NCBI GenBank assembly: GCA_022841825.1 | Contig: JALHQT010000001.1 | Location: forward strand, 248,001 to 312,000 | Direction: 5' to 3' | Length of the DNA: 64,000 bases | From: Anaerolineae bacterium | GTDB taxonomy: Bacteria > Chloroflexota > Anaerolineae > Aggregatilineales > Phototrophicaceae | In this document: positions 1 through 64,000 of the stretch, in pieces | Layout: each line of letters begins with the position of its first letter | Numbering within the stretch: position 1 is the first letter of the stretch | Position numbers and translations under genes: made by a program | The notes under the pieces: generated by a model | Database searches by the model: none | What the model saw: the letters and a program-made list of their open reading frames with translations, nothing else | What the model was told of the DNA's origin: nothing

Positions 1-1
1 T

Positions 2-472
2 GAGGTGATGGCGCTTAACCCGGCGGGCATCTTCCTGAGCAATGGTCCCGGAGATCCGGCGGCGGTGACGTACATGATCGACAATGTGAAAGATCTGCTG
101 GGCAAAATGCCGATCTTTGGCATCTGCCTCGGTCATCAGATACTGGCGCTGGCGCTGGGGGGCAAGACGGAGAAGATGCGATTTGGGCACCGCGGTGGCA
201 ACCAGCCGGTCAAGAATCTTTTATCGGGCGTGGTCGAGATCAGCGCGCACAATCATGGCTTCGCGGTGACGGCGGACAGCGACCTTCACGGGGCGGAAGT
301 GACGCACGTCAACTTGAACGACAATACGATTGAAGGCTTACGGCATGAGGCGCTGGGTGCGTTCAGCGTGCAGTATCACCCGGAGGCGTCACCGGGTCCC
401 CACGACTCGCTCTATCTGTTTGACGAGTTCGTGCAGCGGGTGAAGGGGGTGGGTAATGCCCAAACGAACTGA
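2..472 (+). CDS. carA: Carbamoyl-phosphate synthase small subunit, C-terminal part (cut by window start)
   Basis: This is the glutamine amidotransferase half of CarA, which hydrolyses glutamine and passes ammonia to CarB for carbamoyl phosphate (pyrimidine and arginine synthesis). The open frame runs in from base 2, so the N-terminus lies outside the window; about 156 codons remain. Class I GATase landmarks are visible: the oxyanion strand SNGPGDP, the nucleophile elbow GICLGHQ with its Cys, and the His/Glu pair in [10 protein letters not shown]. The full triad is therefore present. The stop lies 17 bases inside carB, in another frame, as expected for a translationally coupled carAB pair. Confidence 0.97.
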
Positions 473-3400
473 CATCAAGACCATTCTCGTCGTCGGCTCC
501 GGTCCCATTGTGATTGGACAGGGACCCGAATTCGATTACAGCGGCGTGCAGGCGTGCAAAGTACTCCGCGCCCAGGGCTACCGCGTCATCCTCGTCAACA
601 GCAACCCTGCGACGATCATGACTGACCCCGAGTTTGCCGATGTGACCTATGTCGAACCGCTGACTCCGGAAATCGTCGAGCAGATCATTGCTGCCGAAAA
701 GACGGACGCGCTGCTGCCGACCGTCGGCGGACAGACCGCGTTGAATCTGGCGAAGGCACTGACTGAGCGAGGCATTCTCGCAAAGCACGGCGTCGAGTTG
801 ATCGGCGCGGTGATGGAGAGTATCGATCTGGCGGAAGATCGCCAGCTCTTTAAGCAGGCGATGATCGAGATTGGCTTGGACTGTCCACCGAGCGAGATCG
901 TCAGCACGGTGGATGAAGCGGTTGCTGCCGCCGAGAAAATCCGCTATCCGCTGCTCATCCGCCCGTCGTTCACGCTCGGCGGCAGCGGCGGCGGCGTCGC
1001 CTACAACGAGACTCAGCTTCGCGAGGTCGCAGATCGCGGGTTGAAGCTTTCGCCTGTTGGGCAAGTGCTGATCGAGATGAGCGTGCTCGGCTGGAAAGAG
1101 TACGAACTCGAAGTCATGCGCGATACCAGCGGTAACTTTGTGGTCGTCTGCACCATCGAAAACCTCGACCCGATGGGCGTCCATACGGGCGACAGCATCA
1201 CCGTCGCGCCCGCGCAGACCCTGACGGACAAGGAGCTTCAGCGGCTGCGCAACATGGCGCGCATCGTGCTGGATCGCGTCGGTCTGGCGACGGGCGGGGC
1301 GAACGTTCAGTTCGCCGTCAATCCGCGCGATGGTCAGGTTTACGTGATCGAGATGAATCCGCGCGTCTCGCGGTCGTCGGCGCTGGCGAGTAAGGCGACG
1401 GGCTTCCCAATTGCCAAGATCGCCGCGCTGCTGGCGGTGGGCTATCGCCTGGACGAAATTCCGAACGACATCACGCGCGTCACGCCCGCCAGCTTTGAGC
1501 CGTCGCTCGACTATGTGGTCGTCAAGTTCCCACGTTGGGACTTCTCGAAGTTCCCAGGCGCGGATGCGAACCTGGGACCGCAGATGAAGGCGGTCGGCGA
1601 GGTGATGGCGATTGGGCGCACCTTCCCGGAGGCGCTGCAAAAAGCGATCCGCGCGCTGGACATCGGCATCCTCGGCTTTGGTTCCAAGCTTTTGGAGACG
1701 CCGGAGGGCGCGCTGCGCGTGCCGACAGCACAGCGGCTGTTCCAGGTGGCGGCGGCGCTCTATAACGGCATGGCGCCCGAAGAGGTCGAGCGTTCGACGG
1801 GTTTCGATGCCTGGTTCGTGCGTCAGATGGCAGACATCATTAAGATTCAGTCTACGATCATCAACAAGCGGCTGACACTGGATCGTCTCGACGAGCGCGA
1901 CTTCCTCAAGCTGAAACACTATGGCTACGGTGATGCACAGGTCGCGCGCCTGATCGGCACAGACGAGATGGCGGTGCGCGAGCGGCGCAAGGGCTTTGGG
2001 GTCGTGCCATCGTACTACCGCGTCGATACCTGTGCGGCGGAATTCGAGGCACACACGCCCTATCTCTATTCCACCTACGAGCCGGGTGACGAGGCAGAGC
2101 CGACCGAGCGCAAGAAAGTGATGATCCTGGGTGGTGGTCCCAACCGTATTGGGCAGGGCATCGAATTCGATTACTGCTGCGTCCATGCCTGCTTCGCGCT
2201 CAAGGAGATGGGTTATGAGACGATCATGGTCAACTGCAACCCGGAGACGGTCAGTACGGATTACGATACCGCTGACCGCTTGTACTTTGAGCCTCTGACG
2301 GTCGAAGATGTCCTGAACATTGTGGATGAAGAGAAGCCCGATGGCTTATTGGTGCAGTTTGGCGGGCAGACGCCGCTCAATCTTGCGCGGGCGCTGGCGG
2401 ACGCGGGCGCGCCGATCTGGGGGACTTCGGTTGACACAATCGATTTGGCAGAAGATCGCAAGCGCTTCAACGCGCTGATGAACCAGCTTGGCATCCCGCA
2501 ACCGAAGGGCACGACGGCGATGAGCCGTGTCGAGGCGCTGAAGGTTGCGCAGGACATTGGCTATCCGGTGATCGTGCGCCCCAGCTATGTGCTGGGCGGT
2601 CGCAATATGGCAATCGTGTTTGACGAGGCAATGCTGATCGAGTGGTTGGATACGAAGATGACCTCGTGGCAGCATCCGGTGTTGATCGATTACTTCCTGG
2701 ATGACGCCTTTGAACTGGATGTCGATGCACTGTGCGACGGCGAGCGCGTGACCATCGGCGGCATCATGGAGCATATCGAGGAAGCCGGTGTCCACAGCGG
2801 CGACTCCGCCTGCTCAATTCCGACGATCAAGATCAGCCATTATCATCTGGAGATCGTGCGCGATTACACGGAACGGATTGGGCTGGCGCTGGGCGTCAAG
2901 GGGTTGTTCAACATCCAGTTTGCCATCAAAGACGAAATCATCTATGTGCTGGAGGTCAACCCGCGCAGCAGTCGCACCGTGCCCTACGTGAGCAAGGCGA
3001 CGGATGTGCCGCTGGCACGCTACGCGGCGATGATCGCGGCGGGTAAGACGCTGGAGGAACTCGGCTTTACCGAAGAACCGCCTGTTGATGGCTTCTTCGT
3101 CAAGGAAGCGGTGCTGCCCTTCCAGAAATTCCCCGGCGCGGACGCACGATTGGGTCCTGAGATGCGTTCGACGGGTGAAGTGATGGGGCACGCTGCGTCA
3201 TTTGGGCACGCCTTTGCCAAGGCGCAGATTGCGGCAGGGACAAAATTCCCGCTGGAGGGTACGGCGTTCATCAGCGTCAACCCCAACGACCAGAGCGCCA
3301 TCGTCATGATTGCGCGCGATCTGCACGGCTTCGGTTTCCGGCTGCTGGCGACGCGCGGGACTGCGGCGGCGTTGACGGCGGCGGGTATCCCGGTTGACGT

Positions 3401-3659
3401 GATGAACAAGGTCAGCGAAGGCTCGCCGCATGTAGTCGATGCCATCCGCGCGGGCGAGATTGACCTGATCGTCAACACGCCACGCGGCGGGGTGGCGCAC
3501 GAGGATGGGATGCTGATTCGCGGCACGGCGGCGCTTTATGGCGTTCCACTCATCACGACGTTGAGCGCGGCGCTGGCGGTCGTCCAGGGCATCCGGGCGC
3601 TCAAGCGCAAGCCGTTCAGCGTGCGGAGCTTGCAGGAGCATCACGAAAGGCAAGCATAA
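456..3659 (+). CDS. carB: Carbamoyl-phosphate synthase large subunit
   Basis: CarB makes carbamoyl phosphate from bicarbonate, ammonia and two ATP. At 1067 aa it has the family's normal length. It contains two homologous ATP-grasp halves: the first begins [14 protein letters not shown], the second (about residue 555) [21 protein letters not shown]-terminal MGS-like allosteric domain ends the protein (about residues 935-1067, with VNTPRGG). ATP-grasp motifs such as [18 protein letters not shown] and [18 protein letters not shown] are intact. The ATG overlaps the end of carA, and the TAA shares its last base with the ATG of the next gene, so all three are probably one transcript. Confidence 0.98.
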
Positions 3660-4849
3660 TGCCAGGGCGCGGCGAACTTACAGGTACCATCGTTGGGCAG
3701 TATGAGATTCAGGATCTGGTCGAAGATAACACGATCATCCAGACCTATCGTGCTGTCCAACGCAGCCTGGAACGGGAGGTGGCATTCCAGGTACTTAGCC
3801 CTTCCCATAGGACGGACCCGACCTGGGTGATGGCACTCAAATCGGGAGCACAGATAGCCGCGAGCTATCAGCATCCACACATCATCCCGATTATGGACAT
3901 GGGCAGGAATGCTGACGTTGACTATGTCGTCACGCGACTTCTGTTGGGGCGCACCTTGCGCACACACATCGAGAAGACGGGCGCAAAACCTGTTCAGGAA
4001 GCCGTGACGCTGGTGCGTCAAATCGCTGATGCGCTTGATTTCATTCATTCACACGGCGGCTATCATGGCGATCCCGCACCCGTCAACATCATCTTTGATG
4101 AATGGGGCAGCGCCTATATCGCCGACTTCTACCTGCAAGGATACCTGCGGGCGACAACACCCAATCAGGTTGCGGGTGTCAGACGATTTGTTGCATCGGA
4201 ACGGATGGCAGGGGAGCCACCGACAGCCATGAGCGACCAATTCGCATTGGCTGGCGTCGCCTATTTCGCCATCACGGGCAAATATCCCTGGGAGCGAGAC
4301 GCACCCGTGCGGGTATTCGACAATCTTGTGCCGCCTCAGGAACATCGGCTCGACATACCGTTGTCCGTCAACGCTGTGTTGATGCGCGCCTTCGCGTTCA
4401 ATCCCGCTGATCGTTATCCGACGACAGGGGAGTTTTCCCGTCAATTCGAACAGTCCTTAAGCAGTTCGCCGACGCATGTGTTCATTTCCTACAGCCGTCA
4501 GGACGTCGAGTACGTCACTGCGCTGCGCGCGTATCTTCAGGTCAACGGGTTGGAAATCTGGAGTGATCATCAGATTGAACACGGAGAACAGTGGTTCAAT
4601 CAGATCAACAACGCCATCAAGACGTGTGCAGCATTTCTCGTTGTCATGTCCCCCGAAGCAGAACAAAGCGAATGGGTCCAAAAGGAAGTGCTGCTGGCAA
4701 AGCGCTACAAGAAGCCAATCTTCCCCCTGCTTCTTCGCGGCGAGGAGTTCCCACTGTTGATCGATGTGCAGTTTGCGTCGGCTGTGGGAGGGATGCTGCC
4801 CGATCCGGACTTTTGCCGCCGCATCAAACGCGCCGTCTACGGTCGGTGA
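3659..4849 (+). CDS. Protein-kinase-like (probable pseudokinase) / TIR-domain fusion protein
   Basis: 396 aa. Residues about 12-265 follow a Hanks-type Ser/Thr kinase fold: the alphaC region, HGD at 136-138 with N143 in the catalytic-loop position, ADF at 155-157 for DFG, and the C-lobe segment SDQFALAGVAYFAITGKYPW. The ATP-lysine position reads VAFQ (Q44) and the Gly-rich loop lacks its glycines, so nucleotide binding is doubtful. Residues about 272-390 are a TIR domain (HVFISYSRQD; W339-x3-E343, where TIR NADases carry their catalytic Glu). There is no membrane segment. The ATG overlaps the carB TAA by one base (TAATG), implying translational coupling to carAB. The substrate and role are unknown; NAD-linked signalling or defence is an inference. 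Confidence 0.85.
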   Translation: MPGRGELTGTIVGQYEIQDLVEDNTIIQTYRAVQRSLEREVAFQVLSPSHRTDPTWVMALKSGAQIAASYQHPHIIPIMDMGRNADVDYVVTRLLLGRTLRTHIEKTGAKPVQEAVTLVRQIADALDFIHSHGGYHGDPAPVNIIFDEWGSAYIADFYLQGYLRATTPNQVAGVRRFVASERMAGEPPTAMSDQFALAGVAYFAITGKYPWERDAPVRVFDNLVPPQEHRLDIPLSVNAVLMRAFAFNPADRYPTTGEFSRQFEQSLSSSPTHVFISYSRQDVEYVTALRAYLQVNGLEIWSDHQIEHGEQWFNQINNAIKTCAAFLVVMSPEAEQSEWVQKEVLLAKRYKKPIFPLLLRGEEFPLLIDVQFASAVGGMLPDPDFCRRIKRAVYGR

Positions 4850-4876
4850 CGCGAGGGCTAGCCTTCGTGCTGCCCG

Positions 4877-6625
4877 TCACCCGTTCGCCTGCAAATCTGC
4901 CGGATGGTAATCATCCAGGATCGAGCCGCCGACGAATTCGCGCAGCAGCGACGTGTCCGGGATGAGATCGACCTGCTCGTCGCTCATCGGTGCGACCCAG
5001 CGCAGGAACGAGAGCATGCGATTCGCCTCGATATGCGCGGGCGTTCCAGGTTCAACTTGCAGGAGCAGCGGCTCTGCCAGTGGGCGCAGCGCTGCCAGCT
5101 CGTAGGCGAGCGCCGAATTGAACATGGCGTCCGCGTTTTCCTGGTAGGGGAAGATATTGCGCTTCTCACCCGCGCGCACACTCTCCCATCCATCGAGTGT
5201 GGTTGTGGCGCTGCGCCCGCGATGGGCGGCGTCTCGCACCATGCGGCGCAGCAGGCGCACGTCGGTCGTCGGTACGCGGTTGTGGCGGTCGATATTGAGC
5301 GCCGTGAGCGGCGAGATGTAAATGCGGAACAGTTGGCTCGGCGGCAGCGCATAGACGAGGCGCGGGTTCAGCCCATGAATACCCTCGATGATGACGATCT
5401 GATTGTTCATGAGCCGCGACTGTCTGCCAGGAAGACTTTTGCCCTTTACGAAATCGAATTTGGGTAATCGAACCTCTTCGCCTGCGATCAACGCTTTGAT
5501 CTGCGTGTTGAACAATGCCAGATCAACCGCTTCCAGCGCCTCAAAGTCATAGCTGCCATCGGGATGGCGCGGCGTGCGCTCGCGGTCTACGAAATAATTG
5601 TCGAGTTCCAGCGTGAAGGGGCGTAAGCCGTGCGCCAGCAGCTGGATGGCGAGGCGCTTGGCGAACGTCGTCTTGCCGCTCGAACTCGGACCCGCGATCA
5701 TGATGAGGCGCACGCCATCGCGCATGTGGCGTTCGGTGATTTCGGTCGCAATCGCGGCGATACGCTGTTCATGAAGCGCTTCCGCGACGAGGATCAATTC
5801 CTGCGTGTGCTCCGCGCGCACGATGCGGTTGAGCTGACCGATGTCCTCAACCCCCATCCTGCGCAACCATTCTTCCGCTTCCTGGAAAATCTGCTCCAGC
5901 TTGCCGCCGCTGATGAATTCACCCAGTGTGTCCAGTTGGTCACCCGTCGGATATTGCAGATAAAAGGCGTCCGGCGTGTGATGCAGCTTGAAGGTCCACA
6001 AGTAGCCTGCGGAGGGTACCATGTAACCGAAGTAATAATCGGAGTTTCCGCCGAGTGTGTAGAGTGTCAGGTTGTCGCGCAGGCGCGCCTCGAGCAGGCG
6101 CAGCTTGTCGGTGTCGCCGCGTTCGGCAAAGTAAGCGCGCGCTTCTTCCAGCGACACGATCTGCTTGGTGATAGGTCGGTTTTCCGCGACGATCTGGTGC
6201 ATTCGGGTCTCCAGCTTCGCCAGTTCCTCGCGCGTCAGTGGCTGCCGATTGGTGAGCGAGCAGTAGAAACCGCCGCCAGAGACAACATATCCCACATCGA
6301 TTTGTGTACCCGGGAATGTTTCCTCAAGCGCTGTCGTCAGCAGCAGCACGAGCGAGCGGCGATAGATACGCCTGCCATCGCTTTCGCTAAAGAGGACGGG
6401 TTGAAGCGTGCTGTCCTGGTTGATGGGATAGCTGAGTTCTCGTAGTTTTCCATTGAGGATGCCGCCCATCATCAGGCTTGGGAATGGCTGGATTGCTTCT
6501 TTCGCGCGCAGGAATTCCTCGATTGTCGTACCGATTCCGCCCTCCAGGATCACGTCATCCTGAAACGCTACGCGGACGGTGTCACGAGGTTCGGCTCGTG
6601 TGATGGGTATGGCGGAGTGGGTCAT
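4877..6625 (-). CDS. Uridine kinase-like nucleoside kinase with TGS and ThrRS-like N-terminal domains
   Basis: 582 aa. The C-terminal part (about 300-500) is a P-loop uridine kinase/phosphoribulokinase-like domain: Walker A AGPSSSGKTT at 311-320, then LELDNYFVDRERTPRHPDG and IVIIEGIHGLNP. The N-terminal 60 residues look like a TGS domain, and about 80-250 resembles the second additional domain of ThrRS (GGGFYCSL, ITKQIVSLEEARAYF). This architecture is known for a family of bacterial nucleoside kinases. The likely reaction is phosphorylation of a nucleoside to its 5'-monophosphate; the exact substrate cannot be read from sequence. The ATG at 6625 has GGAG seven bases upstream. It faces the carAB operon and is divergent from hpt. 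Confidence 0.85.
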   Translation of the reverse strand: MTHSAIPITRAEPRDTVRVAFQDDVILEGGIGTTIEEFLRAKEAIQPFPSLMMGGILNGKLRELSYPINQDSTLQPVLFSESDGRRIYRRSLVLLLTTALEETFPGTQIDVGYVVSGGGFYCSLTNRQPLTREELAKLETRMHQIVAENRPITKQIVSLEEARAYFAERGDTDKLRLLEARLRDNLTLYTLGGNSDYYFGYMVPSAGYLWTFKLHHTPDAFYLQYPTGDQLDTLGEFISGGKLEQIFQEAEEWLRRMGVEDIGQLNRIVRAEHTQELILVAEALHEQRIAAIATEITERHMRDGVRLIMIAGPSSSGKTTFAKRLAIQLLAHGLRPFTLELDNYFVDRERTPRHPDGSYDFEALEAVDLALFNTQIKALIAGEEVRLPKFDFVKGKSLPGRQSRLMNNQIVIIEGIHGLNPRLVYALPPSQLFRIYISPLTALNIDRHNRVPTTDVRLLRRMVRDAAHRGRSATTTLDGWESVRAGEKRNIFPYQENADAMFNSALAYELAALRPLAEPLLLQVEPGTPAHIEANRMLSFLRWVAPMSDEQVDLIPDTSLLREFVGGSILDDYHPADLQANG

Positions 6626-6695
6626 GAGGTTCTCCAGAAGCGCGGCAACTTCTAAACATTTTACAGGAGTTGCGACGAGTTATCTGTTGCCACGT

Positions 6696-6701
6696 TATAA
6701 T
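6696..6701 (+). promoter_or_regulatory. Probable -10 box of the hpt-cca promoter
   Basis: A perfect TATAAT lies 31 bases before the hpt ATG, in the short divergent gap after the nucleoside kinase. No good -35 at 16-18 bases is visible; TTGCGA at 6670-6675 is 20 bases away, so activation or a weak -35 is possible. Confidence 0.45.
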
Positions 6702-6732
6702 TCGCTCCAATCCGCGTACAGCGAGGTGTGAC

Positions 6733-7293
6733 ATGACAGCCGCCTACGAACCCTATCTCCAGGAAATTCTGCTCGACGAACAGCAGCTCCAGCGACGTGT
6801 TGCCGAGCTGGGACGCCAGATCACCGCCGATTATCAGCAGGTCGATAAACTGCTTCTCATTTGCATCCTCAAGGGCGGCGTGATGTTTCTGACCGACTTG
6901 ATGCGCCATATCGATGTGCCTCACGAAATAGACTTTCTTGCCGTCAGCGCGTATGGGCACGGCGTGCGCGATTCGACCGGAAATGTGCGAATTGTGATGG
7001 ACCTGACGGAACAGGTGGAGGGCAAACATCTGTTGATTGTCGAGGACATCATCGATACAGGGCACACGCTGAAGTTCGTCATGAACATGCTGCGGGCACG
7101 TAACCCTGCCAGTGTGAAGCTCTGCACCATGCTGGATAAGCCTTCGCGCCGCGAAATCGAGATCGGCGTCGATTACGCGGGGTTCGAGATCGAGAATAAG
7201 TTCGTCTTCGGATATGGGCTTGATCTGGATGGGCGATTTCGTAATTTGCCTTTTATCGGCGTCGTCAAGCCGGGTGTGGTGCTGAATGAGTAA
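6733..7293 (+). CDS. hpt: Hypoxanthine phosphoribosyltransferase
   Basis: 186 aa type I phosphoribosyltransferase that converts hypoxanthine or guanine plus PRPP to IMP or GMP (purine salvage). The PRPP-binding loop LLIVEDIIDTGHTL is complete. The flexible-loop segment SAYGHG and the base-binding end (DYAGFEIENKFVFGYGLDLDGRFRNLPFIGV) match bacterial HPRTs. The start is ATG 6733, behind GCGAGGTG; the frame opens further upstream, but that would make an untypical N-terminus. It overlaps the next gene by 8 bases, so the two are co-translated. Confidence 0.95.
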   Translation: MTAAYEPYLQEILLDEQQLQRRVAELGRQITADYQQVDKLLLICILKGGVMFLTDLMRHIDVPHEIDFLAVSAYGHGVRDSTGNVRIVMDLTEQVEGKHLLIVEDIIDTGHTLKFVMNMLRARNPASVKLCTMLDKPSRREIEIGVDYAGFEIENKFVFGYGLDLDGRFRNLPFIGVVKPGVVLNE

Positions 7294-8707
7294 TGCGACG
7301 TCCCACATACCGCAGCGCACGCTGGTCTGGTCGGACGACCTGCTTGACCTGTTTGATCGCCTGCGGACGTTGAAGACGGAGATGTATGTTGTCGGCGGTG
7401 CGGTGCGGGATGCGCTTTTGGGTCAGCAGGTCAAAGACCTGGATATCGCTACGTCCGGCAGCGGCACGCGCTTGGCGCGGCAGATCGCCGACATGCTGGG
7501 TGGGGCGTACTACCCGCTGGATGTCGAGCGCGATACGGGGCGCGTGATCCTCGAACAGGTGGATGGCAGGCTGATCGTCGATGTTGCTGGGTTTCGCGGT
7601 CCAGACCTGCTGGCTGACCTGCGTGACCGCGATTTCACGATCAACGCCATGGCAGTTGATCTCGCGGGTGAACCGGGGTGGATTATCGATCCCATGGATG
7701 GAGAGCGAGACGCTCGTGACCGTGTGTTGTCTCGCTGTCACCCGAATGCCGTACGCAATGACCCGGTACGTGTCCTGCGCGGCATACGCCAGAGTGTGCA
7801 GTTGGCGTTCCGGATACATCCATCCACTCTCGCGGACTTGCGCGCTCATGCGTCGCTGGTCAGCAGCGTGTCGCCGGAGCGTGTACGCGATGAGTGGTTT
7901 CGACTGTTGGCGCTGCCGAGAGCCACTGCTGCGCTGAAGGTTGCCGACGCGATTGGCGTGCTGCCTGTTGTGCTGCCTGAAGCAGCGCTGCTGCGCGAAG
8001 GCGGTCAGTGGCAAGAAGCGCTGGATACTATCGACCGCCTTGTCGAAATCATCATCACGCTGGGTCCTAAGCGTACCGACCAGACTGCCGCCAAGTTCAG
8101 CCTGGGGATGCTGGTGATGGGGCTGGATAAGTATCGTCAGCCATTACAAAGGCATACATTGGTGACGTGGGCGGATGACCGCAGTCATCAGGCGCTGCTG
8201 ATACTCGCGCTGCTGCTTGGGTCTGCCGATTCTGAGGTTGCGGAAACGCGGGCGCGGCAGCTACCGTTGAGTAATCGGGAAATTGAGCGCTTGTCTGCGC
8301 TGCTGCGTCATCCCAATTCCTATACACTGCTGGACAATGATCGTTCGGCGCTCACGCTGCATCGCTATTGGCGTGCGTTCGGGGATGCGGGGGTTGACCT
8401 TGCACTGCTCTCGCTCGCGCGCTACCTGGCGCAGAGCGGGGTCAGCATCAGGCAGGATGATTGGATTCGTGAGATCGAAAAAGCGCGGGCGTTGTTTGAA
8501 GCGTATTTCGACCACTATTCCCAAATTGTTGCGCCGCCAGTATTGGTTGATGGCAACGTATTGATGAATGAGTTGGCGCTCAAGCCTGGGCGGCAGATCG
8601 GACGGCTTCTCGATGATATTCGTGAAGCACAGGTGGAGGGGCGGATTAGCAGTGCGGATGAGGCGCTTTCATTCGCCCGCAGTCGTCTCGGCGATGACGT
8701 AGAATAG
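7286..8707 (+). CDS. cca: CCA tRNA nucleotidyltransferase / poly(A) polymerase family protein
   Basis: 473 aa class II nucleotidyltransferase-fold protein that adds or repairs the 3' CCA of tRNA, or polyadenylates RNA. N-terminal catalytic motifs are intact: VGGAVRD, KDLDIAT (catalytic Asp pair), the RDFTINAMA motif and DPxxG-like DPMDGERD. The RNA-binding linker (NDPVRVLRGIR) follows. Where bacterial members often carry an HD domain (about residues 270-330) only a degenerate version is seen (HTLVTWADDRSHQALLILALLL), without the HD pair. The final segment, with NVLMNELALKPGRQIGRLL, is typical of CCA enzymes. CCA-adding versus poly(A) activity cannot be separated here. It converges with and overlaps rsmD by 39 bases. 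Confidence 0.88.
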   Translation: MSNATSHIPQRTLVWSDDLLDLFDRLRTLKTEMYVVGGAVRDALLGQQVKDLDIATSGSGTRLARQIADMLGGAYYPLDVERDTGRVILEQVDGRLIVDVAGFRGPDLLADLRDRDFTINAMAVDLAGEPGWIIDPMDGERDARDRVLSRCHPNAVRNDPVRVLRGIRQSVQLAFRIHPSTLADLRAHASLVSSVSPERVRDEWFRLLALPRATAALKVADAIGVLPVVLPEAALLREGGQWQEALDTIDRLVEIIITLGPKRTDQTAAKFSLGMLVMGLDKYRQPLQRHTLVTWADDRSHQALLILALLLGSADSEVAETRARQLPLSNREIERLSALLRHPNSYTLLDNDRSALTLHRYWRAFGDAGVDLALLSLARYLAQSGVSIRQDDWIREIEKARALFEAYFDHYSQIVAPPVLVDGNVLMNELALKPGRQIGRLLDDIREAQVEGRISSADEALSFARSRLGDDVE

Positions 8708-9241
8708 CAGGAGCGTGCTGCCATACTGACGCTCGTCGTCTAATTTGAGGCGATCCAGCTTGACTTCCTGCCGCTCCGTTGGGTCGATTTGGACGATAAT
8801 GCTGCTCTCCGGATGCCACCAGCCTGGTGCCTTATCCAGCAGTTCGAGTGTGCGTATCCAAAGCAATTGATACTGCGGTGGCGCAACATAGATCAGATCA
8901 TAGGGCTGCGTTGGCGGATGGGTAAGCAGCACCAGCGCATCTTCGCGGCGCACGGTCGCTCTGTCTTCCAGTTTTGCGAGTTTGAGGTTTGCCTTGACGG
9001 TCTCGATGGCGCGCGCTTCGATGTCGATGAAGGTGGCATGTGCCGCACCCCGACTGAGTGCCTCGATGCCTACGCTGCCGGTACCGGCATAAAGGTCGCA
9101 AAATGCCGCACCAAAGATGTCACGACCGATGATGCTGAACAGCGACTCCTTGACGCGATCCATGATGGGACGGGTCGTGTCCCCGGGTACGAGTTTGAGC
9201 TGGCGCCCTTTGGCGCTGCCTGCGATCACTCGGATGCTCAT
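8669..9241 (-). CDS. rsmD: 16S rRNA (guanine-966 N2)-methyltransferase RsmD-like
   Basis: 190 aa SAM-dependent methyltransferase. The N-terminus MSIRVIAGSAKGRQLKLVPG and the TRPIMDRVKESLFSII segment are hallmarks of RsmD. The SAM-binding motif is DLYAGTGSVGIEALSRGA. Motif IV, normally DPPY in amino-methyltransferases, reads APPQY (in IYVAPPQYQ), so the catalytic-loop Asp is replaced by Ala. Such variants may be a lineage feature rather than inactivation. The gene ends inside the 3' end of cca on the other strand. The next gene on this strand (URO-D-like) ends 5 bases upstream of its start, so they may be co-transcribed. Confidence 0.9.
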   Translation of the reverse strand: MSIRVIAGSAKGRQLKLVPGDTTRPIMDRVKESLFSIIGRDIFGAAFCDLYAGTGSVGIEALSRGAAHATFIDIEARAIETVKANLKLAKLEDRATVRREDALVLLTHPPTQPYDLIYVAPPQYQLLWIRTLELLDKAPGWWHPESSIIVQIDPTERQEVKLDRLKLDDERQYGSTLLLFYVIAETTAGE

Positions 9242-9246
9242 GTTTA

Positions 9247-10227
9247 TCAGCCTGCCTCTACTGCTTGTCGTACGGCGCGAAGATTGGAGAGCGGGGTGGT
9301 TGTGATGAGCGGGGAGCCGGTCGACAAGATTAGCCTGCGGTGATTGGCGCGTTGCAGCGCATCGCGCGCGGTGTCGCGGATGGTGTTAGGGGTGCCCAGG
9401 TAGACATCTCTTTCCGCCGACAGTCCACAGCAAATCGCACCCGTACAAAGGGATTTGCCAAAGGCGATGTCTGGCTCTGTATCGCGATCCCGCCATTGGA
9501 TGATCTGCGCTGGCAGCCCAGTCATGAGCTTGATCATGGGTGGGTCGCCCTCCAATCGCAGCATGTTCAGCCACCACTTTGGGGAAAGAGATGTCATGAC
9601 GGCACGATCGTACTGAAAGCCGAAGAGGCGATATTCTTCTTCTGAAAGCAAGCTGTAGCTGGCGTATCGGCTGACCAAACACACGCCGGCGAGAGGAAGC
9701 TTGCGCACTCCGTCCAGAAAGCGCAGGGTGTTTTCCGTCAGGACATTCAGCCCGCTCTTCAGGCGGTCGGGCTGGGTGCGCAGATGCCGCACCATCTGCT
9801 CTCGCCCACAGAGGTGCGCCGCTTGATCGAGCGCGCTGTAAACTGTGAAGATCACCGGGATATCGGGCAGCGCCTCGCACACGAGCCGGAGACACTCGAT
9901 CTGCCGACCAAAACTGCCCTTATTGGGATCGAGCGCGCGGAGTTCCGTCCAATCAAGTGACCTCGTCACCTTGTGCTTGCTGATGACGCGGCTGCCATCA
10001 CTGCTGCCATGCCATTGCTCGACAATACCGTAATCGAGAACGGGATATGTCGATGGCAGGTGCGCGACGACCATGTCCCAATCGAACTGGCGCTGGTACT
10101 CCACGATGGCGTTCGCATGGTCGGCAGCACGCAGGTCATCACCGGGGAAGTGTCGCCAGAGTGCAACAGGCGAGCGGTCAGTTACCTCGGCAGCGATGGT
10201 CTTCTCCAGCCGCTCGCGTTTTTCCAT
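9247..10227 (-). CDS. Uroporphyrinogen decarboxylase (URO-D) family protein, not HemE itself
   Basis: 326 aa from ATG 10227. The start was chosen because it falls 5 bases after the preceding gene's stop and because the residues upstream are low-complexity Arg/His. The opening MEKRERLEKTIAAEVTDRSPVALWRHFPGDD is URO-D-like, as are the TIM-barrel pieces IPVIFTVYSALDQAAHLCG and the C-terminal TPLSNLRAVRQA. The HemE C-terminal loop with its conserved His is replaced by LSTGSPLITTTP. This places it with the divergent URO-D/methylcobalamin methyltransferase-like branch. The substrate is unknown. It is probably transcribed with the small TPR gene upstream. Confidence 0.8.
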   Translation of the reverse strand: MEKRERLEKTIAAEVTDRSPVALWRHFPGDDLRAADHANAIVEYQRQFDWDMVVAHLPSTYPVLDYGIVEQWHGSSDGSRVISKHKVTRSLDWTELRALDPNKGSFGRQIECLRLVCEALPDIPVIFTVYSALDQAAHLCGREQMVRHLRTQPDRLKSGLNVLTENTLRFLDGVRKLPLAGVCLVSRYASYSLLSEEEYRLFGFQYDRAVMTSLSPKWWLNMLRLEGDPPMIKLMTGLPAQIIQWRDRDTEPDIAFGKSLCTGAICCGLSAERDVYLGTPNTIRDTARDALQRANHRRLILSTGSPLITTTPLSNLRAVRQAVEAG

Positions 10228-10232
10228 TGGGG

Positions 10233-10535
10233 TCAGCCTACGCCGAGTTCCTTCAAACGCTGCTGAATGATGCGCTCTAACATCATAAATCGGTCGTTGG
10301 TGGGTTCGGCTGTGCGTCCTGCGCGCGCCAGCGCCAGGCACTTCTCAAGATGGGTCTGCGCTGACGCAGATTGCCCGGATGCTTTGTGCGCCAGTGCCAG
10401 TCCAAACAGGGCGTCAAGATGGTCGGGCGCTGACTTGATAATCTGCTCGAAGGCATCGGCGGCTGATTTCGCGCTGCCCTGGCGAAGCTGCCCCCACGCC
10501 TGACCCAATTGCGCACCGTAGGCGTCCTGCTGCAT
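10233..10535 (-). CDS. Small tetratricopeptide-repeat protein
   Basis: 100 aa, almost entirely helical. It holds roughly two TPR units (AWGQLRQGSAKSAADAFEQIIKSAPD and LDALFGLALAHKASGQSASAQ, each truncated here), with the usual small residues at helix crossings. There is no signal peptide or membrane segment. TPRs mediate protein-protein contacts; no partner can be named. ATG 10535 has GAAAGG upstream. It ends 5 bases before the URO-D-like gene, implying co-expression. Confidence 0.7.
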   Translation of the reverse strand: MQQDAYGAQLGQAWGQLRQGSAKSAADAFEQIIKSAPDHLDALFGLALAHKASGQSASAQTHLEKCLALARAGRTAEPTNDRFMMLERIIQQRLKELGVG

Positions 10536-10600
10536 GATTCATTGCCTTTCAGAGTCTCAGTCCCTAGTATTCACGAGATTATAACGTCTGCGGCGAGGAG

Positions 10601-12856
10601 TTACGATGCGATAGGTAAGGTCAGTGTTTGTCCAATTGCCAATCCCTGGGTATCAAAGAAGGTGATGCGGTTATCAGGGGTGCAGACCGTGCTGCAATCA
10701 TACACTTCGACGCGCGCGGCAACGGGTGTTGTTTGTGCGCTTTCCGGCAGGATAAACCGATGGAAATCAGTCACGTAGCGCGTCGAAGCCCATCTGCGTG
10801 TGGGGAATCCGCCAGGATGTTGGATGGGACTCTGCGTAACAACCCTGCCCGTTGTGGGATCAACCAGCGTGATTTGTGATCGGAGGTTGCGGTCGAGTGC
10901 CGTTAGGGCGCGCCAGTAGAGCGTGATCTCGACGTTGGGACCGTTGCGTGCCTCACGGTATGCGATCACTTCGAGACCCGCATCGGTCGTGATGCGCAGC
11001 GGATTACTGTTTGCCAGCCCACTGCCGGGGACGGCACGCAGTTCTTGCAGCCCACCTGTGAGCGACACGAGTATGATCATTGCGAACACCGCCCAGACGG
11101 TTGTGATGCCGAGCGCGTCGCCACGGGTGATAAGCTCGAAGCTCGCCAGATCGTCGGTGGGATTTCGCCTGCGCCGCGTCGTGAGCAGGATGAGCATCGC
11201 CGCTGTGAGACCGCTGATCGCCCACCCAAGCGCGCGCGGCGGTGTGCTGCCGAGTGCAATCGTGATATCGCTGTTGACGCCATTTGGGAATGTCAGGTTC
11301 AGTAAGCCGCTGTCCGGTGCTCGTTCAAGCGTGATTTCGGCGGATGTTGCGTAAGCCACCCAGCCGGGAAAGGCTGCGGTCAGGATTGCGATGGTGTTGC
11401 TGAAGTCACTTTGGATCTGGAGCCGGTCGCCGTGACTCTCATGATCGAGAAATCCAATCTGAACGCCTGATGGGATGGACTGTGGGTCGATTTTTTCGAT
11501 CTCGCCCGTGCTGTAACTTGCGATGAGCCAGGGGTTGAAAGCGGTTTCCGCCGCGAGTGTTGTCGGTAAGCGCCAGCCTGCGGGCAAACCGGCGATGCCG
11601 AATCCTTGTTGCTCATACTGAATCTGCGCCGCCCCTGATGAATCCATGCTGGTTTCTGTCGGGCGTGGTGTCAGCCAGATGGGGAGTGCTGATAACATGA
11701 TGAGCGCTGCCAGGAGCCCAACGGCGAATGGGCGTAACCGGGGGCGTAAATACTCGACGACATGCGCGGATGCACCCGCACCGAGGCTCAGACAGAGCGC
11801 TGCGCTGCCAAGCAGCCAGCCTGCCCTCAGCACGAGGGCGAGAGTCAGGCAGACACTGCCGAGACACAGCCATAGGACTTCCTGTCGAAAGCCAGCGCGC
11901 CGCAATTGCGCGAAGATACTGATCGCGGTCAATACAGGAATCGCAGCCCCCATCGTGAACTGGGCGGTGAGAATGGCGTCGGCGGGGTCAAGCTGTGTCA
12001 GCGTTTGAAAGATCGACCTCAGCGCGATGTGGTTGGGGGGTGGATCCGTGAAAACACGCCACTGAACGGCGTCGTATTCAAGCAGCGCGGGCAGCCAGAA
12101 GAATGCTGCCAGGGCAATTCCCACACCGATGCATGTAACAGCGGGCAAGATGCCCGCGCTGCGTCCCCGGCGAAGATGCCAGACGAGGAGCGTGCTCAAC
12201 AAGAGCACAGCAACCAGGAGATGGCGCAAGTCCGTGAGGATGAGCGCGGTGGTTGCGAGTGTCGCCAATGGAAGGTCGTATGGCGAGTTGATCGTCATGA
12301 GGCGGTCGAATGCCCAAAGCAGAAACGGCAGCAGCAGATGGCTGACGGCGGCAGGCAGATCGCCAAGCTGGACAGGGGTCACGAAGTTGATGTACGGTGA
12401 GCCAACATACAGCAGTGCCGCGATTAGCCCGGCGCGCGCGTTGCTGTGTCGTGCCGCGATTGCGTAAACCGGCAGTCCGGCGAACGCAATGGAGAGCAGA
12501 TAGATGAGTCGCACGGCTTCAACGGATTGACCCGTGAAGACCGTTTCTAGCAGTCCCGCGCTGTAGGCAGGCAGCGGCGGATAGTAGTGAGGAATGGGAG
12601 CGCCATAGCCGCCGAGTGTATGAGGTGACCAGCGCGGGTACAATCTCCCTTCACCCAGGGCTTGCGCAACATTGGCGGTCTGGAAGACCCAGTGCTCGTT
12701 GTCGTTTGAGCGTGGAATGCCTGCAGTGAAGAGCATGGGGGCTATGATGAGAAGGCTGAATGCCAGTGTTAACAATGCGCCCCAATCCGTCGGGCGAAGC
12801 GTGCGGCGCATCCATACGGGTAGTCCGGCAGTTGGGGGAGTGAGCGTATCATTCAT
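10601..12856 (-). CDS. Large polytopic membrane protein (GT-C / 6-pyruvoyl-tetrahydropterin-synthase-related type)
   Basis: 751 aa. About 10-12 hydrophobic segments fill the first 400 residues, followed by a soluble extracytoplasmic part and two further segments (ALGWAISGLTAAMLILLT; GITTVWAVFAMIILVSLTGG). The N-terminal block (IPRSNDNEHWVFQTANVAQALGEGRLYPRW, here in two pieces) and the loop YGAPIPHYYPPLPAYSAGLL resemble the PTPS-related/GT-C membrane glycosyltransferase-like superfamily. A catalytic role in lipid-linked sugar transfer is possible but unproven. Between residues about 230 and 240 a palindromic DNA repeat (12141-12157) is read through in frame, giving SAGILPA. ATG 12856 has no clear Shine-Dalgarno. 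Confidence 0.7.
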   Translation of the reverse strand: MNDTLTPPTAGLPVWMRRTLRPTDWGALLTLAFSLLIIAPMLFTAGIPRSNDNEHWVFQTANVAQALGEGRLYPRWSPHTLGGYGAPIPHYYPPLPAYSAGLLETVFTGQSVEAVRLIYLLSIAFAGLPVYAIAARHSNARAGLIAALLYVGSPYINFVTPVQLGDLPAAVSHLLLPFLLWAFDRLMTINSPYDLPLATLATTALILTDLRHLLVAVLLLSTLLVWHLRRGRSAGILPAVTCIGVGIALAAFFWLPALLEYDAVQWRVFTDPPPNHIALRSIFQTLTQLDPADAILTAQFTMGAAIPVLTAISIFAQLRRAGFRQEVLWLCLGSVCLTLALVLRAGWLLGSAALCLSLGAGASAHVVEYLRPRLRPFAVGLLAALIMLSALPIWLTPRPTETSMDSSGAAQIQYEQQGFGIAGLPAGWRLPTTLAAETAFNPWLIASYSTGEIEKIDPQSIPSGVQIGFLDHESHGDRLQIQSDFSNTIAILTAAFPGWVAYATSAEITLERAPDSGLLNLTFPNGVNSDITIALGSTPPRALGWAISGLTAAMLILLTTRRRRNPTDDLASFELITRGDALGITTVWAVFAMIILVSLTGGLQELRAVPGSGLANSNPLRITTDAGLEVIAYREARNGPNVEITLYWRALTALDRNLRSQITLVDPTTGRVVTQSPIQHPGGFPTRRWASTRYVTDFHRFILPESAQTTPVAARVEVYDCSTVCTPDNRITFFDTQGLAIGQTLTLPIAS
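12141..12157. repeat. Palindromic repeat inside a coding region
   Basis: GCGGGCA-AGA-TGCCCGC is a perfect 7-bp hairpin sitting in frame inside the large membrane-protein gene and translated as part of SAGILPA. It resembles the GC-rich palindromes found between genes elsewhere in this window (29548-29565, 58498-58517). Confidence 0.55.
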
Positions 12857-12946
12857 AGCTTGAGTGTACGCGGTTTTTGGCGAGGATATGCTTGATTCGT
12901 GTATCTCGCGGTGCTATTCTGAGCAGACGAAGGTGAACTTGTGCTG

Positions 12947-13420
12947 ATGACTGAAGTGACATTGCGTCAGGCGCTTCCCGAAGATCTTCCTCGGATGAGT
13001 GCTTTGTGGTACGAACATGCCGCACTGCTTGCCCAGCAGGATTCGCGGTGGAAGCTGTTGGCGGATGCCCAAAGTGTTTGGGCGCGCGCCGCATTGACCT
13101 GGCTTACCAAGGCAGATATGTGTCTCCTCGTCTCGCAGGAGGCAGATTTCCTGACCGGCTTTATCATTGCCCAAATCGACACGTCTCCGGTTGGATTCTC
13201 TCCCGGCGTCGTTGGGGTGATTCGTTCTTTGGCGGTGGATGCTCATCATTACAGTGGTGGCGCAGGGCGACTGCTGGTCGAAGGCGTGCGCGAGTGGTGC
13301 CGCGATCAGGGGGTCAGCCAGATCGTGGTCGATCTCCCGAAGCGTGCCCCAATTGAGCAGGCATTCTGGAGGGCACAGGGTGGCGTGTCTTGGATGGAGC
13401 GATTGTGGATACCGTCTTAA
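12947..13420 (+). CDS. GNAT-family N-acetyltransferase
   Basis: 157 aa acetyl-CoA-dependent acyltransferase fold. The start of the fold (MTEVTLRQALPEDLPRMSALW) and the acetyl-CoA-binding segment SLAVDAHHYSGGAGRLLVEGVREW, with its R/Q-x-x-G-x-G/A-like loop GGAGRL, are visible. The C-terminal AFWRAQGGVSWMERLW matches the usual last strand. The substrate is unknown. ATG 12947 is preferred; GTG 12941, six bases upstream, is an alternative, both served by AAGGTGA at 12930. It overlaps the next acetyltransferase by 16 bases. Confidence 0.8.
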   Translation: MTEVTLRQALPEDLPRMSALWYEHAALLAQQDSRWKLLADAQSVWARAALTWLTKADMCLLVSQEADFLTGFIIAQIDTSPVGFSPGVVGVIRSLAVDAHHYSGGAGRLLVEGVREWCRDQGVSQIVVDLPKRAPIEQAFWRAQGGVSWMERLWIPS

Positions 13421-13896
13421 TTCGCGCTGCTGCGGCAGATGATGTCGAACAAATCGGCACCTTGTGGGAACAACTGGTCGATTACCATGTCCTGCTGGAC
13501 GAACGTCTGCCAGACGCAGTCTCCAACGGCGGGCGGCGTTATGCTCGGCGACTGTATGACAAGGTGAGCGATGAGTATTCGCGTATTCTGGTCGCAGTTG
13601 ACGGCGAAAAGGTCGTCGGATTCGTGATCGGGATGATCGTCGATTTGATGCCTGACTTGTTTCAGCAGGATGTGAGTGGCTTCCTCGCCGACATCTTTGT
13701 TCTGCCTGCGTATCGTCAGCGCGGTGTTGGGCGTCGCCTGGTCTCGGAATTGGTCAGTTGGTTTCGCCAGCACGGCGTGCAGCACTACGAGTGGCATGTG
13801 GCGGCAAATAACACCGATGCAATCGCATTCTGGCGTGAAATCGGGGGAGAACCGCTCATGATCCGGATGCGAGCTGTTGTGGACAGTGAATCATGA
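13405..13896 (+). CDS. GNAT-family N-acetyltransferase (second copy)
   Basis: 163 aa from GTG 13405, chosen because GGAG sits five bases before it. The GNAT core is clear: DIFVLPAYRQRGVGRRLVSEL holds the R-x-x-G-x-G/A acetyl-CoA loop (QRGVGRRL), and NNTDAIAFWREIG is motif B. It shares fold but little sequence with the upstream gene, so it is a separate family member rather than a recent duplicate. Its stop overlaps the start of the next gene by four bases (ATGA). The substrate is unknown. Confidence 0.85.
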   Translation: MDTVLIRAAAADDVEQIGTLWEQLVDYHVLLDERLPDAVSNGGRRYARRLYDKVSDEYSRILVAVDGEKVVGFVIGMIVDLMPDLFQQDVSGFLADIFVLPAYRQRGVGRRLVSELVSWFRQHGVQHYEWHVAANNTDAIAFWREIGGEPLMIRMRAVVDSES

Positions 13897-14897
13897 TCCA
13901 GCGGTTTCTGATTTTTCTCGGTCCGGGACGCGCGCGCGCGCTCTTCATCCTGATCGCGGCGACAGGGCTTCTGAGTCTCATCCTGAATACGGTGGTGGAT
14001 GAGGCGGACTGGGTGCGCCCGGTACAGACGATGCTGGCGATTGCAGCGGTGATCGGGGCAGTCGTCCTGATCATCGGGCGGCTGGAGGCGGGGGAGCGAG
14101 GGCGCTGGTTGGGCGTGCTGATCCCGGCGGGCGGCGCGATACTGCTGGGAATGACGCTGCTGCCGCAATTTCTCCCGCTCCTCATCGGGGGAGCTTTGGG
14201 GTGGGTGGTGGTGGGGTTGTTCGTCTTCCGCAGCCGCGCGCCGATGGGATTGCAGCGGGCAGTGAAACACTTTCGCAAGAGCAAATACGCTGAGGCGGTC
14301 AAGGAAATTGATCTCTTGATCAAGGATGAGCCGAATAACGCCAATCATTATCGTTTTCGCGCGGAAGTCCTGCGGGTATGGGGTAAGTTGGAGCGTGCAA
14401 GGCGCGATTATGTGAAGATGACCGAATTATCCCCGAACGCCCCGGATGCGTACAACGGCTTGGCGGAGGTGCTGCTCCAGGCGGGCGATCATCGTGCGGC
14501 ATTGGATGCTGCGCGTCAGGCGGCTGCCCTTGCGTCGGAGGAGTGGGTTGCACTGTATAACCTGGGCATGATCGAGGATCGCCTGGGACAGTCGAGGGAA
14601 GTACTAGAACATCTCGACCAGGCGCTGGCGCTGCGGGTGAAGGATGCGCGGCATCGCGCGTTGATCCATTTCTATCGTACAAGGGCGTATGCCCGCCTGG
14701 GCGACGAGGGACGCGCGCGTGAAGCGCTTGACCTACTCAAGCGGCATCGTCTCGGTCTGGAGGAATGGGAGCGTATCGTGAGCAGCGACCAGGCAGCGAC
14801 GCTGCGCTCAGTCCTGGGTGGCGATATTACGCTGGCGCAATCGCTTGCCAACGGGGAAATCGACGTGATGGAGTTGGCACGAGGCATGATGAAATGA
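13893..14897 (+). CDS. TPR-repeat membrane protein (1 of 3)
   Basis: 334 aa. Two to four N-terminal hydrophobic helices (ALFILIAATGLLSLIL, MLAIAAVIGAVVLIIG, LPLLIGGALGWVVVGLFVF) anchor the protein. Residues about 125-260 are TPR repeats facing the cytoplasm (AVKHFRKSKYAEAVKEIDLL; AYNGLAEVLLQAGDHRAALD; ALYNLGMIEDRLGQSREVL). It is followed without a gap by two genes of the same design, with ATGA or TAATG junctions, so the three are probably made together and may form one membrane-bound scaffold. The specific function is unknown. Confidence 0.75.
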   Translation: MIQRFLIFLGPGRARALFILIAATGLLSLILNTVVDEADWVRPVQTMLAIAAVIGAVVLIIGRLEAGERGRWLGVLIPAGGAILLGMTLLPQFLPLLIGGALGWVVVGLFVFRSRAPMGLQRAVKHFRKSKYAEAVKEIDLLIKDEPNNANHYRFRAEVLRVWGKLERARRDYVKMTELSPNAPDAYNGLAEVLLQAGDHRAALDAARQAAALASEEWVALYNLGMIEDRLGQSREVLEHLDQALALRVKDARHRALIHFYRTRAYARLGDEGRAREALDLLKRHRLGLEEWERIVSSDQAATLRSVLGGDITLAQSLANGEIDVMELARGMMK

Positions 14898-15778
14898 GTG
14901 TTCGCTTTCGCGGTCTGCCGCTCCTGTTGACAATGGCGGTTGCGGTTGTGGGTCTGCTGCTCTTCGTTGGGGGCATCGCCCTTGAGTTCGTCGATACACG
15001 CAATCGCATCGTGATTGAGGTGGCTTCGCCCTACATTGGGTTGGCGCTGCTGGGGTTATGTATGGCAGCAAGCATGGCGCTGCTGTGGTTCGCGATTGTC
15101 GGTGTCGCGTTGGCTCGGCAGACGCGCGCTCAGGGATCGGGCTACGGCGATGCTTACCGCCTGATTGAAGCGTTTCGCTTTCGAGACGCCATTCCATTGT
15201 TGGTGCGCTCGATCGACGAGGGCAAGGAGACCGCCGAAGTCCTGATGCTTCTCACAAGCGCATATGCCTTCTCCGGACAGCTCGCAAAGGCGCAGGCGAC
15301 GGCGGATCGTGCTGTCCAGCTTTTTCCGAACGACCCCGATGCCTATGTCACGCTGGCGAACGGCTACCGGATGCAGGCGCTTTATGAAGAGGCGGTCGCC
15401 GCATTACAGCAGGCGGCGTCGTTGGCACCAACGCAGCCGGTCATCCTGGCGGAGCTGGGGTTGATGCAGCACTTTTCGGGCGATTTACAGGCGGCGCAGC
15501 GTTCGTTAGAGATGGCGGCACAGCACGATCTGCCTGATCCCTACCGCGTTCGCGTGTATTACCATCTGGCGCAGACGTATCGACGCATGGGCGATGCTGT
15601 GAAGGCGGCGCGTGCGAACGCGCGCATGTTGAGTGCTCGTGGGGGGCTTGCCCCTTGGCGCAGTGGGCTGCGTGCTCTGGAAGGCACTGCCTATGGTCAG
15701 GCGCTGGCACACGAAATCGGCGCAATCGAGCTATCGATCAAAAATGCCGATGCGGATCACTCGCCTCAGGAGCGTTAA
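14894..15778 (+). CDS. TPR-repeat membrane protein (2 of 3)
   Basis: 294 aa from ATG 14894, which overlaps the previous stop as ATGA. Two hydrophobic helices (LLLTMAVAVVGLLLFVGGIA; YIGLALLGLCMAASMALLWF) precede TPR units (LMLLTSAYAFSGQLAKAQAT; AYVTLANGYRMQALYEEAV; ILAELGLMQHFSGDLQAAQ; VYYHLAQTYRRMGDAVKAA). The architecture repeats that of its neighbours with low sequence identity, suggesting old duplication. It probably acts with them at the membrane; no enzymatic motif is seen. Confidence 0.75.
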   Translation: MSVRFRGLPLLLTMAVAVVGLLLFVGGIALEFVDTRNRIVIEVASPYIGLALLGLCMAASMALLWFAIVGVALARQTRAQGSGYGDAYRLIEAFRFRDAIPLLVRSIDEGKETAEVLMLLTSAYAFSGQLAKAQATADRAVQLFPNDPDAYVTLANGYRMQALYEEAVAALQQAASLAPTQPVILAELGLMQHFSGDLQAAQRSLEMAAQHDLPDPYRVRVYYHLAQTYRRMGDAVKAARANARMLSARGGLAPWRSGLRALEGTAYGQALAHEIGAIELSIKNADADHSPQER

Positions 15779-16572
15779 TGCTTTTCATGATCCGGCGCAT
15801 CTGGCGCGACTTTCCGGGTTGGGAACGCCCGGCTCAGATCAGTTTCCTATTGGCACTTCTGCTGCTGGTCACCGCATTCGTGATGGTGTTGATCGCGCCG
15901 CAGGAAGAGCGCGTGCGCTTTCTGATCGCCTTTGGCGCGCTGATGCTTGTTTCGCAGGGTATCGTCCTGTGGGCGAATCGAGGTATGGTCGCGCCCATCA
16001 CCCAGGCGCAGCGAGCCTACATGCGCGGCGCGTTCGACGAAGTTCTCAAGGTGCTGGAGCCTCTGCGCCAATCGGGAAACGCCGATATTACCCACCTTAC
16101 GCTGCTGGGCAATACCTATCGCCAGTTGGGCGATTTGCAGGCAAGCGAGTCTGTGTTGTCAGAAGCTGTTGACAAAGTACCGAATCATCATTATTCGCTC
16201 TACGGGTTCGGTCGTACACTAATCGTACAGGGTCGATACGAGATAGGTGCGGACTATGTGGCGCGTGCGCTGGCAGCAGGTGCCCCCCCGATTGTGCGTT
16301 TTGACCTTGGCGAGGCGTTGTATCGGTTGGGGCGATGGGATGATGCGCAGAAGTACCTGAGCGACATTCCACCCGACGAAGTGCACCGAGTGTTGATGGC
16401 GCATTACTGGCATTACGCCATGGGGATGGCGGAGTCGCCGTCTGAAGCGCTGATCGTGGCAGGGCTGCCCTACTGGGTTGCTCAGGTGGAACGGTTTTCC
16501 GCGACGCCGTATGGCGAGGCGGTTGCACAGGATGTGGCGCAGTTGCGTGCGCTGATCGATGGAAAGGACTAA
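15778..16572 (+). CDS. TPR-repeat membrane protein (3 of 3)
   Basis: 264 aa from ATG 15778, sharing one base with the previous TAA. Two N-terminal membrane helices (ISFLLALLLLVTAFVMVLI; FLIAFGALMLVSQGIVLW) are followed by TPR-like repeats (THLTLLGNTYRQLGDLQASE; SLYGFGRTLIVQGRYEIGA; VRFDLGEALYRLGRWDDAQ). It completes the three-gene TPR set. No catalytic residues can be recognised. Confidence 0.75.
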   Translation: MLFMIRRIWRDFPGWERPAQISFLLALLLLVTAFVMVLIAPQEERVRFLIAFGALMLVSQGIVLWANRGMVAPITQAQRAYMRGAFDEVLKVLEPLRQSGNADITHLTLLGNTYRQLGDLQASESVLSEAVDKVPNHHYSLYGFGRTLIVQGRYEIGADYVARALAAGAPPIVRFDLGEALYRLGRWDDAQKYLSDIPPDEVHRVLMAHYWHYAMGMAESPSEALIVAGLPYWVAQVERFSATPYGEAVAQDVAQLRALIDGKD

Positions 16573-16574
16573 AC

Positions 16575-17087
16575 ATGGAAACAAGACGCAGGAGCCGCCA
16601 GGGATTTCCGCTATTTCGGGTGATTCTGTTGGTCGCATTTGTGGGAGCCATTCTCATCGGTGGCGGTGTCGCGTCATTCTTTGCCGACCAGCAGTCGCGC
16701 CGACAGCCGCTGGAAATCGCGCTGTATCCAGGTGCGGAGCGATGGGGGGAATCTCCCGATCAAGGATCGACGCGGCGCAGCGTCTTCTACCGCATCGGCG
16801 GTACGACGGTCGAAACGGTTGCGAATTTCTACCAGGAAGCGCTGCTTCAACACAGCGGCGACAGCCTGGAGCGTTGTGTTCGCATACCCGCGGACGGCGA
16901 ATTCCCGCCAGAAGAACTGGAACCCGGTTTCGTCCCGTATTACTTCAAATGCCTGTTTGATCGTTCCGGTCTGGGCACGACCCAGTATACGGAGGTCATC
17001 ATCATGCCTGGGCTGCCGAATGAGAATCCTGAGTTCAACACCGACGGAATGACGGTCGTCCGATTTAACCAGGTATGGCAGCCGTAG
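16575..17087 (+). CDS. Membrane-anchored protein of unknown function (paralogue pair, first)
   Basis: 170 aa. One N-terminal signal-anchor helix (VILLVAFVGAILIGGGVASFF) is followed by an extracytoplasmic domain. It contains LYPGAERWGESPD, a segment TTVETVANFYQEALLQ, and three cysteines that could form a disulfide. The next gene has the same plan (anchor, then FAxSGADC-like region), so the two look like paralogues. It starts three bases after the third TPR gene and probably shares its transcript. No known domain was recognised. Confidence 0.65.
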   Translation: METRRRSRQGFPLFRVILLVAFVGAILIGGGVASFFADQQSRRQPLEIALYPGAERWGESPDQGSTRRSVFYRIGGTTVETVANFYQEALLQHSGDSLERCVRIPADGEFPPEELEPGFVPYYFKCLFDRSGLGTTQYTEVIIMPGLPNENPEFNTDGMTVVRFNQVWQP

Positions 17088-17096
17088 CGTGCGACG

Positions 17097-17585
17097 ATGA
17101 CGGACGAGTACGTCGCTCCCGTACAATCGCTAAGTGGGATGCGCCAATGGGCATTGATTCTCGTCGCCATTGGCGCGCTTGCTTTCGCGCTCTTCGTGGG
17201 CACACCGGTCATCGGTGCTTTGATGGCTCTCGTGTCACCGCCCATGCCACCCCTGCCGCCGACCAGTTCGCAAATCACCCAGCAGATTGACACCTACGGG
17301 TACGAACGATGGGTGTTCGAAGCAAACTCATTTCCCGATTCTGTACTGGCGTTTTACGCAGAGAGCGGGGCTGACTGCGAGGTTGCGCCGTTTACGGACG
17401 CCCGCACGACCCAGCTCCGGAGTGAATTCACCGAAGCCAGCGTTTTGCAAGGGTACTGCACGGGCGAGCGCACTTTTGATCGCTTTGAGATGCGATGGGC
17501 TGCTCTGGTGAGTTCGTCAACGGGCGATACGCGCACGCGGCTGGATGTGGTCAGGCGAATCGATTGGTTTTCCAGTTCTCCGTAA
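17097..17585 (+). CDS. Membrane-anchored protein of unknown function (paralogue pair, second)
   Basis: 162 aa. A long hydrophobic segment (ALILVAIGALAFALFVGTPV) anchors it, followed by a Pro-rich stretch (SPPMPPLPP) and an extracytoplasmic domain with DSVLAFYAESGADCEVAP and a second Cys in LQGYCTG. The FYxE and Cys positions parallel the preceding gene. It is the last gene of the run that starts at 12947; a gap of 74 bases leads to ileS. The function is unknown. Confidence 0.6.
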   Translation: MTDEYVAPVQSLSGMRQWALILVAIGALAFALFVGTPVIGALMALVSPPMPPLPPTSSQITQQIDTYGYERWVFEANSFPDSVLAFYAESGADCEVAPFTDARTTQLRSEFTEASVLQGYCTGERTFDRFEMRWAALVSSSTGDTRTRLDVVRRIDWFSSSP

Positions 17586-17659
17586 GACTCCTCGCGCTTA
17601 ACACTTCCTATATCCACTAAAGTTCGCAATAATTGCTCGGAATCTCCGAGGAGTGCTTT

Positions 17660-20600
17660 ATGCCTTTTCAGCCTGTGAATCCGAAGGTCGATATCCAGAA
17701 AGTCGAGCGCGAACAACTCGACTACTGGCGTTTGCACAATGTCTTCAAGCGCACGATGAGCGAGCGCGAGGGACGACCCAGTTTCGTTTTCTACGAGGGT
17801 CCACCGACCGCCAACGGGAAACCGGGCAGTCATCATGTGCTCGCACGCGCGTTCAAAGACATGTTCCCGCGCTATAAGACCATGCGTAATTTCTACTCGC
17901 TGCGCAAAGGCGGGTGGGATACACACGGCTTGCCCGTCGAGATCGCGGTCGAGAAAGAGCTTGGCTTTACGCAGAAGCATCAGATCGAAGAATACGGGAT
18001 CGCGGCATTTAACGAGAAGTGCCGGGCGAACGTCTTCCGCAACATCAAGGACTGGGAAGAGCAGACCGAGCGCATCGGCTTCTGGGTCGATCTCGACGAT
18101 GCCTACGTGACCTTCACCAATGATTATGTCGAAAGCGTCTGGTGGGTCCTCAAGCAGCTCTGGCAAAAAGACCTGCTCTACAAGGGCTATAAGGTTGTGC
18201 CGTACTGCGCGCGCTGTGGCACTGCACTGAGCAGCCACGAGGTCAACTTAGGCTACAAAGATGTGAAAGACCCCAGCGTGTTCGTGCGCTTTCCGGTGCG
18301 CGACCAGTCTGGTGTGTATTTCCTGGTGTGGACGACGACGCCCTGGACACTGCCCGCGAATGTGGCGCTGGCGGTCGGCGCGGACGTGGACTACGTGCAG
18401 GTCGAGGGTGCCGCGCACGAAGGTGATGAGCCAGAGCAGTTAATCCTTGCGGAATCACTGATGCCAAAGGCATTGGTGCATCCGGAGAACTATCGTGTCG
18501 TCAAGCGGATGAAGGGCAAAGAACTGCTCGGACTCCATTATCACCCACTGTATACGTTCCTGCCGGTTGAGCAGGACTATGCCTATGTGGTGGAAGGCGA
18601 CTTCGTGAGCACGGAGGATGGGTCGGGGATTGTTCACATGGCACCCGCGTTTGGCGCGGATGACATGGAAGTGGGACGCAAGTATAAGCTACCCGTTCTG
18701 CAAACCGTGACCGCCGAGGGACGCTTCATCGATGCGGTGACTGAGTTTCGCGGCATGTGGGTCAAGGACGCCGACCCGGAGATCTCGCGCGACCTGAAGA
18801 AGCGAGGACTGCTTTACAAGTCCGAGAAGTACGCGCACAGCTACCCGTTCTGCTGGCGCTGCGGCACACCGCTGCTGTATTACGCGCGGGACACGTGGTT
18901 CATCCGTTCCACCGAGTATCGTGACCGGATGGTCGCGCTCAATCAGACGATCAACTGGGTACCCAAGCATATCCGTGATGGGCGCTTTGGCAATTGGCTG
19001 GAAGACCTGAAGGATTGGGCGCTGGGGCGTGAACGCTACTGGGGGACGCCGCTGCCCGTGTGGGTGGACGACAAGACTGGAGAGATGGTGTGTGTCGGCA
19101 GCGTGGCTGAATTGAGCCAGCTTACAGGGCGCGACCTCAAGGATCTTGATCTGCATCGCCCGTATGTCGATGACATTGCCTTCCCGAATCCCAATGGCAG
19201 CGGCGGGACGATGCGCCGTGTCAAAGAAGTGATCGACGTGTGGTTCGACAGCGGCGCGATGCCATTTGCGCAGTGGGGCTATCCGCACCGCAACCGTGAG
19301 ATCTTCGAGAAACAGTTCCCCGCCGACTACATCTGTGAAGCGGTCGATCAGACGCGCGGTTGGTTTTACAGCCTGCACGCCATCAGCACGATGTTGACCG
19401 AGCAGGTGTCGTACAAGAACGTGATCTGCCTAGGGCACATTCTGGACGGCGAGGGACAGAAGATGTCCAAGAGCAAGGGCAACATCGTCGATCCGGCTGA
19501 GGTGCTGGATACGCATGGTGCCGATGCATTCCGCTGGTATCTCTATACGTCTGGTCCCCCTGGGGAACCTCGCCGCTTCTCCAAGGACCTGGTGGGCGAG
19601 GTGGTCAGCAAGTTCTGGCTGACGCTGTGGAATACCTACAGTTTCTTCGTCACTTACGCCAATATCGATGGCTGGACACCGGACACGCCGCAGCCTGCGC
19701 CGCAAGAGCGCGACGACCTGGATCGGTACATCCTGGCGGAACTCCATGATCTGGTGAAGGGTGTGACCGAGGCATACGAAAACTACGATGTGACCAATGC
19801 CACGCGCCCGATTCAGGCGTTTGTCGAGGTGTTGAGCAATTGGTACGTTCGCTTGAGCCGCCGCCGCTTCTGGCAGAACGAAATGGACGACAGCAAGCGC
19901 AGCGCATACGCCACGCTTCATGAGTGCCTGGTGACGGTCAGTAAGCTGATCGCACCTGCGATGCCGTTTCTCAGCGACGCACTTTACCGAAATCTGGTCA
20001 AGGCGGTCGATGCAAGCGCGTCGGACAGCGTCCATCTTGCGATGTGGCCAGAAGCTGATGAGGCATTGATCGAGCGTGCTCGGATCGACGAGATGCGTCT
20101 TGTACAACGCCTCGTGAGCCTGGGTCGCGCCGCCCGTGAGACAGTCAAGATCGGGGTGCGCCAGCCGTTGAGCGATGCGCAGTTCGTGACGCGGGATGCC
20201 AAAGAACGGGCGACGGTCGAGCGTATGCGCGACCTGATCATGGCGGAACTGAACGTCAAGTCTCTCAGTCTGCTCGACGACCCGATGTATGTGCTCAATC
20301 CGCTGCCGCAGGCGCTGGGAAAGAAGTTCGGCAAGGACTTCCCGCGTGTGCAGAAGGTGCTGCGAGAAGGCGAGCGCGCGGACGTCCAGGCATGGGCGAA
20401 GACGCTGCTCGCCAAGCAGAACGTCAGCCTGACGATTGACGGGACGACGTTCGAGGTCACGCCGGAAGAATGCCAGGTGCTCATGAAAGCGCCGGAGGGC
20501 TTTGCCTTCGCGGAAGAATCGGGGTATATGGCGGTCATCAATACGACGCTGACGGAAGACCTGGTGCTGGAAGGACTGGCGCGCGAGGTTGTGCGCCGCG

Positions 20601-20854
20601 TCCAGAGTATGCGCAAGGACGCCGACTACAACATCGCTGACAGCATCGCGGTGCAATATACAGCGAGTGCGAAGCTTGCGAAGGCAATTGCGCAGTTTGG
20701 CAATTACATCAAGAGTGAGACACTCGCCGTGGCTCTGGAGGCTGCGGAGCCTGGCGCTGATTTCTTCCGACGTGACTTTACGGCGGACGATAAGAGCGAC
20801 ATCGATGGCGAGACACTGACGGTCGGCGTCAGGCAGATGAACGGCGCGGGATAG
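17660..20854 (+). CDS. ileS: Isoleucyl-tRNA synthetase, eukaryote-like type 2, with GXHH signature
   Basis: 1064 aa class I synthetase that charges tRNA-Ile. ATG 17660 follows CGAGGAG. The N-terminal catalytic segment reads EGPPTANGKPGSHHVLARAF: the class I HIGH signature is GSHH (residues 56-59), i.e. G-x-H-H rather than H-x-G-H. KMSKS is intact at 601-605. CP1 editing-domain residues (VWTTTPWTLPANVALAVG) and the WFDSGAMPFAQWGYPH segment are normal. Length and the C-terminal extension fit type 2 (eukaryote-like) enzymes. Published work links GXHH in IleRS2 to very strong mupirocin resistance. A rho-independent terminator follows at 20906. Confidence 0.97.
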   Translation: MPFQPVNPKVDIQKVEREQLDYWRLHNVFKRTMSEREGRPSFVFYEGPPTANGKPGSHHVLARAFKDMFPRYKTMRNFYSLRKGGWDTHGLPVEIAVEKELGFTQKHQIEEYGIAAFNEKCRANVFRNIKDWEEQTERIGFWVDLDDAYVTFTNDYVESVWWVLKQLWQKDLLYKGYKVVPYCARCGTALSSHEVNLGYKDVKDPSVFVRFPVRDQSGVYFLVWTTTPWTLPANVALAVGADVDYVQVEGAAHEGDEPEQLILAESLMPKALVHPENYRVVKRMKGKELLGLHYHPLYTFLPVEQDYAYVVEGDFVSTEDGSGIVHMAPAFGADDMEVGRKYKLPVLQTVTAEGRFIDAVTEFRGMWVKDADPEISRDLKKRGLLYKSEKYAHSYPFCWRCGTPLLYYARDTWFIRSTEYRDRMVALNQTINWVPKHIRDGRFGNWLEDLKDWALGRERYWGTPLPVWVDDKTGEMVCVGSVAELSQLTGRDLKDLDLHRPYVDDIAFPNPNGSGGTMRRVKEVIDVWFDSGAMPFAQWGYPHRNREIFEKQFPADYICEAVDQTRGWFYSLHAISTMLTEQVSYKNVICLGHILDGEGQKMSKSKGNIVDPAEVLDTHGADAFRWYLYTSGPPGEPRRFSKDLVGEVVSKFWLTLWNTYSFFVTYANIDGWTPDTPQPAPQERDDLDRYILAELHDLVKGVTEAYENYDVTNATRPIQAFVEVLSNWYVRLSRRRFWQNEMDDSKRSAYATLHECLVTVSKLIAPAMPFLSDALYRNLVKAVDASASDSVHLAMWPEADEALIERARIDEMRLVQRLVSLGRAARETVKIGVRQPLSDAQFVTRDAKERATVERMRDLIMAELNVKSLSLLDDPMYVLNPLPQALGKKFGKDFPRVQKVLREGERADVQAWAKTLLAKQNVSLTIDGTTFEVTPEECQVLMKAPEGFAFAEESGYMAVINTTLTEDLVLEGLAREVVRRVQSMRKDADYNIADSIAVQYTASAKLAKAIAQFGNYIKSETLAVALEAAEPGADFFRRDFTADDKSDIDGETLTVGVRQMNGAG

Positions 20855-20905
20855 TCCGGCGGCACGCAGCGAAAGCGGTTACTCAGGATGGATGTCTTGG
20901 CGAAG

Positions 20906-20927
20906 GGCGCACACATGTGCGCCTTTT
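20906..20927 (+). terminator. Rho-independent terminator after ileS
   Basis: Perfect stem GGCGCAC / GTGCGCC around an ACAT loop, followed directly by TTTT. It lies 52 bases after the ileS stop. Confidence 0.85.
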
Positions 20928-20945
20928 CGTTTGCTTTGACGAGAA

Positions 20946-20970
20946 GCGCTTGTACATAAGTGACAAGCGC
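20946..20970. promoter_or_regulatory. Inverted repeat, candidate PucR-type operator (site A)
   Basis: Arms GCGCTTGT and ACAAGCGC flank a 9-base spacer, giving CTTGT-N9-ACAAG. It lies upstream of the first PucR-type gene. The 19-base core matches site B upstream of gltB (27733-27751) at 15 of 19 positions. Confidence 0.55.
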
Positions 20971-21032
20971 GTGGCGAAGTTTGTTTCCCCGTATGGCGAA
21001 ATCACTCGCATTAGCTGTGTAAAGTTGGTATC

Positions 21033-21043
21033 CTTGTACAAAT
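21033..21043. promoter_or_regulatory. Candidate half-operator CTTGTACAAAT
   Basis: The motif ATTTGTRCA, here on the minus strand, also occurs at 27717-27726 (gltB leader) and 29459-29468 (second PucR gene upstream region). All three occurrences lie in the regulatory gaps of this one regulon-like group. This is a by-eye match and no statistics were run. Confidence 0.35.
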
Positions 21044-21113
21044 CGAGTCACTATTGCTTGTCCATGTTGCTATAGCCTTGGGTGATTGTGTTTCGTTAGG
21101 ATGGAGCGCTTGG

Positions 21114-22784
21114 ATGCCCCTGCCTTTGGATAAAACCCCGATGATCGAATCGAATGCGGCGACCCTGCAATCGGTATTACAGTTTGCGCTTCCCCTTGGG
21201 ACAAGCCTGATCGTCGGGTCACCCGAAGTCGAGATCACCTGGGCGGTGACAGTACGCGCCCAACCTCCGGCGTTCCCCGATATTTCTGGCGGCGAGCTGG
21301 CATTGGTTTCGATGGATGTGCTGCGCAGCTTTGACAGTAAAGCAACACTTGCGCATCTCATTGAAGTGTTGTCTAAAGAGGGTATTCATGCGGTTGCCTC
21401 ACAGGAGGATTTGTCGCCCGCAGCGATTGCGGCGGCGACCCAGTTCAACGTCGCGCTGCTGGCACTGCCTGATGACACCAACCTTGCGCGCGTCGAGCGC
21501 GCGGTAACGACGCTGATTGTCAACCAGAAGGCGCAAATGACACAGCGCGCGAGCGAAATCCAGCGGCAGTTGGTGCGCTTGGCGGCGGAGAATCGCGACA
21601 TCAACAGCCTGCTCCAGGTGATGGCGCGCGCGATGGCGAAGCCCGTCGCGGTTCATGATGACGCCGGGGTGACGACCGCCCAGGTCTACCCGAATGTCGC
21701 GCGCCGCCCGGCGACGCCAATTGCCGGAGGGCGGAGTGGGCTGCAATATGGCTCCTTTCAGAATTGGCTGGAGTCCAAAGATGCGCCGACGACCGAAGGT
21801 GTGATCCTCAGCAGCCCTCTCGGTTTCACAACCGTGCTCAAGGTCGAAAAGCGTATTGCAGGGTATCTGTCGTTGATCGACGCGCGCGAAACGCTTGACG
21901 AGTTTGATCGGCTGGTGCTTTCCTACGGCGCGGAGGTTTGCGCTATCGAAATCGCCAAGAACCGCGCGATCGCGCAGGCGGTCGAACAGACGCGCGGCGA
22001 TTGGGTGCAGATGTGGTTGAGCGGTACGCCGACCGACGACGATCTGATGCTGACCCGTGCGCAGCAGGCAGGATTTGATGCATCGGCGACCTATGTGGTC
22101 AGTGTGTTTCGCGCGATGACCGACAGCGGCACGGCACTGCCGATGGAAAACCTGCTGGCATTGGTGCGCGACGATATGGGGCGGCGGCAGGTTGCTGGGG
22201 CTGTGGGGCAGTACGTAGATGCGGTGGTTGCGCTTTATCCGCTGGAGAATGCGGCGCAGCTCCCGCGTGTACGGCGGAGCATTGACGAGGTGCGCGGGCA
22301 GCTTGCGGCGCGGACGCCCAGCGGGTTGGTGTCGTGCGGCATCAGCCGTCCGGCGATGGGGTTGTCGGCGCTGCGCGAGGCGTACCGTGAGGCGAAAGAT
22401 TCGTTAAGCATCGCGCATGAGCTGGGGGAACGCGAAGAAACGACTTTTTATGGCGACCTGAAGCTGTTCCAACTCCTGCTCGCGCTGAAAGAACGCAACC
22501 TCGACCAGATGCGTCGCTTCTACCGGGATACACTAGGGTCTCTGGTGGAGCATGACGACCGCAAACAGGGCGATTTGGTACGGACGCTGAACGGATTCTT
22601 TCATGCCAACGGCAACCTACAGAAAGCAGCCAGCGATTTGGATGTGCATCGCAATACGCTGGTTTACCGATTGGAGCGCATCCGCGAGCTGACGGGGTTC
22701 GACCTGGAGGACGCCGACAACCGCCTCATCCTGCATCTCGCGCTGAAGATACAGCGCGTGCTGGCGACGCTGCCGGAGATGTGA
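21114..22784 (+). CDS. PucR/CdaR-family transcriptional regulator (first of two)
   Basis: 556 aa from ATG 21114, with GGAG seven bases upstream (ATG 21141 is possible). The N-terminal PucR-type domain starts LQSVLQFALPLGTSLIVG and ends near VERAVTTLIV. A central GAF/GGDEF-like region of the CdaR type follows. The C-terminal helix-turn-helix carries the family signature HANGNLQKAASDLDVHRNTLVYRLERIRELTG (in pieces, residues about 500-532). Such proteins usually control nitrogen or catabolic genes in response to a small ligand. It converges on gltB, and a second member of the family lies on gltB's other side. Confidence 0.9.
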   Translation: MPLPLDKTPMIESNAATLQSVLQFALPLGTSLIVGSPEVEITWAVTVRAQPPAFPDISGGELALVSMDVLRSFDSKATLAHLIEVLSKEGIHAVASQEDLSPAAIAAATQFNVALLALPDDTNLARVERAVTTLIVNQKAQMTQRASEIQRQLVRLAAENRDINSLLQVMARAMAKPVAVHDDAGVTTAQVYPNVARRPATPIAGGRSGLQYGSFQNWLESKDAPTTEGVILSSPLGFTTVLKVEKRIAGYLSLIDARETLDEFDRLVLSYGAEVCAIEIAKNRAIAQAVEQTRGDWVQMWLSGTPTDDDLMLTRAQQAGFDASATYVVSVFRAMTDSGTALPMENLLALVRDDMGRRQVAGAVGQYVDAVVALYPLENAAQLPRVRRSIDEVRGQLAARTPSGLVSCGISRPAMGLSALREAYREAKDSLSIAHELGEREETTFYGDLKLFQLLLALKERNLDQMRRFYRDTLGSLVEHDDRKQGDLVRTLNGFFHANGNLQKAASDLDVHRNTLVYRLERIRELTGFDLEDADNRLILHLALKIQRVLATLPEM

Positions 22785-22825
22785 GAACGGTGACGAGTGA
22801 TGAGTAATGAGGGTGTGTGTAAGGG

Positions 22826-22849
22826 GTAGGGGCGCAGCTGCGCCCCTAC
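22826..22849. repeat. Perfect 24-bp palindrome between convergent genes
   Basis: GTAGGGGCGCAG followed by its exact reverse complement, with no loop. It lies between the ends of the PucR-type gene and gltB. It could stop transcription from both sides, but there is no clear T-tract, and GTAGGGGCG..CGCCCCTAC palindromes are a known dispersed bacterial repeat type. Confidence 0.65.
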
Positions 22850-22864
22850 GTTGTGTTCTTTTGG

Positions 22865-25800
22865 CTAATTCTTCCGCGTCGGCGGGGCAATCGTGACGAA
22901 GTGCTCCTCCGGGCGGTCGAGCAGGCGGTAGAGGTGCGCGACCGTGTCTGCCTGATTGTTGTGCTCCAACGTCTTGATGTAGTAGCCGAGCAGTTCGCGC
23001 ACTTCCGCCACGCCGTGCTCGTCCAGCGGCATGATCTCGACCGTCGCGCCTTTTGCGATGCGCCGCTTGAGCGCGTTCACATCCAGCCCCATGTCCGGCT
23101 GCACGCGCTGATAAATGACGCCGCCGCTCATCCCCGCACACATCCAGGGACCGGGGTCGCCCAGCACGAGCGCGCGCCCACTCGTCATGTACTCGAATGC
23201 GTAGCCCTTGAGCGTGGCGCGCGCCGCCAGACCACCGAGATGGTCACGCAGCGGCTGCTGGATTTCGCCACCGAAGACCACGTCGGCACCGCTGAAGCGG
23301 ATACAGGCGCGCGTATCGGCGTAACCCTGGATGATGAACTTGCCGCCCTGCGCGCCGTAGGCAAAGCTCTTGCCCACAGAGCCATCAAGCCGCTGACCGT
23401 TGTGGTTCAAGCCCTTGAGGATATGAAGCTTGCCGCCGCGCGCGCACTTGCCCGCACCATCCTGCGCACCGCCTTCGACCAGAATATCGACCGGGGCGTC
23501 CAGGAACGCGCCTAAGCCGTTGCCGGGCAGCGCGCTGTTGCTGAAGTTGAGGTGAACTTTCACCTCGTCTGCGTGCGGGATTTCGCCGCGTTTGAACGCG
23601 CCGCAAAGGTGAGTGCCAAGCGCACGATCCATCGCCATAACGGATTCGTCGTCGTAGGTCATCTCATAGTCGCCGTGCTTGACGCGGTCGATGACGAGCG
23701 CGGTGATCTGCTTGGTCAGGGTGTTGCGCGGGCGCACCATGCGGCGTCCGACGCCTTCCAGCATTTCGTAATCGGTCGCCGGGGGCGCGGAGACAAACAG
23801 CGGCGCGAGGTCGATCTGGTCGAGCATGTTGATCTGCTCCAGTAGGTCGGCGCGACCGACGACATCCTGCGTGCGGGGGAAACCGAGGCGCGCTGTCCAG
23901 CGCTTGATGTCGTCACCGAGCAGCTCAAATACGCGCTGAATGCCGAGTACCGCTGCATCAGCATCACGCGGCTCAAAGTGCTTGATGCCCTTTTCCTTCG
24001 CCTCTTCGACGGTCTTGATGTGGGTGGTGATCCCGACGTGACAGGTGCCCTCGTGACACTTGCGGCAGATGGTGCAGCCGACGGCGACCATTGCCATGGT
24101 TCCGAAGCCGACGCGGTTCGCGCCCAGACACATCATCTTGAGTACGTCGCGTCCGCTCTTCATGCCGCCATCGCACCACAGTTCGACCTGTCCACGCAGC
24201 CCGCTTTCGCTCAGGGCATGATGCGCCATCCACACACCGATCTCGGCGGGCAGACCCACATGGCGGAGCGAGTGGGCGCGTGCAGCGCCTGTGCCGCCCT
24301 CGTAGCCCGTGATATTGATGATGTCCGCGCCCGCCTTGGCAATGCCGACGGCGATGATGCCAACGCCTGGCACGACCGGGATCTTGACGGAGACCTTGGC
24401 GCGAGGATTGGCGGTCTTCAGCTCTTCGATGAGCTGCGCCAGGTCTTCGATGGAGTAGAGGTCGTGGTTATTACTGGGCGAAATCAGGTCAACCCAGGGG
24501 TTGGTGCTGCGCGCCAGCGCGACCTGCGGCGTCACTTTGTAACCGGGGAGCTGACCGCCTTCGCCGGGCTTGGCACCCTGACCGATTTTGATCTCGATCA
24601 CGGCGCACGAGTTGAGGAAACCGATATTGACGCCGAAGCGCGCCGACGCGACCTGCTGCCCGCGATTGCGCGGATAACGGTTCATCACGTCGGGCAGTTC
24701 GCCGCCTTCGCCGTTGATGCAGAGGATGTCGAGGCGGGCGGCGGCTTCCGCGTATGCTTTGTAGGCAAGCTCACCCTGCGATCCGAAGGACATGGCACCG
24801 ATCAGAATCGGCATCGAGTGATCCTTGACGCTGATGTCTACTTCGTGCGGGTCAATGTCGCTGTCGATGCCCTCGGTCTTCAATCCGATAATGTGGCGCA
24901 GCGCGACGGGCATGTCGCGTTCAAGCTGCGTCATGATCTGCGTGTATTCGTCCAGCCCAAGCTCGCCGTGCGCGATGTCTTCGACTTTCTTCCACATCTT
25001 GGGGTAGATGCGGTCGGGGTTGTCCATCTTGTTGGATGCGCCGCCGCGCAGTTCTTCCGCGCGCTGCTGAGACTCAGCGGTCAGTTTGTCCCAGGTCAGC
25101 CCAACGAGTTCGCTGCCAAAGTAATTGGATGTCCCGAAGACCTGCGACACCGATGGCGCGATGCCGACCGAACTGAAGGACAGCCCGTAGCCACGCAGTT
25201 CGTGGCAGCCAATCGTTGATGTGATCTTCTGGATGCCCGCGATGATGCCGCCGAGAAGGTTGCTCATGCGCGCCTGGACGAAGGCGCTTTCCAGCGGCTG
25301 CTTGGGTGCGCGCGGGGCGATCTCCAGACCAACCGCATAAATGGCATACGGGACGAGCGCGTTTGCGCCCATGCCGAGCGCTAATGCCAGGTCGTGCAGG
25401 TCGCGCAGCGCGCCGGAGCGCAGAATGATGCCCACCTGACGGCGCAGATTGGGGGTGTCGGGCGCGCTGCGCAGCGCGCGGTCAATCGCTGCCGTGATCA
25501 GCAGCGGGTCGATCCAGGCACAGCTTCCGTCGTAGATGGCGTTGTCGTCGAGTACGATGACGCGAGCGCCAGAACGTGAAAGCTCGACTGCTGCATCACA
25601 CAGCCGCGCGATCGCCTGATCCATCGTTTCATCCAGCGCTGCGGATGCGGACAGTACGTAAGCGGTGCTGCCGAAGCGCTCCATGATGTCTTCGAGGGTG
25701 AAGGTCTCGTGTTTCGCCGCAACTGCGCGCATGTCTTCGAGATCGCCCAGCAGGGGGTGCCCTCCCAGCAGCAGCGGCGTGCCGAGTGCCAGCAAATTGT

Positions 25801-27571
25801 CGCCTGGCGCTGCGCCGCCGACCGTTGGGCGGCTGCCCAGCAGGACCTGCGTCGAGAACTGCGCGCGTTCGCGCTCGCGATCTATGGCAGGATTCGTGAC
25901 TACCGCGACGGTTTCCTTGAAGTAATCCGCGCAGTTGACGCGCGTCTGGCTAATTGCCGCCAGGGGTCCATCCCAGCCGAGCGAGCCGACCAGCTCCTTG
26001 GAGGATTCGGCAATCGCCTCCATTACGCTGAGGTGATAGCGCTCCCAGCCCAAAGCTGCCATTGTCGTCGTATTGAGTGCGACCGCCTGCTCACGCCAGG
26101 GCTGCGCAGAAGGTGCCATCACCGCGACAGGTTCGGCGACCGCGACGACCGCCGCTGCTGCGACCGCGACAGGTGACCCCTGGACTGGGCTGCTCCCACC
26201 ATGTCCATTGCCATTGCCGTGACCATTACCGTTGGTGATGCCCATGCGCAGGGCATCCGGGGAATAGGGTGCTCCGTGGGTGGGCGCAGGGGGCGCACTT
26301 TCAATCGCACGATCGCGGCTGCGGTTCAGGACATGACGCTGAATAGCGGGGTAGTCGAGGACTTCGACCGGACGACCCGGCTTGATCAGCAGCGCGATCT
26401 TTTCGCCGGGTGCGAGCGGCTTTGGTTCAGTGGACATATTGTCGAGCGGGTAGACACCGCGCTCCGAGCTGGCGAAGAATTCCTTTTCTGTTTCGCCGAA
26501 CCAGAGCGGGCGCAAGCCGAGCGCATCGACGCTGAAGACGCATTGGTCGCCCATTCGTGCGGCGACCGCAGCGGGACCCTGGGCAAAGGGTCCGAAGGAC
26601 TGGCGAATACGGCGATATAGATCGCGGATTTCCGGGGCGTTTTCGATCAGGTCGTGCTCAAAAGGTGGGAAAATGTACTCCATCGCTTCGACGAGATCGA
26701 GACCGAAATCCATGCAGAGTGCGTCGATGGCGCGGTCGATGTCCTGCGAGTCGGAGTTCTTGGGGTCGAGGTCAATGCCGAGCATGGCGGCTTCCAGGCG
26801 AAAACGTGAAACCGTGTTGAACTCGCCGTTGTGACCGATAACGTTGAAGGGTTGAACGCGCTCGAAAATCGGGTTGGTGTTGGTGCTGTAGCGAGCGTGC
26901 CCGAGCGTGACCGTCGAAGCATATTCGGGGTCACGCAGCTCAGGGTAATAACGGCGTAGTATTTCGACGGTGCCCTGGACTTTGTAGACCACACTGCGTG
27001 ATGAAAACGAGGGGAAGTGAACGCCCAGCTCACGTTCGATCTTTGCCTGAAGGCGGAACAGCGTCGTTTCCAGCCGCTCGGTCGAAACTGCCCCGTTCAT
27101 CCCGGCAATCTGCCAGAAGAGAGGTTCAGTCTTGATGGCGGCACGTCCAAGGACGTAACTCTTGACGGTGCCTGCCTCGTCATGCAGGATGTGCAATCCA
27201 GCGTCTGAAAGCTGGTGGTTGATATTGTCTACGATGGCATTTGCTTCGCTGCGCAGGTGATGCGGGATCATCAGATGCGCGACCCAGAAGTTTGGATCGA
27301 TAGCCAGGGACGAGCGCAGACCGTGCTGCGTGAGCTGGCGCGCCCAAATCTGCCGCGGGATGTCGGTCATGATGCCGACACCATCGCCCTCGCCGTCGAC
27401 GATTCCGGTGCGGTGTCCCATGCGGGTCAGGGCTTCGATAGTGCGCTTGACGTTGCCATGTGTCGCTTGCCCACCTTTGCGCACGGCGCAGATCAGGGCA
27501 CAGGCATCGCGTTCGCGGTCATCTACTGGGTGGTAGGGGAGTGGCGAAATACAGGAAGTTTCCTCGGACAT
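22865..27571 (-). CDS. gltB: Glutamate synthase large subunit
   Basis: 1568 aa, start ATG 27571 with GAGG upstream. Order of domains: class II glutaminase (nucleophile Cys probably Cys24 in RDACALICAVRKGG, so a 23-residue propeptide would be removed), central domain, FMN-binding synthase barrel, and C-terminal GXGXG beta-helix (GGKFIIQGYADTRACIRFSGADVVFGGE, in pieces). The [3Fe-4S] cysteines are present (CTICRKCHEGTCHVGITT). A low-complexity Gly/Asn/His then Ala/Val linker (about residues 455-505) is unusual. No gltD lies nearby, so the electron donor (NADPH via a remote GltD, or ferredoxin) is unknown. The enzyme makes two glutamates from glutamine and 2-oxoglutarate. Confidence 0.95.
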   Translation of the reverse strand: MSEETSCISPLPYHPVDDRERDACALICAVRKGGQATHGNVKRTIEALTRMGHRTGIVDGEGDGVGIMTDIPRQIWARQLTQHGLRSSLAIDPNFWVAHLMIPHHLRSEANAIVDNINHQLSDAGLHILHDEAGTVKSYVLGRAAIKTEPLFWQIAGMNGAVSTERLETTLFRLQAKIERELGVHFPSFSSRSVVYKVQGTVEILRRYYPELRDPEYASTVTLGHARYSTNTNPIFERVQPFNVIGHNGEFNTVSRFRLEAAMLGIDLDPKNSDSQDIDRAIDALCMDFGLDLVEAMEYIFPPFEHDLIENAPEIRDLYRRIRQSFGPFAQGPAAVAARMGDQCVFSVDALGLRPLWFGETEKEFFASSERGVYPLDNMSTEPKPLAPGEKIALLIKPGRPVEVLDYPAIQRHVLNRSRDRAIESAPPAPTHGAPYSPDALRMGITNGNGHGNGNGHGGSSPVQGSPVAVAAAAVVAVAEPVAVMAPSAQPWREQAVALNTTTMAALGWERYHLSVMEAIAESSKELVGSLGWDGPLAAISQTRVNCADYFKETVAVVTNPAIDRERERAQFSTQVLLGSRPTVGGAAPGDNLLALGTPLLLGGHPLLGDLEDMRAVAAKHETFTLEDIMERFGSTAYVLSASAALDETMDQAIARLCDAAVELSRSGARVIVLDDNAIYDGSCAWIDPLLITAAIDRALRSAPDTPNLRRQVGIILRSGALRDLHDLALALGMGANALVPYAIYAVGLEIAPRAPKQPLESAFVQARMSNLLGGIIAGIQKITSTIGCHELRGYGLSFSSVGIAPSVSQVFGTSNYFGSELVGLTWDKLTAESQQRAEELRGGASNKMDNPDRIYPKMWKKVEDIAHGELGLDEYTQIMTQLERDMPVALRHIIGLKTEGIDSDIDPHEVDISVKDHSMPILIGAMSFGSQGELAYKAYAEAAARLDILCINGEGGELPDVMNRYPRNRGQQVASARFGVNIGFLNSCAVIEIKIGQGAKPGEGGQLPGYKVTPQVALARSTNPWVDLISPSNNHDLYSIEDLAQLIEELKTANPRAKVSVKIPVVPGVGIIAVGIAKAGADIINITGYEGGTGAARAHSLRHVGLPAEIGVWMAHHALSESGLRGQVELWCDGGMKSGRDVLKMMCLGANRVGFGTMAMVAVGCTICRKCHEGTCHVGITTHIKTVEEAKEKGIKHFEPRDADAAVLGIQRVFELLGDDIKRWTARLGFPRTQDVVGRADLLEQINMLDQIDLAPLFVSAPPATDYEMLEGVGRRMVRPRNTLTKQITALVIDRVKHGDYEMTYDDESVMAMDRALGTHLCGAFKRGEIPHADEVKVHLNFSNSALPGNGLGAFLDAPVDILVEGGAQDGAGKCARGGKLHILKGLNHNGQRLDGSVGKSFAYGAQGGKFIIQGYADTRACIRFSGADVVFGGEIQQPLRDHLGGLAARATLKGYAFEYMTSGRALVLGDPGPWMCAGMSGGVIYQRVQPDMGLDVNALKRRIAKGATVEIMPLDEHGVAEVRELLGYYIKTLEHNNQADTVAHLYRLLDRPEEHFVTIAPPTRKN

Positions 27572-27716
27572 ACCGGCATCCTCGTCAGTGTATTGATAGT
27601 GTCGGCGTGTTGGTACACGTTTGGATGTAATTGCCAAAGTTTGGACAGATTGCATTATGACAAGCGACCAGTATACCCAGATTGGTTGTCCAGGTATCAC
27701 TGTGAAAGCGCATGAA

Positions 27717-27726
27717 ATTTGTGCAT
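27717..27726 (-). promoter_or_regulatory. ATTTGTGCAT motif in the gltB leader region
   Basis: Shares ATTTGTRCA with 21033-21043 and 29459-29468. It lies just beside site B, in the 218-base gap between the second PucR gene and gltB. Confidence 0.3.
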
Positions 27727-27732
27727 TAAGCA

Positions 27733-27751
27733 CTTGTGCATAATGTACAAG
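27733..27751. promoter_or_regulatory. Inverted repeat, candidate PucR-type operator (site B)
   Basis: CTTGT-N9-ACAAG, with arms extendable to CTTGTGCAT / ATGTACAAG (one mismatch). It lies about 160 bases before the gltB start. It is nearly the same as site A upstream of the first PucR gene (15 of 19 bases). A related half-site, CATTATGACAAGCG, lies at 27653-27666. Confidence 0.55.
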
Positions 27752-27789
27752 CGGACTGATATTCTGCCGTTCGCACCCGCCTGGTGAGA

Positions 27790-29436
27790 TTACTGGGGTG
27801 GCAGAAGGCGTCGAATTGCCAGCGCAAGGTGCAGCCCAAGGCGTATTTCCGGACGGTCGAGATCTATCTGGGCGATCTCGTTGATGCGGCTCATGCGATA
27901 GAGCAGGGTGTTGCGATGTACGATCAGCGCTTCTGCTGTCTGGCTGAGATTACCATGACATTCGAAAAAGGCTTCCAGAGTCTTGATCAAGTCGGCGTTC
28001 TGCTTGTGATCATAATCGAGCAGCGCGCCCAGCGTACGTTGACAGAAGTGCTGGAGTTTGTCGCGGTCGGTGAGGCTGATGATGAGCTGGTAGGCACCAA
28101 GGTCGCCGATGTAGAGGGGTTGTTCGCTGCCGAGGCGTGTTGCCAAGCCCAGTGCCTGTCGTCCTTCATCGTAGCTCCCCCTCCAGCCAGACACGTCCTG
28201 CGCAGGCTGCCCAACCCCGATTGAGATCTTCGCGCTGGGATACTGCTGATGCAGATCTGCGTTCACCATGCGCGCGAATTTCTTCGTTTGTTCCAGCGAG
28301 TCCTTTGAGTCTTTTGGCAGCCCCAAAAAGATGATCACTTCGCCTTCGCGTTCGTGCGTCCACACAAGGGTAGGCAGCGGGCTGCTTGCAACGAGCGCAT
28401 TGATCGTGGTCTCCAGTCGCCTAAGCGAGGGCGTTTTTTCTCCGCGCCACGCAACAATGATGGCAACGTGAGGTTGCGTCATGTCATGTTCGAGGCGCTC
28501 ACCCTGCTTCATCGCTTCCTGCGGCGTGACGTCACCGATCAGCACGCGGTCCAGAAACGTGCCTCGCAATCGCTTTTCGGTATCACTGATCGCCTTCGCT
28601 TTTGCCATCTCGATTGCGCAGGCAGCCGCGCCGTGTTCAGCGACGAGCTGGTCAATGTCATCCAGGTCGGTGTCACGTCCAATGATCGACAGATAGCCGC
28701 GTCCCATGTCCTTGCTGATAATCGGAGCGACAAACCGTGCCAGCCCCGGTGTTGGGAGCGATTGGATGATAACGGGGTTATCGATTTCGGCGACTTTTTG
28801 GCGATCCTGGAGTTCTACCGGGAGATTATCGAGTTTCTTGAGAAAAAGTTCGACATCCTCCCAATACGCAACGGACTGTGGCTGCAACTGCGTGCCGATC
28901 AGTTGCAGTCGCTTATCCTGGACGACGATGGCTTTGTTGGTCAGGCGTGCCATCGCATTAATGAGATCCTGGATGCCTTCATTGCGCAGGGATATTTGCG
29001 TGAGTTGGCGGTAGATTTGCGTTCCACGCCGCTCGATCTGCCCTTTTCGGTCGACCAGCAAACTGACAATCGCTTTTTCCACGACGCGGGCGCGCGTACT
29101 GGGCGGCAAAGCGAGCAGCGGCATGTTGAAGGCGGTTGCCTCGGCAATGATTGCGCTGTTTGGTGGTTCATTTAGTACCACTGCCGCAGCATCGAGATCG
29201 CATGCCCAGCGCAGCACATCGAGATCGCTGACCTGTCGCAGCCCGGTTTCCGGCGTTGCGATGATGATCATCTCGTTGGCTTGCAACGCCTTGGGCAGCG
29301 TACTGTTCTCCGGATAGATCACGGTCGCCCAGGTGACTGTCCGACTCAACAGCCCATTACCCGCGATGACTTTTGTTCCCAGCGGCAAGGCGAGCTTACG
29401 AACATCTTCAACAGTTACGTGGTCTGGTGCGTCCAT
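27790..29436 (-). CDS. PucR/CdaR-family transcriptional regulator (second of two)
   Basis: 548 aa. The N-terminal PucR domain (VEDVRKLALPLGTKVIAGNGLLSRTVTW, in pieces) runs to about residue 125, ending VEKAIVSLLVDRKGQIERRG. A central CdaR-type region follows. The C-terminal HTH has the family motif ECHGNLSQTAEALIVHRNTLLYRMSRINEI (split here). It is a clear paralogue of the gene at 21114. It is transcribed toward gltB with a 218-base gap containing inverted repeats, so gltB is the natural candidate target. The ligand is unknown. Confidence 0.9.
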   Translation of the reverse strand: MDAPDHVTVEDVRKLALPLGTKVIAGNGLLSRTVTWATVIYPENSTLPKALQANEMIIIATPETGLRQVSDLDVLRWACDLDAAAVVLNEPPNSAIIAEATAFNMPLLALPPSTRARVVEKAIVSLLVDRKGQIERRGTQIYRQLTQISLRNEGIQDLINAMARLTNKAIVVQDKRLQLIGTQLQPQSVAYWEDVELFLKKLDNLPVELQDRQKVAEIDNPVIIQSLPTPGLARFVAPIISKDMGRGYLSIIGRDTDLDDIDQLVAEHGAAACAIEMAKAKAISDTEKRLRGTFLDRVLIGDVTPQEAMKQGERLEHDMTQPHVAIIVAWRGEKTPSLRRLETTINALVASSPLPTLVWTHEREGEVIIFLGLPKDSKDSLEQTKKFARMVNADLHQQYPSAKISIGVGQPAQDVSGWRGSYDEGRQALGLATRLGSEQPLYIGDLGAYQLIISLTDRDKLQHFCQRTLGALLDYDHKQNADLIKTLEAFFECHGNLSQTAEALIVHRNTLLYRMSRINEIAQIDLDRPEIRLGLHLALAIRRLLPPQ

Positions 29437-29458
29437 GCGTCAGTCGCCTTCGGACAAA

Positions 29459-29468
29459 TTGCACAAAT
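29459..29468 (-). promoter_or_regulatory. ATTTGTGCAA motif upstream of the second PucR-type gene
   Basis: Third copy of ATTTGTRCA in this region, 23 bases before the regulator's start codon. It may be an autoregulatory site. Confidence 0.3.
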
Positions 29469-29540
29469 TCATCCTTTGGAGATAACGCATTCATGGCACA
29501 TTGTCAAGTTGCGCATCTGCTGACATGGCTTACACGGGGT

Positions 29541-29569
29541 ATGTGGGGCGGGCATGGAAGCCCGCACAT
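29541..29569. repeat. GC-rich extragenic palindrome
   Basis: Stem GCGGGC / GCCCGC (29548-29565) with loop ATGGAA and outer arms ATGT / ACAT. It lies just past the end of the small membrane-protein gene on the minus strand and could act as its terminator. The same stem core occurs at 12141 inside a gene. Confidence 0.55.
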
Positions 29570-29572
29570 TGT

Positions 29573-29959
29573 TTATGTATCGCCCGTGATGATCCCAAAG
29601 AGGATGACAAAGAAGAAGACAATCAGCGATGCGCCGCCGAACTGCTGCGTAGGATCGACATACAGGCTGTAGGCGAGGAAGAGGACGAGGACGACTCCGC
29701 CGAGCCATGTGATTGGGCTGACACGGTAGCCGCGAGAATACTGGTAAAACCCCGAACCCAGCATGACGACTGCGCCGGTAAAGGGGATGAACCAGGTTGG
29801 CAGCGTGAGATTGATTTCTTGACCCAGGACACCCAGGGCGATGACGCCCACAAGGGATGCCCATGTCATCAATTCGATACGTCCTTCACGCTCGCTCTTG
29901 CCTCCGCGTGGTCGGTCATCGTAGTTCCGCCCACGCCGAGAGTTTCGTCTTCGCGCCAC
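29573..29959 (-). CDS. Small membrane protein of unknown function
   Basis: 128 aa from GTG 29959, which has GGAGG six bases upstream. A basic N-terminus (MARRRNSRRGRNYDDRPRGG) is followed by three or four membrane helices: WASLVGVIALGVLGQEI, WFIPFTGAVVMLGSGFY, ITWLGGVVLVLFLAYSLY and ASLIVFFFVILFGIITG. It is divergent from pfkA. No family was recognised. Confidence 0.65.
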   Translation of the reverse strand: MARRRNSRRGRNYDDRPRGGKSEREGRIELMTWASLVGVIALGVLGQEINLTLPTWFIPFTGAVVMLGSGFYQYSRGYRVSPITWLGGVVLVLFLAYSLYVDPTQQFGGASLIVFFFVILFGIITGDT

Positions 29960-30128
29960 GCTCCGCCTCCTTATCTGACAGTCGAAAGTGGAACAATTGT
30001 ATCAGAAATTGCCGCTCTGCCAAGAAAATGTCACGCTGTCCAGGTTTCCGACGCAGGGCGAGCAGACAAGCGCGACAGGGGGCGCTACAATTCTGGGTCA
30101 CAGCCTGCGTACGAAGGGAAGAAGACCA

Positions 30129-31208
30129 GTGAAACGCATCGGGATACTGACGGGTGGTGGAGATGCGCCCGGATTAAATGCTGTCATACGCGCGGTGGTT
30201 CTCACTGCCATCAATCGCTACGGTTGGGAGGTCATCGGTATACGGCAGGGGTTTGATGGTCTTCTCTCCGGGCTGCCAACCGTGAAGCTTGATGAGTTGG
30301 CGGTTCGCGACCTTCTCTTGCGCGGCGGCACCATACTGGGGGCTGTGAATCGGGGCAATCCATTCATGCGCAAGCTGACGAAGCCAGACGGAACGTCGGA
30401 AATGGTGGATGTCGCCGACGAGGTGCTCCGCCGCATGGACGACCTGAAGCTCGATGCCCTGATTGCGGCGGGCGGAGATGGCACAATGGCGGCAGCGCTG
30501 CGCCTCGTCGAGATGGGTGCCAGGATCGTGGGCGTCCCAAAGACAATCGACAATGATCTTGCCAATACGGATGTAACATTCGGCTTTGATACTGCGCTGG
30601 TGACGGCGACGGAAGCGCTGGATAAGCTGCAAACCACCGCGGAGAGTCATGACCGCGTGATGGTGCTGGAGGTCATGGGGCGTAACGCAGGTTGGATCGC
30701 CTTGACAACCGGCGTCGCAGGCGGCGCAGATGCCATCCTGATTCCTGAGATCCCGTTCAGTGTTGAGGTGGTGTGCAACAAGATCAAGGAATTGTTCGCC
30801 AATGGGCAGCACTATGCTCTAGTGGTTGTCGCGGAGGGTGCGCACCCCATCAGTGGCGAACAACAGTATTTGATTAAGGGCGACGCGATTTACGAGGCAC
30901 GGCTGGGCGGGGTGGGGTATCTCGTTGGTAATGCGCTGCAAGACTGCACAGGTGCCGAGGTTCGCGTAAGTGTGCTTGGACATGTTCAGCGGGGAGGACA
31001 ACCCACTCCGCGTGACCGCTGGTTGGCGAGCAGGTTTGGCGTGGCATCCGTCCAATTTGTCGCCGAGTCCAAGTGGGGATACATGGTCGCACTGCATGGC
31101 ACGAAGATCGCGGCAGCGCCGATGAAAGACGTCATCGACATCAAGCGGGTTGATCCCCAGGGAGAAATGGTTCAGACGGCGCGCAGCCTGGGGATCGTCT
31201 TTGGTTAG
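30129..31208 (+). CDS. pfkA: 6-phosphofructokinase (ATP-type Gly with PPi-type Lys)
   Basis: 359 aa from GTG 30129, giving the standard N-terminus VKRIGILTGGGDAPGLNAVIR. It phosphorylates fructose 6-phosphate in glycolysis. The phosphate-donor motif reads GGDGT (Gly, as in ATP enzymes), while the next motif is PKTIDND (Lys, as in PPi-dependent or mixed-group enzymes; classical ATP enzymes have PGTIDND). Donor use is therefore uncertain, most likely ATP. Substrate residues in LEVMGRNAGWIAL and LGHVQRGGQPTPRDR are intact. It is a single gene, convergent with the unknown operon that follows. Confidence 0.95.
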   Translation: MKRIGILTGGGDAPGLNAVIRAVVLTAINRYGWEVIGIRQGFDGLLSGLPTVKLDELAVRDLLLRGGTILGAVNRGNPFMRKLTKPDGTSEMVDVADEVLRRMDDLKLDALIAAGGDGTMAAALRLVEMGARIVGVPKTIDNDLANTDVTFGFDTALVTATEALDKLQTTAESHDRVMVLEVMGRNAGWIALTTGVAGGADAILIPEIPFSVEVVCNKIKELFANGQHYALVVVAEGAHPISGEQQYLIKGDAIYEARLGGVGYLVGNALQDCTGAEVRVSVLGHVQRGGQPTPRDRWLASRFGVASVQFVAESKWGYMVALHGTKIAAAPMKDVIDIKRVDPQGEMVQTARSLGIVFG

Positions 31209-31218
31209 GCTTGAAGAA

Positions 31219-31644
31219 TCACGGCTTCGATTTTTCTTCCAGCAGGCGGGCATGGCTGCCTTGCCAGAAGCTTTCTGAACGGGTGAACTTCGTGATCTTG
31301 ATGTCTGCGAATTTCGGCAGCAGTTTGATCATCAGGGGCGGTAGTTGATCCCAGGTTTCGCCGAGGATGAGCGCGTTCAATTGGTCCGCCATTTGCCCAG
31401 CCCAACCCCAGCGCATACGGAGTTCGTCCGCCTTCATCCAGTAGTCGCGCTTTTCCCAGGCAATGGCGGACTGGTCGATACCCGCATCGATTTCGCGCAG
31501 GCAATAGACGATAGCCGCTGCCATGTCTTTGGCGTCGCCGTCCAGTTCTGATTTCTGGCTCAGGTGGCGCAGAAGCTCTGCGCCGGTGCGCATGAGTTGA
31601 TTGCGCGTTTTTCCGGTGCTGTCCGGATTGATCACTCGTCCCAT
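31219..31644 (-). CDS. Unknown helical protein, third gene of a three-gene operon
   Basis: 141 aa from ATG 31644 with GGGGA five bases upstream (GTG 31662, overlapping the previous TAG, is an alternative). It is predominantly helical and charged (TRNQLMRTGAELLRHLSQKS; AIAWEKRDYWMKADELRMRW). There is no signal peptide or membrane segment. No known family was recognised. It is translated directly after the 146-aa unknown protein and so is expected to work with it. Confidence 0.6.
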   Translation of the reverse strand: MGRVINPDSTGKTRNQLMRTGAELLRHLSQKSELDGDAKDMAAAIVYCLREIDAGIDQSAIAWEKRDYWMKADELRMRWGWAGQMADQLNALILGETWDQLPPLMIKLLPKFADIKITKFTRSESFWQGSHARLLEEKSKP

Positions 31645-31661
31645 CGTGTCCCCTAATGGCA

Positions 31662-32102
31662 CTAAGACTGATACGGTCGGATACCTTTATAGACGCGGGT
31701 GCCCCCTATGGTTTTGAGAATGGTGGCTGCTGGTCGCGCCGTGCGTTCTTCCAGTTCATGCGCGGAAAGGGGCTGGTTTCCGTTAGATAAGAACACGCGG
31801 AAGATGCTGTCGATCAGTGACGTTTGCTGATTGATGAAGTTTGGGTCACGCGCGGCGATCTGGACGGCAAGCCCAAGTTCATCGACCTCCATCACTTCGC
31901 CGGTCACCGGGTCAATAAAATCCAGGGTCACGGATTCTGTCGCCTGTGAGAGCTTCTCGCGCTGTTCCGGCAGTAGGTGGCTAAGGATATAGATGCGAAG
32001 ATCTTCTTCGGTGTTCTTTTCCCACCAGGTGTAATCAATGTGGTACCTGGTGTCCAGCGTTGGTTTGACGAGTGCGCTGGGTTTACCTGAGGGTGGTTGC
32101 AT
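31662..32102 (-). CDS. Unknown protein with C-terminal HTH-like segment, second gene of the operon
   Basis: 146 aa. The middle part contains a segment with LDFIDPVTGEVMEVDELGLAV. The end (PLSAHELEERTARPAATILK, then GGTRVYKGIRP) looks like a small winged helix-turn-helix. It starts 11 bases after the 523-aa protein and is followed at once by the 141-aa gene. No homologue could be named. Confidence 0.6.
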   Translation of the reverse strand: MQPPSGKPSALVKPTLDTRYHIDYTWWEKNTEEDLRIYILSHLLPEQREKLSQATESVTLDFIDPVTGEVMEVDELGLAVQIAARDPNFINQQTSLIDSIFRVFLSNGNQPLSAHELEERTARPAATILKTIGGTRVYKGIRPYQS

Positions 32103-32113
32103 TGGGCGCGTTC

Positions 32114-33685
32114 CTATTTCTCAGCCAGCTTCCAATAGAGATTGCCAACATACTCAAAGTCCGGGTTGCTAATCAGCGTTGCCAGAACCGGACCTGGTGG
32201 GCAGCGTCGGAGGACGTTGACCGTGCTGTATATCGTCCTGGCGTGGACGGTCGCCTGCGGGGAGAATCGCCCCATTTCAGTCAGGATGTTCCGGATGATC
32301 GCGGCGAGCGGTCGGCGCTGCGTGCGCGCCTGGTCGGCAAGCGCATCCACGCCACCAATATCGTCGGTGCCAAGGATCATGAGTGAATCGTATTCGGCGC
32401 CAATCGAGCGCTTCTGTTCCTCGAACGCCATCAGGTTGTTCTTGGGAGAGACGAGTTTGACATACTCGGTACGCGGACGGTAGGCGTTGAAGTCGATGAT
32501 GATCCTGCCGGGGTCTTCATCCTGATGGACGGTGATATACGCGCCAATCGGCAGCTTGTGTTTGCGGTAGAAGCGCCCGACACCGAAGACATAACGATCT
32601 TCGCGCACAACCCATCCGACCGATTCTTCGCCATCCATGCCATCTACCAACGTCACATTGACGCGCGGGGCACGCAGCGCAGTTGGGAAGATGTGGCGCA
32701 TCTTGGCATTAAGGGGGAATGTTGCCATGCGGCGGTGAGGATATAGCAGGGTAATCGTCGCCGACGTAATCTCTTCGTCTTCGTCAATCGTGATTGGGGA
32801 ATGCTCATCGTCCAATTCTTCTTCGAGCGTAAGCATTTCCTGAGTCAGCAAGGATGGGTCATAGTCAATGGGCGTATATTGAAGGACCGCCGGAGTTGAG
32901 CGGACTTCTGGCGGTTCCATACGTGTCAGGAACCACAAGACCCGCCCGGTTGGACCCACTTCATCAAAGCGGTTGTCTTTGCTGAGGGCATGGTTCATGC
33001 TGAAAACCTGAAGCGATGGTGGCGCATCGCCCAACCCACCAACCTGCTCCAGGATTTCGTCGGTTGTCATGGGTCCGCCCTCATCAAGATCGAGGATGGC
33101 TTCTGCGAGATTGAGGTGTCCGATATTCACATCCAGTATCAGACTGCGCGGAAACCATTTGCCGGCAATTGGCACAATTTCCTGGTTGGCTTCTAAGCGC
33201 TTGCGCAGTTCGTCGAGAATGCGACCCTTATCGCTTGCCAGCGCCGCATTCGGGTCGATTTCGACCTGACCGGGCATCAATACCGTGCTCACGTCCAGTT
33301 CGCTTAAGGCATGGGGCGTCTTGAGTTCGGCGGCGAAACTGCGTTCCCGCTTTGGATCGTCAAACTGGACGGTGATCACGCGGAAGCTGCCATACTCCGG
33401 ATTGTTGCCGTCGCGAATCCTGATCACGGGTGCAACATCATTGTTGCTGTTTGTGAACATCAACTGATCGCCGACGTTGTAGGCATCACAGGGACGGTAC
33501 ACACTTACTTTCGCATAGCGCTCGCGGATCTGGTCTGCATCTACGCGCAAGCGATTTTCGATCAGGGCGAGGGCGAGTTCCTTGAGGCTGAGAGGTGTTT
33601 CCCGTTCCAAGAGCAGATTGGTCAGGTAGTCCAAATCATCGTCCGTGATGCGTAATTTTCCTGCCCATATCTGGCTATGGCTCAA
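32114..33685 (-). CDS. Large unknown protein with several winged-helix-like segments, first gene of the operon
   Basis: 523 aa from TTG 33685, which has GGAG eight bases upstream; no ATG fits. Three segments look like winged-helix or HARE-HTH units: residues about 13-70 (TPLSLKELALALIENRLR), about 210-265 (GPMTTDEILEQVGG...GPTGRVLWFL) and the C-terminus (RRPLAAIIRNILTEMGRFSP...YVGNLYWKLAEK). Between them lies an acidic linker (EEELDDEHSPITIDEDEE) and a beta-rich module (about 310-410). This suggests a DNA-binding or nucleoprotein role, by inference. A clear sigma-70-type promoter lies upstream. Confidence 0.65.
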   Translation of the reverse strand: MSHSQIWAGKLRITDDDLDYLTNLLLERETPLSLKELALALIENRLRVDADQIRERYAKVSVYRPCDAYNVGDQLMFTNSNNDVAPVIRIRDGNNPEYGSFRVITVQFDDPKRERSFAAELKTPHALSELDVSTVLMPGQVEIDPNAALASDKGRILDELRKRLEANQEIVPIAGKWFPRSLILDVNIGHLNLAEAILDLDEGGPMTTDEILEQVGGLGDAPPSLQVFSMNHALSKDNRFDEVGPTGRVLWFLTRMEPPEVRSTPAVLQYTPIDYDPSLLTQEMLTLEEELDDEHSPITIDEDEEITSATITLLYPHRRMATFPLNAKMRHIFPTALRAPRVNVTLVDGMDGEESVGWVVREDRYVFGVGRFYRKHKLPIGAYITVHQDEDPGRIIIDFNAYRPRTEYVKLVSPKNNLMAFEEQKRSIGAEYDSLMILGTDDIGGVDALADQARTQRRPLAAIIRNILTEMGRFSPQATVHARTIYSTVNVLRRCPPGPVLATLISNPDFEYVGNLYWKLAEK

Positions 33686-33733
33686 TGTTTGGCTCCGTAT
33701 GGTGAAGATTCGTTCCGTTGAATATCGATTGAC

Positions 33734-33763
33734 AGTATAGCGGAGTGGACAGAAGCTTTGCAA
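33734..33763 (-). promoter_or_regulatory. Sigma-70-type promoter of the three-gene unknown operon
   Basis: On the minus strand: TTGCAA (33763-33758), an 18-base spacer, then TATACT (33739-33734). The expected start of transcription is near 33727, about 40 bases before the TTG start. It is divergent from the rpmH promoter. Confidence 0.65.
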
Positions 33764-33771
33764 GCGTCGGG

Positions 33772-33801
33772 TTGACCGCTGCTGTGACCGTCGTTTATAC
33801 T
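33772..33801 (+). promoter_or_regulatory. Sigma-70-type promoter of the rpmH-rnpA-yidD-yidC-jag cluster
   Basis: TTGACC (33772-33777), an 18-base spacer, then TATACT (33796-33801), about 41 bases before the rpmH ATG. This is the best promoter seen in the window. Confidence 0.75.
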
Positions 33802-33842
33802 TACCCTTTAGAGTCGTTGTACATGGTAAGGAACTCTACTTC

Positions 33843-34022
33843 ATGTCTACCAAGCGTACCTATCAGCCCAAAATCCGCCGCCGTCAGCGCGTGCATGGCT
33901 TTCGTTCACGCATGTCGACGCGTACCGGGCGCAAGGTCTTGAAGCTGCGCCGTCAGCGTGGTCGTCACGAACTGACCGTGCAGATGCGTCACGTCAAGCG
34001 CATTAACTGGAAGTCGCACTAA
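33843..34022 (+). CDS. rpmH: 50S ribosomal protein L34
   Basis: 59 aa, highly basic. The L34 signature is complete: [20 protein letters not shown], then [10 protein letters not shown], with the RR..GR..L run after it. The C-terminal extension ([17 protein letters not shown]) makes it slightly longer than the usual 44-47 aa. AAGGA precedes the ATG. It heads the conserved rpmH-rnpA-yidD-yidC-jag order. Confidence 0.95.
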
Positions 34023-34043
34023 GCGGCGTGCCGCGAGTGTGGG

Positions 34044-34388
34044 ATGGCGCGGCTCTTCCGATTGCGTAGTCGTGTGGATTTTGCACGGCTGCGCGAACAA
34101 GGGCGTGTGCTGCGGCACGCGTGGGTAAGTATGAGCGTGGTGCGCAATGCACTTCCACAGAATCGCTACGGTTATATCACTGGCAGGGCGGTGGGGAATG
34201 CTGTGCGAAGAAATCGGGTGCGCCGCCTTCTGCGCGAAGCGGTTCGCCGTCAGCATCGGCAGTTGCAACCTGGTTTTGACATTCTGTTGATCGCCCGTCC
34301 TGCACTTGGTGATCGAACGCTGGATGAGATCGTCGTCGTATTGGCAGAGTTGGCTCGCCAAGCTGGGGTCTTAAAAGCAGAAGCATGA
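34044..34388 (+). CDS. rnpA: Ribonuclease P protein component
   Basis: 114 aa. RnpA binds RNase P RNA and helps mature the 5' ends of tRNAs. The N-terminus [20 protein letters not shown] fits the family, and the conserved RNR motif is present ([18 protein letters not shown]). ATG 34044 is the first in-frame start after rpmH. The gene ends with a four-base ATGA overlap into yidD. The surrounding gene order supports the call. Confidence 0.93.
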
Positions 34389-34594
34389 AAAGTCTGGCGC
34401 TGGCGCTCATTCGGTTCTACAAAAAATTCATCTCGCCCGCTCTCCCCTCTGCCTGTCGATTTGAACCCACCTGCTCGGTGTACACCTACCAGGCGATTGA
34501 GAAATATGGGGTGATCAAGGGGTCCTGGATGGGGATGAAACGTATCGCCCGCTGCCACCCATTTCATCCGGGTGGTTATGACCCCGTCCCCTAA
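34385..34594 (+). CDS. yidD: Membrane protein insertion efficiency factor YidD
   Basis: 69 aa, usual length. An N-terminal amphipathic helix ([17 protein letters not shown]) is followed by the conserved Cys-containing core [36 protein letters not shown]. It assists YidC-dependent membrane insertion. It overlaps rnpA by four bases (ATGA). Confidence 0.95.
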
Positions 34595-34612
34595 TGATTG
34601 AGGAGTTTTGTC

Positions 34613-35809
34613 TTGACCTCATCGCTACTGCCTGTGAAGCCTGGGCGCGTCATACTCTCGTTGGGCGCGCTTGCACTCCTGGTGTTGGTTGGTTGCGTGC
34701 CGCTGCCGATTGATCCGAGTTGGGCTTCCGTATCGATCCTGAATGAAGATCAGCATATTCTGTATGCATTTCACGACCGCGTGACATTGATCGATCCGCT
34801 GGATGGCTCGCCGGTCGAACTCCGCGATAGTGAAGGCAATGTGCGCGTGGACACGGCGTCGGGCAACCCGCTGCTGTGGGATGTGCGCTTGCAGGCACAG
34901 CCTGCGACACAATTCTATTCCGCGCCCGTCGTCGGCGATGAGTTCACGCTGCTGTTCCCGACCTATTCGCGGCGCATCTATGAGATCGATACCGCTGCGG
35001 CGCGCATCAACAATCCGGAGGGACGGCTGATCGAGGATGAGTCGACGACGAATCATATTGTCACCGACATTCTTGCGACCGAGGACAGCCTTTATGTTCC
35101 TTTGAGTGAAGGTGACATCAAGGCAGTCAATCGCAGCGATTGGTCTGTACGCTGGCGCTTTGATACGCCGTTCGGAGTCTGGGCACCGCCGCAGATCGTC
35201 GAAAATCTTCTGATTTTCAGCTCATTGGATCACTCGCTCTACGCTCTTGATCCGCAGAGTGGCGACGAAATCTGGCGCGTGGATCTGGGCGGGGCACTGA
35301 CCAGCGCGCCTGCGTTCTCCGGCGGGTTTCTCTATGTCGGTTCCTTTGCAAATCGCCTGTTCAAGATTAGTCTTGAGGGTGACATTGTCGCGGAATTCAC
35401 GACGCGAGATTGGGTCTGGGGTACACCTGCTGTTGCCGACGATGGAGCTACGCTCTACGTAGGCGATTCAAGCGGGTGGGTGTATGCCGTTGACATTAGC
35501 GGCAATGGCTTCAGCGAACTCTGGTCACGTCAGGTTGCACAACGCGCCGTGCGCGCGACACCGTTGGTTATCGGTGACACACTCATCATCGCCTCGCGCG
35601 ATCGTCGTGCCTATTGGCTGACGCGCGAGGATGGTGTAGAGGTGTTCAACCGGGAAGTCGCGGGCGAAATTCTGGCAAACCCAGTCCTGGTTGCGCCAAC
35701 TGAAGCGGTCTCCGAGCCGTTGGTGATTATCAGTACGATGGCGAACCAGGAAGCGCTCGTCGCCTTCACTGTCGATAATGGCGAGCGTCGCTGGGTGTAT
35801 TCCCGTTAA
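34613..35809 (+). CDS. PQQ-repeat beta-propeller lipoprotein
   Basis: 398 aa from TTG 34613, which has GAGGAG seven bases upstream. The N-terminus is a lipoprotein signal (LALLVLVGC, lipid-carrying Cys28), so the protein is exported and tethered. The rest is a PQQ/BamB-like beta-propeller: repeats such as LIFSSLDHSLYALDPQSGDE, FLYVGSFANRLFKISLEGD, TLYVGDSSGWVYAVD and LIIASRDRRAYWLTREDG. It is inserted between yidD and yidC, which are normally adjacent, so a role in protein insertion or folding outside the membrane is an inference. Confidence 0.85.
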   Translation: MTSSLLPVKPGRVILSLGALALLVLVGCVPLPIDPSWASVSILNEDQHILYAFHDRVTLIDPLDGSPVELRDSEGNVRVDTASGNPLLWDVRLQAQPATQFYSAPVVGDEFTLLFPTYSRRIYEIDTAAARINNPEGRLIEDESTTNHIVTDILATEDSLYVPLSEGDIKAVNRSDWSVRWRFDTPFGVWAPPQIVENLLIFSSLDHSLYALDPQSGDEIWRVDLGGALTSAPAFSGGFLYVGSFANRLFKISLEGDIVAEFTTRDWVWGTPAVADDGATLYVGDSSGWVYAVDISGNGFSELWSRQVAQRAVRATPLVIGDTLIIASRDRRAYWLTREDGVEVFNREVAGEILANPVLVAPTEAVSEPLVIISTMANQEALVAFTVDNGERRWVYSR

Positions 35810-35831
35810 GTCCCCTTGAGGAGACCCGTTA

Positions 35832-36692
35832 ATGGATCTGATTCTCAATCCCTTCATCACACTGTTGACGCTGTTGTACTCGATCTTCGGCAACAACATG
35901 GTGATCGCTATCGCCATTTTCACAGTTCTGGTACGCCTTGCGACGTATCCTTTGACTGCGCAGCAGCTTCGCTCGTCGTTTGAGATGCAGAAGCTTCAGC
36001 CCAAGATGAAGGAACTTCAGGAGAAGTACAAGAATGACCGGGAGAAGCTCGCGCAGGAGCAGATGAAGCTCTATCGGGATCACAATATTAACCCGGTCGG
36101 TGGCTGCTTACCCCTCCTGATCCAATTCCCGATCTTGATCGCGCTGTATCAGGCAGTGATTCATGCCCTGGCGGGCGTGCCTACGCACCTGATCGATGTT
36201 TCTGGGCGCCTGTTGATCCCTGATCTCGGCAGCCTGCTACCACTGAACAATATGTTTCTTGGCATGAACCTCTCTCAGCCGCCGAATATGGGGAATGTGG
36301 TCGCCATCGCGGTCATCGGTCTGACGGTGATCACGACCTGGCTGCAAATGAGGCTGTCGATGCCGAAACCCCAGGCGCAGCCATCTGCTGATGGAAAGCC
36401 AGACCAGATGGCATCGGTCAATCAGTCCATGACCACGATCATGCCCATCATGTATGGCTTTTTCGCACTGAGCTTTTCGATAGGTCTCTCGATTTACTTC
36501 ATCATCTCTAACTTGATAGGTATCGTTCAGGCATGGGTGATGAAGCGGCAGCGTGAGCAATTAGAGGCTGCTGCCGGTGGCGGTGGACCGTCGGTCATCG
36601 TAGGGACGCCGAAAACAGTGCTGCCGCAAAATGCGAAGAAAGCAGACGCTTCATCCGTCAACAAGCCGAAGTCCAAAGCGAAGGCTAAGTAA
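35832..36692 (+). CDS. yidC: Membrane protein insertase YidC/Oxa1
   Basis: 286 aa, the short form without the large periplasmic domain of proteobacteria. It has five membrane helices. The conserved positively charged groove Arg is R35 (FTVLVRLATYPLTAQQLRSS). The coiled cytoplasmic loop (QKLQPKMKELQEKYKNDREK) is followed by NPVGGCLPLLIQFPILIALY. A basic Ala/Lys-rich tail (SVNKPKSKAKAK) probably contacts the ribosome. It inserts membrane proteins alone or with Sec. Confidence 0.96.
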   Translation: MDLILNPFITLLTLLYSIFGNNMVIAIAIFTVLVRLATYPLTAQQLRSSFEMQKLQPKMKELQEKYKNDREKLAQEQMKLYRDHNINPVGGCLPLLIQFPILIALYQAVIHALAGVPTHLIDVSGRLLIPDLGSLLPLNNMFLGMNLSQPPNMGNVVAIAVIGLTVITTWLQMRLSMPKPQAQPSADGKPDQMASVNQSMTTIMPIMYGFFALSFSIGLSIYFIISNLIGIVQAWVMKRQREQLEAAAGGGGPSVIVGTPKTVLPQNAKKADASSVNKPKSKAKAK

Positions 36693-36704
36693 TGTCATTG
36701 TTTG

Positions 36705-36724
36705 GCGCTGTCGCTCGACAGCGC
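36705..36724 (+). other. Hairpin between yidC and jag
   Basis: Perfect 8-bp stem GCGCTGTC / GACAGCGC with loop GCTC, no T-tract. It lies in the 55-base gap. It may tune the yidC-to-jag message ratio; it does not look like a full terminator. Confidence 0.4.
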
Positions 36725-36747
36725 TCTCGTCCGTGAAGGATAGCTGC

Positions 36748-37752
36748 ATGGAACGTTCAATAGAGGTTACAGGCGACAGCATCGAGGATGCGATCGCGAA
36801 AGGGCTTTCACATCTGGGTGTAGGTCCTGCAGAAGTCATTGTTGAGGTTCTCGACGAACCCCAGCCGGCAATGTTTGGTATGGAGGCGCGCCCTGCCAAG
36901 GTGCGCCTTCAGCTTTTTGGTGCGCCGCGTTCGGAGACGCCGATTTCGACACCTGTGGCAGACATGCCATCGCTGACACGGATCAGCGATGCTCCACCCG
37001 CGCGTGAAGCACCCCGCGAACGCCGCCCTGCGCCGGAGAAGCAAGGCGAAGGTACCCAGGACGAACGTCGTGCGCCGCGTGCCGAACGCCCGGACCGTCG
37101 TGCTGCCGATGATCGAGGAGACCGGCGCGCTCCACGACGCGACCGCGATGATCGTGCGCCGCGTCCTCGTCGTTCATCCGAACAAGACCTGCTCGACTCG
37201 GTGGTTGATGAGATTGACGAATCGCTGCCACTGGTTGATGTTGCGGCAGAAATTCCGGAGAACCAGCTCGACGAAGAAGCTCAGGTGGCGAAGGTCGTGC
37301 TGAATGAGCTGCTCGAAAAGATGGACATCATCGGACGTATCGTCGTCCGCCGCTCTGCTCCGGATGATCAGTCCGGTGCGGCACCGCTCATTCTCGACAT
37401 TATGAGCAGCGGCAATTCCGGACGACTGGTGGGACGGAGAGGCGAAACGCTCGCGGCGCTCCAATACATCACCCGCCTGATCACGAGCCGCGAGCTTCAG
37501 CGGCGGTCCGATGTCATTGTGGATGCCAACAGTTACAAAGCGCGGCGCGCACAAGCGCTGCACCAGATGGCGCAGCGTATGGCGGACGATGCTGTCTCTG
37601 GCGACAAGACCGTCACGCTTGAACCGATGCCTCCACATGAACGGCGCATTATCCATCTTGCGCTGCGTGACCGTCCGGATGTGACCACACGCAGTGTTGG
37701 CGAAGGTACTGCGCGCAAGGTCACGATTGTGCCGTCCAAGTCGGCGACGTGA
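36748..37752 (+). CDS. jag: RNA-binding protein Jag/KhpB
   Basis: 334 aa from ATG 36748, with GAAGGA seven bases upstream. The order is Jag_N domain (1-50, MERSIEVTGDSIEDAIAKGL), a long Arg/Asp/Pro-rich disordered linker (about 85-150), a KH domain with the GRRGETLAALQYI loop (about 225-245), and an R3H domain at the end (EPMPPHERRIIHLALRDR). It binds RNA and, in other bacteria, works with KhpA in cell-envelope control. The linker is much longer and more charged than usual. The stop overlaps the next gene. Confidence 0.93.
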   Translation: MERSIEVTGDSIEDAIAKGLSHLGVGPAEVIVEVLDEPQPAMFGMEARPAKVRLQLFGAPRSETPISTPVADMPSLTRISDAPPAREAPRERRPAPEKQGEGTQDERRAPRAERPDRRAADDRGDRRAPRRDRDDRAPRPRRSSEQDLLDSVVDEIDESLPLVDVAAEIPENQLDEEAQVAKVVLNELLEKMDIIGRIVVRRSAPDDQSGAAPLILDIMSSGNSGRLVGRRGETLAALQYITRLITSRELQRRSDVIVDANSYKARRAQALHQMAQRMADDAVSGDKTVTLEPMPPHERRIIHLALRDRPDVTTRSVGEGTARKVTIVPSKSAT

Positions 37753-38588
37753 TGGCAGTCCCAGACTATGTTTTGATCGGCAACATCACTGCCGATATCG
37801 CTCCGGACAGCCGCCAGCTTGGCGGCACTGTTTCCTACAGCGCCCCCACTGCCGATGCTTTCGGACTGAGGGTAGGCTTGTTGACCGCAGCAGCGGCTGA
37901 TGAAGTGCTGCTCGCTGATTTGCCGCCTGAGATCGAGCTTGTCCATAAGCCGGTCGCCGCGACGACGACGTTCGAGAACATCTATACGCCGCATGGGCGC
38001 GTTCAATATATTCGCGCGGTTGCAGATCCGCTGCTTCCCGAAGATGTGCCGCTGTCATGGCGGGACGCGCGGCGCGTACATCTTGGTCCCATCGCCGCCG
38101 AGAGCGATCCGACGCTGGGCGCATTGTTCCCTCATGCGAACGTCCTCCTGACCCTGCAAGGCTGCCTGCGTCAGTGGGGCGATGATGGGCGTGTTCACTT
38201 TCGCCGCTGGCTCGACCGTGAGGCGCTGCGGAACATTGATATTGTGGTGTTCAGCGAGGAAGACATTGCCGAAGCGCCGCAGCTTGAGGCGGAATATGCG
38301 TCAGCGGTGCGCCATTTGGTCGTGACACGGGCTGAACGCGGCGGATCGCTGTACATTGATGGCGTGCGCAGCGAGTACTCGACCCCACAGGTGACGCTCG
38401 TGCATCCGACCGGGGCAGGCGATGTTTTCGCCGCTGCACTCTTGTGCGCGTTGGATCGCCTGGAGGGTGATTACATGAAGGCGTGCACTGTTGCTGCCTA
38501 TCTTGCCGCGCAATCTGTGACTCGGGTGGGTTTGGCTGGGGTTCCGAGCGCGTTGGAAGTTCAGGTGGCTTTAGCGGCTGTGCTCTAG
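37752..38588 (+). CDS. PfkB-family sugar/nucleoside kinase
   Basis: 278 aa. The PfkB C-terminal signature with the catalytic base is present (VHPTGAGDVFAAALLCAL, Asp in GAGD). The N-terminus (DYVLIGNITADIAPDSRQLGGTVSYSA, split) matches the ribokinase fold with its Gly-Gly hinge. It phosphorylates a sugar or nucleoside hydroxyl with ATP; the substrate cannot be inferred. ATG 37752 overlaps the jag stop (GTG 37749 also possible), suggesting it rides on the jag transcript. Confidence 0.85.
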   Translation: MAVPDYVLIGNITADIAPDSRQLGGTVSYSAPTADAFGLRVGLLTAAAADEVLLADLPPEIELVHKPVAATTTFENIYTPHGRVQYIRAVADPLLPEDVPLSWRDARRVHLGPIAAESDPTLGALFPHANVLLTLQGCLRQWGDDGRVHFRRWLDREALRNIDIVVFSEEDIAEAPQLEAEYASAVRHLVVTRAERGGSLYIDGVRSEYSTPQVTLVHPTGAGDVFAAALLCALDRLEGDYMKACTVAAYLAAQSVTRVGLAGVPSALEVQVALAAVL

Positions 38589-38622
38589 ACAAAGTTCTTC
38601 TGATTGCAGACGGAGAGGATGT

Positions 38623-39132
38623 ATGAGTCGTTCGGGAATGCTGCTGCTTGGGAAGGAATTCACGGTTCGGGGCGAGATGCTCAAGATTGGGCAAGGCGCG
38701 CCGGACTTCGCGCTGACCGCCAATAACTGGCGCGGCAAAGCACTTGCCGATTTTGCGGGCAAGATCAAGATCATCAGCACGGTTCCTTCGTTGGATACTC
38801 GTGTGTGTTCTACCCAGACTCGACGCTTTAATCAGGAAGCGAGCAGTCTGAGCGCGGATGTGGTCGTTCTGACGATGAGTGCCGACCTCCCCTATGCGCA
38901 GGCGCGTTGGTGCGCGGCGGAAGGCATTGAGCGCGTCGAAACGCTTTCGGATCACAAGACTATGGCGTTTGCGGATGCCTATGGCGTGCTTGTGGTCGAT
39001 ATTCGCATTATGCAGCGCGCCGTCTTCGTCGTCGATGCTTACAATGTTGTGCGTCATGTCGAGTATGTCCACAATATTGATGATGAGCCGGATTACGGCG
39101 CGGTGATTTCGACTGCAAAGGGTCTTGTGTAG
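38623..39132 (+). CDS. tpx: Thiol peroxidase (atypical 2-Cys peroxiredoxin)
   Basis: 169 aa, normal Tpx length. The peroxidatic site is VPSLDTRVCSTQTRRFN (Cys62) and the resolving site is ARWCAAEG (Cys97), matching Tpx spacing. The N-terminal FTVRGEMLKIGQGAPDF is also typical. It reduces peroxides using thioredoxin in the cytoplasm. GGAGAGG precedes the ATG. Confidence 0.95.
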   Translation: MSRSGMLLLGKEFTVRGEMLKIGQGAPDFALTANNWRGKALADFAGKIKIISTVPSLDTRVCSTQTRRFNQEASSLSADVVVLTMSADLPYAQARWCAAEGIERVETLSDHKTMAFADAYGVLVVDIRIMQRAVFVVDAYNVVRHVEYVHNIDDEPDYGAVISTAKGLV

Positions 39133-39153
39133 GGCATTATTAACAGGCGGAAA

Positions 39154-40260
39154 ATGATGAGTGACTCCCGAATTGAAAAACTTGCAGATGTCCTGGTGAA
39201 TTACTCGACGAGCGTCAAGCCCGGAGAGTGGGTGGGCATCCTGGGCGATGTCGCGGCGCTGCCGTATGTGCGGGCAGTGTATGCCGCCGTGGTGAAGGCG
39301 GGGGGTAACCCGTCGCTGATGTTGAGCGACGAGGCGATGGCGCGCACCTTTCTGCGCGATGCCAACGACGACCAGATCGCCTGGCTTGATCCCATGCAAA
39401 CGTTGTACTACGACAATGCGGATGTGTACATTCGGATTGGCGCACAGACGAACACACGCGCGCTGACGAACATTGACGCCAAGCGTGTCCAGCAGGTGGC
39501 AGCGGCGCGACGCTCATGGCTGAGTACACGGATGCAGCGTGCCGCCGAAGGGAAAATGAAGTGGGTGGGCACGCTTGTGCCGACTGAGGCAGTGGCTCAG
39601 GACGCAGGCATGAGCATCGAGGAGTACGAGGACTTCTACTTTGGCGCAACCTTTGTCAGCACAGGCGATCCGGTTGCGGAATGGCGTAAGCTTGGCGAGA
39701 TGCAGCAGAAAAAGATCGACTGGCTGAAGGGCAAGCGCCATGTCAGGCTTCAGGGTCCCAACATCGATCTTGAACTGTCGATTGATGGACGCATCTTCAT
39801 CAACGCCAGCGGCGAGCGCAACATGCCGGACGGAGAAATCTTCACGGGACCCGTCGAGGACTCGGTGAAGGGTTGGGTGCGCTACAGCTATCCGTCGATT
39901 GTGCAGGGAAGGGCGGTGGAAGGGATCGAGCTGCGTTTTGAGCAGGGCAAGATCGTCCACGCGACCGCCGCGAAGAACGAGGAACTGCTGCATGCCCAGA
40001 TCAACACCGACGCGGGCGCGAGCTACCTGGGTGAATTCGCCATCGGTACGAACTTTGGCATCGACAAATTCACCGGACAAATCCTCTTTGACGAGAAGAT
40101 CGGCGGCACGATCCACACTGCAATCGGGCTGGGTTATCCGGATACGGGCAGCAAGAATGTCAGCGCCGTGCATTGGGACATGATCTGCGACATGCGCACC
40201 GACAGCACGATCCATGTCGATGGCGAGCTGTTCTACAAGGATGGCACGTTCGTGGTGTAG
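39154..40260 (+). CDS. M29-family aminopeptidase
   Basis: 368 aa metallopeptidase with two divalent cations that removes N-terminal residues from peptides. Metal-binding elements are visible: SGERNMPDGEIFTGP, then EFAIGTNFGI, then the HTAIGLGYPDTG...VHWDMICDM block with His, Tyr and Asp ligands. The N-terminal domain (DVLVNYSTSVKPGEWVGI) is standard. ATG 39154 or 39157 can be the start. No signal peptide, so cytoplasmic. A strong terminator follows. Confidence 0.93.
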   Translation: MMSDSRIEKLADVLVNYSTSVKPGEWVGILGDVAALPYVRAVYAAVVKAGGNPSLMLSDEAMARTFLRDANDDQIAWLDPMQTLYYDNADVYIRIGAQTNTRALTNIDAKRVQQVAAARRSWLSTRMQRAAEGKMKWVGTLVPTEAVAQDAGMSIEEYEDFYFGATFVSTGDPVAEWRKLGEMQQKKIDWLKGKRHVRLQGPNIDLELSIDGRIFINASGERNMPDGEIFTGPVEDSVKGWVRYSYPSIVQGRAVEGIELRFEQGKIVHATAAKNEELLHAQINTDAGASYLGEFAIGTNFGIDKFTGQILFDEKIGGTIHTAIGLGYPDTGSKNVSAVHWDMICDMRTDSTIHVDGELFYKDGTFVV

Positions 40261-40323
40261 ATGAGGGGATCATTTGTCTTAAAGGGTTTGTAAACAAGCC
40301 TTAAAGGAAATCGACGATAGTTT

Positions 40324-40359
40324 GGGGGCTTGCCTTTCGAGGTAAGCCCCCTTTGTTTT
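40324..40359 (+). terminator. Rho-independent terminator after the M29 peptidase gene
   Basis: An 11-bp stem (40324-40334 with 40341-40351, one G-T pair), loop TTTCGA, and tail TTTGTTTT. Confidence 0.85.
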
Positions 40360-40386
40360 CCTTGAATGTTATCTCAGGAGCACGGT

Positions 40387-41970
40387 ATGCGCGTCAGCAG
40401 TTCTCTGCTTATCTCCATCTTCTTGTTGACCCTGGTCCTCGCAGCGCCGGTGGCGGCGCAAGAGAGTGCACTTTCGCTCGATGTCCTCGGCACCTATGCA
40501 ACGGGTGTGTTTGACGAGTCTGCTGCTGAGGAAGCCGCACACGATGTCGCTTCCCAGCGCTTGTTTGTCGTCAATGGGGCGGCGAACGCCATCGATGTCC
40601 TCGACATGAGTGATCCGACCAGCCTTACGCTGATCGCGCAGATCGAGTTGAGCGAGTATGGCGACAGCGTGACCAATGTCGCGGTGAGCAGCCAGAGCGT
40701 CATTGCAGCGACAGTGGCTGCCGAAGCTGTGGATGGCGCTGGTGGAGTTGTCTTCATGGATGCCGAAGGGACTGTCCTCGGCAGCGTTGAAGTCGGCGCG
40801 CTGCCAGATCATGTCACGTTTACGCCGGATGGCTCCAAGGCGATTACCGCTAACGAAGGTCAACCGAGCGATGACTACACAGTCGATCCGGAAGGCAGCA
40901 TCAGCATCATTGACATCAGCAGCGGCGTGGAGAACGCGGTGGTGACGACGCTCGGTTTCACGGATTTCAACGTCGGTGGGGCACGCGCGGCTGAACTGCC
41001 CGCAGATGTTCGCATTTACGGACCTAACGCAACCGTTGCGCAGGATCTTGAGCCGGAATTCGTCGCCGTGACACCGGATGGCACGACCGCGCTGGTCACG
41101 CTTCAGGAAAACAACGCGCTTGCCGTCATCGATCTGGCGGTGCCGACGATTACGACGATTTATGCGCTGGGCTTCAAAGACCACAACGCCGAGGGCAACG
41201 GTCTCGATCTGAGCAATGAAGATGGCGCGATCAATATCGCCAACTGGCCCGTCTTTGGCATGTATCAGCCGGATGGCATCGCGACGTTCGTCGTCGACGG
41301 TGTGACGTATGCCATCACCGCCAACGAGGGCGACGCTCGTGACTATGACGGCTACAGCGAAGAAGGCGAAGTCAGCGAGATGACGCTTGACGCTGACGCC
41401 TTTGCCAATGCTGCCGATCTCCAAATCGAAGCGAACATGGGCAAGGCGGAAGTGACACTGGCACTGGGCGATAGCGACGGTGATGGCGACTACGAGGCTC
41501 TGTATCTGCCGGGCGCGCGCTCTTTCACGATCTGGGCGCTCGATGGCAGCATCGTGTTCGACAGCGGCGATCAGTTCGAGCAGATCACCGCAGAACTGCT
41601 GCCCGACGACTTTAATGCGACGAACGACGAAAACGGTTCGTTCGACGACCGCAGTGATAACAAGGGTGTCGAGCCAGAAGAAGTCGCTGTCGGCATGGTC
41701 GGCGACCGCCTGTACGCCTTTATTGGCTTTGAACGTCTTGGCGGCATCATCGTCTACGACATCAGCGACCCGGCGGCACCGACCTATGTGACCTATGTGA
41801 ATAACCGTGACTTCGCTGGTGATCCGGAAGCTGGTACTGCTGGCGACCTCGGTCCGGAAGGCGTGAAGTTCATCCCCGCGGTGGACAGCCCGAATGGTAT
41901 GCCGCTGCTGGTGGTTGCGAATGAAATCAGCGGAAGCACGACGGTATATCAGATTAACGCAGGTATGTAG
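40387..41970 (+). CDS. Secreted choice-of-anchor I family beta-propeller protein
   Basis: 527 aa from ATG 40387, with CAGGAG five bases upstream. A Sec signal peptide is clear (SSLLISIFLLTLVLAAPVAA, likely cleaved after AAQ or nearby). The mature part has the repeats of the choice-of-anchor I family: HDVASQRLFVVNGAANAIDV, DHVTFTPDGSKAITANEGQP, GEGSISIIDIS-like and YAITANEGDARDY. Some acidic loops (DSDGDGDYE) suggest calcium binding. Proteins of this group often accompany extracellular phosphatases. It is next to a phytase, so phosphorus scavenging is plausible. No C-terminal anchor is visible. Confidence 0.85.
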   Translation: MRVSSSLLISIFLLTLVLAAPVAAQESALSLDVLGTYATGVFDESAAEEAAHDVASQRLFVVNGAANAIDVLDMSDPTSLTLIAQIELSEYGDSVTNVAVSSQSVIAATVAAEAVDGAGGVVFMDAEGTVLGSVEVGALPDHVTFTPDGSKAITANEGQPSDDYTVDPEGSISIIDISSGVENAVVTTLGFTDFNVGGARAAELPADVRIYGPNATVAQDLEPEFVAVTPDGTTALVTLQENNALAVIDLAVPTITTIYALGFKDHNAEGNGLDLSNEDGAINIANWPVFGMYQPDGIATFVVDGVTYAITANEGDARDYDGYSEEGEVSEMTLDADAFANAADLQIEANMGKAEVTLALGDSDGDGDYEALYLPGARSFTIWALDGSIVFDSGDQFEQITAELLPDDFNATNDENGSFDDRSDNKGVEPEEVAVGMVGDRLYAFIGFERLGGIIVYDISDPAAPTYVTYVNNRDFAGDPEAGTAGDLGPEGVKFIPAVDSPNGMPLLVVANEISGSTTVYQINAGM

Positions 41971-41998
41971 GCGAACGTGTAGATAGGTGGTTCAAGTT

Positions 41999-42025
41999 CG
42001 GGGTACAGCAATGTACCCCGTTTTG
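41999..42025 (+). terminator. Rho-independent terminator between the secreted protein and the phytase
   Basis: A 9-bp stem CGGGGTACA / TGTACCCCG, loop GCAA, tail TTTTG. It separates the two secreted-protein genes, so the phytase needs its own promoter or read-through. Confidence 0.85.
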
Positions 42026-42051
42026 TATTCAGATGAGAGCAAGGATGAGGT

Positions 42052-44148
42052 ATGAGATGCTTATTGATCGCGTTGGTATTGGCAATCACTGCAGTGTCCG
42101 TCAGCGCGCAAGACGTACTGCCGGAGATTCCTGCGCTTGCGGAGACAGCCCCTACGCCGGATGATGGCTCCACTTCCGCGGCGATTTGGCTGCACCCGAC
42201 TGATCTCGCGCAAAGTCTGATCCTCGGCACAGATGACAACCAGGGATTGGGAGTCTATGACCTGGCGGGTAATGAGCTTCAGTTCCTGGACGATGTGCCG
42301 ATTGGCAGCGTTGATGTGCGTTACAACTTTCCATTCGAGGATGGACGCGGGGCAATCGTAGGCGGCAGTGTCAAGGATGAACCCCAGGTCGCTCTGTGGC
42401 GTGTTAATGCGGAAAGCCGCCAGCTTGAAACCATAGGCAGCATCACGATTGGCATCCCAGCCAACGGCTTGTGCATGTATCGCAGCGCCCGAACGGGCGA
42501 ATTCTATGTCTTTGTCAACAGCGAAAATGGCGATGTCGAACAGTACAGCGTGCGCAGCGAAGGCGGCGAAATCACGACTCGTCTGGCGCGCACATTCAGC
42601 GTTGGCTCGGAGACGGAAGGCTGCGTTACGGATGATGAGTTGGCGGCACTCTATATTGGCGAGGAAGAGATTGCCTTGTGGCGTTATGGCGCAGAACCTG
42701 AGGCGGGCAACAGCCGACGGATCGTCGATTTGGTCGGGCGCGGCGGCAATATCTCCGAGCAGGTGGAGGGCTTGGCGCTCGTGTACGGTTCGAATGGGGC
42801 GGGCTATCTGATCGCGTCCAACGAGCAGAACGATTCATTCAACGTCTACGAACGCGGTGGAGCGAATGCGTTCATCGGCGGTTTCACGATTGGGGAAGGC
42901 GAACTGGGCGACCGCGTGACCGAACCGAACGGCATGGCGGTGATGGCGATGCCGCTGGATGCGCAGTTCCCAGACGGATTGTTCGTGACTGCCGATGAAA
43001 CGAACAGCAATCCCAACGGCCGTAACAACTTTAAGCTGGCGTCATGGGGCGCGATTGCGACGGCGATGGGCTTGGAGTCTTACCTGGGACTTTACGATCC
43101 TCGGACTCCGCTTGTGGTCGCGGCAGCGCGCGGCGTGCCTGTGGTGACGGCGGCGCTTGAGACGGAACCTGTCGATGCGGGGATCGACGCGGCAGACGAC
43201 CCGGCGATCTGGGTAAATCCGGCTGATCCCTCGCAGAGCCTCATCATCGGCACCGACAAAACTCCCCAGGGCGGGCTGGTCGTCTACAACCTCGATGGAA
43301 GCATTCGTCAGTTCGTGCCCATTGGGCGCGTCAACAATGTCGATTTGCGCTCCGGTTTCACGCTGGGCGGCGAGGAAACGACGCTCGTCGTTGCGACCAA
43401 TCGTACAGGGCGCGCCATGGTCATTTATGCCCTTGTTCACGCGACGCTCGAACTGCGCGAGGCTGGCGACCCTGTTGTCTCGGATATGCGCGAGGTGTAC
43501 GGCATCTGCATGTATCGCAGTGCGCAGGGCGGCAGCTTCTACGCCTTCGTCAACAGCGCCAATACGGGCGAGACCGAACAATATCTGCTCGAAGACGACG
43601 GTGCCGGACGGGTTTCTGCGACCCTGGTGCGCGAATTCGTGGTGGGCAGCCAGACGGAGGGCTGCGCAGCCGACGATGAGACGGGCGCGCTTTACATGGG
43701 CGAAGAGGCGGTCGGGCTTTGGCGCTACAGCGCAGAAGCTGATGCGGATGATTCGCGGACGCTCGTCGATGGCACGGGCGAGGACGGTGATCTCATCGCG
43801 GATGTCGAAGGCGTCGCGATCTACTATGCAGCCGATGGCGCGGGCTATCTCGTCGTCTCCAGTCAGGGCAGCAGCGAGTTTGTCGTCTATGAACGCGCGG
43901 GCGACAACGCCTATGTCGGGCGTTTCGTCATTATCGAGACGGATGCGGTCGATGCGGTATCGGGTTCCGATGGCTTGGACGTGGTTAATCTTGGCTTGAA
44001 TGATGCATTCCCGGACGGGATGCTGGTGGTGCAGGATGACCTGAATCTGAACCCGGACGGGAACCAAAACTTCAAGCTGGTGTCGTGGACGGACATCGCG
44101 CTGGCGCTCGAACTGCTGACGGATAACAGCTATCAAGTCGGCGGCTAG
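42052..44148 (+). CDS. Secreted two-domain beta-propeller phytase
   Basis: 698 aa. A signal peptide (CLLIALVLAITAVSVSAQ) is followed by two tandem phytase propellers of about 330 residues each. The second (from about 365) has complete active-site motifs DAADDPAIWVNP and NNVDLRSGF. The first is degenerate at the same places (PDDGSTSAAIWLHP; GSVDVRYNF). Paired repeats such as NGLCMYRSARTGEFYVFVNS and YGICMYRSAQGGSFYAFVNS show internal duplication. The enzyme releases phosphate from phytate outside the cell with Ca2+. Dual-domain phytases with an incomplete N-terminal domain are known. The start is ATG 42052. Confidence 0.92.
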   Translation: MRCLLIALVLAITAVSVSAQDVLPEIPALAETAPTPDDGSTSAAIWLHPTDLAQSLILGTDDNQGLGVYDLAGNELQFLDDVPIGSVDVRYNFPFEDGRGAIVGGSVKDEPQVALWRVNAESRQLETIGSITIGIPANGLCMYRSARTGEFYVFVNSENGDVEQYSVRSEGGEITTRLARTFSVGSETEGCVTDDELAALYIGEEEIALWRYGAEPEAGNSRRIVDLVGRGGNISEQVEGLALVYGSNGAGYLIASNEQNDSFNVYERGGANAFIGGFTIGEGELGDRVTEPNGMAVMAMPLDAQFPDGLFVTADETNSNPNGRNNFKLASWGAIATAMGLESYLGLYDPRTPLVVAAARGVPVVTAALETEPVDAGIDAADDPAIWVNPADPSQSLIIGTDKTPQGGLVVYNLDGSIRQFVPIGRVNNVDLRSGFTLGGEETTLVVATNRTGRAMVIYALVHATLELREAGDPVVSDMREVYGICMYRSAQGGSFYAFVNSANTGETEQYLLEDDGAGRVSATLVREFVVGSQTEGCAADDETGALYMGEEAVGLWRYSAEADADDSRTLVDGTGEDGDLIADVEGVAIYYAADGAGYLVVSSQGSSEFVVYERAGDNAYVGRFVIIETDAVDAVSGSDGLDVVNLGLNDAFPDGMLVVQDDLNLNPDGNQNFKLVSWTDIALALELLTDNSYQVGG

Positions 44149-44160
44149 GCTACATGCACA

Positions 44161-44187
44161 TGCGGGTGAGATTCAGTCTCACCCGCA
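44161..44187. terminator. Hairpin between phytase and uvrB (convergent)
   Basis: Perfect 11-bp stem TGCGGGTGAGA / TCTCACCCGCA, loop TTCAG. The T-tract is weak on the plus strand. It probably ends transcription from both sides. Confidence 0.6.
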
Positions 44188-44198
44188 CGGTTTCGTGC

Positions 44199-46220
44199 TT
44201 ACAACTCCACTAAATCCAGGTCACCCATCGGGTCGCGCAGCGCCATCACGCCCTTGAGTTCGACCATCTGATCACGCAGCATCGCCGCTTTCTCAAACTC
44301 CAGCGTCTTTGCCGCGCGCTTCATCTCCGCCTCAAGCTCCTTGATCATCTTATGCAGCTCTTCCTTTGGCAGCGTGTTGAGATCGACTTCGCCCGTTGGC
44401 AGCTTTTGCTCTTCGCTGACCATCGACTTGACGCGGTCGGTGAGATCGCGCACCTGCTTGACGATAGTGGTCGGCGTGATTCCTCGCTCTTCATTGTGGG
44501 CATGTTGTATGGCACGACGGCGCTCGGTTTCCGCTATCGCGCGCTCCATTGACGGTGTCATTTTGTCGGCGTACAGGATGACCTTCCCCTCGATGTGACG
44601 CGCGGCGCGTCCAATCGTCTGAATGAGCGCCTGCTCGGAGCGCAGGAAGCCTTCTTTGTCCGCATCAAGAATGATCGCCAGCGAAACCTCCGGCAGGTCG
44701 ATGCCTTCGCGCAGGAGATTGATCCCGACGATGACATCGTAGACACCGAGGCGCAGGTCGCGCAGAATCTCGACGCGCTCCAGCGTCTCGACTTCCGCGT
44801 GCAGATACTGCGCTTTGATGCCGATTTCGTTGATGTAGCCCGCCAGCTCTTCCGCCATGCGCTGCGTGAGCGTGGTGACGAGCGCGCGCTGCCCCTTCTG
44901 CACTCGCGCTGCGATTTCCTGGAGCAGATCGTCGATCTGACCCTTGGTGGGACGCACGAGGACTTCGGGGTCGAGGATACCTGTTGGGCGGATGACCTGT
45001 TGGACGGTGCGGTCGCTAATTTCGCGCTCGTACGGTCCCGGCGTTGCGGAGGTGTAGACGACCTGGTTCGTCCGCTCCTGGAATTCCTCGAACTTGAGCG
45101 GGCGGTTGTCCATCGCGCTTGGCAGGCGGAAGCCATAGTCCACCAACGTTTGCTTGCGCGTGCGATCACCGTTGTACATGCCACGCACCTGCGGGATGGT
45201 CATGTGGCTCTCGTCGATGATCAGCAGGTAGTCCTTCGGGAAGTAGTCGAGCAGCGACGACGGCGGGCTGCCCGCCGGGCGCTGGTCGAGATGACGCGAG
45301 TAGTTTTCAATGCCGCTGGTGAAGCCCATCTCGCGCAGCATCTCCAGATCATAGTGCGTTCGCTGCTCCAGACGCTGTGCTTCGACGAGTTTGCCTTCGG
45401 ACTTGAAGAACCTCACCTGTTCTTCCAACTCCGCCTCGATGTCACGGATCGCCTTGTGCAGCTTGTCCTGATCTGCCATGAACTGCGCAGCCGGGAACAC
45501 GACGACAACCTCCTGCTGTGACAGGAGTTCGCCCGTGAGTGGGTCGAACTGGGTAATCCGCTCGATCTCGTCTCCAAAGAGTGTGACACGGTAGGCGGCT
45601 TCCTCATAGGGCGGAAAGACTTCTAACACGTCACCCCGAGCGCGGAAGCTGCCTTTTCCTAGGTCCATGTCGCTGCGGGTGTACTGGATGCGAACCAGGT
45701 CACGTAGAACACTTTCGCGCTGAATGCTCGATCCTTTGCGAAACTCGACTGTCGAGCTTCCCCAGGTTTCCGGATCGCCCGTGCCGTAGATGCAGGAGAC
45801 CGAGGCTACGATCAGCACATCACGGCGTGACAGGAGTGCTGCTTTAGCGGCGATGCGCAGACGCTCGATTTGCTCGTTGATGTCCGTCTGCTTCTCGATG
45901 AAGAGGTCGTAACGCGGTACGTAGGACTCTGGCTGATAGTAATCGTAGTAGCTGACGTAGTACTCGACGGCGTTGCGTGGGAAGAACTCCTTAAACTCGG
46001 CGTAGAGCTGCGCTGCCAGTGTCTTGTTGTGTGCCATGACGAGGGTAGGGCGCTGAACCTGTTCGACCACCCACGCCATGCTAGCGGTCTTGCCCGTGCC
46101 TGTTGCGCCGAGCAGCGTCTGATGCTTGAGACCTTTTTCGATCCCGTCTACCAACCCAAAGATGGCGGTGGGCTGGTCACCGGTGGGCTTGAACTCTGAG
46201 ACTACTTCAAATCGTGGCAT
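44199..46220 (-). CDS. uvrB: Excinuclease ABC subunit B
   Basis: 673 aa, standard length. UvrB loads onto damaged DNA in nucleotide excision repair. Walker A is [13 protein letters not shown], the beta-hairpin segment is [17 protein letters not shown], helicase motifs include YTSATPG and QTIGRAARH, and the C-terminal UVR motif (about 620-655) contains [15 protein letters not shown] for contact with UvrC. Monocistronic on the minus strand; AAGGCG precedes ATG 46220. Confidence 0.98.
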
Positions 46221-46373
46221 CGTACATCGCCTTTGATCAACCTGAGCAAGCAGTTGTTTGTGCCGCGCGCGGCTTATGTGGATATGGATGGTGAGATTGA
46301 TTGTATAGTGTGTTTGAGAGATTACAGCGCTTTATGTCGTTACGAGCCGTGATTGTGATGAGAGAGGTGAGCT

Positions 46374-47282
46374 ATGGAGACTTCTTTGACGAGGACTTTT
46401 GCTACGACGTCGCGTGGCTTACGCCGCACATCGCCGCCCATGCGGCTGTTCGAGAAAGCAAAGCAGTTTGGCATCTGGAATCCCAGTACGCTGGATCTGA
46501 CTCAAGATCGCGCGGATTGGCTGCGGCTGACGGGTGCGGAGCGCGATGTTGTTCTGCGCCTGACCTCACTGTTCCAGGCGGGTGAAGAGGCAGTGACGCT
46601 AGATCTGCTGCCGTTGATTATGACCATTGCTCGTGAGGGGCGCATCGAAGAAGAGATGTTCCTGACGACCTTTTTATGGGAGGAAGCAAAGCATACGGAC
46701 TTTTTTCGGCGCTTTCTGGATGAAGTTGCGCAGGTCGAAGGCGATCTAAGTCATTATCACACCGCGAATTACCGTACCATCGTTTACGAGGCACTGCCGA
46801 GCGCATTGGGTGCGCTGCTTACCGATTCGTCGCCATCCGCGCAAGTACGCGCGTCGGTGACCTACAATATGATTGTCGAGGGTGTGCTTGCCGAGACCGG
46901 TTATCATGCTTACCACACGATGCTGGAGCGGAATGGGCTGATGCCAGGTCAGTCGTTGGGCATCCGTAACCTCAAGCAGGATGAGTCACGACACATCGCT
47001 TATGGTATTTATCTGATATCTCGCCTGATTGCCGAGGATGAGCAGTTATGGGATGTTGCCGAGCAGTCGATGAATCAACTGCTCATCCCGGCGTTGGGCG
47101 TGATCGAGGATGTCTTTGCGCTCTACAATCCGGTGCCCTTTGGTCTCCAGGTCGAAGAATTCGTCGCCTATGCCACGCTGCAGTTCCAGAAGCGCTATCT
47201 CCGGTTGCAAGCCGCGCGCGGTGCCGCACAGTCTGACGTGGAGGCGCTGCACCAGGCTGCGATAGACCAGGATGATGGTTAG
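46374..47282 (+). CDS. R2-like ligand-binding oxidase (R2lox)
   Basis: 302 aa ferritin-like protein related to ribonucleotide reductase R2. All six metal ligands expected for the Mn/Fe site are present: E71, E104, H107, E169, E204, H207. The Val/Tyr pair that forms the ether crosslink unique to R2lox is also there (V74 in EEAV and Y164 in TYNMIVEG), with the same spacing as in characterised members. It should bind a long-chain fatty-acid-like ligand and do two-electron oxidation; the physiological substrate is unknown. No R1 gene is near, so it is not a working RNR subunit. Confidence 0.92.
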   Translation: METSLTRTFATTSRGLRRTSPPMRLFEKAKQFGIWNPSTLDLTQDRADWLRLTGAERDVVLRLTSLFQAGEEAVTLDLLPLIMTIAREGRIEEEMFLTTFLWEEAKHTDFFRRFLDEVAQVEGDLSHYHTANYRTIVYEALPSALGALLTDSSPSAQVRASVTYNMIVEGVLAETGYHAYHTMLERNGLMPGQSLGIRNLKQDESRHIAYGIYLISRLIAEDEQLWDVAEQSMNQLLIPALGVIEDVFALYNPVPFGLQVEEFVAYATLQFQKRYLRLQAARGAAQSDVEALHQAAIDQDDG

Positions 47283-47347
47283 GCGGGAGATTTTCGCCAA
47301 CTGACCGTTGACATGCGGAATGGGTGTGCTAACATGATCGGCATGAT

Positions 47348-47419
47348 GCGGGGTAGAGCAGTGGCAGCTCGTCGGGCTCATAACCCGGAGGTCGTAGGTT
47401 CGAATCCTGCCCCCGCTAA
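47348..47419 (+). tRNA. Initiator tRNA-fMet (CAT)
   Basis: 72 bases without encoded CCA. Acceptor stem TGCGGGG / CCCCGCT has an unpaired first position (T1-T72), the D stem is GAGC / GCTC (A11-T24), anticodon loop CTCATAA (CAT at 47426 minus 46, i.e. 47380-47382), and the anticodon stem has three consecutive G-C pairs next to the loop. These are all initiator marks. T-loop TTCGAAT is standard. Confidence 0.93.
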
Positions 47420-47448
47420 TCAATGTAAGACGTGTCACATCCCATACG

Positions 47449-47522
47449 GTGATGTAGCTCAACTGGTTAGAGCACGCGATTCATAACCGCGAGGTTGAAA
47501 GTTCAAGTCTTTCCATCACCAT
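47449..47522 (+). tRNA. tRNA with CAT anticodon (elongator Met, or Ile2 if lysidine-modified)
   Basis: 74 bases. Acceptor GGTGATG / CATCACC pairs perfectly, discriminator A, D stem GCTC / GAGC, T stem GAAAG / CTTTC. Anticodon CAT is at 47483-47485. The top pair of the anticodon stem is A-C (A480, C488), the other four pair. Without the TilS substrate check, Met versus Ile2 cannot be decided; Met is more likely. It lies 29 bases after tRNA-fMet. Confidence 0.9.
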
Positions 47523-47530
47523 GCAGTCAA

Positions 47531-47556
47531 AGCTCCGAGCAATCGGGGCTTTTTTG
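47531..47556 (+). terminator. Rho-independent terminator after the tRNA pair
   Basis: Stem AAGCTCCGA / TCGGGGCTT (one G-T pair), loop GCAA, then TTTT. It ends the two-tRNA transcript. Confidence 0.88.
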
Positions 47557-47611
47557 TTGCCCGCAAGTGGCAGTTTGTAGAATTACTTTACAGAATGCAC
47601 AAGGCTTACTT

Positions 47612-48280
47612 ATGAAACGTGAACTGCGACTTCAAGCACGACAACTCCGTGCCGATGGCTTGTCGGTTAGAAAAATTGCTGAAGTCATGAACTTACCTAC
47701 AAGTACGATCAGTTTGTGGGTTCGTGATGTTGCGCTGACGAGTACCCAAGTCGAAACTTTGAAGCTGCAGAATCGGCGGTATGGCGCACAAAACAAGGGT
47801 GCGCAAAGTAACAGACTCGCGGGACAGGCGTTGCGTAAGTCGTATCAGCAAGTCGGACGTGCAAAGGCTCAGGAAGGCAATCCTCTGCATCTTGCTGGAT
47901 GTATGCTGTACTGGGCTGAGGGTGCAAAAGCTCGAAATAATCTGCAATTCGCAAATTCAGACTCGAACATGATGAAATTATTCATACGCTTTCTGCGAGA
48001 GCAGATGGGTGTTCCAGATACGAAGATGCGCATGTTTATCCACTGCCATACGGAAGAAAAAGATGCACAGCACCAGATTGAGGAATACTGGCTGACACTG
48101 CTTCGTTTGCCTCGATCTCAATTGCGCAAGACATTTTACAAACGAGGAAGCACAACAGTCCACAGAAACCTACCATATGGCATTTGTCGGTTAGCGGTTT
48201 ACCAATCTGCTATCCTCCAGCACATCTACGGTGCGATTCAGGAGTATGGCGGCTTCGAGGAGCCAAGCTGGCTGGACTGA
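47612..48280 (+). CDS. HTH plus LAGLIDADG-like protein, possible stand-alone homing endonuclease relative
   Basis: 222 aa from ATG 47612 (AAGG seven bases upstream). Residues 1-43 form a resolvase-type helix-turn-helix (ADGLSVRKIAEVMNLPTSTI). Residues about 93-215 carry LAGCMLYWAEGAK (94-106), then FANSDSNMMKLFIRFLREQMGV, a pattern resembling LAGLIDADG proteins that pair with an HTH in Chloroflexota and Actinomycetota. One counted stretch (47641-47700) is 45% G+C against 67% in a counted stretch of lysA (48841-48900). It lies straight after a tRNA terminator, so acquisition by transfer is plausible. Activity is unproven. Confidence 0.65.
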   Translation: MKRELRLQARQLRADGLSVRKIAEVMNLPTSTISLWVRDVALTSTQVETLKLQNRRYGAQNKGAQSNRLAGQALRKSYQQVGRAKAQEGNPLHLAGCMLYWAEGAKARNNLQFANSDSNMMKLFIRFLREQMGVPDTKMRMFIHCHTEEKDAQHQIEEYWLTLLRLPRSQLRKTFYKRGSTTVHRNLPYGICRLAVYQSAILQHIYGAIQEYGGFEEPSWLD

Positions 48281-48292
48281 ATGTTTGCCCGA

Positions 48293-49528
48293 TCACGATT
48301 CGTGGGCGATCAGGTCATCCCAGGTTTCGCGCCGTCTCGCCACTCGCCAGGTCTGACCGTCGAGATCAACGACGACTTCAGGCGGGCGCGGACGGGCATT
48401 GTAGGTACTCGCCATCACAAAGCCGTATGCGCCCGCGGTAAGCAGCGCAACAAGATCGCCTGGCGAAAGCGCTGGCAGCAAGCGCGCGTGCGCTAAAGAA
48501 TCGGTTGTTTCGCAGACAGGTCCGACGACATCTACTGTCTCGAATTCGCCAGCTCGCCGGGTCAGCGGGACGATCTCGTGGTGTGCGTCGTAGAGGGCAG
48601 GGCGCATGAGTTCGGTCATACCTGTGTCGAGCACGACGAACTTCTGCCCGCCGTGTTCTTTCGTGTACAGCACGCTGGCGACCACTAATCCCGCATCGGC
48701 GATAATGCTGCGCCCAGGCTCAATCAGAACATCGTAGCTGCCGAGGTACGGCATGAGCGCAGAGGCGAAGGCAGCCGGGTTGGGTAGTGCTTGTTCTGAG
48801 CGATACTGCGTTGGAATCCCGCCGCCGATGTCGATGGTGCGGATCTGGTGATAGGGCGCGATGAGGGTGAGCGTGCTGCGGACGGCTTCCAGCGTGGCGA
48901 GCGTGTCGCCGAGCTGGCTGCCAATGTGGATGTGGATGCCCTGGATCCGCAGGGTTGGGAACTCCGCTTGCCGCTCCAGTATGCTGCGAATGGCGTCCGC
49001 CGAAAGCCCGAACTTCGCACCGCTGTGCCCGGTCGCGATTTTGCTGATCGTGTTCGCGGAGACATCCGGGTTGTAACGGAGGGCGATCCTAGCAGTTTGC
49101 CCGCGCTCGCTGGCAAGGCGATTGATGACCTGGCATTCCGCTTCGTTCTCGATATTGATCCAGCCGATCCTGTGTTCAACTGCATAACGCAAGTCATCAG
49201 CGCTCTTGCCGACACCCGCAAATACGATCTGCTCAGGCGCACAGCCCGCCAGCAGCGCTTTGTAGATTTCCCCGCCGCTGACACAGTCGATACCAGCGCC
49301 CGCGCTCACCAGGGCGCGGAGCAATGAGAGATTGGCATTTGCCTTTGCGCTGTAGTGAACATGACCACCTAACCCTGCGAAGGCATCCCTGATCTGGTGA
49401 TAATTCTCGATGGCGCGTCTGAGACTATAGAGGTAAAGCGGCGTGCCGACTTGTTCCACGATGGTCTGTACGGGGATGGCGTCGCAGTAGAGACGATCAT
49501 CCTGGTAACGGATGCTGGAATTCAGCAT
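48293..49528 (-). CDS. lysA: Diaminopimelate decarboxylase
   Basis: 411 aa PLP enzyme of fold type III, last step of lysine synthesis. The PLP lysine is in HYSAKANANLSLLR. HIHIGSQ, DIGGGIP, EPGRS and GPVCETTD are the family's active-site blocks, with the Cys of the second motif donated across the dimer. Length and order are normal. ATG 49528 is preceded on the minus strand by TATACA, so a short leader is likely. It is divergent from the dynamin-like genes. Confidence 0.96.
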   Translation of the reverse strand: MLNSSIRYQDDRLYCDAIPVQTIVEQVGTPLYLYSLRRAIENYHQIRDAFAGLGGHVHYSAKANANLSLLRALVSAGAGIDCVSGGEIYKALLAGCAPEQIVFAGVGKSADDLRYAVEHRIGWINIENEAECQVINRLASERGQTARIALRYNPDVSANTISKIATGHSGAKFGLSADAIRSILERQAEFPTLRIQGIHIHIGSQLGDTLATLEAVRSTLTLIAPYHQIRTIDIGGGIPTQYRSEQALPNPAAFASALMPYLGSYDVLIEPGRSIIADAGLVVASVLYTKEHGGQKFVVLDTGMTELMRPALYDAHHEIVPLTRRAGEFETVDVVGPVCETTDSLAHARLLPALSPGDLVALLTAGAYGFVMASTYNARPRPPEVVVDLDGQTWRVARRRETWDDLIAHES

Positions 49529-49636
49529 TAGGTGGGTCGCTTCTGTATAAACAGGACATGCTGCACATGGTTCACCGAGTGCGAATGTAGTATAACAGGC
49601 TCAACCATCCTGCATAACAGGCGAAGGGGATTGGCT

Positions 49637-51490
49637 TTGGCTGCTGAGAATGTTGGCACAAAACTGGCAGTAGAGTACGAAACTCTGCGACGGCGGGAAC
49701 ACGAGCTGATCATGGGTCTGCTGGATGTTCTGCCGAAGATCGACAACTTGCCGGAAGAGCGTGTTGCCCAGGTGCGCGATGCGCTGTTTCATGCAGATAA
49801 CCCGTTCCTGATCGTCTTCGTGGGTCCCTTCAGCAGCGGAAAATCCTCGCTGATCAATGCATTGCTGGGTGAAGAAATCCTGTCGGTAGGTCCTGTCCCG
49901 ACCACCGATCGCATCACCATTCTGCGCTATGGCGAAAGCACGCAGAAGGTGCGCGGCGGGGATTTCGACACGCTGTTTCATTCGTCTCCACTGCTCAAGA
50001 AGGTAAGCTTCGTCGATACGCCTGGGTTAGAGTCAATCTTCCAGAAGCACGAGGAGGCTACGCGCAAATTCCTTCATCGCGCTGATGTGGTCTTGCTGGT
50101 GATGCTGGCGACGCAGGCGATTACCGCGAGCAATCTTGATTACATGAAGAGGCTTCAGGAGTATGGCAAAGCCGTTATCCTCCTGGTGAATCAGATTGAC
50201 GTGTTGTCGCCGGAGGAAATCGAGTCCGTCAAGCAGTATGTTACCGATCAGGCATATGACGGATTGGGGTACAAGCCGGAAATCTGGCTGATGTCGTCCA
50301 AACAAGGGATGGCGGCGCGGCAGGAGGACGGAGTCATTGATTCCGTCTCTTGGGCTGCCAGTGGGCTGGCGCTGATTGAAGGTTACATCGACGAGCAGTT
50401 GGGCGATGCCGCCCGCCTGCGCCAGAAACTCCAAACCCCGCTGCAAATCGTGCAGAACGTCAATCAGGCGGCGCTGGAAGCGCTTCGCGCCAACCAGTCG
50501 GCGCTTGACCAATATCAGAATATTGGTCAGAACATTGAACAGCAGCTTGCCGCCCAGAAGCGTGACCAGGATCGCGCAGTGCGTGAGACGATAGAGCAGG
50601 TGAACAGTACGTTCGCCGAAGCAGGTCGCCGGGGCGGCGACGCCATCCGCGACATTTTCAAGTTTAGCGACGCGCTCATCTCATTCGTTCGCGGCGTGCT
50701 GGAGCTGTTTGGGTTGGGTGGTTTGGCACGGCGCGTACGCGGTGAATATGTCAAGATGGCGTTCGAACGCTTCAAGGTGTTCGAGCCGATTGGAGAGCTG
50801 TCGACAATCGTCGATAAGCTCGCGCCACGCCTAGAAGGGAAAGACATCCAGGACGTAGATGATCTGGTGAAGTACAGCCGCAGGGAAATTGCGGCGCTGC
50901 CAGAAGCCATCCGTGAAAAGGTCATCGGCGATGTGAAGGCTCCTACACAGTATGATCGTGCCGCGTTTCACAACATGCGAACGCCGCTGGATGACATCGA
51001 ACGCGAAGCCCACAGCCTTGAGCCGGAACGCATCGAGAGCGACGTGCGAAATACCCTCCTGTACCTGGGCGCATACCAGGTTCTCATGATCGTACTGATC
51101 GCCTTCATCGCGCTGGGAAGTGGGTTATTCACCGCCGAACAGCAGGGACTGCGCCTGATCATTCTTGTCCTGCTGCTTGGGTTCGCGTTGTTGGGCTTTC
51201 TCGTCCTGCCGCTGCGTGGGCGCTGGCTGGCGAGCAAATACACCAGCCAAATCAACAAGCTGCAAGCACGGTACGTGGAGACGATCAGCAAAGCTGCCGA
51301 TGCGCAGTTGAGCTATGGTATGCAGCTTCGCCGTGACGCGGTTGCGCCGCTGACGCGCCTGGTGGAAGCGCAGACGAGTGTGCAGACTGAGCAGCTTCGC
51401 AGCCTGCAAAATGCGCAGCAGGAAATCGTCAAGATCGAAGGTGAATTGACTTCAATGGGCAAGCCAAGCCTATTTGGATTGCGAGGGTAA
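49637..51490 (+). CDS. Bacterial dynamin-like GTPase (first of a tandem pair)
   Basis: 617 aa from TTG 49637, six bases after GAAGGGGA (TTG 49631 touches it, so is less likely). G domain: G1 GPFSSGKSSL (63-72), G2 PTTDRI, G3 VDTPGLE, G4 NQID. A long helical stalk follows, then two close membrane helices near residues 480-530 (VLMIVLIAFIALGSGLF; LIILVLLLGFALLGFLVL) and a final coiled-coil. Dynamin-like proteins bend or fuse membranes upon GTP hydrolysis. The next gene starts two bases after the stop. Confidence 0.88.
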   Translation: MAAENVGTKLAVEYETLRRREHELIMGLLDVLPKIDNLPEERVAQVRDALFHADNPFLIVFVGPFSSGKSSLINALLGEEILSVGPVPTTDRITILRYGESTQKVRGGDFDTLFHSSPLLKKVSFVDTPGLESIFQKHEEATRKFLHRADVVLLVMLATQAITASNLDYMKRLQEYGKAVILLVNQIDVLSPEEIESVKQYVTDQAYDGLGYKPEIWLMSSKQGMAARQEDGVIDSVSWAASGLALIEGYIDEQLGDAARLRQKLQTPLQIVQNVNQAALEALRANQSALDQYQNIGQNIEQQLAAQKRDQDRAVRETIEQVNSTFAEAGRRGGDAIRDIFKFSDALISFVRGVLELFGLGGLARRVRGEYVKMAFERFKVFEPIGELSTIVDKLAPRLEGKDIQDVDDLVKYSRREIAALPEAIREKVIGDVKAPTQYDRAAFHNMRTPLDDIEREAHSLEPERIESDVRNTLLYLGAYQVLMIVLIAFIALGSGLFTAEQQGLRLIILVLLLGFALLGFLVLPLRGRWLASKYTSQINKLQARYVETISKAADAQLSYGMQLRRDAVAPLTRLVEAQTSVQTEQLRSLQNAQQEIVKIEGELTSMGKPSLFGLRG

Positions 51491-51491
51491 T

Positions 51492-53273
51492 GTGACGAAT
51501 GCTGTCCTGATGGAAGGGGCAATTGCTGCCCTTCGCGAGTCCGAGATTCGCCTGCTGACCGACATCGCCACGTCGATTGGCGAGATGGGGGAAAGCGCGC
51601 AGTCGGATCGTCGGCGCTTGCTCGATGTTGCTGAAGACCTGCGCGACATGTTTTTCCTGGTCGCCATTATTGGTGAGTTCAACGCAGGGAAGTCGTCGTT
51701 GATCAACGCCCTGTTGGGTGATGAACTGCTGCCGACCGGAATTACGCCAACCACCGAAATGATCGAAGTCATTCGCTATGGTGAGATCGGTGACCGCCGC
51801 CCGCAGCAGCGTGACGACAGCACGCGCCTGTGGACGCATCCGAATACGGGTGCGCCGGGCATCGCGCTCGTGGATACGCCCGGGACGGGGTCGGTGTTCG
51901 CACGTCATGAACGTACAGCGAAGGATTTCCTGCACCGCAGTGATCTGGTCATCTTCGTCATCTCTGCAAAGCGCGCGCTTGCCGAGACCGAACGGCTGTA
52001 TCTGAGCCTGGCGAAAGACTACGGCAAGAAGATCCTGTTGGTCGTGAACCAGGTCGATCTGCTTCAGCCGCATGAACAGCAGGAAGTTCGGCGTTTTGTC
52101 GAACGCCAGGTGCAGGAACTGCTGGAACTGCGCCCGTTGATCTTCATGGTGTCGTCGCGCGAAGCGTTGAACGCAGCGCGTAATGGCAGCCCGCCTGGGA
52201 CGGATGCAGGCGGCGTTGCGGCATTGAAGTCGCACCTCAAGGGTGTGTTCACAGAAGCGCCACCTACACGGCAGAAACTGCTGGCACAACTCGATATGGG
52301 CAAGCGGCTCGTCGAGCGCTATCTGGACGTTTCGCAGTCGGGTGCGAATGTCGTCTCTACCGATACGCAAAAGGTGCGGGATGTCCAGCGCGAGCTTGAA
52401 CAGCAGTCAGGGGGTCTCGAAACGCAGCTCAAAACCGCCCGTGTCGAGATACAGCAGGTGTTTGACGGACTGCGTGAACGTGGCATGACCTTCATCGATA
52501 ACAACCTGTCTATCCGCCGTTTTGGGCGCGGCATCAACAAAGAGGTGCTGCAAGCGGAGTTTCGCGATGTCGTCATCGGACGCGCCCTCCGCGACATTAA
52601 CGAGGCGAGCGGCGATTATGTGAATGCGCTGATCGACAACAGTCGGCTGTACTGGCGAGGTGTCATTGACCGCCTGAACCAGCTCAATGACCTGCTTGAG
52701 CAGGAACTGACGGGGTTGGATGCCGGAGTTTACAGCGAACAGCGCGAAGCATTGCAGGAAGCCGTTCGGATCGCTGAGACTGAGCTGAAGAGCTATTCCA
52801 GCGGCGAAGTTCTGGGACGGCTGGAGACAACCTTCGAGACGAATCTTGGCAGTTTTACGACCTGGGGTGCCACGGCGATAGTCGGTCTGATCGTCACTCT
52901 CCTGGCAATTGCGACTCCAGGTCCCCTGGTTGGTGTCGGGGCTGCGGCGCTGGCGCTGCCCGCGTTGGTGATCGGAGCGCCGGTTGCGGCAGTCGGGGGT
53001 TACCTGGCACTGCGCTACTATCGGCGCGTGACGGCAGACACCAAGCGCGAGCTGAAAGAGCGTATCGACCATCTGCAGAAGACCTACACTGAGTCGCTCG
53101 ATAAGCTCACGCAGAAAGAGCGCAATCGGCTGACGCAGTATGGCAAGCAGGTCCTGACCCCTGTTTTCAGCCGCCTTGAAGTGCTCTCCCAGCGCTACGC
53201 GGTACAGCAAAGCAGGCTGCGTGAACACCTGGCGCAGATCGAAACGCTGCGCAAAGGGATTGAAGGCGTTTGA
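51492..53273 (+). CDS. Bacterial dynamin-like GTPase (second of a tandem pair)
   Basis: 593 aa from GTG 51492 behind GAGGG (ATG 51510 is possible). G1 GEFNAGKSSL, G2 TPTTEMI, G3 VDTPGTG, G4 NQVD. A helical stalk (about 290-430) leads to a hydrophobic hairpin (WGATAIVGLIVTLLAIATPG; VGAAALALPALVIGAPVA) and a C-terminal coiled-coil. It shares the fold but is clearly different from the upstream gene, as in other bacteria where two dynamin-like proteins form a hetero-oligomer. It is translationally linked to its partner. Confidence 0.88.
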   Translation: MTNAVLMEGAIAALRESEIRLLTDIATSIGEMGESAQSDRRRLLDVAEDLRDMFFLVAIIGEFNAGKSSLINALLGDELLPTGITPTTEMIEVIRYGEIGDRRPQQRDDSTRLWTHPNTGAPGIALVDTPGTGSVFARHERTAKDFLHRSDLVIFVISAKRALAETERLYLSLAKDYGKKILLVVNQVDLLQPHEQQEVRRFVERQVQELLELRPLIFMVSSREALNAARNGSPPGTDAGGVAALKSHLKGVFTEAPPTRQKLLAQLDMGKRLVERYLDVSQSGANVVSTDTQKVRDVQRELEQQSGGLETQLKTARVEIQQVFDGLRERGMTFIDNNLSIRRFGRGINKEVLQAEFRDVVIGRALRDINEASGDYVNALIDNSRLYWRGVIDRLNQLNDLLEQELTGLDAGVYSEQREALQEAVRIAETELKSYSSGEVLGRLETTFETNLGSFTTWGATAIVGLIVTLLAIATPGPLVGVGAAALALPALVIGAPVAAVGGYLALRYYRRVTADTKRELKERIDHLQKTYTESLDKLTQKERNRLTQYGKQVLTPVFSRLEVLSQRYAVQQSRLREHLAQIETLRKGIEGV

Positions 53274-53283
53274 GACGGCTCGC

Positions 53284-53301
53284 GGGGCGGTGCGCCGCCC
53301 C
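53284..53301. repeat. Hairpin at the end of the dynamin and HDAC-family genes
   Basis: Stem GGGGCGG / CCGCCCC, loop TGCG. It overlaps the last base of the convergent HDAC-family gene. On the minus strand the flanks read TAGGGGCG, like the palindrome at 22826. It could end both transcripts. Confidence 0.5.
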
Positions 53302-54350
53302 TAAAGTGTGTGGAGCGCCCTGAGTTGTTTAATCACAGGGGCGATGTCTGGCGAGTCTGAGCGGGTCGGCATTCCCAGCGGGTCGGCGATGTTGGCATCG
53401 CCTAGGAGCAGGCGCGCAATGTTGGCGACGCCGTGACTCAGCGCATCCAGGTTGTAACCGCCTTCCATAACAAACACGATCCGCCCGCTGCATAACTCCT
53501 GCGCCAGTTGGATCAGGGTTTGTGTCAGCGCGGCGTAGCCTGTGAGCGACAGTCGAATGCCCGCCAGCGGGTCGAGCCAGTGCGCATCAAAACCCGCTGA
53601 GACGAGGATGAGCTGCGGTCTGAAGCGTTGGGCGGCAGGAATGACCACCTGCTCAAAGAGCGCGGCGTAGCTTGCATCACCGTGCCCGGGACTGAGCGGG
53701 ATGTTGATAGTGCTGCCGATTCCCTTGCCTTTCCCGATATCCTGGATCATGCCCGTGCCGGGGTAAAAACGCCCACCGAAGCTGTTTTTGCCCTGGTGGA
53801 GCGAGATGAACAGGACGGAAGGATCGTCGTAAAACATCGCCTCCGTGCCGTTACCATGATGCACGTCGTAATCGAGGATCATGACTCGCTCGACGCCGTA
53901 CGCCCGCTGGGCATGGCGTGCGGCAATCGCGATGTTCCCCAGCAAACAGAAGCCCATTGCCGTTCCCGGTTCGGCGTGATGACCGGGTGGGCGAACCGCC
54001 GCGAGGGCGTTATCCGCTCTGCCGCTGAGGACGGCATCCACGCAGCCGACCGCTGCCCCGGCGGCATAGCGGGCGACCTCTACGGAGGTTGGTGTGACGT
54101 AGGTATCCGAGTCGATGCGCGCGGTCGAGGTCAGGTGCTCAAGTCTCTTGAGGAGGGTCAGGTATTCTGGGGTATGTACCGACAGGATCTGCTCGTCGGT
54201 GACCTGTTCGACCGTGCCTGTTTGCATACGCTGCGTAAGTCCCGCCTGATCGAGCGCCTGCCACACTGCGCGGATTCTCCCGGCATGTTCGGGGTGGCTT
54301 GGAAGATCATGTTCGGGAAAGCGAGCATGGGTTGTGTAGGCAGTCGTCAT
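53301..54350 (-). CDS. Histone deacetylase-family (acetoin utilisation AcuC-like) amidohydrolase
   Basis: 349 aa zinc-dependent deacetylase fold. The family blocks are intact: RPPGHHAEP (catalytic His pair), LDYDVHHGNGTEAMF (Asp/His zinc ligands), SAGFDAH (third ligand, Asp) and FVMEGGYN (Tyr/Gly loop). Bacterial members deacetylate proteins, polyamines or small acetylated compounds; the substrate here is not known. It is convergent with the dynamin pair and divergent from the AAA+ gene. Confidence 0.92.
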   Translation of the reverse strand: MTTAYTTHARFPEHDLPSHPEHAGRIRAVWQALDQAGLTQRMQTGTVEQVTDEQILSVHTPEYLTLLKRLEHLTSTARIDSDTYVTPTSVEVARYAAGAAVGCVDAVLSGRADNALAAVRPPGHHAEPGTAMGFCLLGNIAIAARHAQRAYGVERVMILDYDVHHGNGTEAMFYDDPSVLFISLHQGKNSFGGRFYPGTGMIQDIGKGKGIGSTINIPLSPGHGDASYAALFEQVVIPAAQRFRPQLILVSAGFDAHWLDPLAGIRLSLTGYAALTQTLIQLAQELCSGRIVFVMEGGYNLDALSHGVANIARLLLGDANIADPLGMPTRSDSPDIAPVIKQLRALHTL

Positions 54351-54531
54351 GGCAAGTCCTCTGGTGCGCGTCTGATTTTGGACACGAATCGTGAACCTTG
54401 CAAGCGGTATTTCTTTCCTGCTGTTTGGCTCTATAATGACCTTTCATGCAGCGGCAGGAATGCGCCGTGGCTGGCTAGGGGGATATTCCCCTGGAGGCGC
54501 GTCGCTGCAGACGAATTCTTAGAGGATCACC

Positions 54532-55833
54532 ATGATGATGTATGCGCGGCTTGTCCAGTGGGCGACTGAGGTGTGGAATCAGCGCTTTCCTGGGCAGGAA
54601 TTCCTAACGATTTGGGCATCGGCAGAGTGCAGCAATATGCTCGCCCATGCGCAGGTGAAACCGGGACGCAAGCTCAAGCAGCATGTTCGTTACACGGGTT
54701 ATGTTCGTCTTGACTGCCCGGCGATCACACCCATCAGCGATTACGGCAATCGCGGCAGCAAGATGGTGCTCACGGCGACGGCGGGTGCCTTCGCTTTCAA
54801 TTTTGCGGTCGAAAATGGTTCTCCGTTCCAGGTTATTTATGCAAGCGCGTATTTTGACGAAGACGTGCAGGACTTGACCGCGATTGCGTTGGTGCCGAAG
54901 GACAGGCTTGAGGCGTGGGCGGCGTTCGAGATGTTGTGTTCGCGCGCTGTGCGTCCGCGTATTCGCCGCCGGCGCGATGTCTATATCATTGGCGGCACTG
55001 ACGCATTCTTCGATCCGACGGTGGAGTGGTCGGATGTCATTCTGCCGGATGATCTCAAGTCGAAACTCCTTGACGATATGCAGGCGTTCTTTGGCAAGGG
55101 CGTGGGCATCTATCGCCAGTTGAAGCTGCCGCCGTTCCGCAAGCTCCTCCTGGCAGGCGTGCCGGGCACGGGCAAGACAATGCTGTGCGCTGCGATGGCA
55201 AAGATCGCTATTCAGAGTGGGCGGGTCGTGGTCTACGTCAGTGGCGCAGACCGCGATGGAGCATCATTCGAGAAAATCCAGCGCGCACTTCAGGCGGTGA
55301 CGGCAGCACGTTATCCCGTGCTGCTGGTTGTCGAGGAACTGGACGCCTATCTCCAGGGCGACGACAAAGCGCGCGTGCTCAACGTCCTGGACGGCATCGA
55401 GTCGCCGAATAACCCGCAGGGTGCGCTGCTGCTGGCGACGACGAATTATCCCGAAGCGATTGACGAGCGTATCACCAAGCGCCCTGGGCGTGTGGATCGC
55501 ATCTTCATCGTGCCGACGATCCAGGATGTCACGCATGCAGAGCAGATGCTGCGCCATTACATGGGCGACCAGTGGCGCGACGAGCATATGGAAGTGGTCG
55601 AGAAACTGCTGGAGCAGCCTGGCGCATTCGTGCGTGAGGTGGCGCTGCACGCGCGTATGCTGGCAGCGCACGAACACAAGACGGAAGTGACGACCGAGAT
55701 GCTCGACCAATCGGTCAACAGTTTGCTGCGCCAGCTTCGCGCAGACTCGGATTTCCTGCGCGAGCGGCGACCGATCACGATGGTCAACGCCAAAAAGCAG
55801 AAGCAGAACAATCCGTTCGGCTTCCGCGACTAA
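54532..55833 (+). CDS. AAA+ ATPase with unusual N-terminal domain and altered Walker B
   Basis: 433 aa. Residues 1-170 are a unique mixed alpha/beta domain. The AAA+ core has Walker A GVPGTGKT (209-216). Walker B reads VLLVVEELD (E268, E269), where the usual Asp before the catalytic Glu is replaced by Glu. Sensor 1 is TTNYPEA (N305) and the second-region arginines are in DERITKRPGRVDRIF. The core is closest to FtsH/Bcs1-type. The tail (NAKKQKQNNPFGFRD) is basic. The likely role is unfolding or remodelling of an unknown target. The start is the first of three ATGs (54532), with GAGG upstream. Confidence 0.85.
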   Translation: MMMYARLVQWATEVWNQRFPGQEFLTIWASAECSNMLAHAQVKPGRKLKQHVRYTGYVRLDCPAITPISDYGNRGSKMVLTATAGAFAFNFAVENGSPFQVIYASAYFDEDVQDLTAIALVPKDRLEAWAAFEMLCSRAVRPRIRRRRDVYIIGGTDAFFDPTVEWSDVILPDDLKSKLLDDMQAFFGKGVGIYRQLKLPPFRKLLLAGVPGTGKTMLCAAMAKIAIQSGRVVVYVSGADRDGASFEKIQRALQAVTAARYPVLLVVEELDAYLQGDDKARVLNVLDGIESPNNPQGALLLATTNYPEAIDERITKRPGRVDRIFIVPTIQDVTHAEQMLRHYMGDQWRDEHMEVVEKLLEQPGAFVREVALHARMLAAHEHKTEVTTEMLDQSVNSLLRQLRADSDFLRERRPITMVNAKKQKQNNPFGFRD

Positions 55834-55840
55834 GCTATCT

Positions 55841-57448
55841 TCAGCGCGGGCGCATGATGATGTAGGTGAAACCATTCATGCCTATTGTGGTTTCGGGTGC
55901 GTAGTGGGCGGCGATTGCCTGGAGCACATCGACCGGGTAAAGCTGCCCACGAAAGACGATCACGCCGAATTCCTGGCGTTCGATCATTCCGATCAGCTCC
56001 CGTGAGGCGAACAGCCCTGCCGACGCCAGATTGAGAAGCTGCGTGGGATTGCCGACGACATCGCGCCCGGCGCGGATGCTGAATCCGGCATCCTCGGTCA
56101 TGGCGGAGCCTTGTGCCTCGCGCACAATGTGGGTGATCTGCCAGCCCGCGTCGATGTCCGCCTGCGTGGTCAGATGTCCGATGTCGGCATAGCCGCCTGC
56201 GATACGCCCTGCCGAGTCATAGAAGGCGAAGTTGGTATTGGGGCGAATGTTGAAGATGCGGGCGAGATCGTCAAAGAGGAAGCCCTCGGTCGGCATGTGG
56301 AAGGTTGCCACACCATAAGCCAGGTAGAGCAGGGGCACCAGTGTGGCTACGCCTGCCGCCGTGGCGTGCCTAAGCCCGGAGAGTGGGCGGGTGAGTCGTG
56401 TCAGATAGTTGGTGGGGAAACGCCAGCCCCCGCGCAGCGTGCGCCCTGCGAAAATGCCGCTGAGGATGCACATGGCGGCGACTGCCGTCGAAAAGTAGCT
56501 GTCGCCCGCGCCCCATTGACCGGACGCCGCGCCGACGCCTACGGCGAAGACGAACCAGATGCTGTAAATCGACAATCGATCAAAATAGAGTTCGTAGAGG
56601 ACGAGCAGGGCAGCCGGGATAATCAGAGCGCCATGCAGCGACCACCACAGGCGATACAAGCCGATGGTCTGATCGAGATTGTATTGATTGATATTGGCGC
56701 GAATGACATGGTTCCACCATTCACCGTTGGTGATGAGGTTGAGCGCCAGGAAGATGCCGCCAGCGGCGATTGCGAAGCCGATGCCCCAGAAGAACGCGCG
56801 GCGCGGCTGGCGGATCAAGAGGAAGGCAAACGCGCCAACTGCCGTGAAGGCGGCGAGCTGCTTGGTGTAGCCCGCCGCCAGGAGCAGCAGGATGCCGAGC
56901 AGGAGGAGGCGACGGCGGCGCGGTTGGCTGGCGACTTCATTGACACCTGCCAGGACGACAATCGCCAGCGTCTCGAACATGACCATGAACATGTGCTGCC
57001 GAAAGAGCGGTCCGATGTGATAGACCGTGTTCGACGCCAGGAATGCCAGCCCGGACAGCAGGGCGATCCAGCGGTGCCCGGTATTGCGCTGCACCGCCCA
57101 TGCGATGGCAGTCGCCGCGACGAGCGACGACAGAAAGCCGAGCAGTCGCCCGTACCAGTACTGTGCGCCGAAGAACCAGACGAAGGGTGCGGCGACGACA
57201 TGGTAGAGCGGGGGGTAATTGCTGGCGTAGAACGGATAGACATTCGCGTCGAGGTAGGGCTGGCGACCCTGGCTGAAGAGGATGGTATCGACCAGCTCAA
57301 AGCCTTCGCCCTGGTCGTAATCGAACGGGAACTGCATCAGATTGACGGCGTAGGCGAGGTAGACGTAGAGCAGGAAGCCGAGCACGATGGTCGCGGCAAT
57401 GAGCGCGGCGGTTTGGAAGCGGCTGAGTAGCGATGACGAAGATTTCAT
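55841..57448 (-). CDS. GT39/ArnT-like polytopic glycosyltransferase-type membrane protein
   Basis: 535 aa with about 11-12 membrane helices. The first extracytoplasmic loop has acidic residues in FPFDYDQGEGFELVD and PYASNYPPLYH-like YPFYASNYPPLYH, as in GT-C enzymes that use polyprenyl-linked sugars. The C-terminal 130 residues are soluble and outside. The transferred sugar and acceptor are unknown. The start overlaps the stop of the small upstream gene by four bases (ATGA). Confidence 0.8.
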   Translation of the reverse strand: MKSSSSLLSRFQTAALIAATIVLGFLLYVYLAYAVNLMQFPFDYDQGEGFELVDTILFSQGRQPYLDANVYPFYASNYPPLYHVVAAPFVWFFGAQYWYGRLLGFLSSLVAATAIAWAVQRNTGHRWIALLSGLAFLASNTVYHIGPLFRQHMFMVMFETLAIVVLAGVNEVASQPRRRRLLLLGILLLLAAGYTKQLAAFTAVGAFAFLLIRQPRRAFFWGIGFAIAAGGIFLALNLITNGEWWNHVIRANINQYNLDQTIGLYRLWWSLHGALIIPAALLVLYELYFDRLSIYSIWFVFAVGVGAASGQWGAGDSYFSTAVAAMCILSGIFAGRTLRGGWRFPTNYLTRLTRPLSGLRHATAAGVATLVPLLYLAYGVATFHMPTEGFLFDDLARIFNIRPNTNFAFYDSAGRIAGGYADIGHLTTQADIDAGWQITHIVREAQGSAMTEDAGFSIRAGRDVVGNPTQLLNLASAGLFASRELIGMIERQEFGVIVFRGQLYPVDVLQAIAAHYAPETTIGMNGFTYIIMRPR

Positions 57449-57660
57449 GCGGGTGTATCACCGAGCGGGATGAGCGTTAAGCCGAGCAGCGCCAGCGCCG
57501 CCATCGCGGCAAGGGCGATGCGCTGCGAGGGTCCGATGCCGCCCTCGCGCCCGACATCGAGGATGTCGATCATGAGGATGGCGGCGAAACCGCCGACGCC
57601 AACGACGAGCAGCAGGATGCCCAATGCCCGCTTGCTGAGTGTGTAAGTGTTTGAGAACAT
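57445..57660 (-). CDS. Small two-helix membrane protein
   Basis: 71 aa. Two hydrophobic helices (ALGILLLVVGVGGFAAILMI; IALAAMAALALLGLTLIPL). It has no ribosome site, and a TATACT box ends eight bases before the ATG, which would give a leaderless message. It precedes the GT39-like gene with a four-base overlap. The function is unknown. Confidence 0.6.
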   Translation of the reverse strand: MFSNTYTLSKRALGILLLVVGVGGFAAILMIDILDVGREGGIGPSQRIALAAMAALALLGLTLIPLGDTPA

Positions 57661-57667
57661 GGAGCAC

Positions 57668-57695
57668 AGTATAGCGCCTGCAACTTTTGTCGCAA
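57668..57695 (-). promoter_or_regulatory. Promoter for the small membrane protein / GT39-like pair, leaderless type
   Basis: Minus strand: TTGCGA (57695-57690), a 16-base spacer, then TATACT (57673-57668). The start of transcription should fall at or next to the ATG at 57660. Confidence 0.45.
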
Positions 57696-57767
57696 AGCTG
57701 CGTAAATGACGTTATCTTGCGATAGTATTCGCTGAGTATGCGATCGATGCTTTACGAAGGGTCATTC

Positions 57768-58475
57768 ATGAGCGACGAACAACAACAGCAGCAGCCTCCT
57801 GTGGATGATGCTCGTTTTTCACGCCTGGCGCGGTCGAGCGAATTCGTGCCGCCGACGGAGTACACAGGCGAGTCTACCGCCGAGACGCAGGACGACGCGG
57901 TCGTGCGCGAGTATGAGGAGCGCTACAACCCGCACGTGGATGTCATCCGACCGAAGCGCAAGGAGATGCCGCGCTCGTACAGCACGTCGCGGGTGACACA
58001 GGACGAGCGCCTGTGGGCGACTGCCGCCCATGCCAGCGCGTGGCTGACGATCTTCGGTGGCATCATCACGATTGGGGCGATTCTGCCGATCAGCATCTTC
58101 GTGCCGCTGGTGATCTACTTCATGTTCCGCAAGCGGTCGGACTACGTGGCGTTTCATGCTTTGCAGGCGTTCGTCTTGCAGCTCCTGGGCACGGTTGGGG
58201 CATTCGCGCTGCTGACGATTGGCGGGACGGTGTGGGCGCTGGGGATGGTGGTGGCGGCGCTGCTGATCTTCCTGCTGGTCGGTTTTATCCTGGTGCCCTT
58301 GTGGGGGATTGTAGGGATTGCGCTGCTGCTGGCGGTGGTGCTGCTGCCGGTGGCGATGCTGTTCTACAGCGTGGTGGCGGCGTACACGACCTATCGCGGC
58401 GAGGACTATCGCTACCCGGTGATCGCGCGGTGGGTGGATCGCCAGCTTGCAGGCGGGCTGCTGAACGCGACATAA
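57768..58475 (+). CDS. DUF4870/Tic20-like membrane protein
   Basis: 235 aa from ATG 57768 behind GAAGGG. About 90 N-terminal residues are Gln/Glu-rich and hydrophilic. Then RLWATAAHASAWLTIFGGII, FVPLVIYFMFRKRSDYVAFHALQA and two further hydrophobic segments match the DUF4870 pattern, including the F-H-A-x-Q-A motif. The cytosolic N-terminus is longer than usual. The function of the family is unclear. Confidence 0.8.
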   Translation: MSDEQQQQQPPVDDARFSRLARSSEFVPPTEYTGESTAETQDDAVVREYEERYNPHVDVIRPKRKEMPRSYSTSRVTQDERLWATAAHASAWLTIFGGIITIGAILPISIFVPLVIYFMFRKRSDYVAFHALQAFVLQLLGTVGAFALLTIGGTVWALGMVVAALLIFLLVGFILVPLWGIVGIALLLAVVLLPVAMLFYSVVAAYTTYRGEDYRYPVIARWVDRQLAGGLLNAT

Positions 58476-58497
58476 TCCAGTTACCAAATGTTTCGGC

Positions 58498-58562
58498 GGG
58501 CAAGGTGTACCTTGCCCACAGATGCACATTGAATTTCCCTGGGGATGACGCAGTGTCGTCCC
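58498..58562. repeat. Two adjacent hairpins between DUF4870 gene and aspS
   Basis: First, GGGCAAGGT / ACCTTGCCC (58498-58517, 2-base loop). Second, GGGATGAC / GTCGTCCC (58542-58562, one T-G pair). No T-tract follows either. The first belongs to the dispersed GC-rich palindromes of this genome type. Confidence 0.5.
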
Positions 58563-58567
58563 TTCAC

Positions 58568-58596
58568 TTCACATTCCCAACTCCCCGTGCTATCCT
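58568..58596 (+). promoter_or_regulatory. Candidate aspS promoter with extended -10
   Basis: TTCACA (58568-58573), a 17-base spacer, and TATCCT (58591-58596), with TG one base upstream of the -10 (58588-58589). It lies 52 bases before the ATG. Confidence 0.5.
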
Positions 58597-58647
58597 TCGA
58601 CTTCCATGCACAATCTTTCACCGCAATAGGAAGTACAGGGAAGCATC

Positions 58648-60444
58648 ATGTTGAAGACGCATACGTGCGGCGAACTTCGTCCTGAACACGCCGGGCAATC
58701 GGTCACGCTGGCAGGCTGGGTCTTCCGCCGCCGCGACCAGGGTGGCGTGATTTTCATCGATCTGCGCGACCGCTGGGGTATCGTGCAGGTGGTGGTGAAT
58801 CAGGAAAACGCGCCGGATGCGCACAAAGCTGCCGATGATGCGCGCTCTGAATACGTGCTGATGGTCAAGGGCGTGGTACGCCTGCGCCCGGAAGGCACTG
58901 TGAACGACGAACTGGAGACGGGCGCGGTCGAAGTCGGCGTCGAACACATCGAAATCCTCAATGAGTCGAAAGTGCCGCCGTTCTATCTCAACCAGGACGT
59001 GGAGATCGAGGAGCGCGTGCGCATGAAGTACCGCTATCTCGACCTGCGCCGCCCGAAGATGCAGCGCAATATGATCATGCGGCATAAGGTCGTCAAGTTC
59101 ATCCGCGATTACCTGGACGAACGCGGCTTTCTCGAAATCGAGACGCCGATCCTCTTCAAGACGACGCCGGAAGGCGCGCGCGACTTCCTCGTGCCGAGCC
59201 GCCTCAACCCTGGCACTTTCTACGCGCTGCCGCAGAGTCCGCAGCAGCTCAAGCAGCTCCTGATGGTTGGCGGCTACGAACGCTACTTCCAGATCGCGCG
59301 CTGCTTCCGCGATGAAGACCTGCGCGGCGACCGCCAGCCAGAATTCACGCAGCTCGACATGGAGATGAGCTTCGTCCAGCGCGACGACGTGATGGCGCTT
59401 ATCGAGGGGCTGATGATCGCGGTGACGGAGCAGGTGGCAGGCAAAACGCCCAAGTACAAGCCGTTCCCACGCATCACCTACACCGAGGCGCTGGAGAAGT
59501 ACGGCAGCGATAAGCCCGACCTGCGCTACGACCTGGCGGCGGTCGATATTTCCGACATCGCCGCCAGGAGCAGCTTCATCGTCTTCCAGCAGAATGCCGA
59601 GGCAGGCAAGCCCATCAAGGTCATGCGCGCGCCTGGCTATGCCGCGAAAATGAGCGGCACCGAAATGCGCAAGGTGATGGGGGAGTTGGAGACGATGGCG
59701 CGCGGCGAAGGCGCGAAGGGTCTGGCGTATCTGGCGATTGGCGATACCTTGGAGTCCGAGGTCAAGGGTCCCGCTGCCAAGTATTTCAGCGTGGATCAGA
59801 AGGCGGAATTGTTCGAGCGCGTCGGGGCGGAGCCGGGCGACATCCTGCTGTTCGTCTCTGATGTGCGCGAAGTCGTCTACAACGTGGTCGATAAGCTGCG
59901 CCGCCATCTGGCAGGCGTGCTCAACCTCGCCGATCCGGAAGAAGTGGCGTTTGGCTGGGTCATCGATTTTCCGATGTTCTATTGGAACGAAGACGAGAAG
60001 CGCTGGGACCCGTCACAGCATATGTTCACCATGCCGCTGCCGGAAGATGTCGCGCTGCTGGATACCGATCCGGGCAAGGCGCGCGGCTCGCAGTACGACC
60101 TCGCCTGCAATGGCTACGAAGTGGCGGGCGGCAGCATCCGCATTCATGACCGCGCGCTCCAGGAGAAGATCTTCCCGCTGATCGGACAGACGCTGGAACA
60201 TGCGCGCGACCAGTTCGGGCATATGCTGGAGGCGTTTGAGTATGGCGTGCCGCCGCATGGTGGGCTGGCGTCCGGCATCGACCGTCTGGTGATGGTCTTG
60301 CTCGCCGAGCCGAACATCCGCGAGGTGATCGCTTTCCCGAAGACGCAGACCGGCAGTGACATCATGGCGAACTGCCCAACGCCTGCCGAACCGAGGCAGC
60401 TTGAAGAGGCGCATATCCGCGTGGTGCCCGTACCGGAGAAATAG
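58648..60444 (+). CDS. aspS: Aspartyl-tRNA synthetase, bacterial type
   Basis: 598 aa class II synthetase. It has an OB-fold anticodon domain (VTLAGWVFRRRDQGGVIFIDLRDRWG, in pieces), motif 2 (FRDEDLRGDRQPEFTQLD) and motif 3 (GGLASGIDRLVM). The GAD insertion typical of bacterial AspRS lies around residues 290-420. Whether it also charges tRNA-Asn cannot be told. AGGGAAG precedes the ATG. A strong terminator follows. Confidence 0.97.
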   Translation: MLKTHTCGELRPEHAGQSVTLAGWVFRRRDQGGVIFIDLRDRWGIVQVVVNQENAPDAHKAADDARSEYVLMVKGVVRLRPEGTVNDELETGAVEVGVEHIEILNESKVPPFYLNQDVEIEERVRMKYRYLDLRRPKMQRNMIMRHKVVKFIRDYLDERGFLEIETPILFKTTPEGARDFLVPSRLNPGTFYALPQSPQQLKQLLMVGGYERYFQIARCFRDEDLRGDRQPEFTQLDMEMSFVQRDDVMALIEGLMIAVTEQVAGKTPKYKPFPRITYTEALEKYGSDKPDLRYDLAAVDISDIAARSSFIVFQQNAEAGKPIKVMRAPGYAAKMSGTEMRKVMGELETMARGEGAKGLAYLAIGDTLESEVKGPAAKYFSVDQKAELFERVGAEPGDILLFVSDVREVVYNVVDKLRRHLAGVLNLADPEEVAFGWVIDFPMFYWNEDEKRWDPSQHMFTMPLPEDVALLDTDPGKARGSQYDLACNGYEVAGGSIRIHDRALQEKIFPLIGQTLEHARDQFGHMLEAFEYGVPPHGGLASGIDRLVMVLLAEPNIREVIAFPKTQTGSDIMANCPTPAEPRQLEEAHIRVVPVPEK

Positions 60445-60457
60445 GGCTGACGCCGTT

Positions 60458-60497
60458 AACGAAGAGGGCAGGTCGCGTGACCTGCCCTCTTCGTTTT
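60458..60497. terminator. Strong terminator between aspS and the aquaporin (convergent)
   Basis: A perfect 17-bp stem (60458-60474 with 60479-60495), loop GCGT, ending in TTTT on the plus strand. The minus-strand side has a weaker tail. Confidence 0.85.
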
Positions 60498-60518
60498 CTG
60501 CCCATGGACGAGGCTTTG

Positions 60519-61166
60519 TTACTTCTTGTCCGGCGTCAGATAGAAGGCACTCAGAGCGCCAGCCGCCAGACCACCGAGAATCTGCGCGATGACGTAGACC
60601 GGGATATAGCTCAGGTCGCCGCCGATGATCGCCGGACCGAGCGAACGCGCGGGGTTGAGCGAAGCGCCGCTGTAGACGCCGCCCGCCAGGATGCAGCCCG
60701 CCAGCGTCAAGCCGATGGCGATGGGGGCGAGGTTGCCCGCGCGACCGTGCGCCGCCGTCTGCCAGACGGTCGTCGCCAGAAGGAACGTGAAGAAGAATTC
60801 GAGGATGCCCGCGCCTGTCAGGTTGGTTGCTGTCAGTGTGCCAGTTGCCTGTCCCGCGCCAGCGCCGGGCAGAATGCCGTTTATCAGAATTGCGCCGAGC
60901 AGCGCGCCAATGACCTGAGCGACAATATAAATCGCCGCATCAACAACTTTAATTTTGTTCCCGATGAGCAGGCTGATGGTGATCGCCGGGTTGACATGTG
61001 CACCGGAGATCCCCCCGTAGACGAACGCGATTACGATCAGGATCAGTCCGTGCCCCAACGCGGGGATGATCAACCCCTGATCCGCTGCAACCGTGACTGC
61101 CAATCCGCCGATGAAAACCAGTGTGAACGTACCGAGTACTTCTGCCAGATATGCCTTGAGATTCAC
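60519..61166 (-). CDS. Aquaporin (MIP family) with plant TIP-like filter
   Basis: 215 aa, six membrane helices plus two half-helices. Both NPA boxes are present (AHVNPAIT and SLNPARS). Aligned from the NPA boxes to AqpZ, the four filter positions read His (ALGHGL), Ile, Ala, Arg, where AqpZ has F-H-T-R. H-I-A-R is the pattern of some plant tonoplast intrinsic proteins, which pass water and sometimes ammonia or urea. GTG 61166 has GGGGGA upstream. It is divergent from the 6S RNA. Confidence 0.93.
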   Translation of the reverse strand: MNLKAYLAEVLGTFTLVFIGGLAVTVAADQGLIIPALGHGLILIVIAFVYGGISGAHVNPAITISLLIGNKIKVVDAAIYIVAQVIGALLGAILINGILPGAGAGQATGTLTATNLTGAGILEFFFTFLLATTVWQTAAHGRAGNLAPIAIGLTLAGCILAGGVYSGASLNPARSLGPAIIGGDLSYIPVYVIAQILGGLAAGALSAFYLTPDKK

Positions 61167-61274
61167 GCTTCCCCCTTATCGATATGAACACATAATAGTT
61201 TAACACTCTCAGCGACTCTCCGATACGGGGCGGTAGGGGTTTACAGAACCTTAACGGCGAATGTGAGACTTACC

Positions 61275-61304
61275 CTTCAAAGAGCGCAGAACGCATGGTA
61301 TAAA
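61275..61304 (+). promoter_or_regulatory. Promoter of the probable 6S RNA
   Basis: CTTCAA (61275-61280), an 18-base spacer, then TATAAA (61299-61304). The expected transcription start is near 61311, where the RNA's closing stem begins. Confidence 0.5.
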
Positions 61305-61310
61305 CAGATA

Positions 61311-61478
61311 AGCCTGCTGTGTTCGTGATGCTGCGCCAACCCGTTTAGAGCCAACACCCTAAAACCGGGGGTTGTCGTCTGGTAGCAAGGTGATAGGCTC
61401 GAGCCAAGACCCCATGACCAGGTGAATCCCCACCCTGCACATGCAGGTTCAAAACCCGCACACACGGCACGGCAGGTT
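61311..61478 (+). ncRNA. ssrS: Probable 6S RNA
   Basis: The ends pair: CCTGCTGTG (61313-61321) with CACGGCAGG (61468-61476, one T-G pair). The 5' arm contains TGTGTTCGTGATGCTGCGCC and the 3' side has a small hairpin CCTGC / GCAGG (61434-61447) followed by TTCAAAACCCGC; both match the order of elements in E. coli 6S RNA (5' GATGTTCGC..; 3' bubble hairpin then GGTTCAAGGG). 6S RNA binds sigma-70 RNA polymerase and dampens transcription in stationary phase. It has a promoter, no good open frame, and a terminator downstream. tmRNA, SRP and RNase P motifs are absent. Confidence 0.68.
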
Positions 61479-61489
61479 TAATCGAAAAC

Positions 61490-61519
61490 AAAAAGCGCCT
61501 CAGAAATGAGGCGCTTTTT
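61490..61519. terminator. Bidirectional terminator for 6S RNA and the LCP gene
   Basis: Stem AAAAAGCGCCTC / GAGGCGCTTTTT, loop AGAAAT. T-tracts lie on both strands, so it can serve both. Confidence 0.88.
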
Positions 61520-61534
61520 GTTTATCGGTGAACC

Positions 61535-62818
61535 TTACTGCGAGTAGTTATCGCCAAAGACTTCGACCATCAATTGCCCCAGCATTGACCGATTGGGGAT
61601 GAGCACCGACGCGCCCTCGGCTGTGACATACGGCATGATGTAGCGTCCGTCGATGACGCCCGTGCGAATGTTTTCTGGCGGGACATTGCGAACATACAGG
61701 GCAAGCTGAATCATTTGATCGAGCGATAGCCCGGTGTAGATGTTTTCCTGCAAATTGGTGAGCATTCCCGGCGCGTTGACGATCATCTGCGGCAGCATGT
61801 TCAGATTGAGCACCTTGTCGCGGATTGCAAAGATGACCTGCTGTTGGCGGCGTGCGCGCTCAAAATCGCTGTCGCCATGGCGCGTGCGAGCGTAGCGCAG
61901 GGCGGTATAGCCGTTCATGAGCTGCGGTCCCGCTTGCAGGATAAGGGGGTCATAGCCAAAATTGAGGTCTGGCATCTGGTAATCGGCGATGTTGTACGGT
62001 ACATCGACTTCTATACCGCCAATGGCATCCACGACGGTGATCACAGTTCGGAAATCTACTGCCATGTACTCATTAACGCGCATTCCCAGGTTGTACTGCA
62101 CGGTTTGCATGGCGAGGCGCGGTCCAAAGCCGGGCTGGTCAAGCTCTCCGTAGATCATCGCGCTGTTGACGCGCTGGAGGCTGGCGTAGCCCGGCATTTC
62201 GACGTACAGGTCGCGCGGGATACTCAGGACACCGATGCGATTGGTCACCGGGTCAATGCTGACCAGCATCATCGTGTCGGTGCGAAAGCTGAGACCTCTT
62301 TCACCCTGCCGACGATCAAGCCCCATTGCCAGCATCGTGAAACGCGAATTTCCATCCCAGGGCTGTAAGACAATCGTTCTTCCATCGTTCAGGGTTACAC
62401 GGTTGCCGGTGTCCAGGCTGTTGGGTTCACTCACCACATTCGAGAAGTCGATGCGGGCGTCAACCGGGGTGGGGAGTATGCCCACATTCGTAGCCAGCGC
62501 AATGGTTTCGGTTTGGTTGGCTCGCACCAGCAGGGATACGCTCATGCTCATGACGATCACGACACTGAGCATGGCGACGGCGATGATCACCCACGCCCAT
62601 TCGCCGCCGCGTGACCTGCTGCGCAGTTTTCGGCGGCGCAAACGATCGCGTGCAGCGGACTCGCGCACAAGGGATGGCGGCGGCGGGGCGAACTCGTCAC
62701 TATAATGGGAGACTGACGGCGGGCGAGGAACCGGGATCGTCGGTGTCGCCGCCGGAATGCTGCGCTGCGCAGGCGTGGGTACGGTTCGTTCGTCGCTCGG
62801 CGGGAGGTTGATTGACAT
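61535..62818 (-). CDS. LytR-CpsA-Psr (LCP) family protein
   Basis: 427 aa. A Pro-rich cytoplasmic N-terminus (about 70 residues) and one membrane helix (AWVIIAVAMLSVVIVMSMSV) precede the extracytoplasmic LCP domain. Family blocks are present: FRTDTMMLVSID, VLSIPRDLYVEMPG, and ALRYARTRHGDSDFERARRQ with the phosphate-binding arginines. LCP enzymes attach lipid-linked polymers to peptidoglycan or other glycans. The substrate here is unknown. Confidence 0.93.
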   Translation of the reverse strand: MSINLPPSDERTVPTPAQRSIPAATPTIPVPRPPSVSHYSDEFAPPPPSLVRESAARDRLRRRKLRSRSRGGEWAWVIIAVAMLSVVIVMSMSVSLLVRANQTETIALATNVGILPTPVDARIDFSNVVSEPNSLDTGNRVTLNDGRTIVLQPWDGNSRFTMLAMGLDRRQGERGLSFRTDTMMLVSIDPVTNRIGVLSIPRDLYVEMPGYASLQRVNSAMIYGELDQPGFGPRLAMQTVQYNLGMRVNEYMAVDFRTVITVVDAIGGIEVDVPYNIADYQMPDLNFGYDPLILQAGPQLMNGYTALRYARTRHGDSDFERARRQQQVIFAIRDKVLNLNMLPQMIVNAPGMLTNLQENIYTGLSLDQMIQLALYVRNVPPENIRTGVIDGRYIMPYVTAEGASVLIPNRSMLGQLMVEVFGDNYSQ

Positions 62819-62892
62819 AGGCTTCGTGTAACAGGTCTACACCTGATCTTTTACGAAATTCTCACAATTTTGAGTATAGGGTGACTACGATC

Positions 62893-63702
62893 ATGCGTCA
62901 ATGGCGCTTGATAAACGATTACTCGACGGTTGGCGCGCACAACATGGCCGCGGATGAGGCGATCATGCGCAGCGTGGCGGCGGGTGCTGCGCTGCCCACA
63001 CTTCGTCTGTATGGCTGGTATCCGCCCTGTCTGTCACTGGGTTACGGGCAGCACGCTGCGGACGTAGATTGGGATCGCTTGCGAGCACGCCGTTGGGACT
63101 GTGTACGGCGCACGACGGGCGGGCGGGCGATTTTGCACACCGATGAACTCACCTACAGCCTGGCGCTGCCGCTGACGCATGAACTGGCGCAGGGCGAGGT
63201 CGTGGAGAGCTACCGCGAAATCAGCCGTGCACTGCTTGCCGCGCTGCGGCTGCTGGGCGCGCAGCCAAGCGCGGAAAAACGTGCGCAGAGCGCCAAATCA
63301 TTTGATCCGGTGTGTTTTGAAACGCCGTCGGATTATGAAATCACCGTCGCAGGTCGCAAGCTGGTCGGCAGTGCGCAGGCGCGGCGGGGGGGTGGGCTGC
63401 TTCAGCATGGCACGCTCCCCCTGACGGGCGATATCACGCGAATCTGTGATGTGCTTGTTTACGCCGATGACGCTGCGCGCGAACGGGCAATGGCGCACGT
63501 TGCTGTGCGAGCGACGACGCTGGAAGCTGCGTTAGGGCGCGTGGTGGGTTGGTCGGAAGCTGCGGAGGCGGTGTCTCAGGGTTTTCGCGAAACGTTCGAT
63601 CTCACGCTGGAGAGCGGCGATTACACGGCGGCAGAGCGAGAAGAAACACTGCGGCTTGCGGAACAGATCTATGGGACGGATAGCTGGACAAATCGGCGAT
63701 AG
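62893..63702 (+). CDS. lipM: Octanoyltransferase LipM-like (lipoate synthesis)
   Basis: 269 aa from ATG 62893, with AGGGTGA eight bases upstream (GTG 62881 is possible). The biotin/lipoate ligase fold is clear: VRRTTGGRAILHTDELTYSL, and DPVCFETPSDYEI with the LipM nucleophile Cys (C141), then GRKLVGSAQARRGGGLLQHG with the conserved Lys. It should move octanoyl from acyl carrier protein to a lipoyl domain. A LplA-type ligase is less likely, given the Cys. Confidence 0.9.
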   Translation: MRQWRLINDYSTVGAHNMAADEAIMRSVAAGAALPTLRLYGWYPPCLSLGYGQHAADVDWDRLRARRWDCVRRTTGGRAILHTDELTYSLALPLTHELAQGEVVESYREISRALLAALRLLGAQPSAEKRAQSAKSFDPVCFETPSDYEITVAGRKLVGSAQARRGGGLLQHGTLPLTGDITRICDVLVYADDAARERAMAHVAVRATTLEAALGRVVGWSEAAEAVSQGFRETFDLTLESGDYTAAEREETLRLAEQIYGTDSWTNRR

Positions 63703-63704
63703 GC

Positions 63705-63710
63705 TATACT
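63705..63710 (+). promoter_or_regulatory. Candidate -10 box before the recombinase gene
   Basis: TATACT lies 34 bases before the ATG at 63745. No good -35 is seen at 16-18 bases. Confidence 0.35.
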
Positions 63711-63744
63711 CTCGTCTTTCCCATAGTCAATAAGAGCTTCGGAT

Positions 63745-64000
63745 ATGGCACAACGACAGCTTCCACTTTTCCCCAATATGCCTGCCAAGCCGGAAGACAT
63801 TTCGGTTCATACATCGCTCAAGCACACGCTCGCGGTGTTCCAAACGCATCTGCTGAACGAGGGCAAGACGCAGCATACGCTCAAGGCTTTTACATCAGAT
63901 CTGCATTTGCTGGCGGAATTCTCTGGCGACGAACGCGCGATAGGCGAATACAGCACCGAAATGCTTGAGCAGTTTCTCAACTGGCTTGAACATGGTCGCG
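63745..64000 (+). CDS. Tyrosine recombinase (XerC/XerD-like), N-terminal part (cut by window end)
   Basis: 85 codons, open to the edge. After a short tail (MAQRQLPLFPN), the segment LKHTLAVFQTHLLNEGKTQH, then TLKAFTSDLHLLAEFSGD, matches the SAM-like core-binding domain of tyrosine recombinases (F-x(3)-L-x(2)-E-G-K-T-x(2)-T-L-x-A-x(3)-D-L). The catalytic R-H-R-Y part is beyond the window, so activity and the exact type (Xer housekeeping or integrase) cannot be judged. Confidence 0.7.
   Translation, partial: MAQRQLPLFPNMPAKPEDISVHTSLKHTLAVFQTHLLNEGKTQHTLKAFTSDLHLLAEFSGDERAIGEYSTEMLEQFLNWLEHGR

Follow-up and report, generated by a model that had tools for sequence, protein, structure and literature searches.

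What an undescribed set of genes facing rpmH does in an Anaerolineae bacterium is the question raised by this locus, for which a chromosome- or transcription-associated complex encoded by a three-gene operon had originally been predicted. The locus lies in a window of 64,000 nucleotides, which is the whole stretch of DNA analysed, and comprises the following features.

32114..33685, minus strand: gene A, open reading frame with a TTG start, 523 aa, multi-domain protein
31662..32102, minus strand: gene B, open reading frame, 146 aa, directly downstream of A
31219..31644, minus strand: gene C, open reading frame, 141 aa, sharing the operon with A-B here
33734..33763, minus strand: putative sigma-70-like operon promoter, TTGCAA-N18-TATACT, by consensus match only
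33772..33801, plus strand: putative sigma-70-like rpmH promoter, TTGACC-N18-TATACT, by consensus match only
33843..34022, plus strand: rpmH

Genes and conserved unit of the locus

The tight layout predicted for the genes of 523, 146 and 141 aa was confirmed, with gaps of 11 nt between A and B and 17 nt between B and C, and the predicted promoter is present upstream at 33763..33734, back to back with that of rpmH. A promoter scan gave 2 promoter-like sites versus a mean of 1.7 in shuffled sequences, the hexamers by themselves not exceeding chance, so that placement is what speaks for the two promoters. The genes are as unrecognized as had been stated: A, B and C matched no Pfam family (E up to 1; for the A of the window not even at E up to 10), no NCBIfam family (B gave one match at E = 0.05, far below the cut-off) and no PADLOC model, and none of the papers brought up by literature searches describes the A-B pair.

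A is present in 59 of 61 genomes, the source genome counted, and in 37 of the 38 genomes of its class listed from a phylum sample of 301, which was sorted by kinship and of which 238 further rows were taken as outside the class. In the named loci, which are the best 80 of 484 relatives found, B adjoins A downstream in 78/78 cases with room. B also lies beside A in 79 of 80 further loci, the single miss (L339) being a contig end, and all 219 of 219 distinct A-B pairs are on the same strand, with a median of 32 nt from the A stop to the matched B start. This conservation across genomes indicates that A and B are true genes. Among the named loci with room, 47 of 75 have C behind the pair. Of 120 class genomes 42 contain C, and in the loci away from A-B where the open reading frame list showed it (four of the eight fetched) it has no neighbour in common; it was accordingly rejected as a core partner. 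The conserved unit is thus the A+B pair, not the three-gene operon first proposed. Co-occurrence in relatives and predicted DNA-binding folds, by which the original prediction was to stand or fall, were found for A and B, whereas C is scattered. The operon does face rpmH here, as had been pointed out, but rpmH faces A in only 40 of 73 named loci with room, so the promoter gap common to both says little on function and rpmH was dropped as a functional clue.

Predicted architecture of protein A

The predicted model of A (pLDDT 89.8) suggests the order winged helix, Tudor, winged helix, acidic linker, B3-like barrel and winged helix, with the parts below.

33515..33685, minus strand: A residues 1-57, N-terminal winged-helix-like part (model helices 3-9, 15-28 and 34-57)
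33308..33514, minus strand: A residues 58-126, predicted Tudor (SH3-like) domain of PcrA/UvrD type (model strands, hhalign)
33341..33343, minus strand: codon of A Arg115, which covaries with B Glu69
32900..33280, minus strand: A residues 136-262, predicted second winged helix with preceding helices (fold search)
32774..32842, minus strand: A residues 282-304, acidic linker (sequence, alignment)
32483..32773, minus strand: A residues 305-401, B3-like pseudobarrel (fold search, hhalign)
32117..32365, minus strand: A residues 441-523, C-terminal winged-helix-like part (model helices and hairpin)

The winged-helix-like segments and acidic linker that had been read from the sequence of A therefore recur in the model, at about 1-57, 136-262 and 441-523, while the single beta-rich module, although present, is in fact two, the Tudor domain and the barrel. 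The name winged helix is a presumption from the model both for residues 1-57, a part barely tested by the fold search, and for residues 441-523. Residues 185-264 match the Zalpha domain of ZBP1 at VIA Z 8.4 and the RNA polymerase delta subunit of Staphylococcus aureus at 7.6, the latter value tied with many other winged helices, and the second winged helix was matched again in relatives from other classes. Other winged-helix matches include SelB (Z 7.5), Egalitarian-RNA and RNase R. The HARE-HTH kind originally assigned to these segments did not hold by sequence and was rejected: PF05066 gave nothing in 15 genomes of the genus, reached only E 0.022 in 1 of 23 B members, and the profile match of A was not significant. 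In wider searches, the best Foldseek E was 0.065, PDB sequence searches with the profiles of A, B and C returned chance-level matches or none, A had no match in a phage collection at E up to 0.01, and BFVD gave no fold match at E up to 0.001.

For the barrel, plant B3 domains fill 16 rows at the head of the fold list (Z 9.4-10.4), joined there by LlaJI.R1 (9.3); the best is ARF1 (VIA Z 10.4, rmsd 2.5, 95 aligned), and BfiI and NgoAVII follow at Z 6.6-7.9. Aligned to plant B3 by hhalign, the barrel profile reached a probability of 80.4, two control profiles giving 2.0 and 0.4; when the profile of the entire protein A is used instead, the value drops to 27.3. The B3-like domain has a conserved arm, PHRRxGTLP. 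PF02362 (B3) gave no hit in the 22 members of the class searched up to E 10, and a PDB search with the B3 sub-profile returned no B3 protein.

The Tudor assignment rests on an hhalign match of A 56-126 to the UvrD Tudor of the genus (probability 76.3, E 2.2e-5, 51 columns), other profiles of A, B and C reaching at most 1.6. A CarD/Mfd-type Tudor was rejected (hhalign 0.1; UvrD versus CarD itself, 8.9). PF21196 (PcrA_UvrD_tudor) does not match A and has one place in this genome, elsewhere (G000:C5); a PDB search with the Tudor sub-profile found no Tudor protein, and the Foldseek rows for this part include eIF5A. Position 115 of A is R or K in 198 of 218 pairs and thus basic at the K712/K727 position of PcrA; the PcrA lysine aligned with it is, we take it, the K of GxKRL. 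By alignment reading, the PcrA H681 position corresponds to A F77 (F in 215/219), with that of W684 in the variable segment that follows, so neither H681 nor W684 is kept.

Protein B and its hairpin

B was likewise predicted to end in a helix-turn-helix-like piece, and the model places a C-terminal winged helix there, preceded by a hairpin.

31881..31928, minus strand: B residues 59-74, predicted beta hairpin I-D-P-V-T-G-E-V (predicted strands, motif, conservation)
31896..31898, minus strand: codon of B Glu69, which covaries with A Arg115
31665..31832, minus strand: B residues 91-146, predicted C-terminal winged helix (predicted model, weak Pfam matches)

Among 23 B members searched at E up to 10, HTH_20 was hit in 7 (best E 0.0023) and WH_GDS1 in 6 (best 0.00022), and in the fold search with B nothing reached Z 5. 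Between the winged helices of the two proteins there is weak similarity (hhalign up to 56.6%, 32 columns). Cys or His occupies all of positions 44, 47, 82 and 83 of B in 85 of 219 sequences, a putative zinc site that is lost in the window.

The predicted strands 59-63 and 70-74 flank T67-G68-E69, placing T-G-E at the tip of the hairpin. The helicase interaction motif is given as [VIL]-D-x-x-T-G-E-[VIL]-[VILT] in the part of PMC8318588 available to us. Of 122 distinct B sequences of the class, 51 match its positions 1-8 strictly and 106 match our own relaxation, [VIL][DN]xx[TS][GA]E[VIL]; the ninth position rarely agrees. Position 69 is E in 141 of 150 class rows; in homologues from other classes it is E/D in 10 of 31 rows and R/K in 15. 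By itself the motif lacks specificity: searched as a DNA pattern, it has 19 matches in the genome, spread over many unrelated proteins, against 4 for the reversed control. B weakly matches UvrB (E 0.092), the lower-scoring of the two stretches being the interaction-motif hairpin of UvrB. In one genome each of the families f11 and f13, A measures just 268 and 266 aa, its open frame stopping behind the second winged helix with B still directly next, so that Tudor and hairpin are kept without the B3 part.

Coupled residues of A and B

As the Tudor of A resembles that of PcrA/UvrD and the hairpin of B resembles the interaction motif, a contact between A Arg115 and B Glu69 was predicted; the possible docking was noted first, and positions 115 and 69 were fixed from the alignments before any pairs were counted. 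Removal of duplicates gave 219 pairs, of which one with a gapped row was set aside. Position B69 is non-acidic in 12 of the 20 pairs with a non-basic A115, versus 5 of 198 with a basic one ([[193,5],[8,12]], p=3.7e-11 for all 218 pairs). The first 141 pairs gave p=2e-5, and 77 fresh pairs repeated the result ([[65,3],[2,7]], p=1.7e-6). The fresh set came from 80 loci on the match list of a paralogue query (see below), skipping places used earlier or near contig ends, of which 79 had B, 78 were distinct and 77 ungapped. For modelling, 66 of the 80 related loci first collected entered the A alignment and 62 of 80 the B alignment, after thinning by hand.

A115 and B69 are mutual best partners (0.202, versus 0.081 and 0.076 for the runners-up), a status not rare by itself, as there are 67 such pairs in all; by raw coupling score they rank 47th of 67056. 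The top raw pairs involve B columns 44, 47, 82 and 83 and look like clade effects. On the tree, 14 losses of the base and 13 of the acid were counted, 8 on the same branch, versus a mean of 0.89 joint losses and at most 6 in 20000 draws of the null. The joint-loss share of 0.42 is the highest among 2496 similarly variable column pairs (next, 0.25), and by Fisher's test the pair is third of the 2496. By these computations the A115-B69 coupling is specific. That a charged residue in A and one in B evolved together suggests that the two proteins clasp each other as a DNA-repair helicase grips RNA polymerase.

A candidate DNA-binding complex and its alternatives

The gene pair, its predicted folds and the coupling of the two residues are established by computation; we infer physical binding of A to B, DNA binding (from the folds only) and a cellular role. 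The best explanation, which we consider probable, is a chromosomal DNA-binding A-B complex clamped by a Tudor-hairpin salt bridge. On the Anaerolineae chromosome, A and B would unite their DNA-binding modules in a stable complex of the two proteins, in which the Tudor of A would grip the beta hairpin of B and A Arg115 would pair with B Glu69. The grip would resemble that by which the PcrA/UvrD Tudor holds RNA polymerase beta and UvrB at their helicase interaction motif, and the winged helices of both proteins, together with the B3-like barrel of A, may hold DNA at several points. The most likely role of A-B is that of a general factor associated with the chromosome or with transcription; the original view of a DNA-associated complex is supported by the predicted folds, the link to transcription now resting on the type of the Tudor module.

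Compatible with this explanation, though unlikely, is that the Tudor of A also binds RNA polymerase beta or UvrB, A-B being a helicase-free competitor of PcrA in which the hairpin of B fills the idle Tudor. The Tudor type and its basic residue are as in PcrA and the UvrB of the genome carries FDPLTGELL, but in A the positions aligned with H681 and W684 differ and, judging by the coupling, B would be its main partner. With similarly low likelihood, the complex may reuse the PcrA/UvrD clasp without a helicase as a DNA-anchored switch: the hairpin of B would keep the Tudor closed, and on opening this domain could engage RNA polymerase or UvrB, making A-B a competitor of PcrA at stalled transcription or repair sites.

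It is still less likely that B is a decoy or adaptor of the helicase, its hairpin binding the helicase Tudor and A binding elsewhere. The hairpin does resemble the motif of PcrA partners described in the available part of PMC8318588, and the genome encodes both a PcrA/UvrD Tudor protein and a UvrB with the same motif; yet loss of Glu69 follows loss of Arg115 on the 8 common branches, which would be unexpected from a PcrA contact alone. Improbable, too, is that the folds bind RNA, with SelB-like winged helices and a KOW-like Tudor acting on RNA or ribosomes. The SelB, Egalitarian-RNA and RNase R matches, the eIF5A rows and the rpmH neighbour would fit, but that neighbour is found in little more than half of the loci and the known members of the B3 fold bind DNA. 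No better placed is the view that common descent, or constraint relaxed in a few lineages, produced the A115-B69 correlation as a side effect. A stricter independent-pairs sign test is borderline (median p=0.039, range 0.039-0.070; 0.25 in the first smaller set) and some losses are solitary (6 of 14 base, 5 of 13 acid), but the correlation was repeated in the fresh set and has the top joint-loss share among the matched column pairs.

Least likely is a restriction or defence system with a B3-like recognition domain. In its favour, restriction enzymes are where B3-like domains are described in bacteria, in some cases alongside helicase-like partners (available part of PMC4267653), and a single diverged paralogue of A is encoded behind a helicase. 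This reading was rejected, since A, B and C have no nuclease or methyltransferase match in Pfam and no PADLOC match, A is near-universal and mostly single-copy, and the helicase-linked paralogue is one clear case only (G040), itself without a PADLOC match. With this paralogue as query, 211 of 249 class genomes matched, and the 80 loci fetched held ordinary A with B beside 79. Ten genomes had two matches, 8 of them one gene in two pieces, the others being G040 with two genes and G383 with a second weak place.

A pair kept in nearly all sampled class members gains a predicted architecture and a testable contact. The Tudor-hairpin code of PcrA-RNA polymerase and PcrA-UvrB may also be a docking module for other DNA-binding complexes. 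In addition, a B3-like domain, in bacteria known from restriction enzymes, would now be seen in a widely kept chromosomal protein, bearing on the origin of the plant B3 transcription-factor domain.

Comparison with known systems

To the HARE-HTH domain of RNA polymerase delta, A has a likeness in the predicted winged helix at residues 185-264, at a score (Z 7.6) that many other winged helices equal, and in an acidic stretch behind it; its profile match is not significant. With the B3 pseudobarrels of plant ARF, VAL1 and RAV1 and of LlaJI, BfiI and NgoAVII, it shares the fold and a profile match in register; unlike them, it is missed by the Pfam models, its C-arm looks short, no nuclease domain was found and A is a class-wide chromosomal gene. 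A further parallel is the C-terminal Tudor of PcrA/UvrD paired with the helicase interaction motif found in RpoB and UvrB, as described in the available parts of PMC8318588 and PMC5397179, where a docked model in the former pairs PcrA K727 with UvrB E233. A likewise has a predicted Tudor with a basic residue, and B has T-G-E at the hairpin tip with a conserved Glu on the partner side. In contrast, A has no helicase part, Ala replaces B G68 in 65 of 150 class rows, the H681 and W684 positions differ, and the putative partner of A is its own operon mate.

The conserved unit comprises A and B

The three genes lie on the minus strand with intergenic gaps of 11 nt (A-B) and 17 nt (B-C), behind a sigma-70-like promoter; the rpmH promoter stands back to back with it:

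32114-33685, minus: A, 523 aa
31662-32102, minus: B, 146 aa
31219-31644, minus: C, 141 aa

As first noted, the genes were unrecognised, with no match for A, B or C in Pfam, NCBIfam or PADLOC. The tightly packed three-gene operon holds locally in the window, but the conserved unit is A plus B, since B nearly always follows A, and C is patchy. A was present in 59 of 61 genomes (own genome counted) and in 37 of the 38 genomes shown as class members in the phylum sample. Among named loci with room, drawn from the best 80 of the 484 relatives found, B directly followed A in 78/78, C came next in 47/75 and rpmH lay opposite A in 40/73. B also followed A in 79 of 80 further loci across the class, the single miss being a contig end. 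All 219 distinct A-B pairs were on the same strand, and the A stop lay a median 32 nt ahead of the matched B start. C was detected in 42 of 120 class genomes; four C loci apart from A-B had no common neighbour. It is an orphan family, patchily distributed in the class, whose basic N-terminus is strongly conserved; it adjoins A-B in relatives of the window and sits elsewhere in other genomes.

In one genome in each of two families, A is a short open frame, 268 aa in one and 266 aa in the other, ending past the second winged helix without the B3-like and C-terminal parts. B lies directly behind it, so the Tudor half and B are retained without the B3 part.

Outside the class, the parts of the system come apart. 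Among 301 Chloroflexota genomes, the A profile matched in 74 (37 outside the class) and the B profile in 73 (36 outside), and the outside sets overlap in one genome only, where B is weak (E 7e-4). The A matches outside the class fall within profile positions 132-500 and thus leave the Tudor part uncovered; no Tudor-bearing A of the class type was found in those other classes. At B position 69, Glu occupies 141 of 150 rows within the class, and homologues from other classes have E/D in 10 and R/K in 15 of 31 aligned rows, some poorly aligned.

Some further observations concern the surroundings. Two PucR-like regulators (21054-22784, plus; 27790-29436, minus) have HTH_30 and GGDEF_2 over cut-off and PucR just under, and the very long ORF between them looks like a glutamate synthase gene. 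One genome titled as the cyanobacterium Pleurocapsa minor may be a wrong bin or wrongly named, because its A, B, C, rpmH and PFK all match the window's own group.

Domain architecture of A and B

The predicted model of A (mean pLDDT 89.8) divides the previously described beta-rich module in two, a Tudor domain (58-126) and a B3-like barrel (305-401). In structure comparison, where Z under 8 may reflect merely a common arrangement, the barrel matched plant B3 of ARF1 (Z 10.4, rmsd 2.5, 95 aligned) and LlaJI.R1 (Z 9.3), with BfiI and NgoAVII lower. Because Foldseek alone gave nothing significant (best E 0.065), the match was tested by profile. Against six plant B3 sequences taken from the PDB, the B3-domain profile of A reached 80.4%, and this alignment keeps the register of the structure match; control profiles gave 2.0% and 0.4%, and the whole-A profile fell to 27%. 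The B3-like N-arm consensus PHRRxGTLP is strongly conserved, the window's A having Ala in place of Gly. For most of its length, the Tudor segment aligns with the genus's own PcrA/UvrD Tudor (76.3%, profile-profile), versus 0.1 for the CarD/Mfd profile. Of the HARE-HTH/winged-helix-like segments first proposed, a winged helix stands at 185-264 in the model (Zalpha, Z 8.4; RNAP delta, Z 7.6), but the segment does not match the HARE-HTH sequence model.

The B model is less good (pLDDT 79.6). It shows a hairpin over residues 59-74 and ends in a winged helix, which bears out the HTH-like piece first noted there. A zinc-ribbon-like Cys-x-x-Cys with a later Cys occurs in 6 of 8 distant B homologues read. 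Cys/His stands at all four corresponding positions in 85 of 219 class pairs and is lost in the window's B:

31854-31973, minus: B residues 44, 47, 82 and 83, zinc-ribbon-like Cys/His set, lost in the window

Ranked by raw coupling, these four columns also dominate, paired for example with A residues 372, 435 and 516.

Coevolution of A115 and B69

The idea that the A Tudor sits on the B hairpin, and then the pair Arg115 of A and Glu69 of B from alignments, were both set before any pairs were counted. The fresh set comprised 80 new loci chosen regardless of these residues (77 usable pairs).

Charge combinations at A115/B69
Set; basic/acidic; basic/non-acidic; non-basic/acidic; neither; p
First, 141 distinct pairs; 128; 2; 6; 5; 2e-5
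Fresh, 77 pairs; 65; 3; 2; 7; 1.7e-6
All, 218 pairs; 193; 5; 8; 12; 3.7e-11

The two positions are mutual best partners (among 132 and 508 columns), with runners-up well behind; by raw coupling score the pair ranks 47 of 67056, and mutual-best pairs total 67. On a tree built without both columns, the base was lost 14 times and the acid 13 times, 8 on the same branch, against a chance mean of 0.89 and a maximum of 6 in 20000 draws. A stricter sign test on independent pairs was borderline (median p 0.039) and had given 0.25 in the smaller initial set. Of 2496 column pairs with similar variability, A115-B69 shows the largest fraction of joint losses (0.42; second place 0.25). It is third by Fisher's test alone; the two pairs ahead look like clade effects, because they share one and no loss branches. 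This coevolution suggests that A and B clasp each other, A Tudor to B hairpin.

Probable role and comparison with PcrA

Judging from their folds, the winged helices and B3-like barrel would bind DNA. The most likely role of A-B is that of a factor associated with the chromosome or with transcription, given that the pair is nearly universal in the class, that its folds are of DNA-binding kinds and that its Tudor is of the PcrA/UvrD type. One relative has a diverged A paralogue immediately after a gene that combines XPD/DinG-type with RecQ helicase parts, a single case that fits a tie to helicases. At this locus (G040:C305, 11001..6340 and 6446..4617, minus), the helicase gene (at least 1.5 kaa) is followed by the full-length paralogue, 22% identical to the window's A, and a coiled-coil protein; the genome also carries an ordinary A. 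Among the papers listed by searches of the open-licence literature, none described the A-B pair or a comparable B3-like protein.

The hairpin motif [VIL]-D-x-x-T-G-E-[VIL]-[VILT] by itself is no proof of A-B contact, because, searched as a DNA pattern, it has 19 occurrences in the own genome against 4 for the reversed control, and numerous unrelated proteins carry it as well as B and UvrB. The uvrB gene in the same window (44199-46220, minus) carries FDPLTGELL, which resembles the motif.

According to PMC8318588, the PcrA Tudor binds this motif in RpoB and UvrB, mutation of the motif Glu severely weakens binding, and docking places a Tudor Lys opposite that Glu. B has I-D-P-V-T-G-E-V in its hairpin, and A has a Tudor of such type, with Arg115 aligned with the PcrA Tudor Lys.
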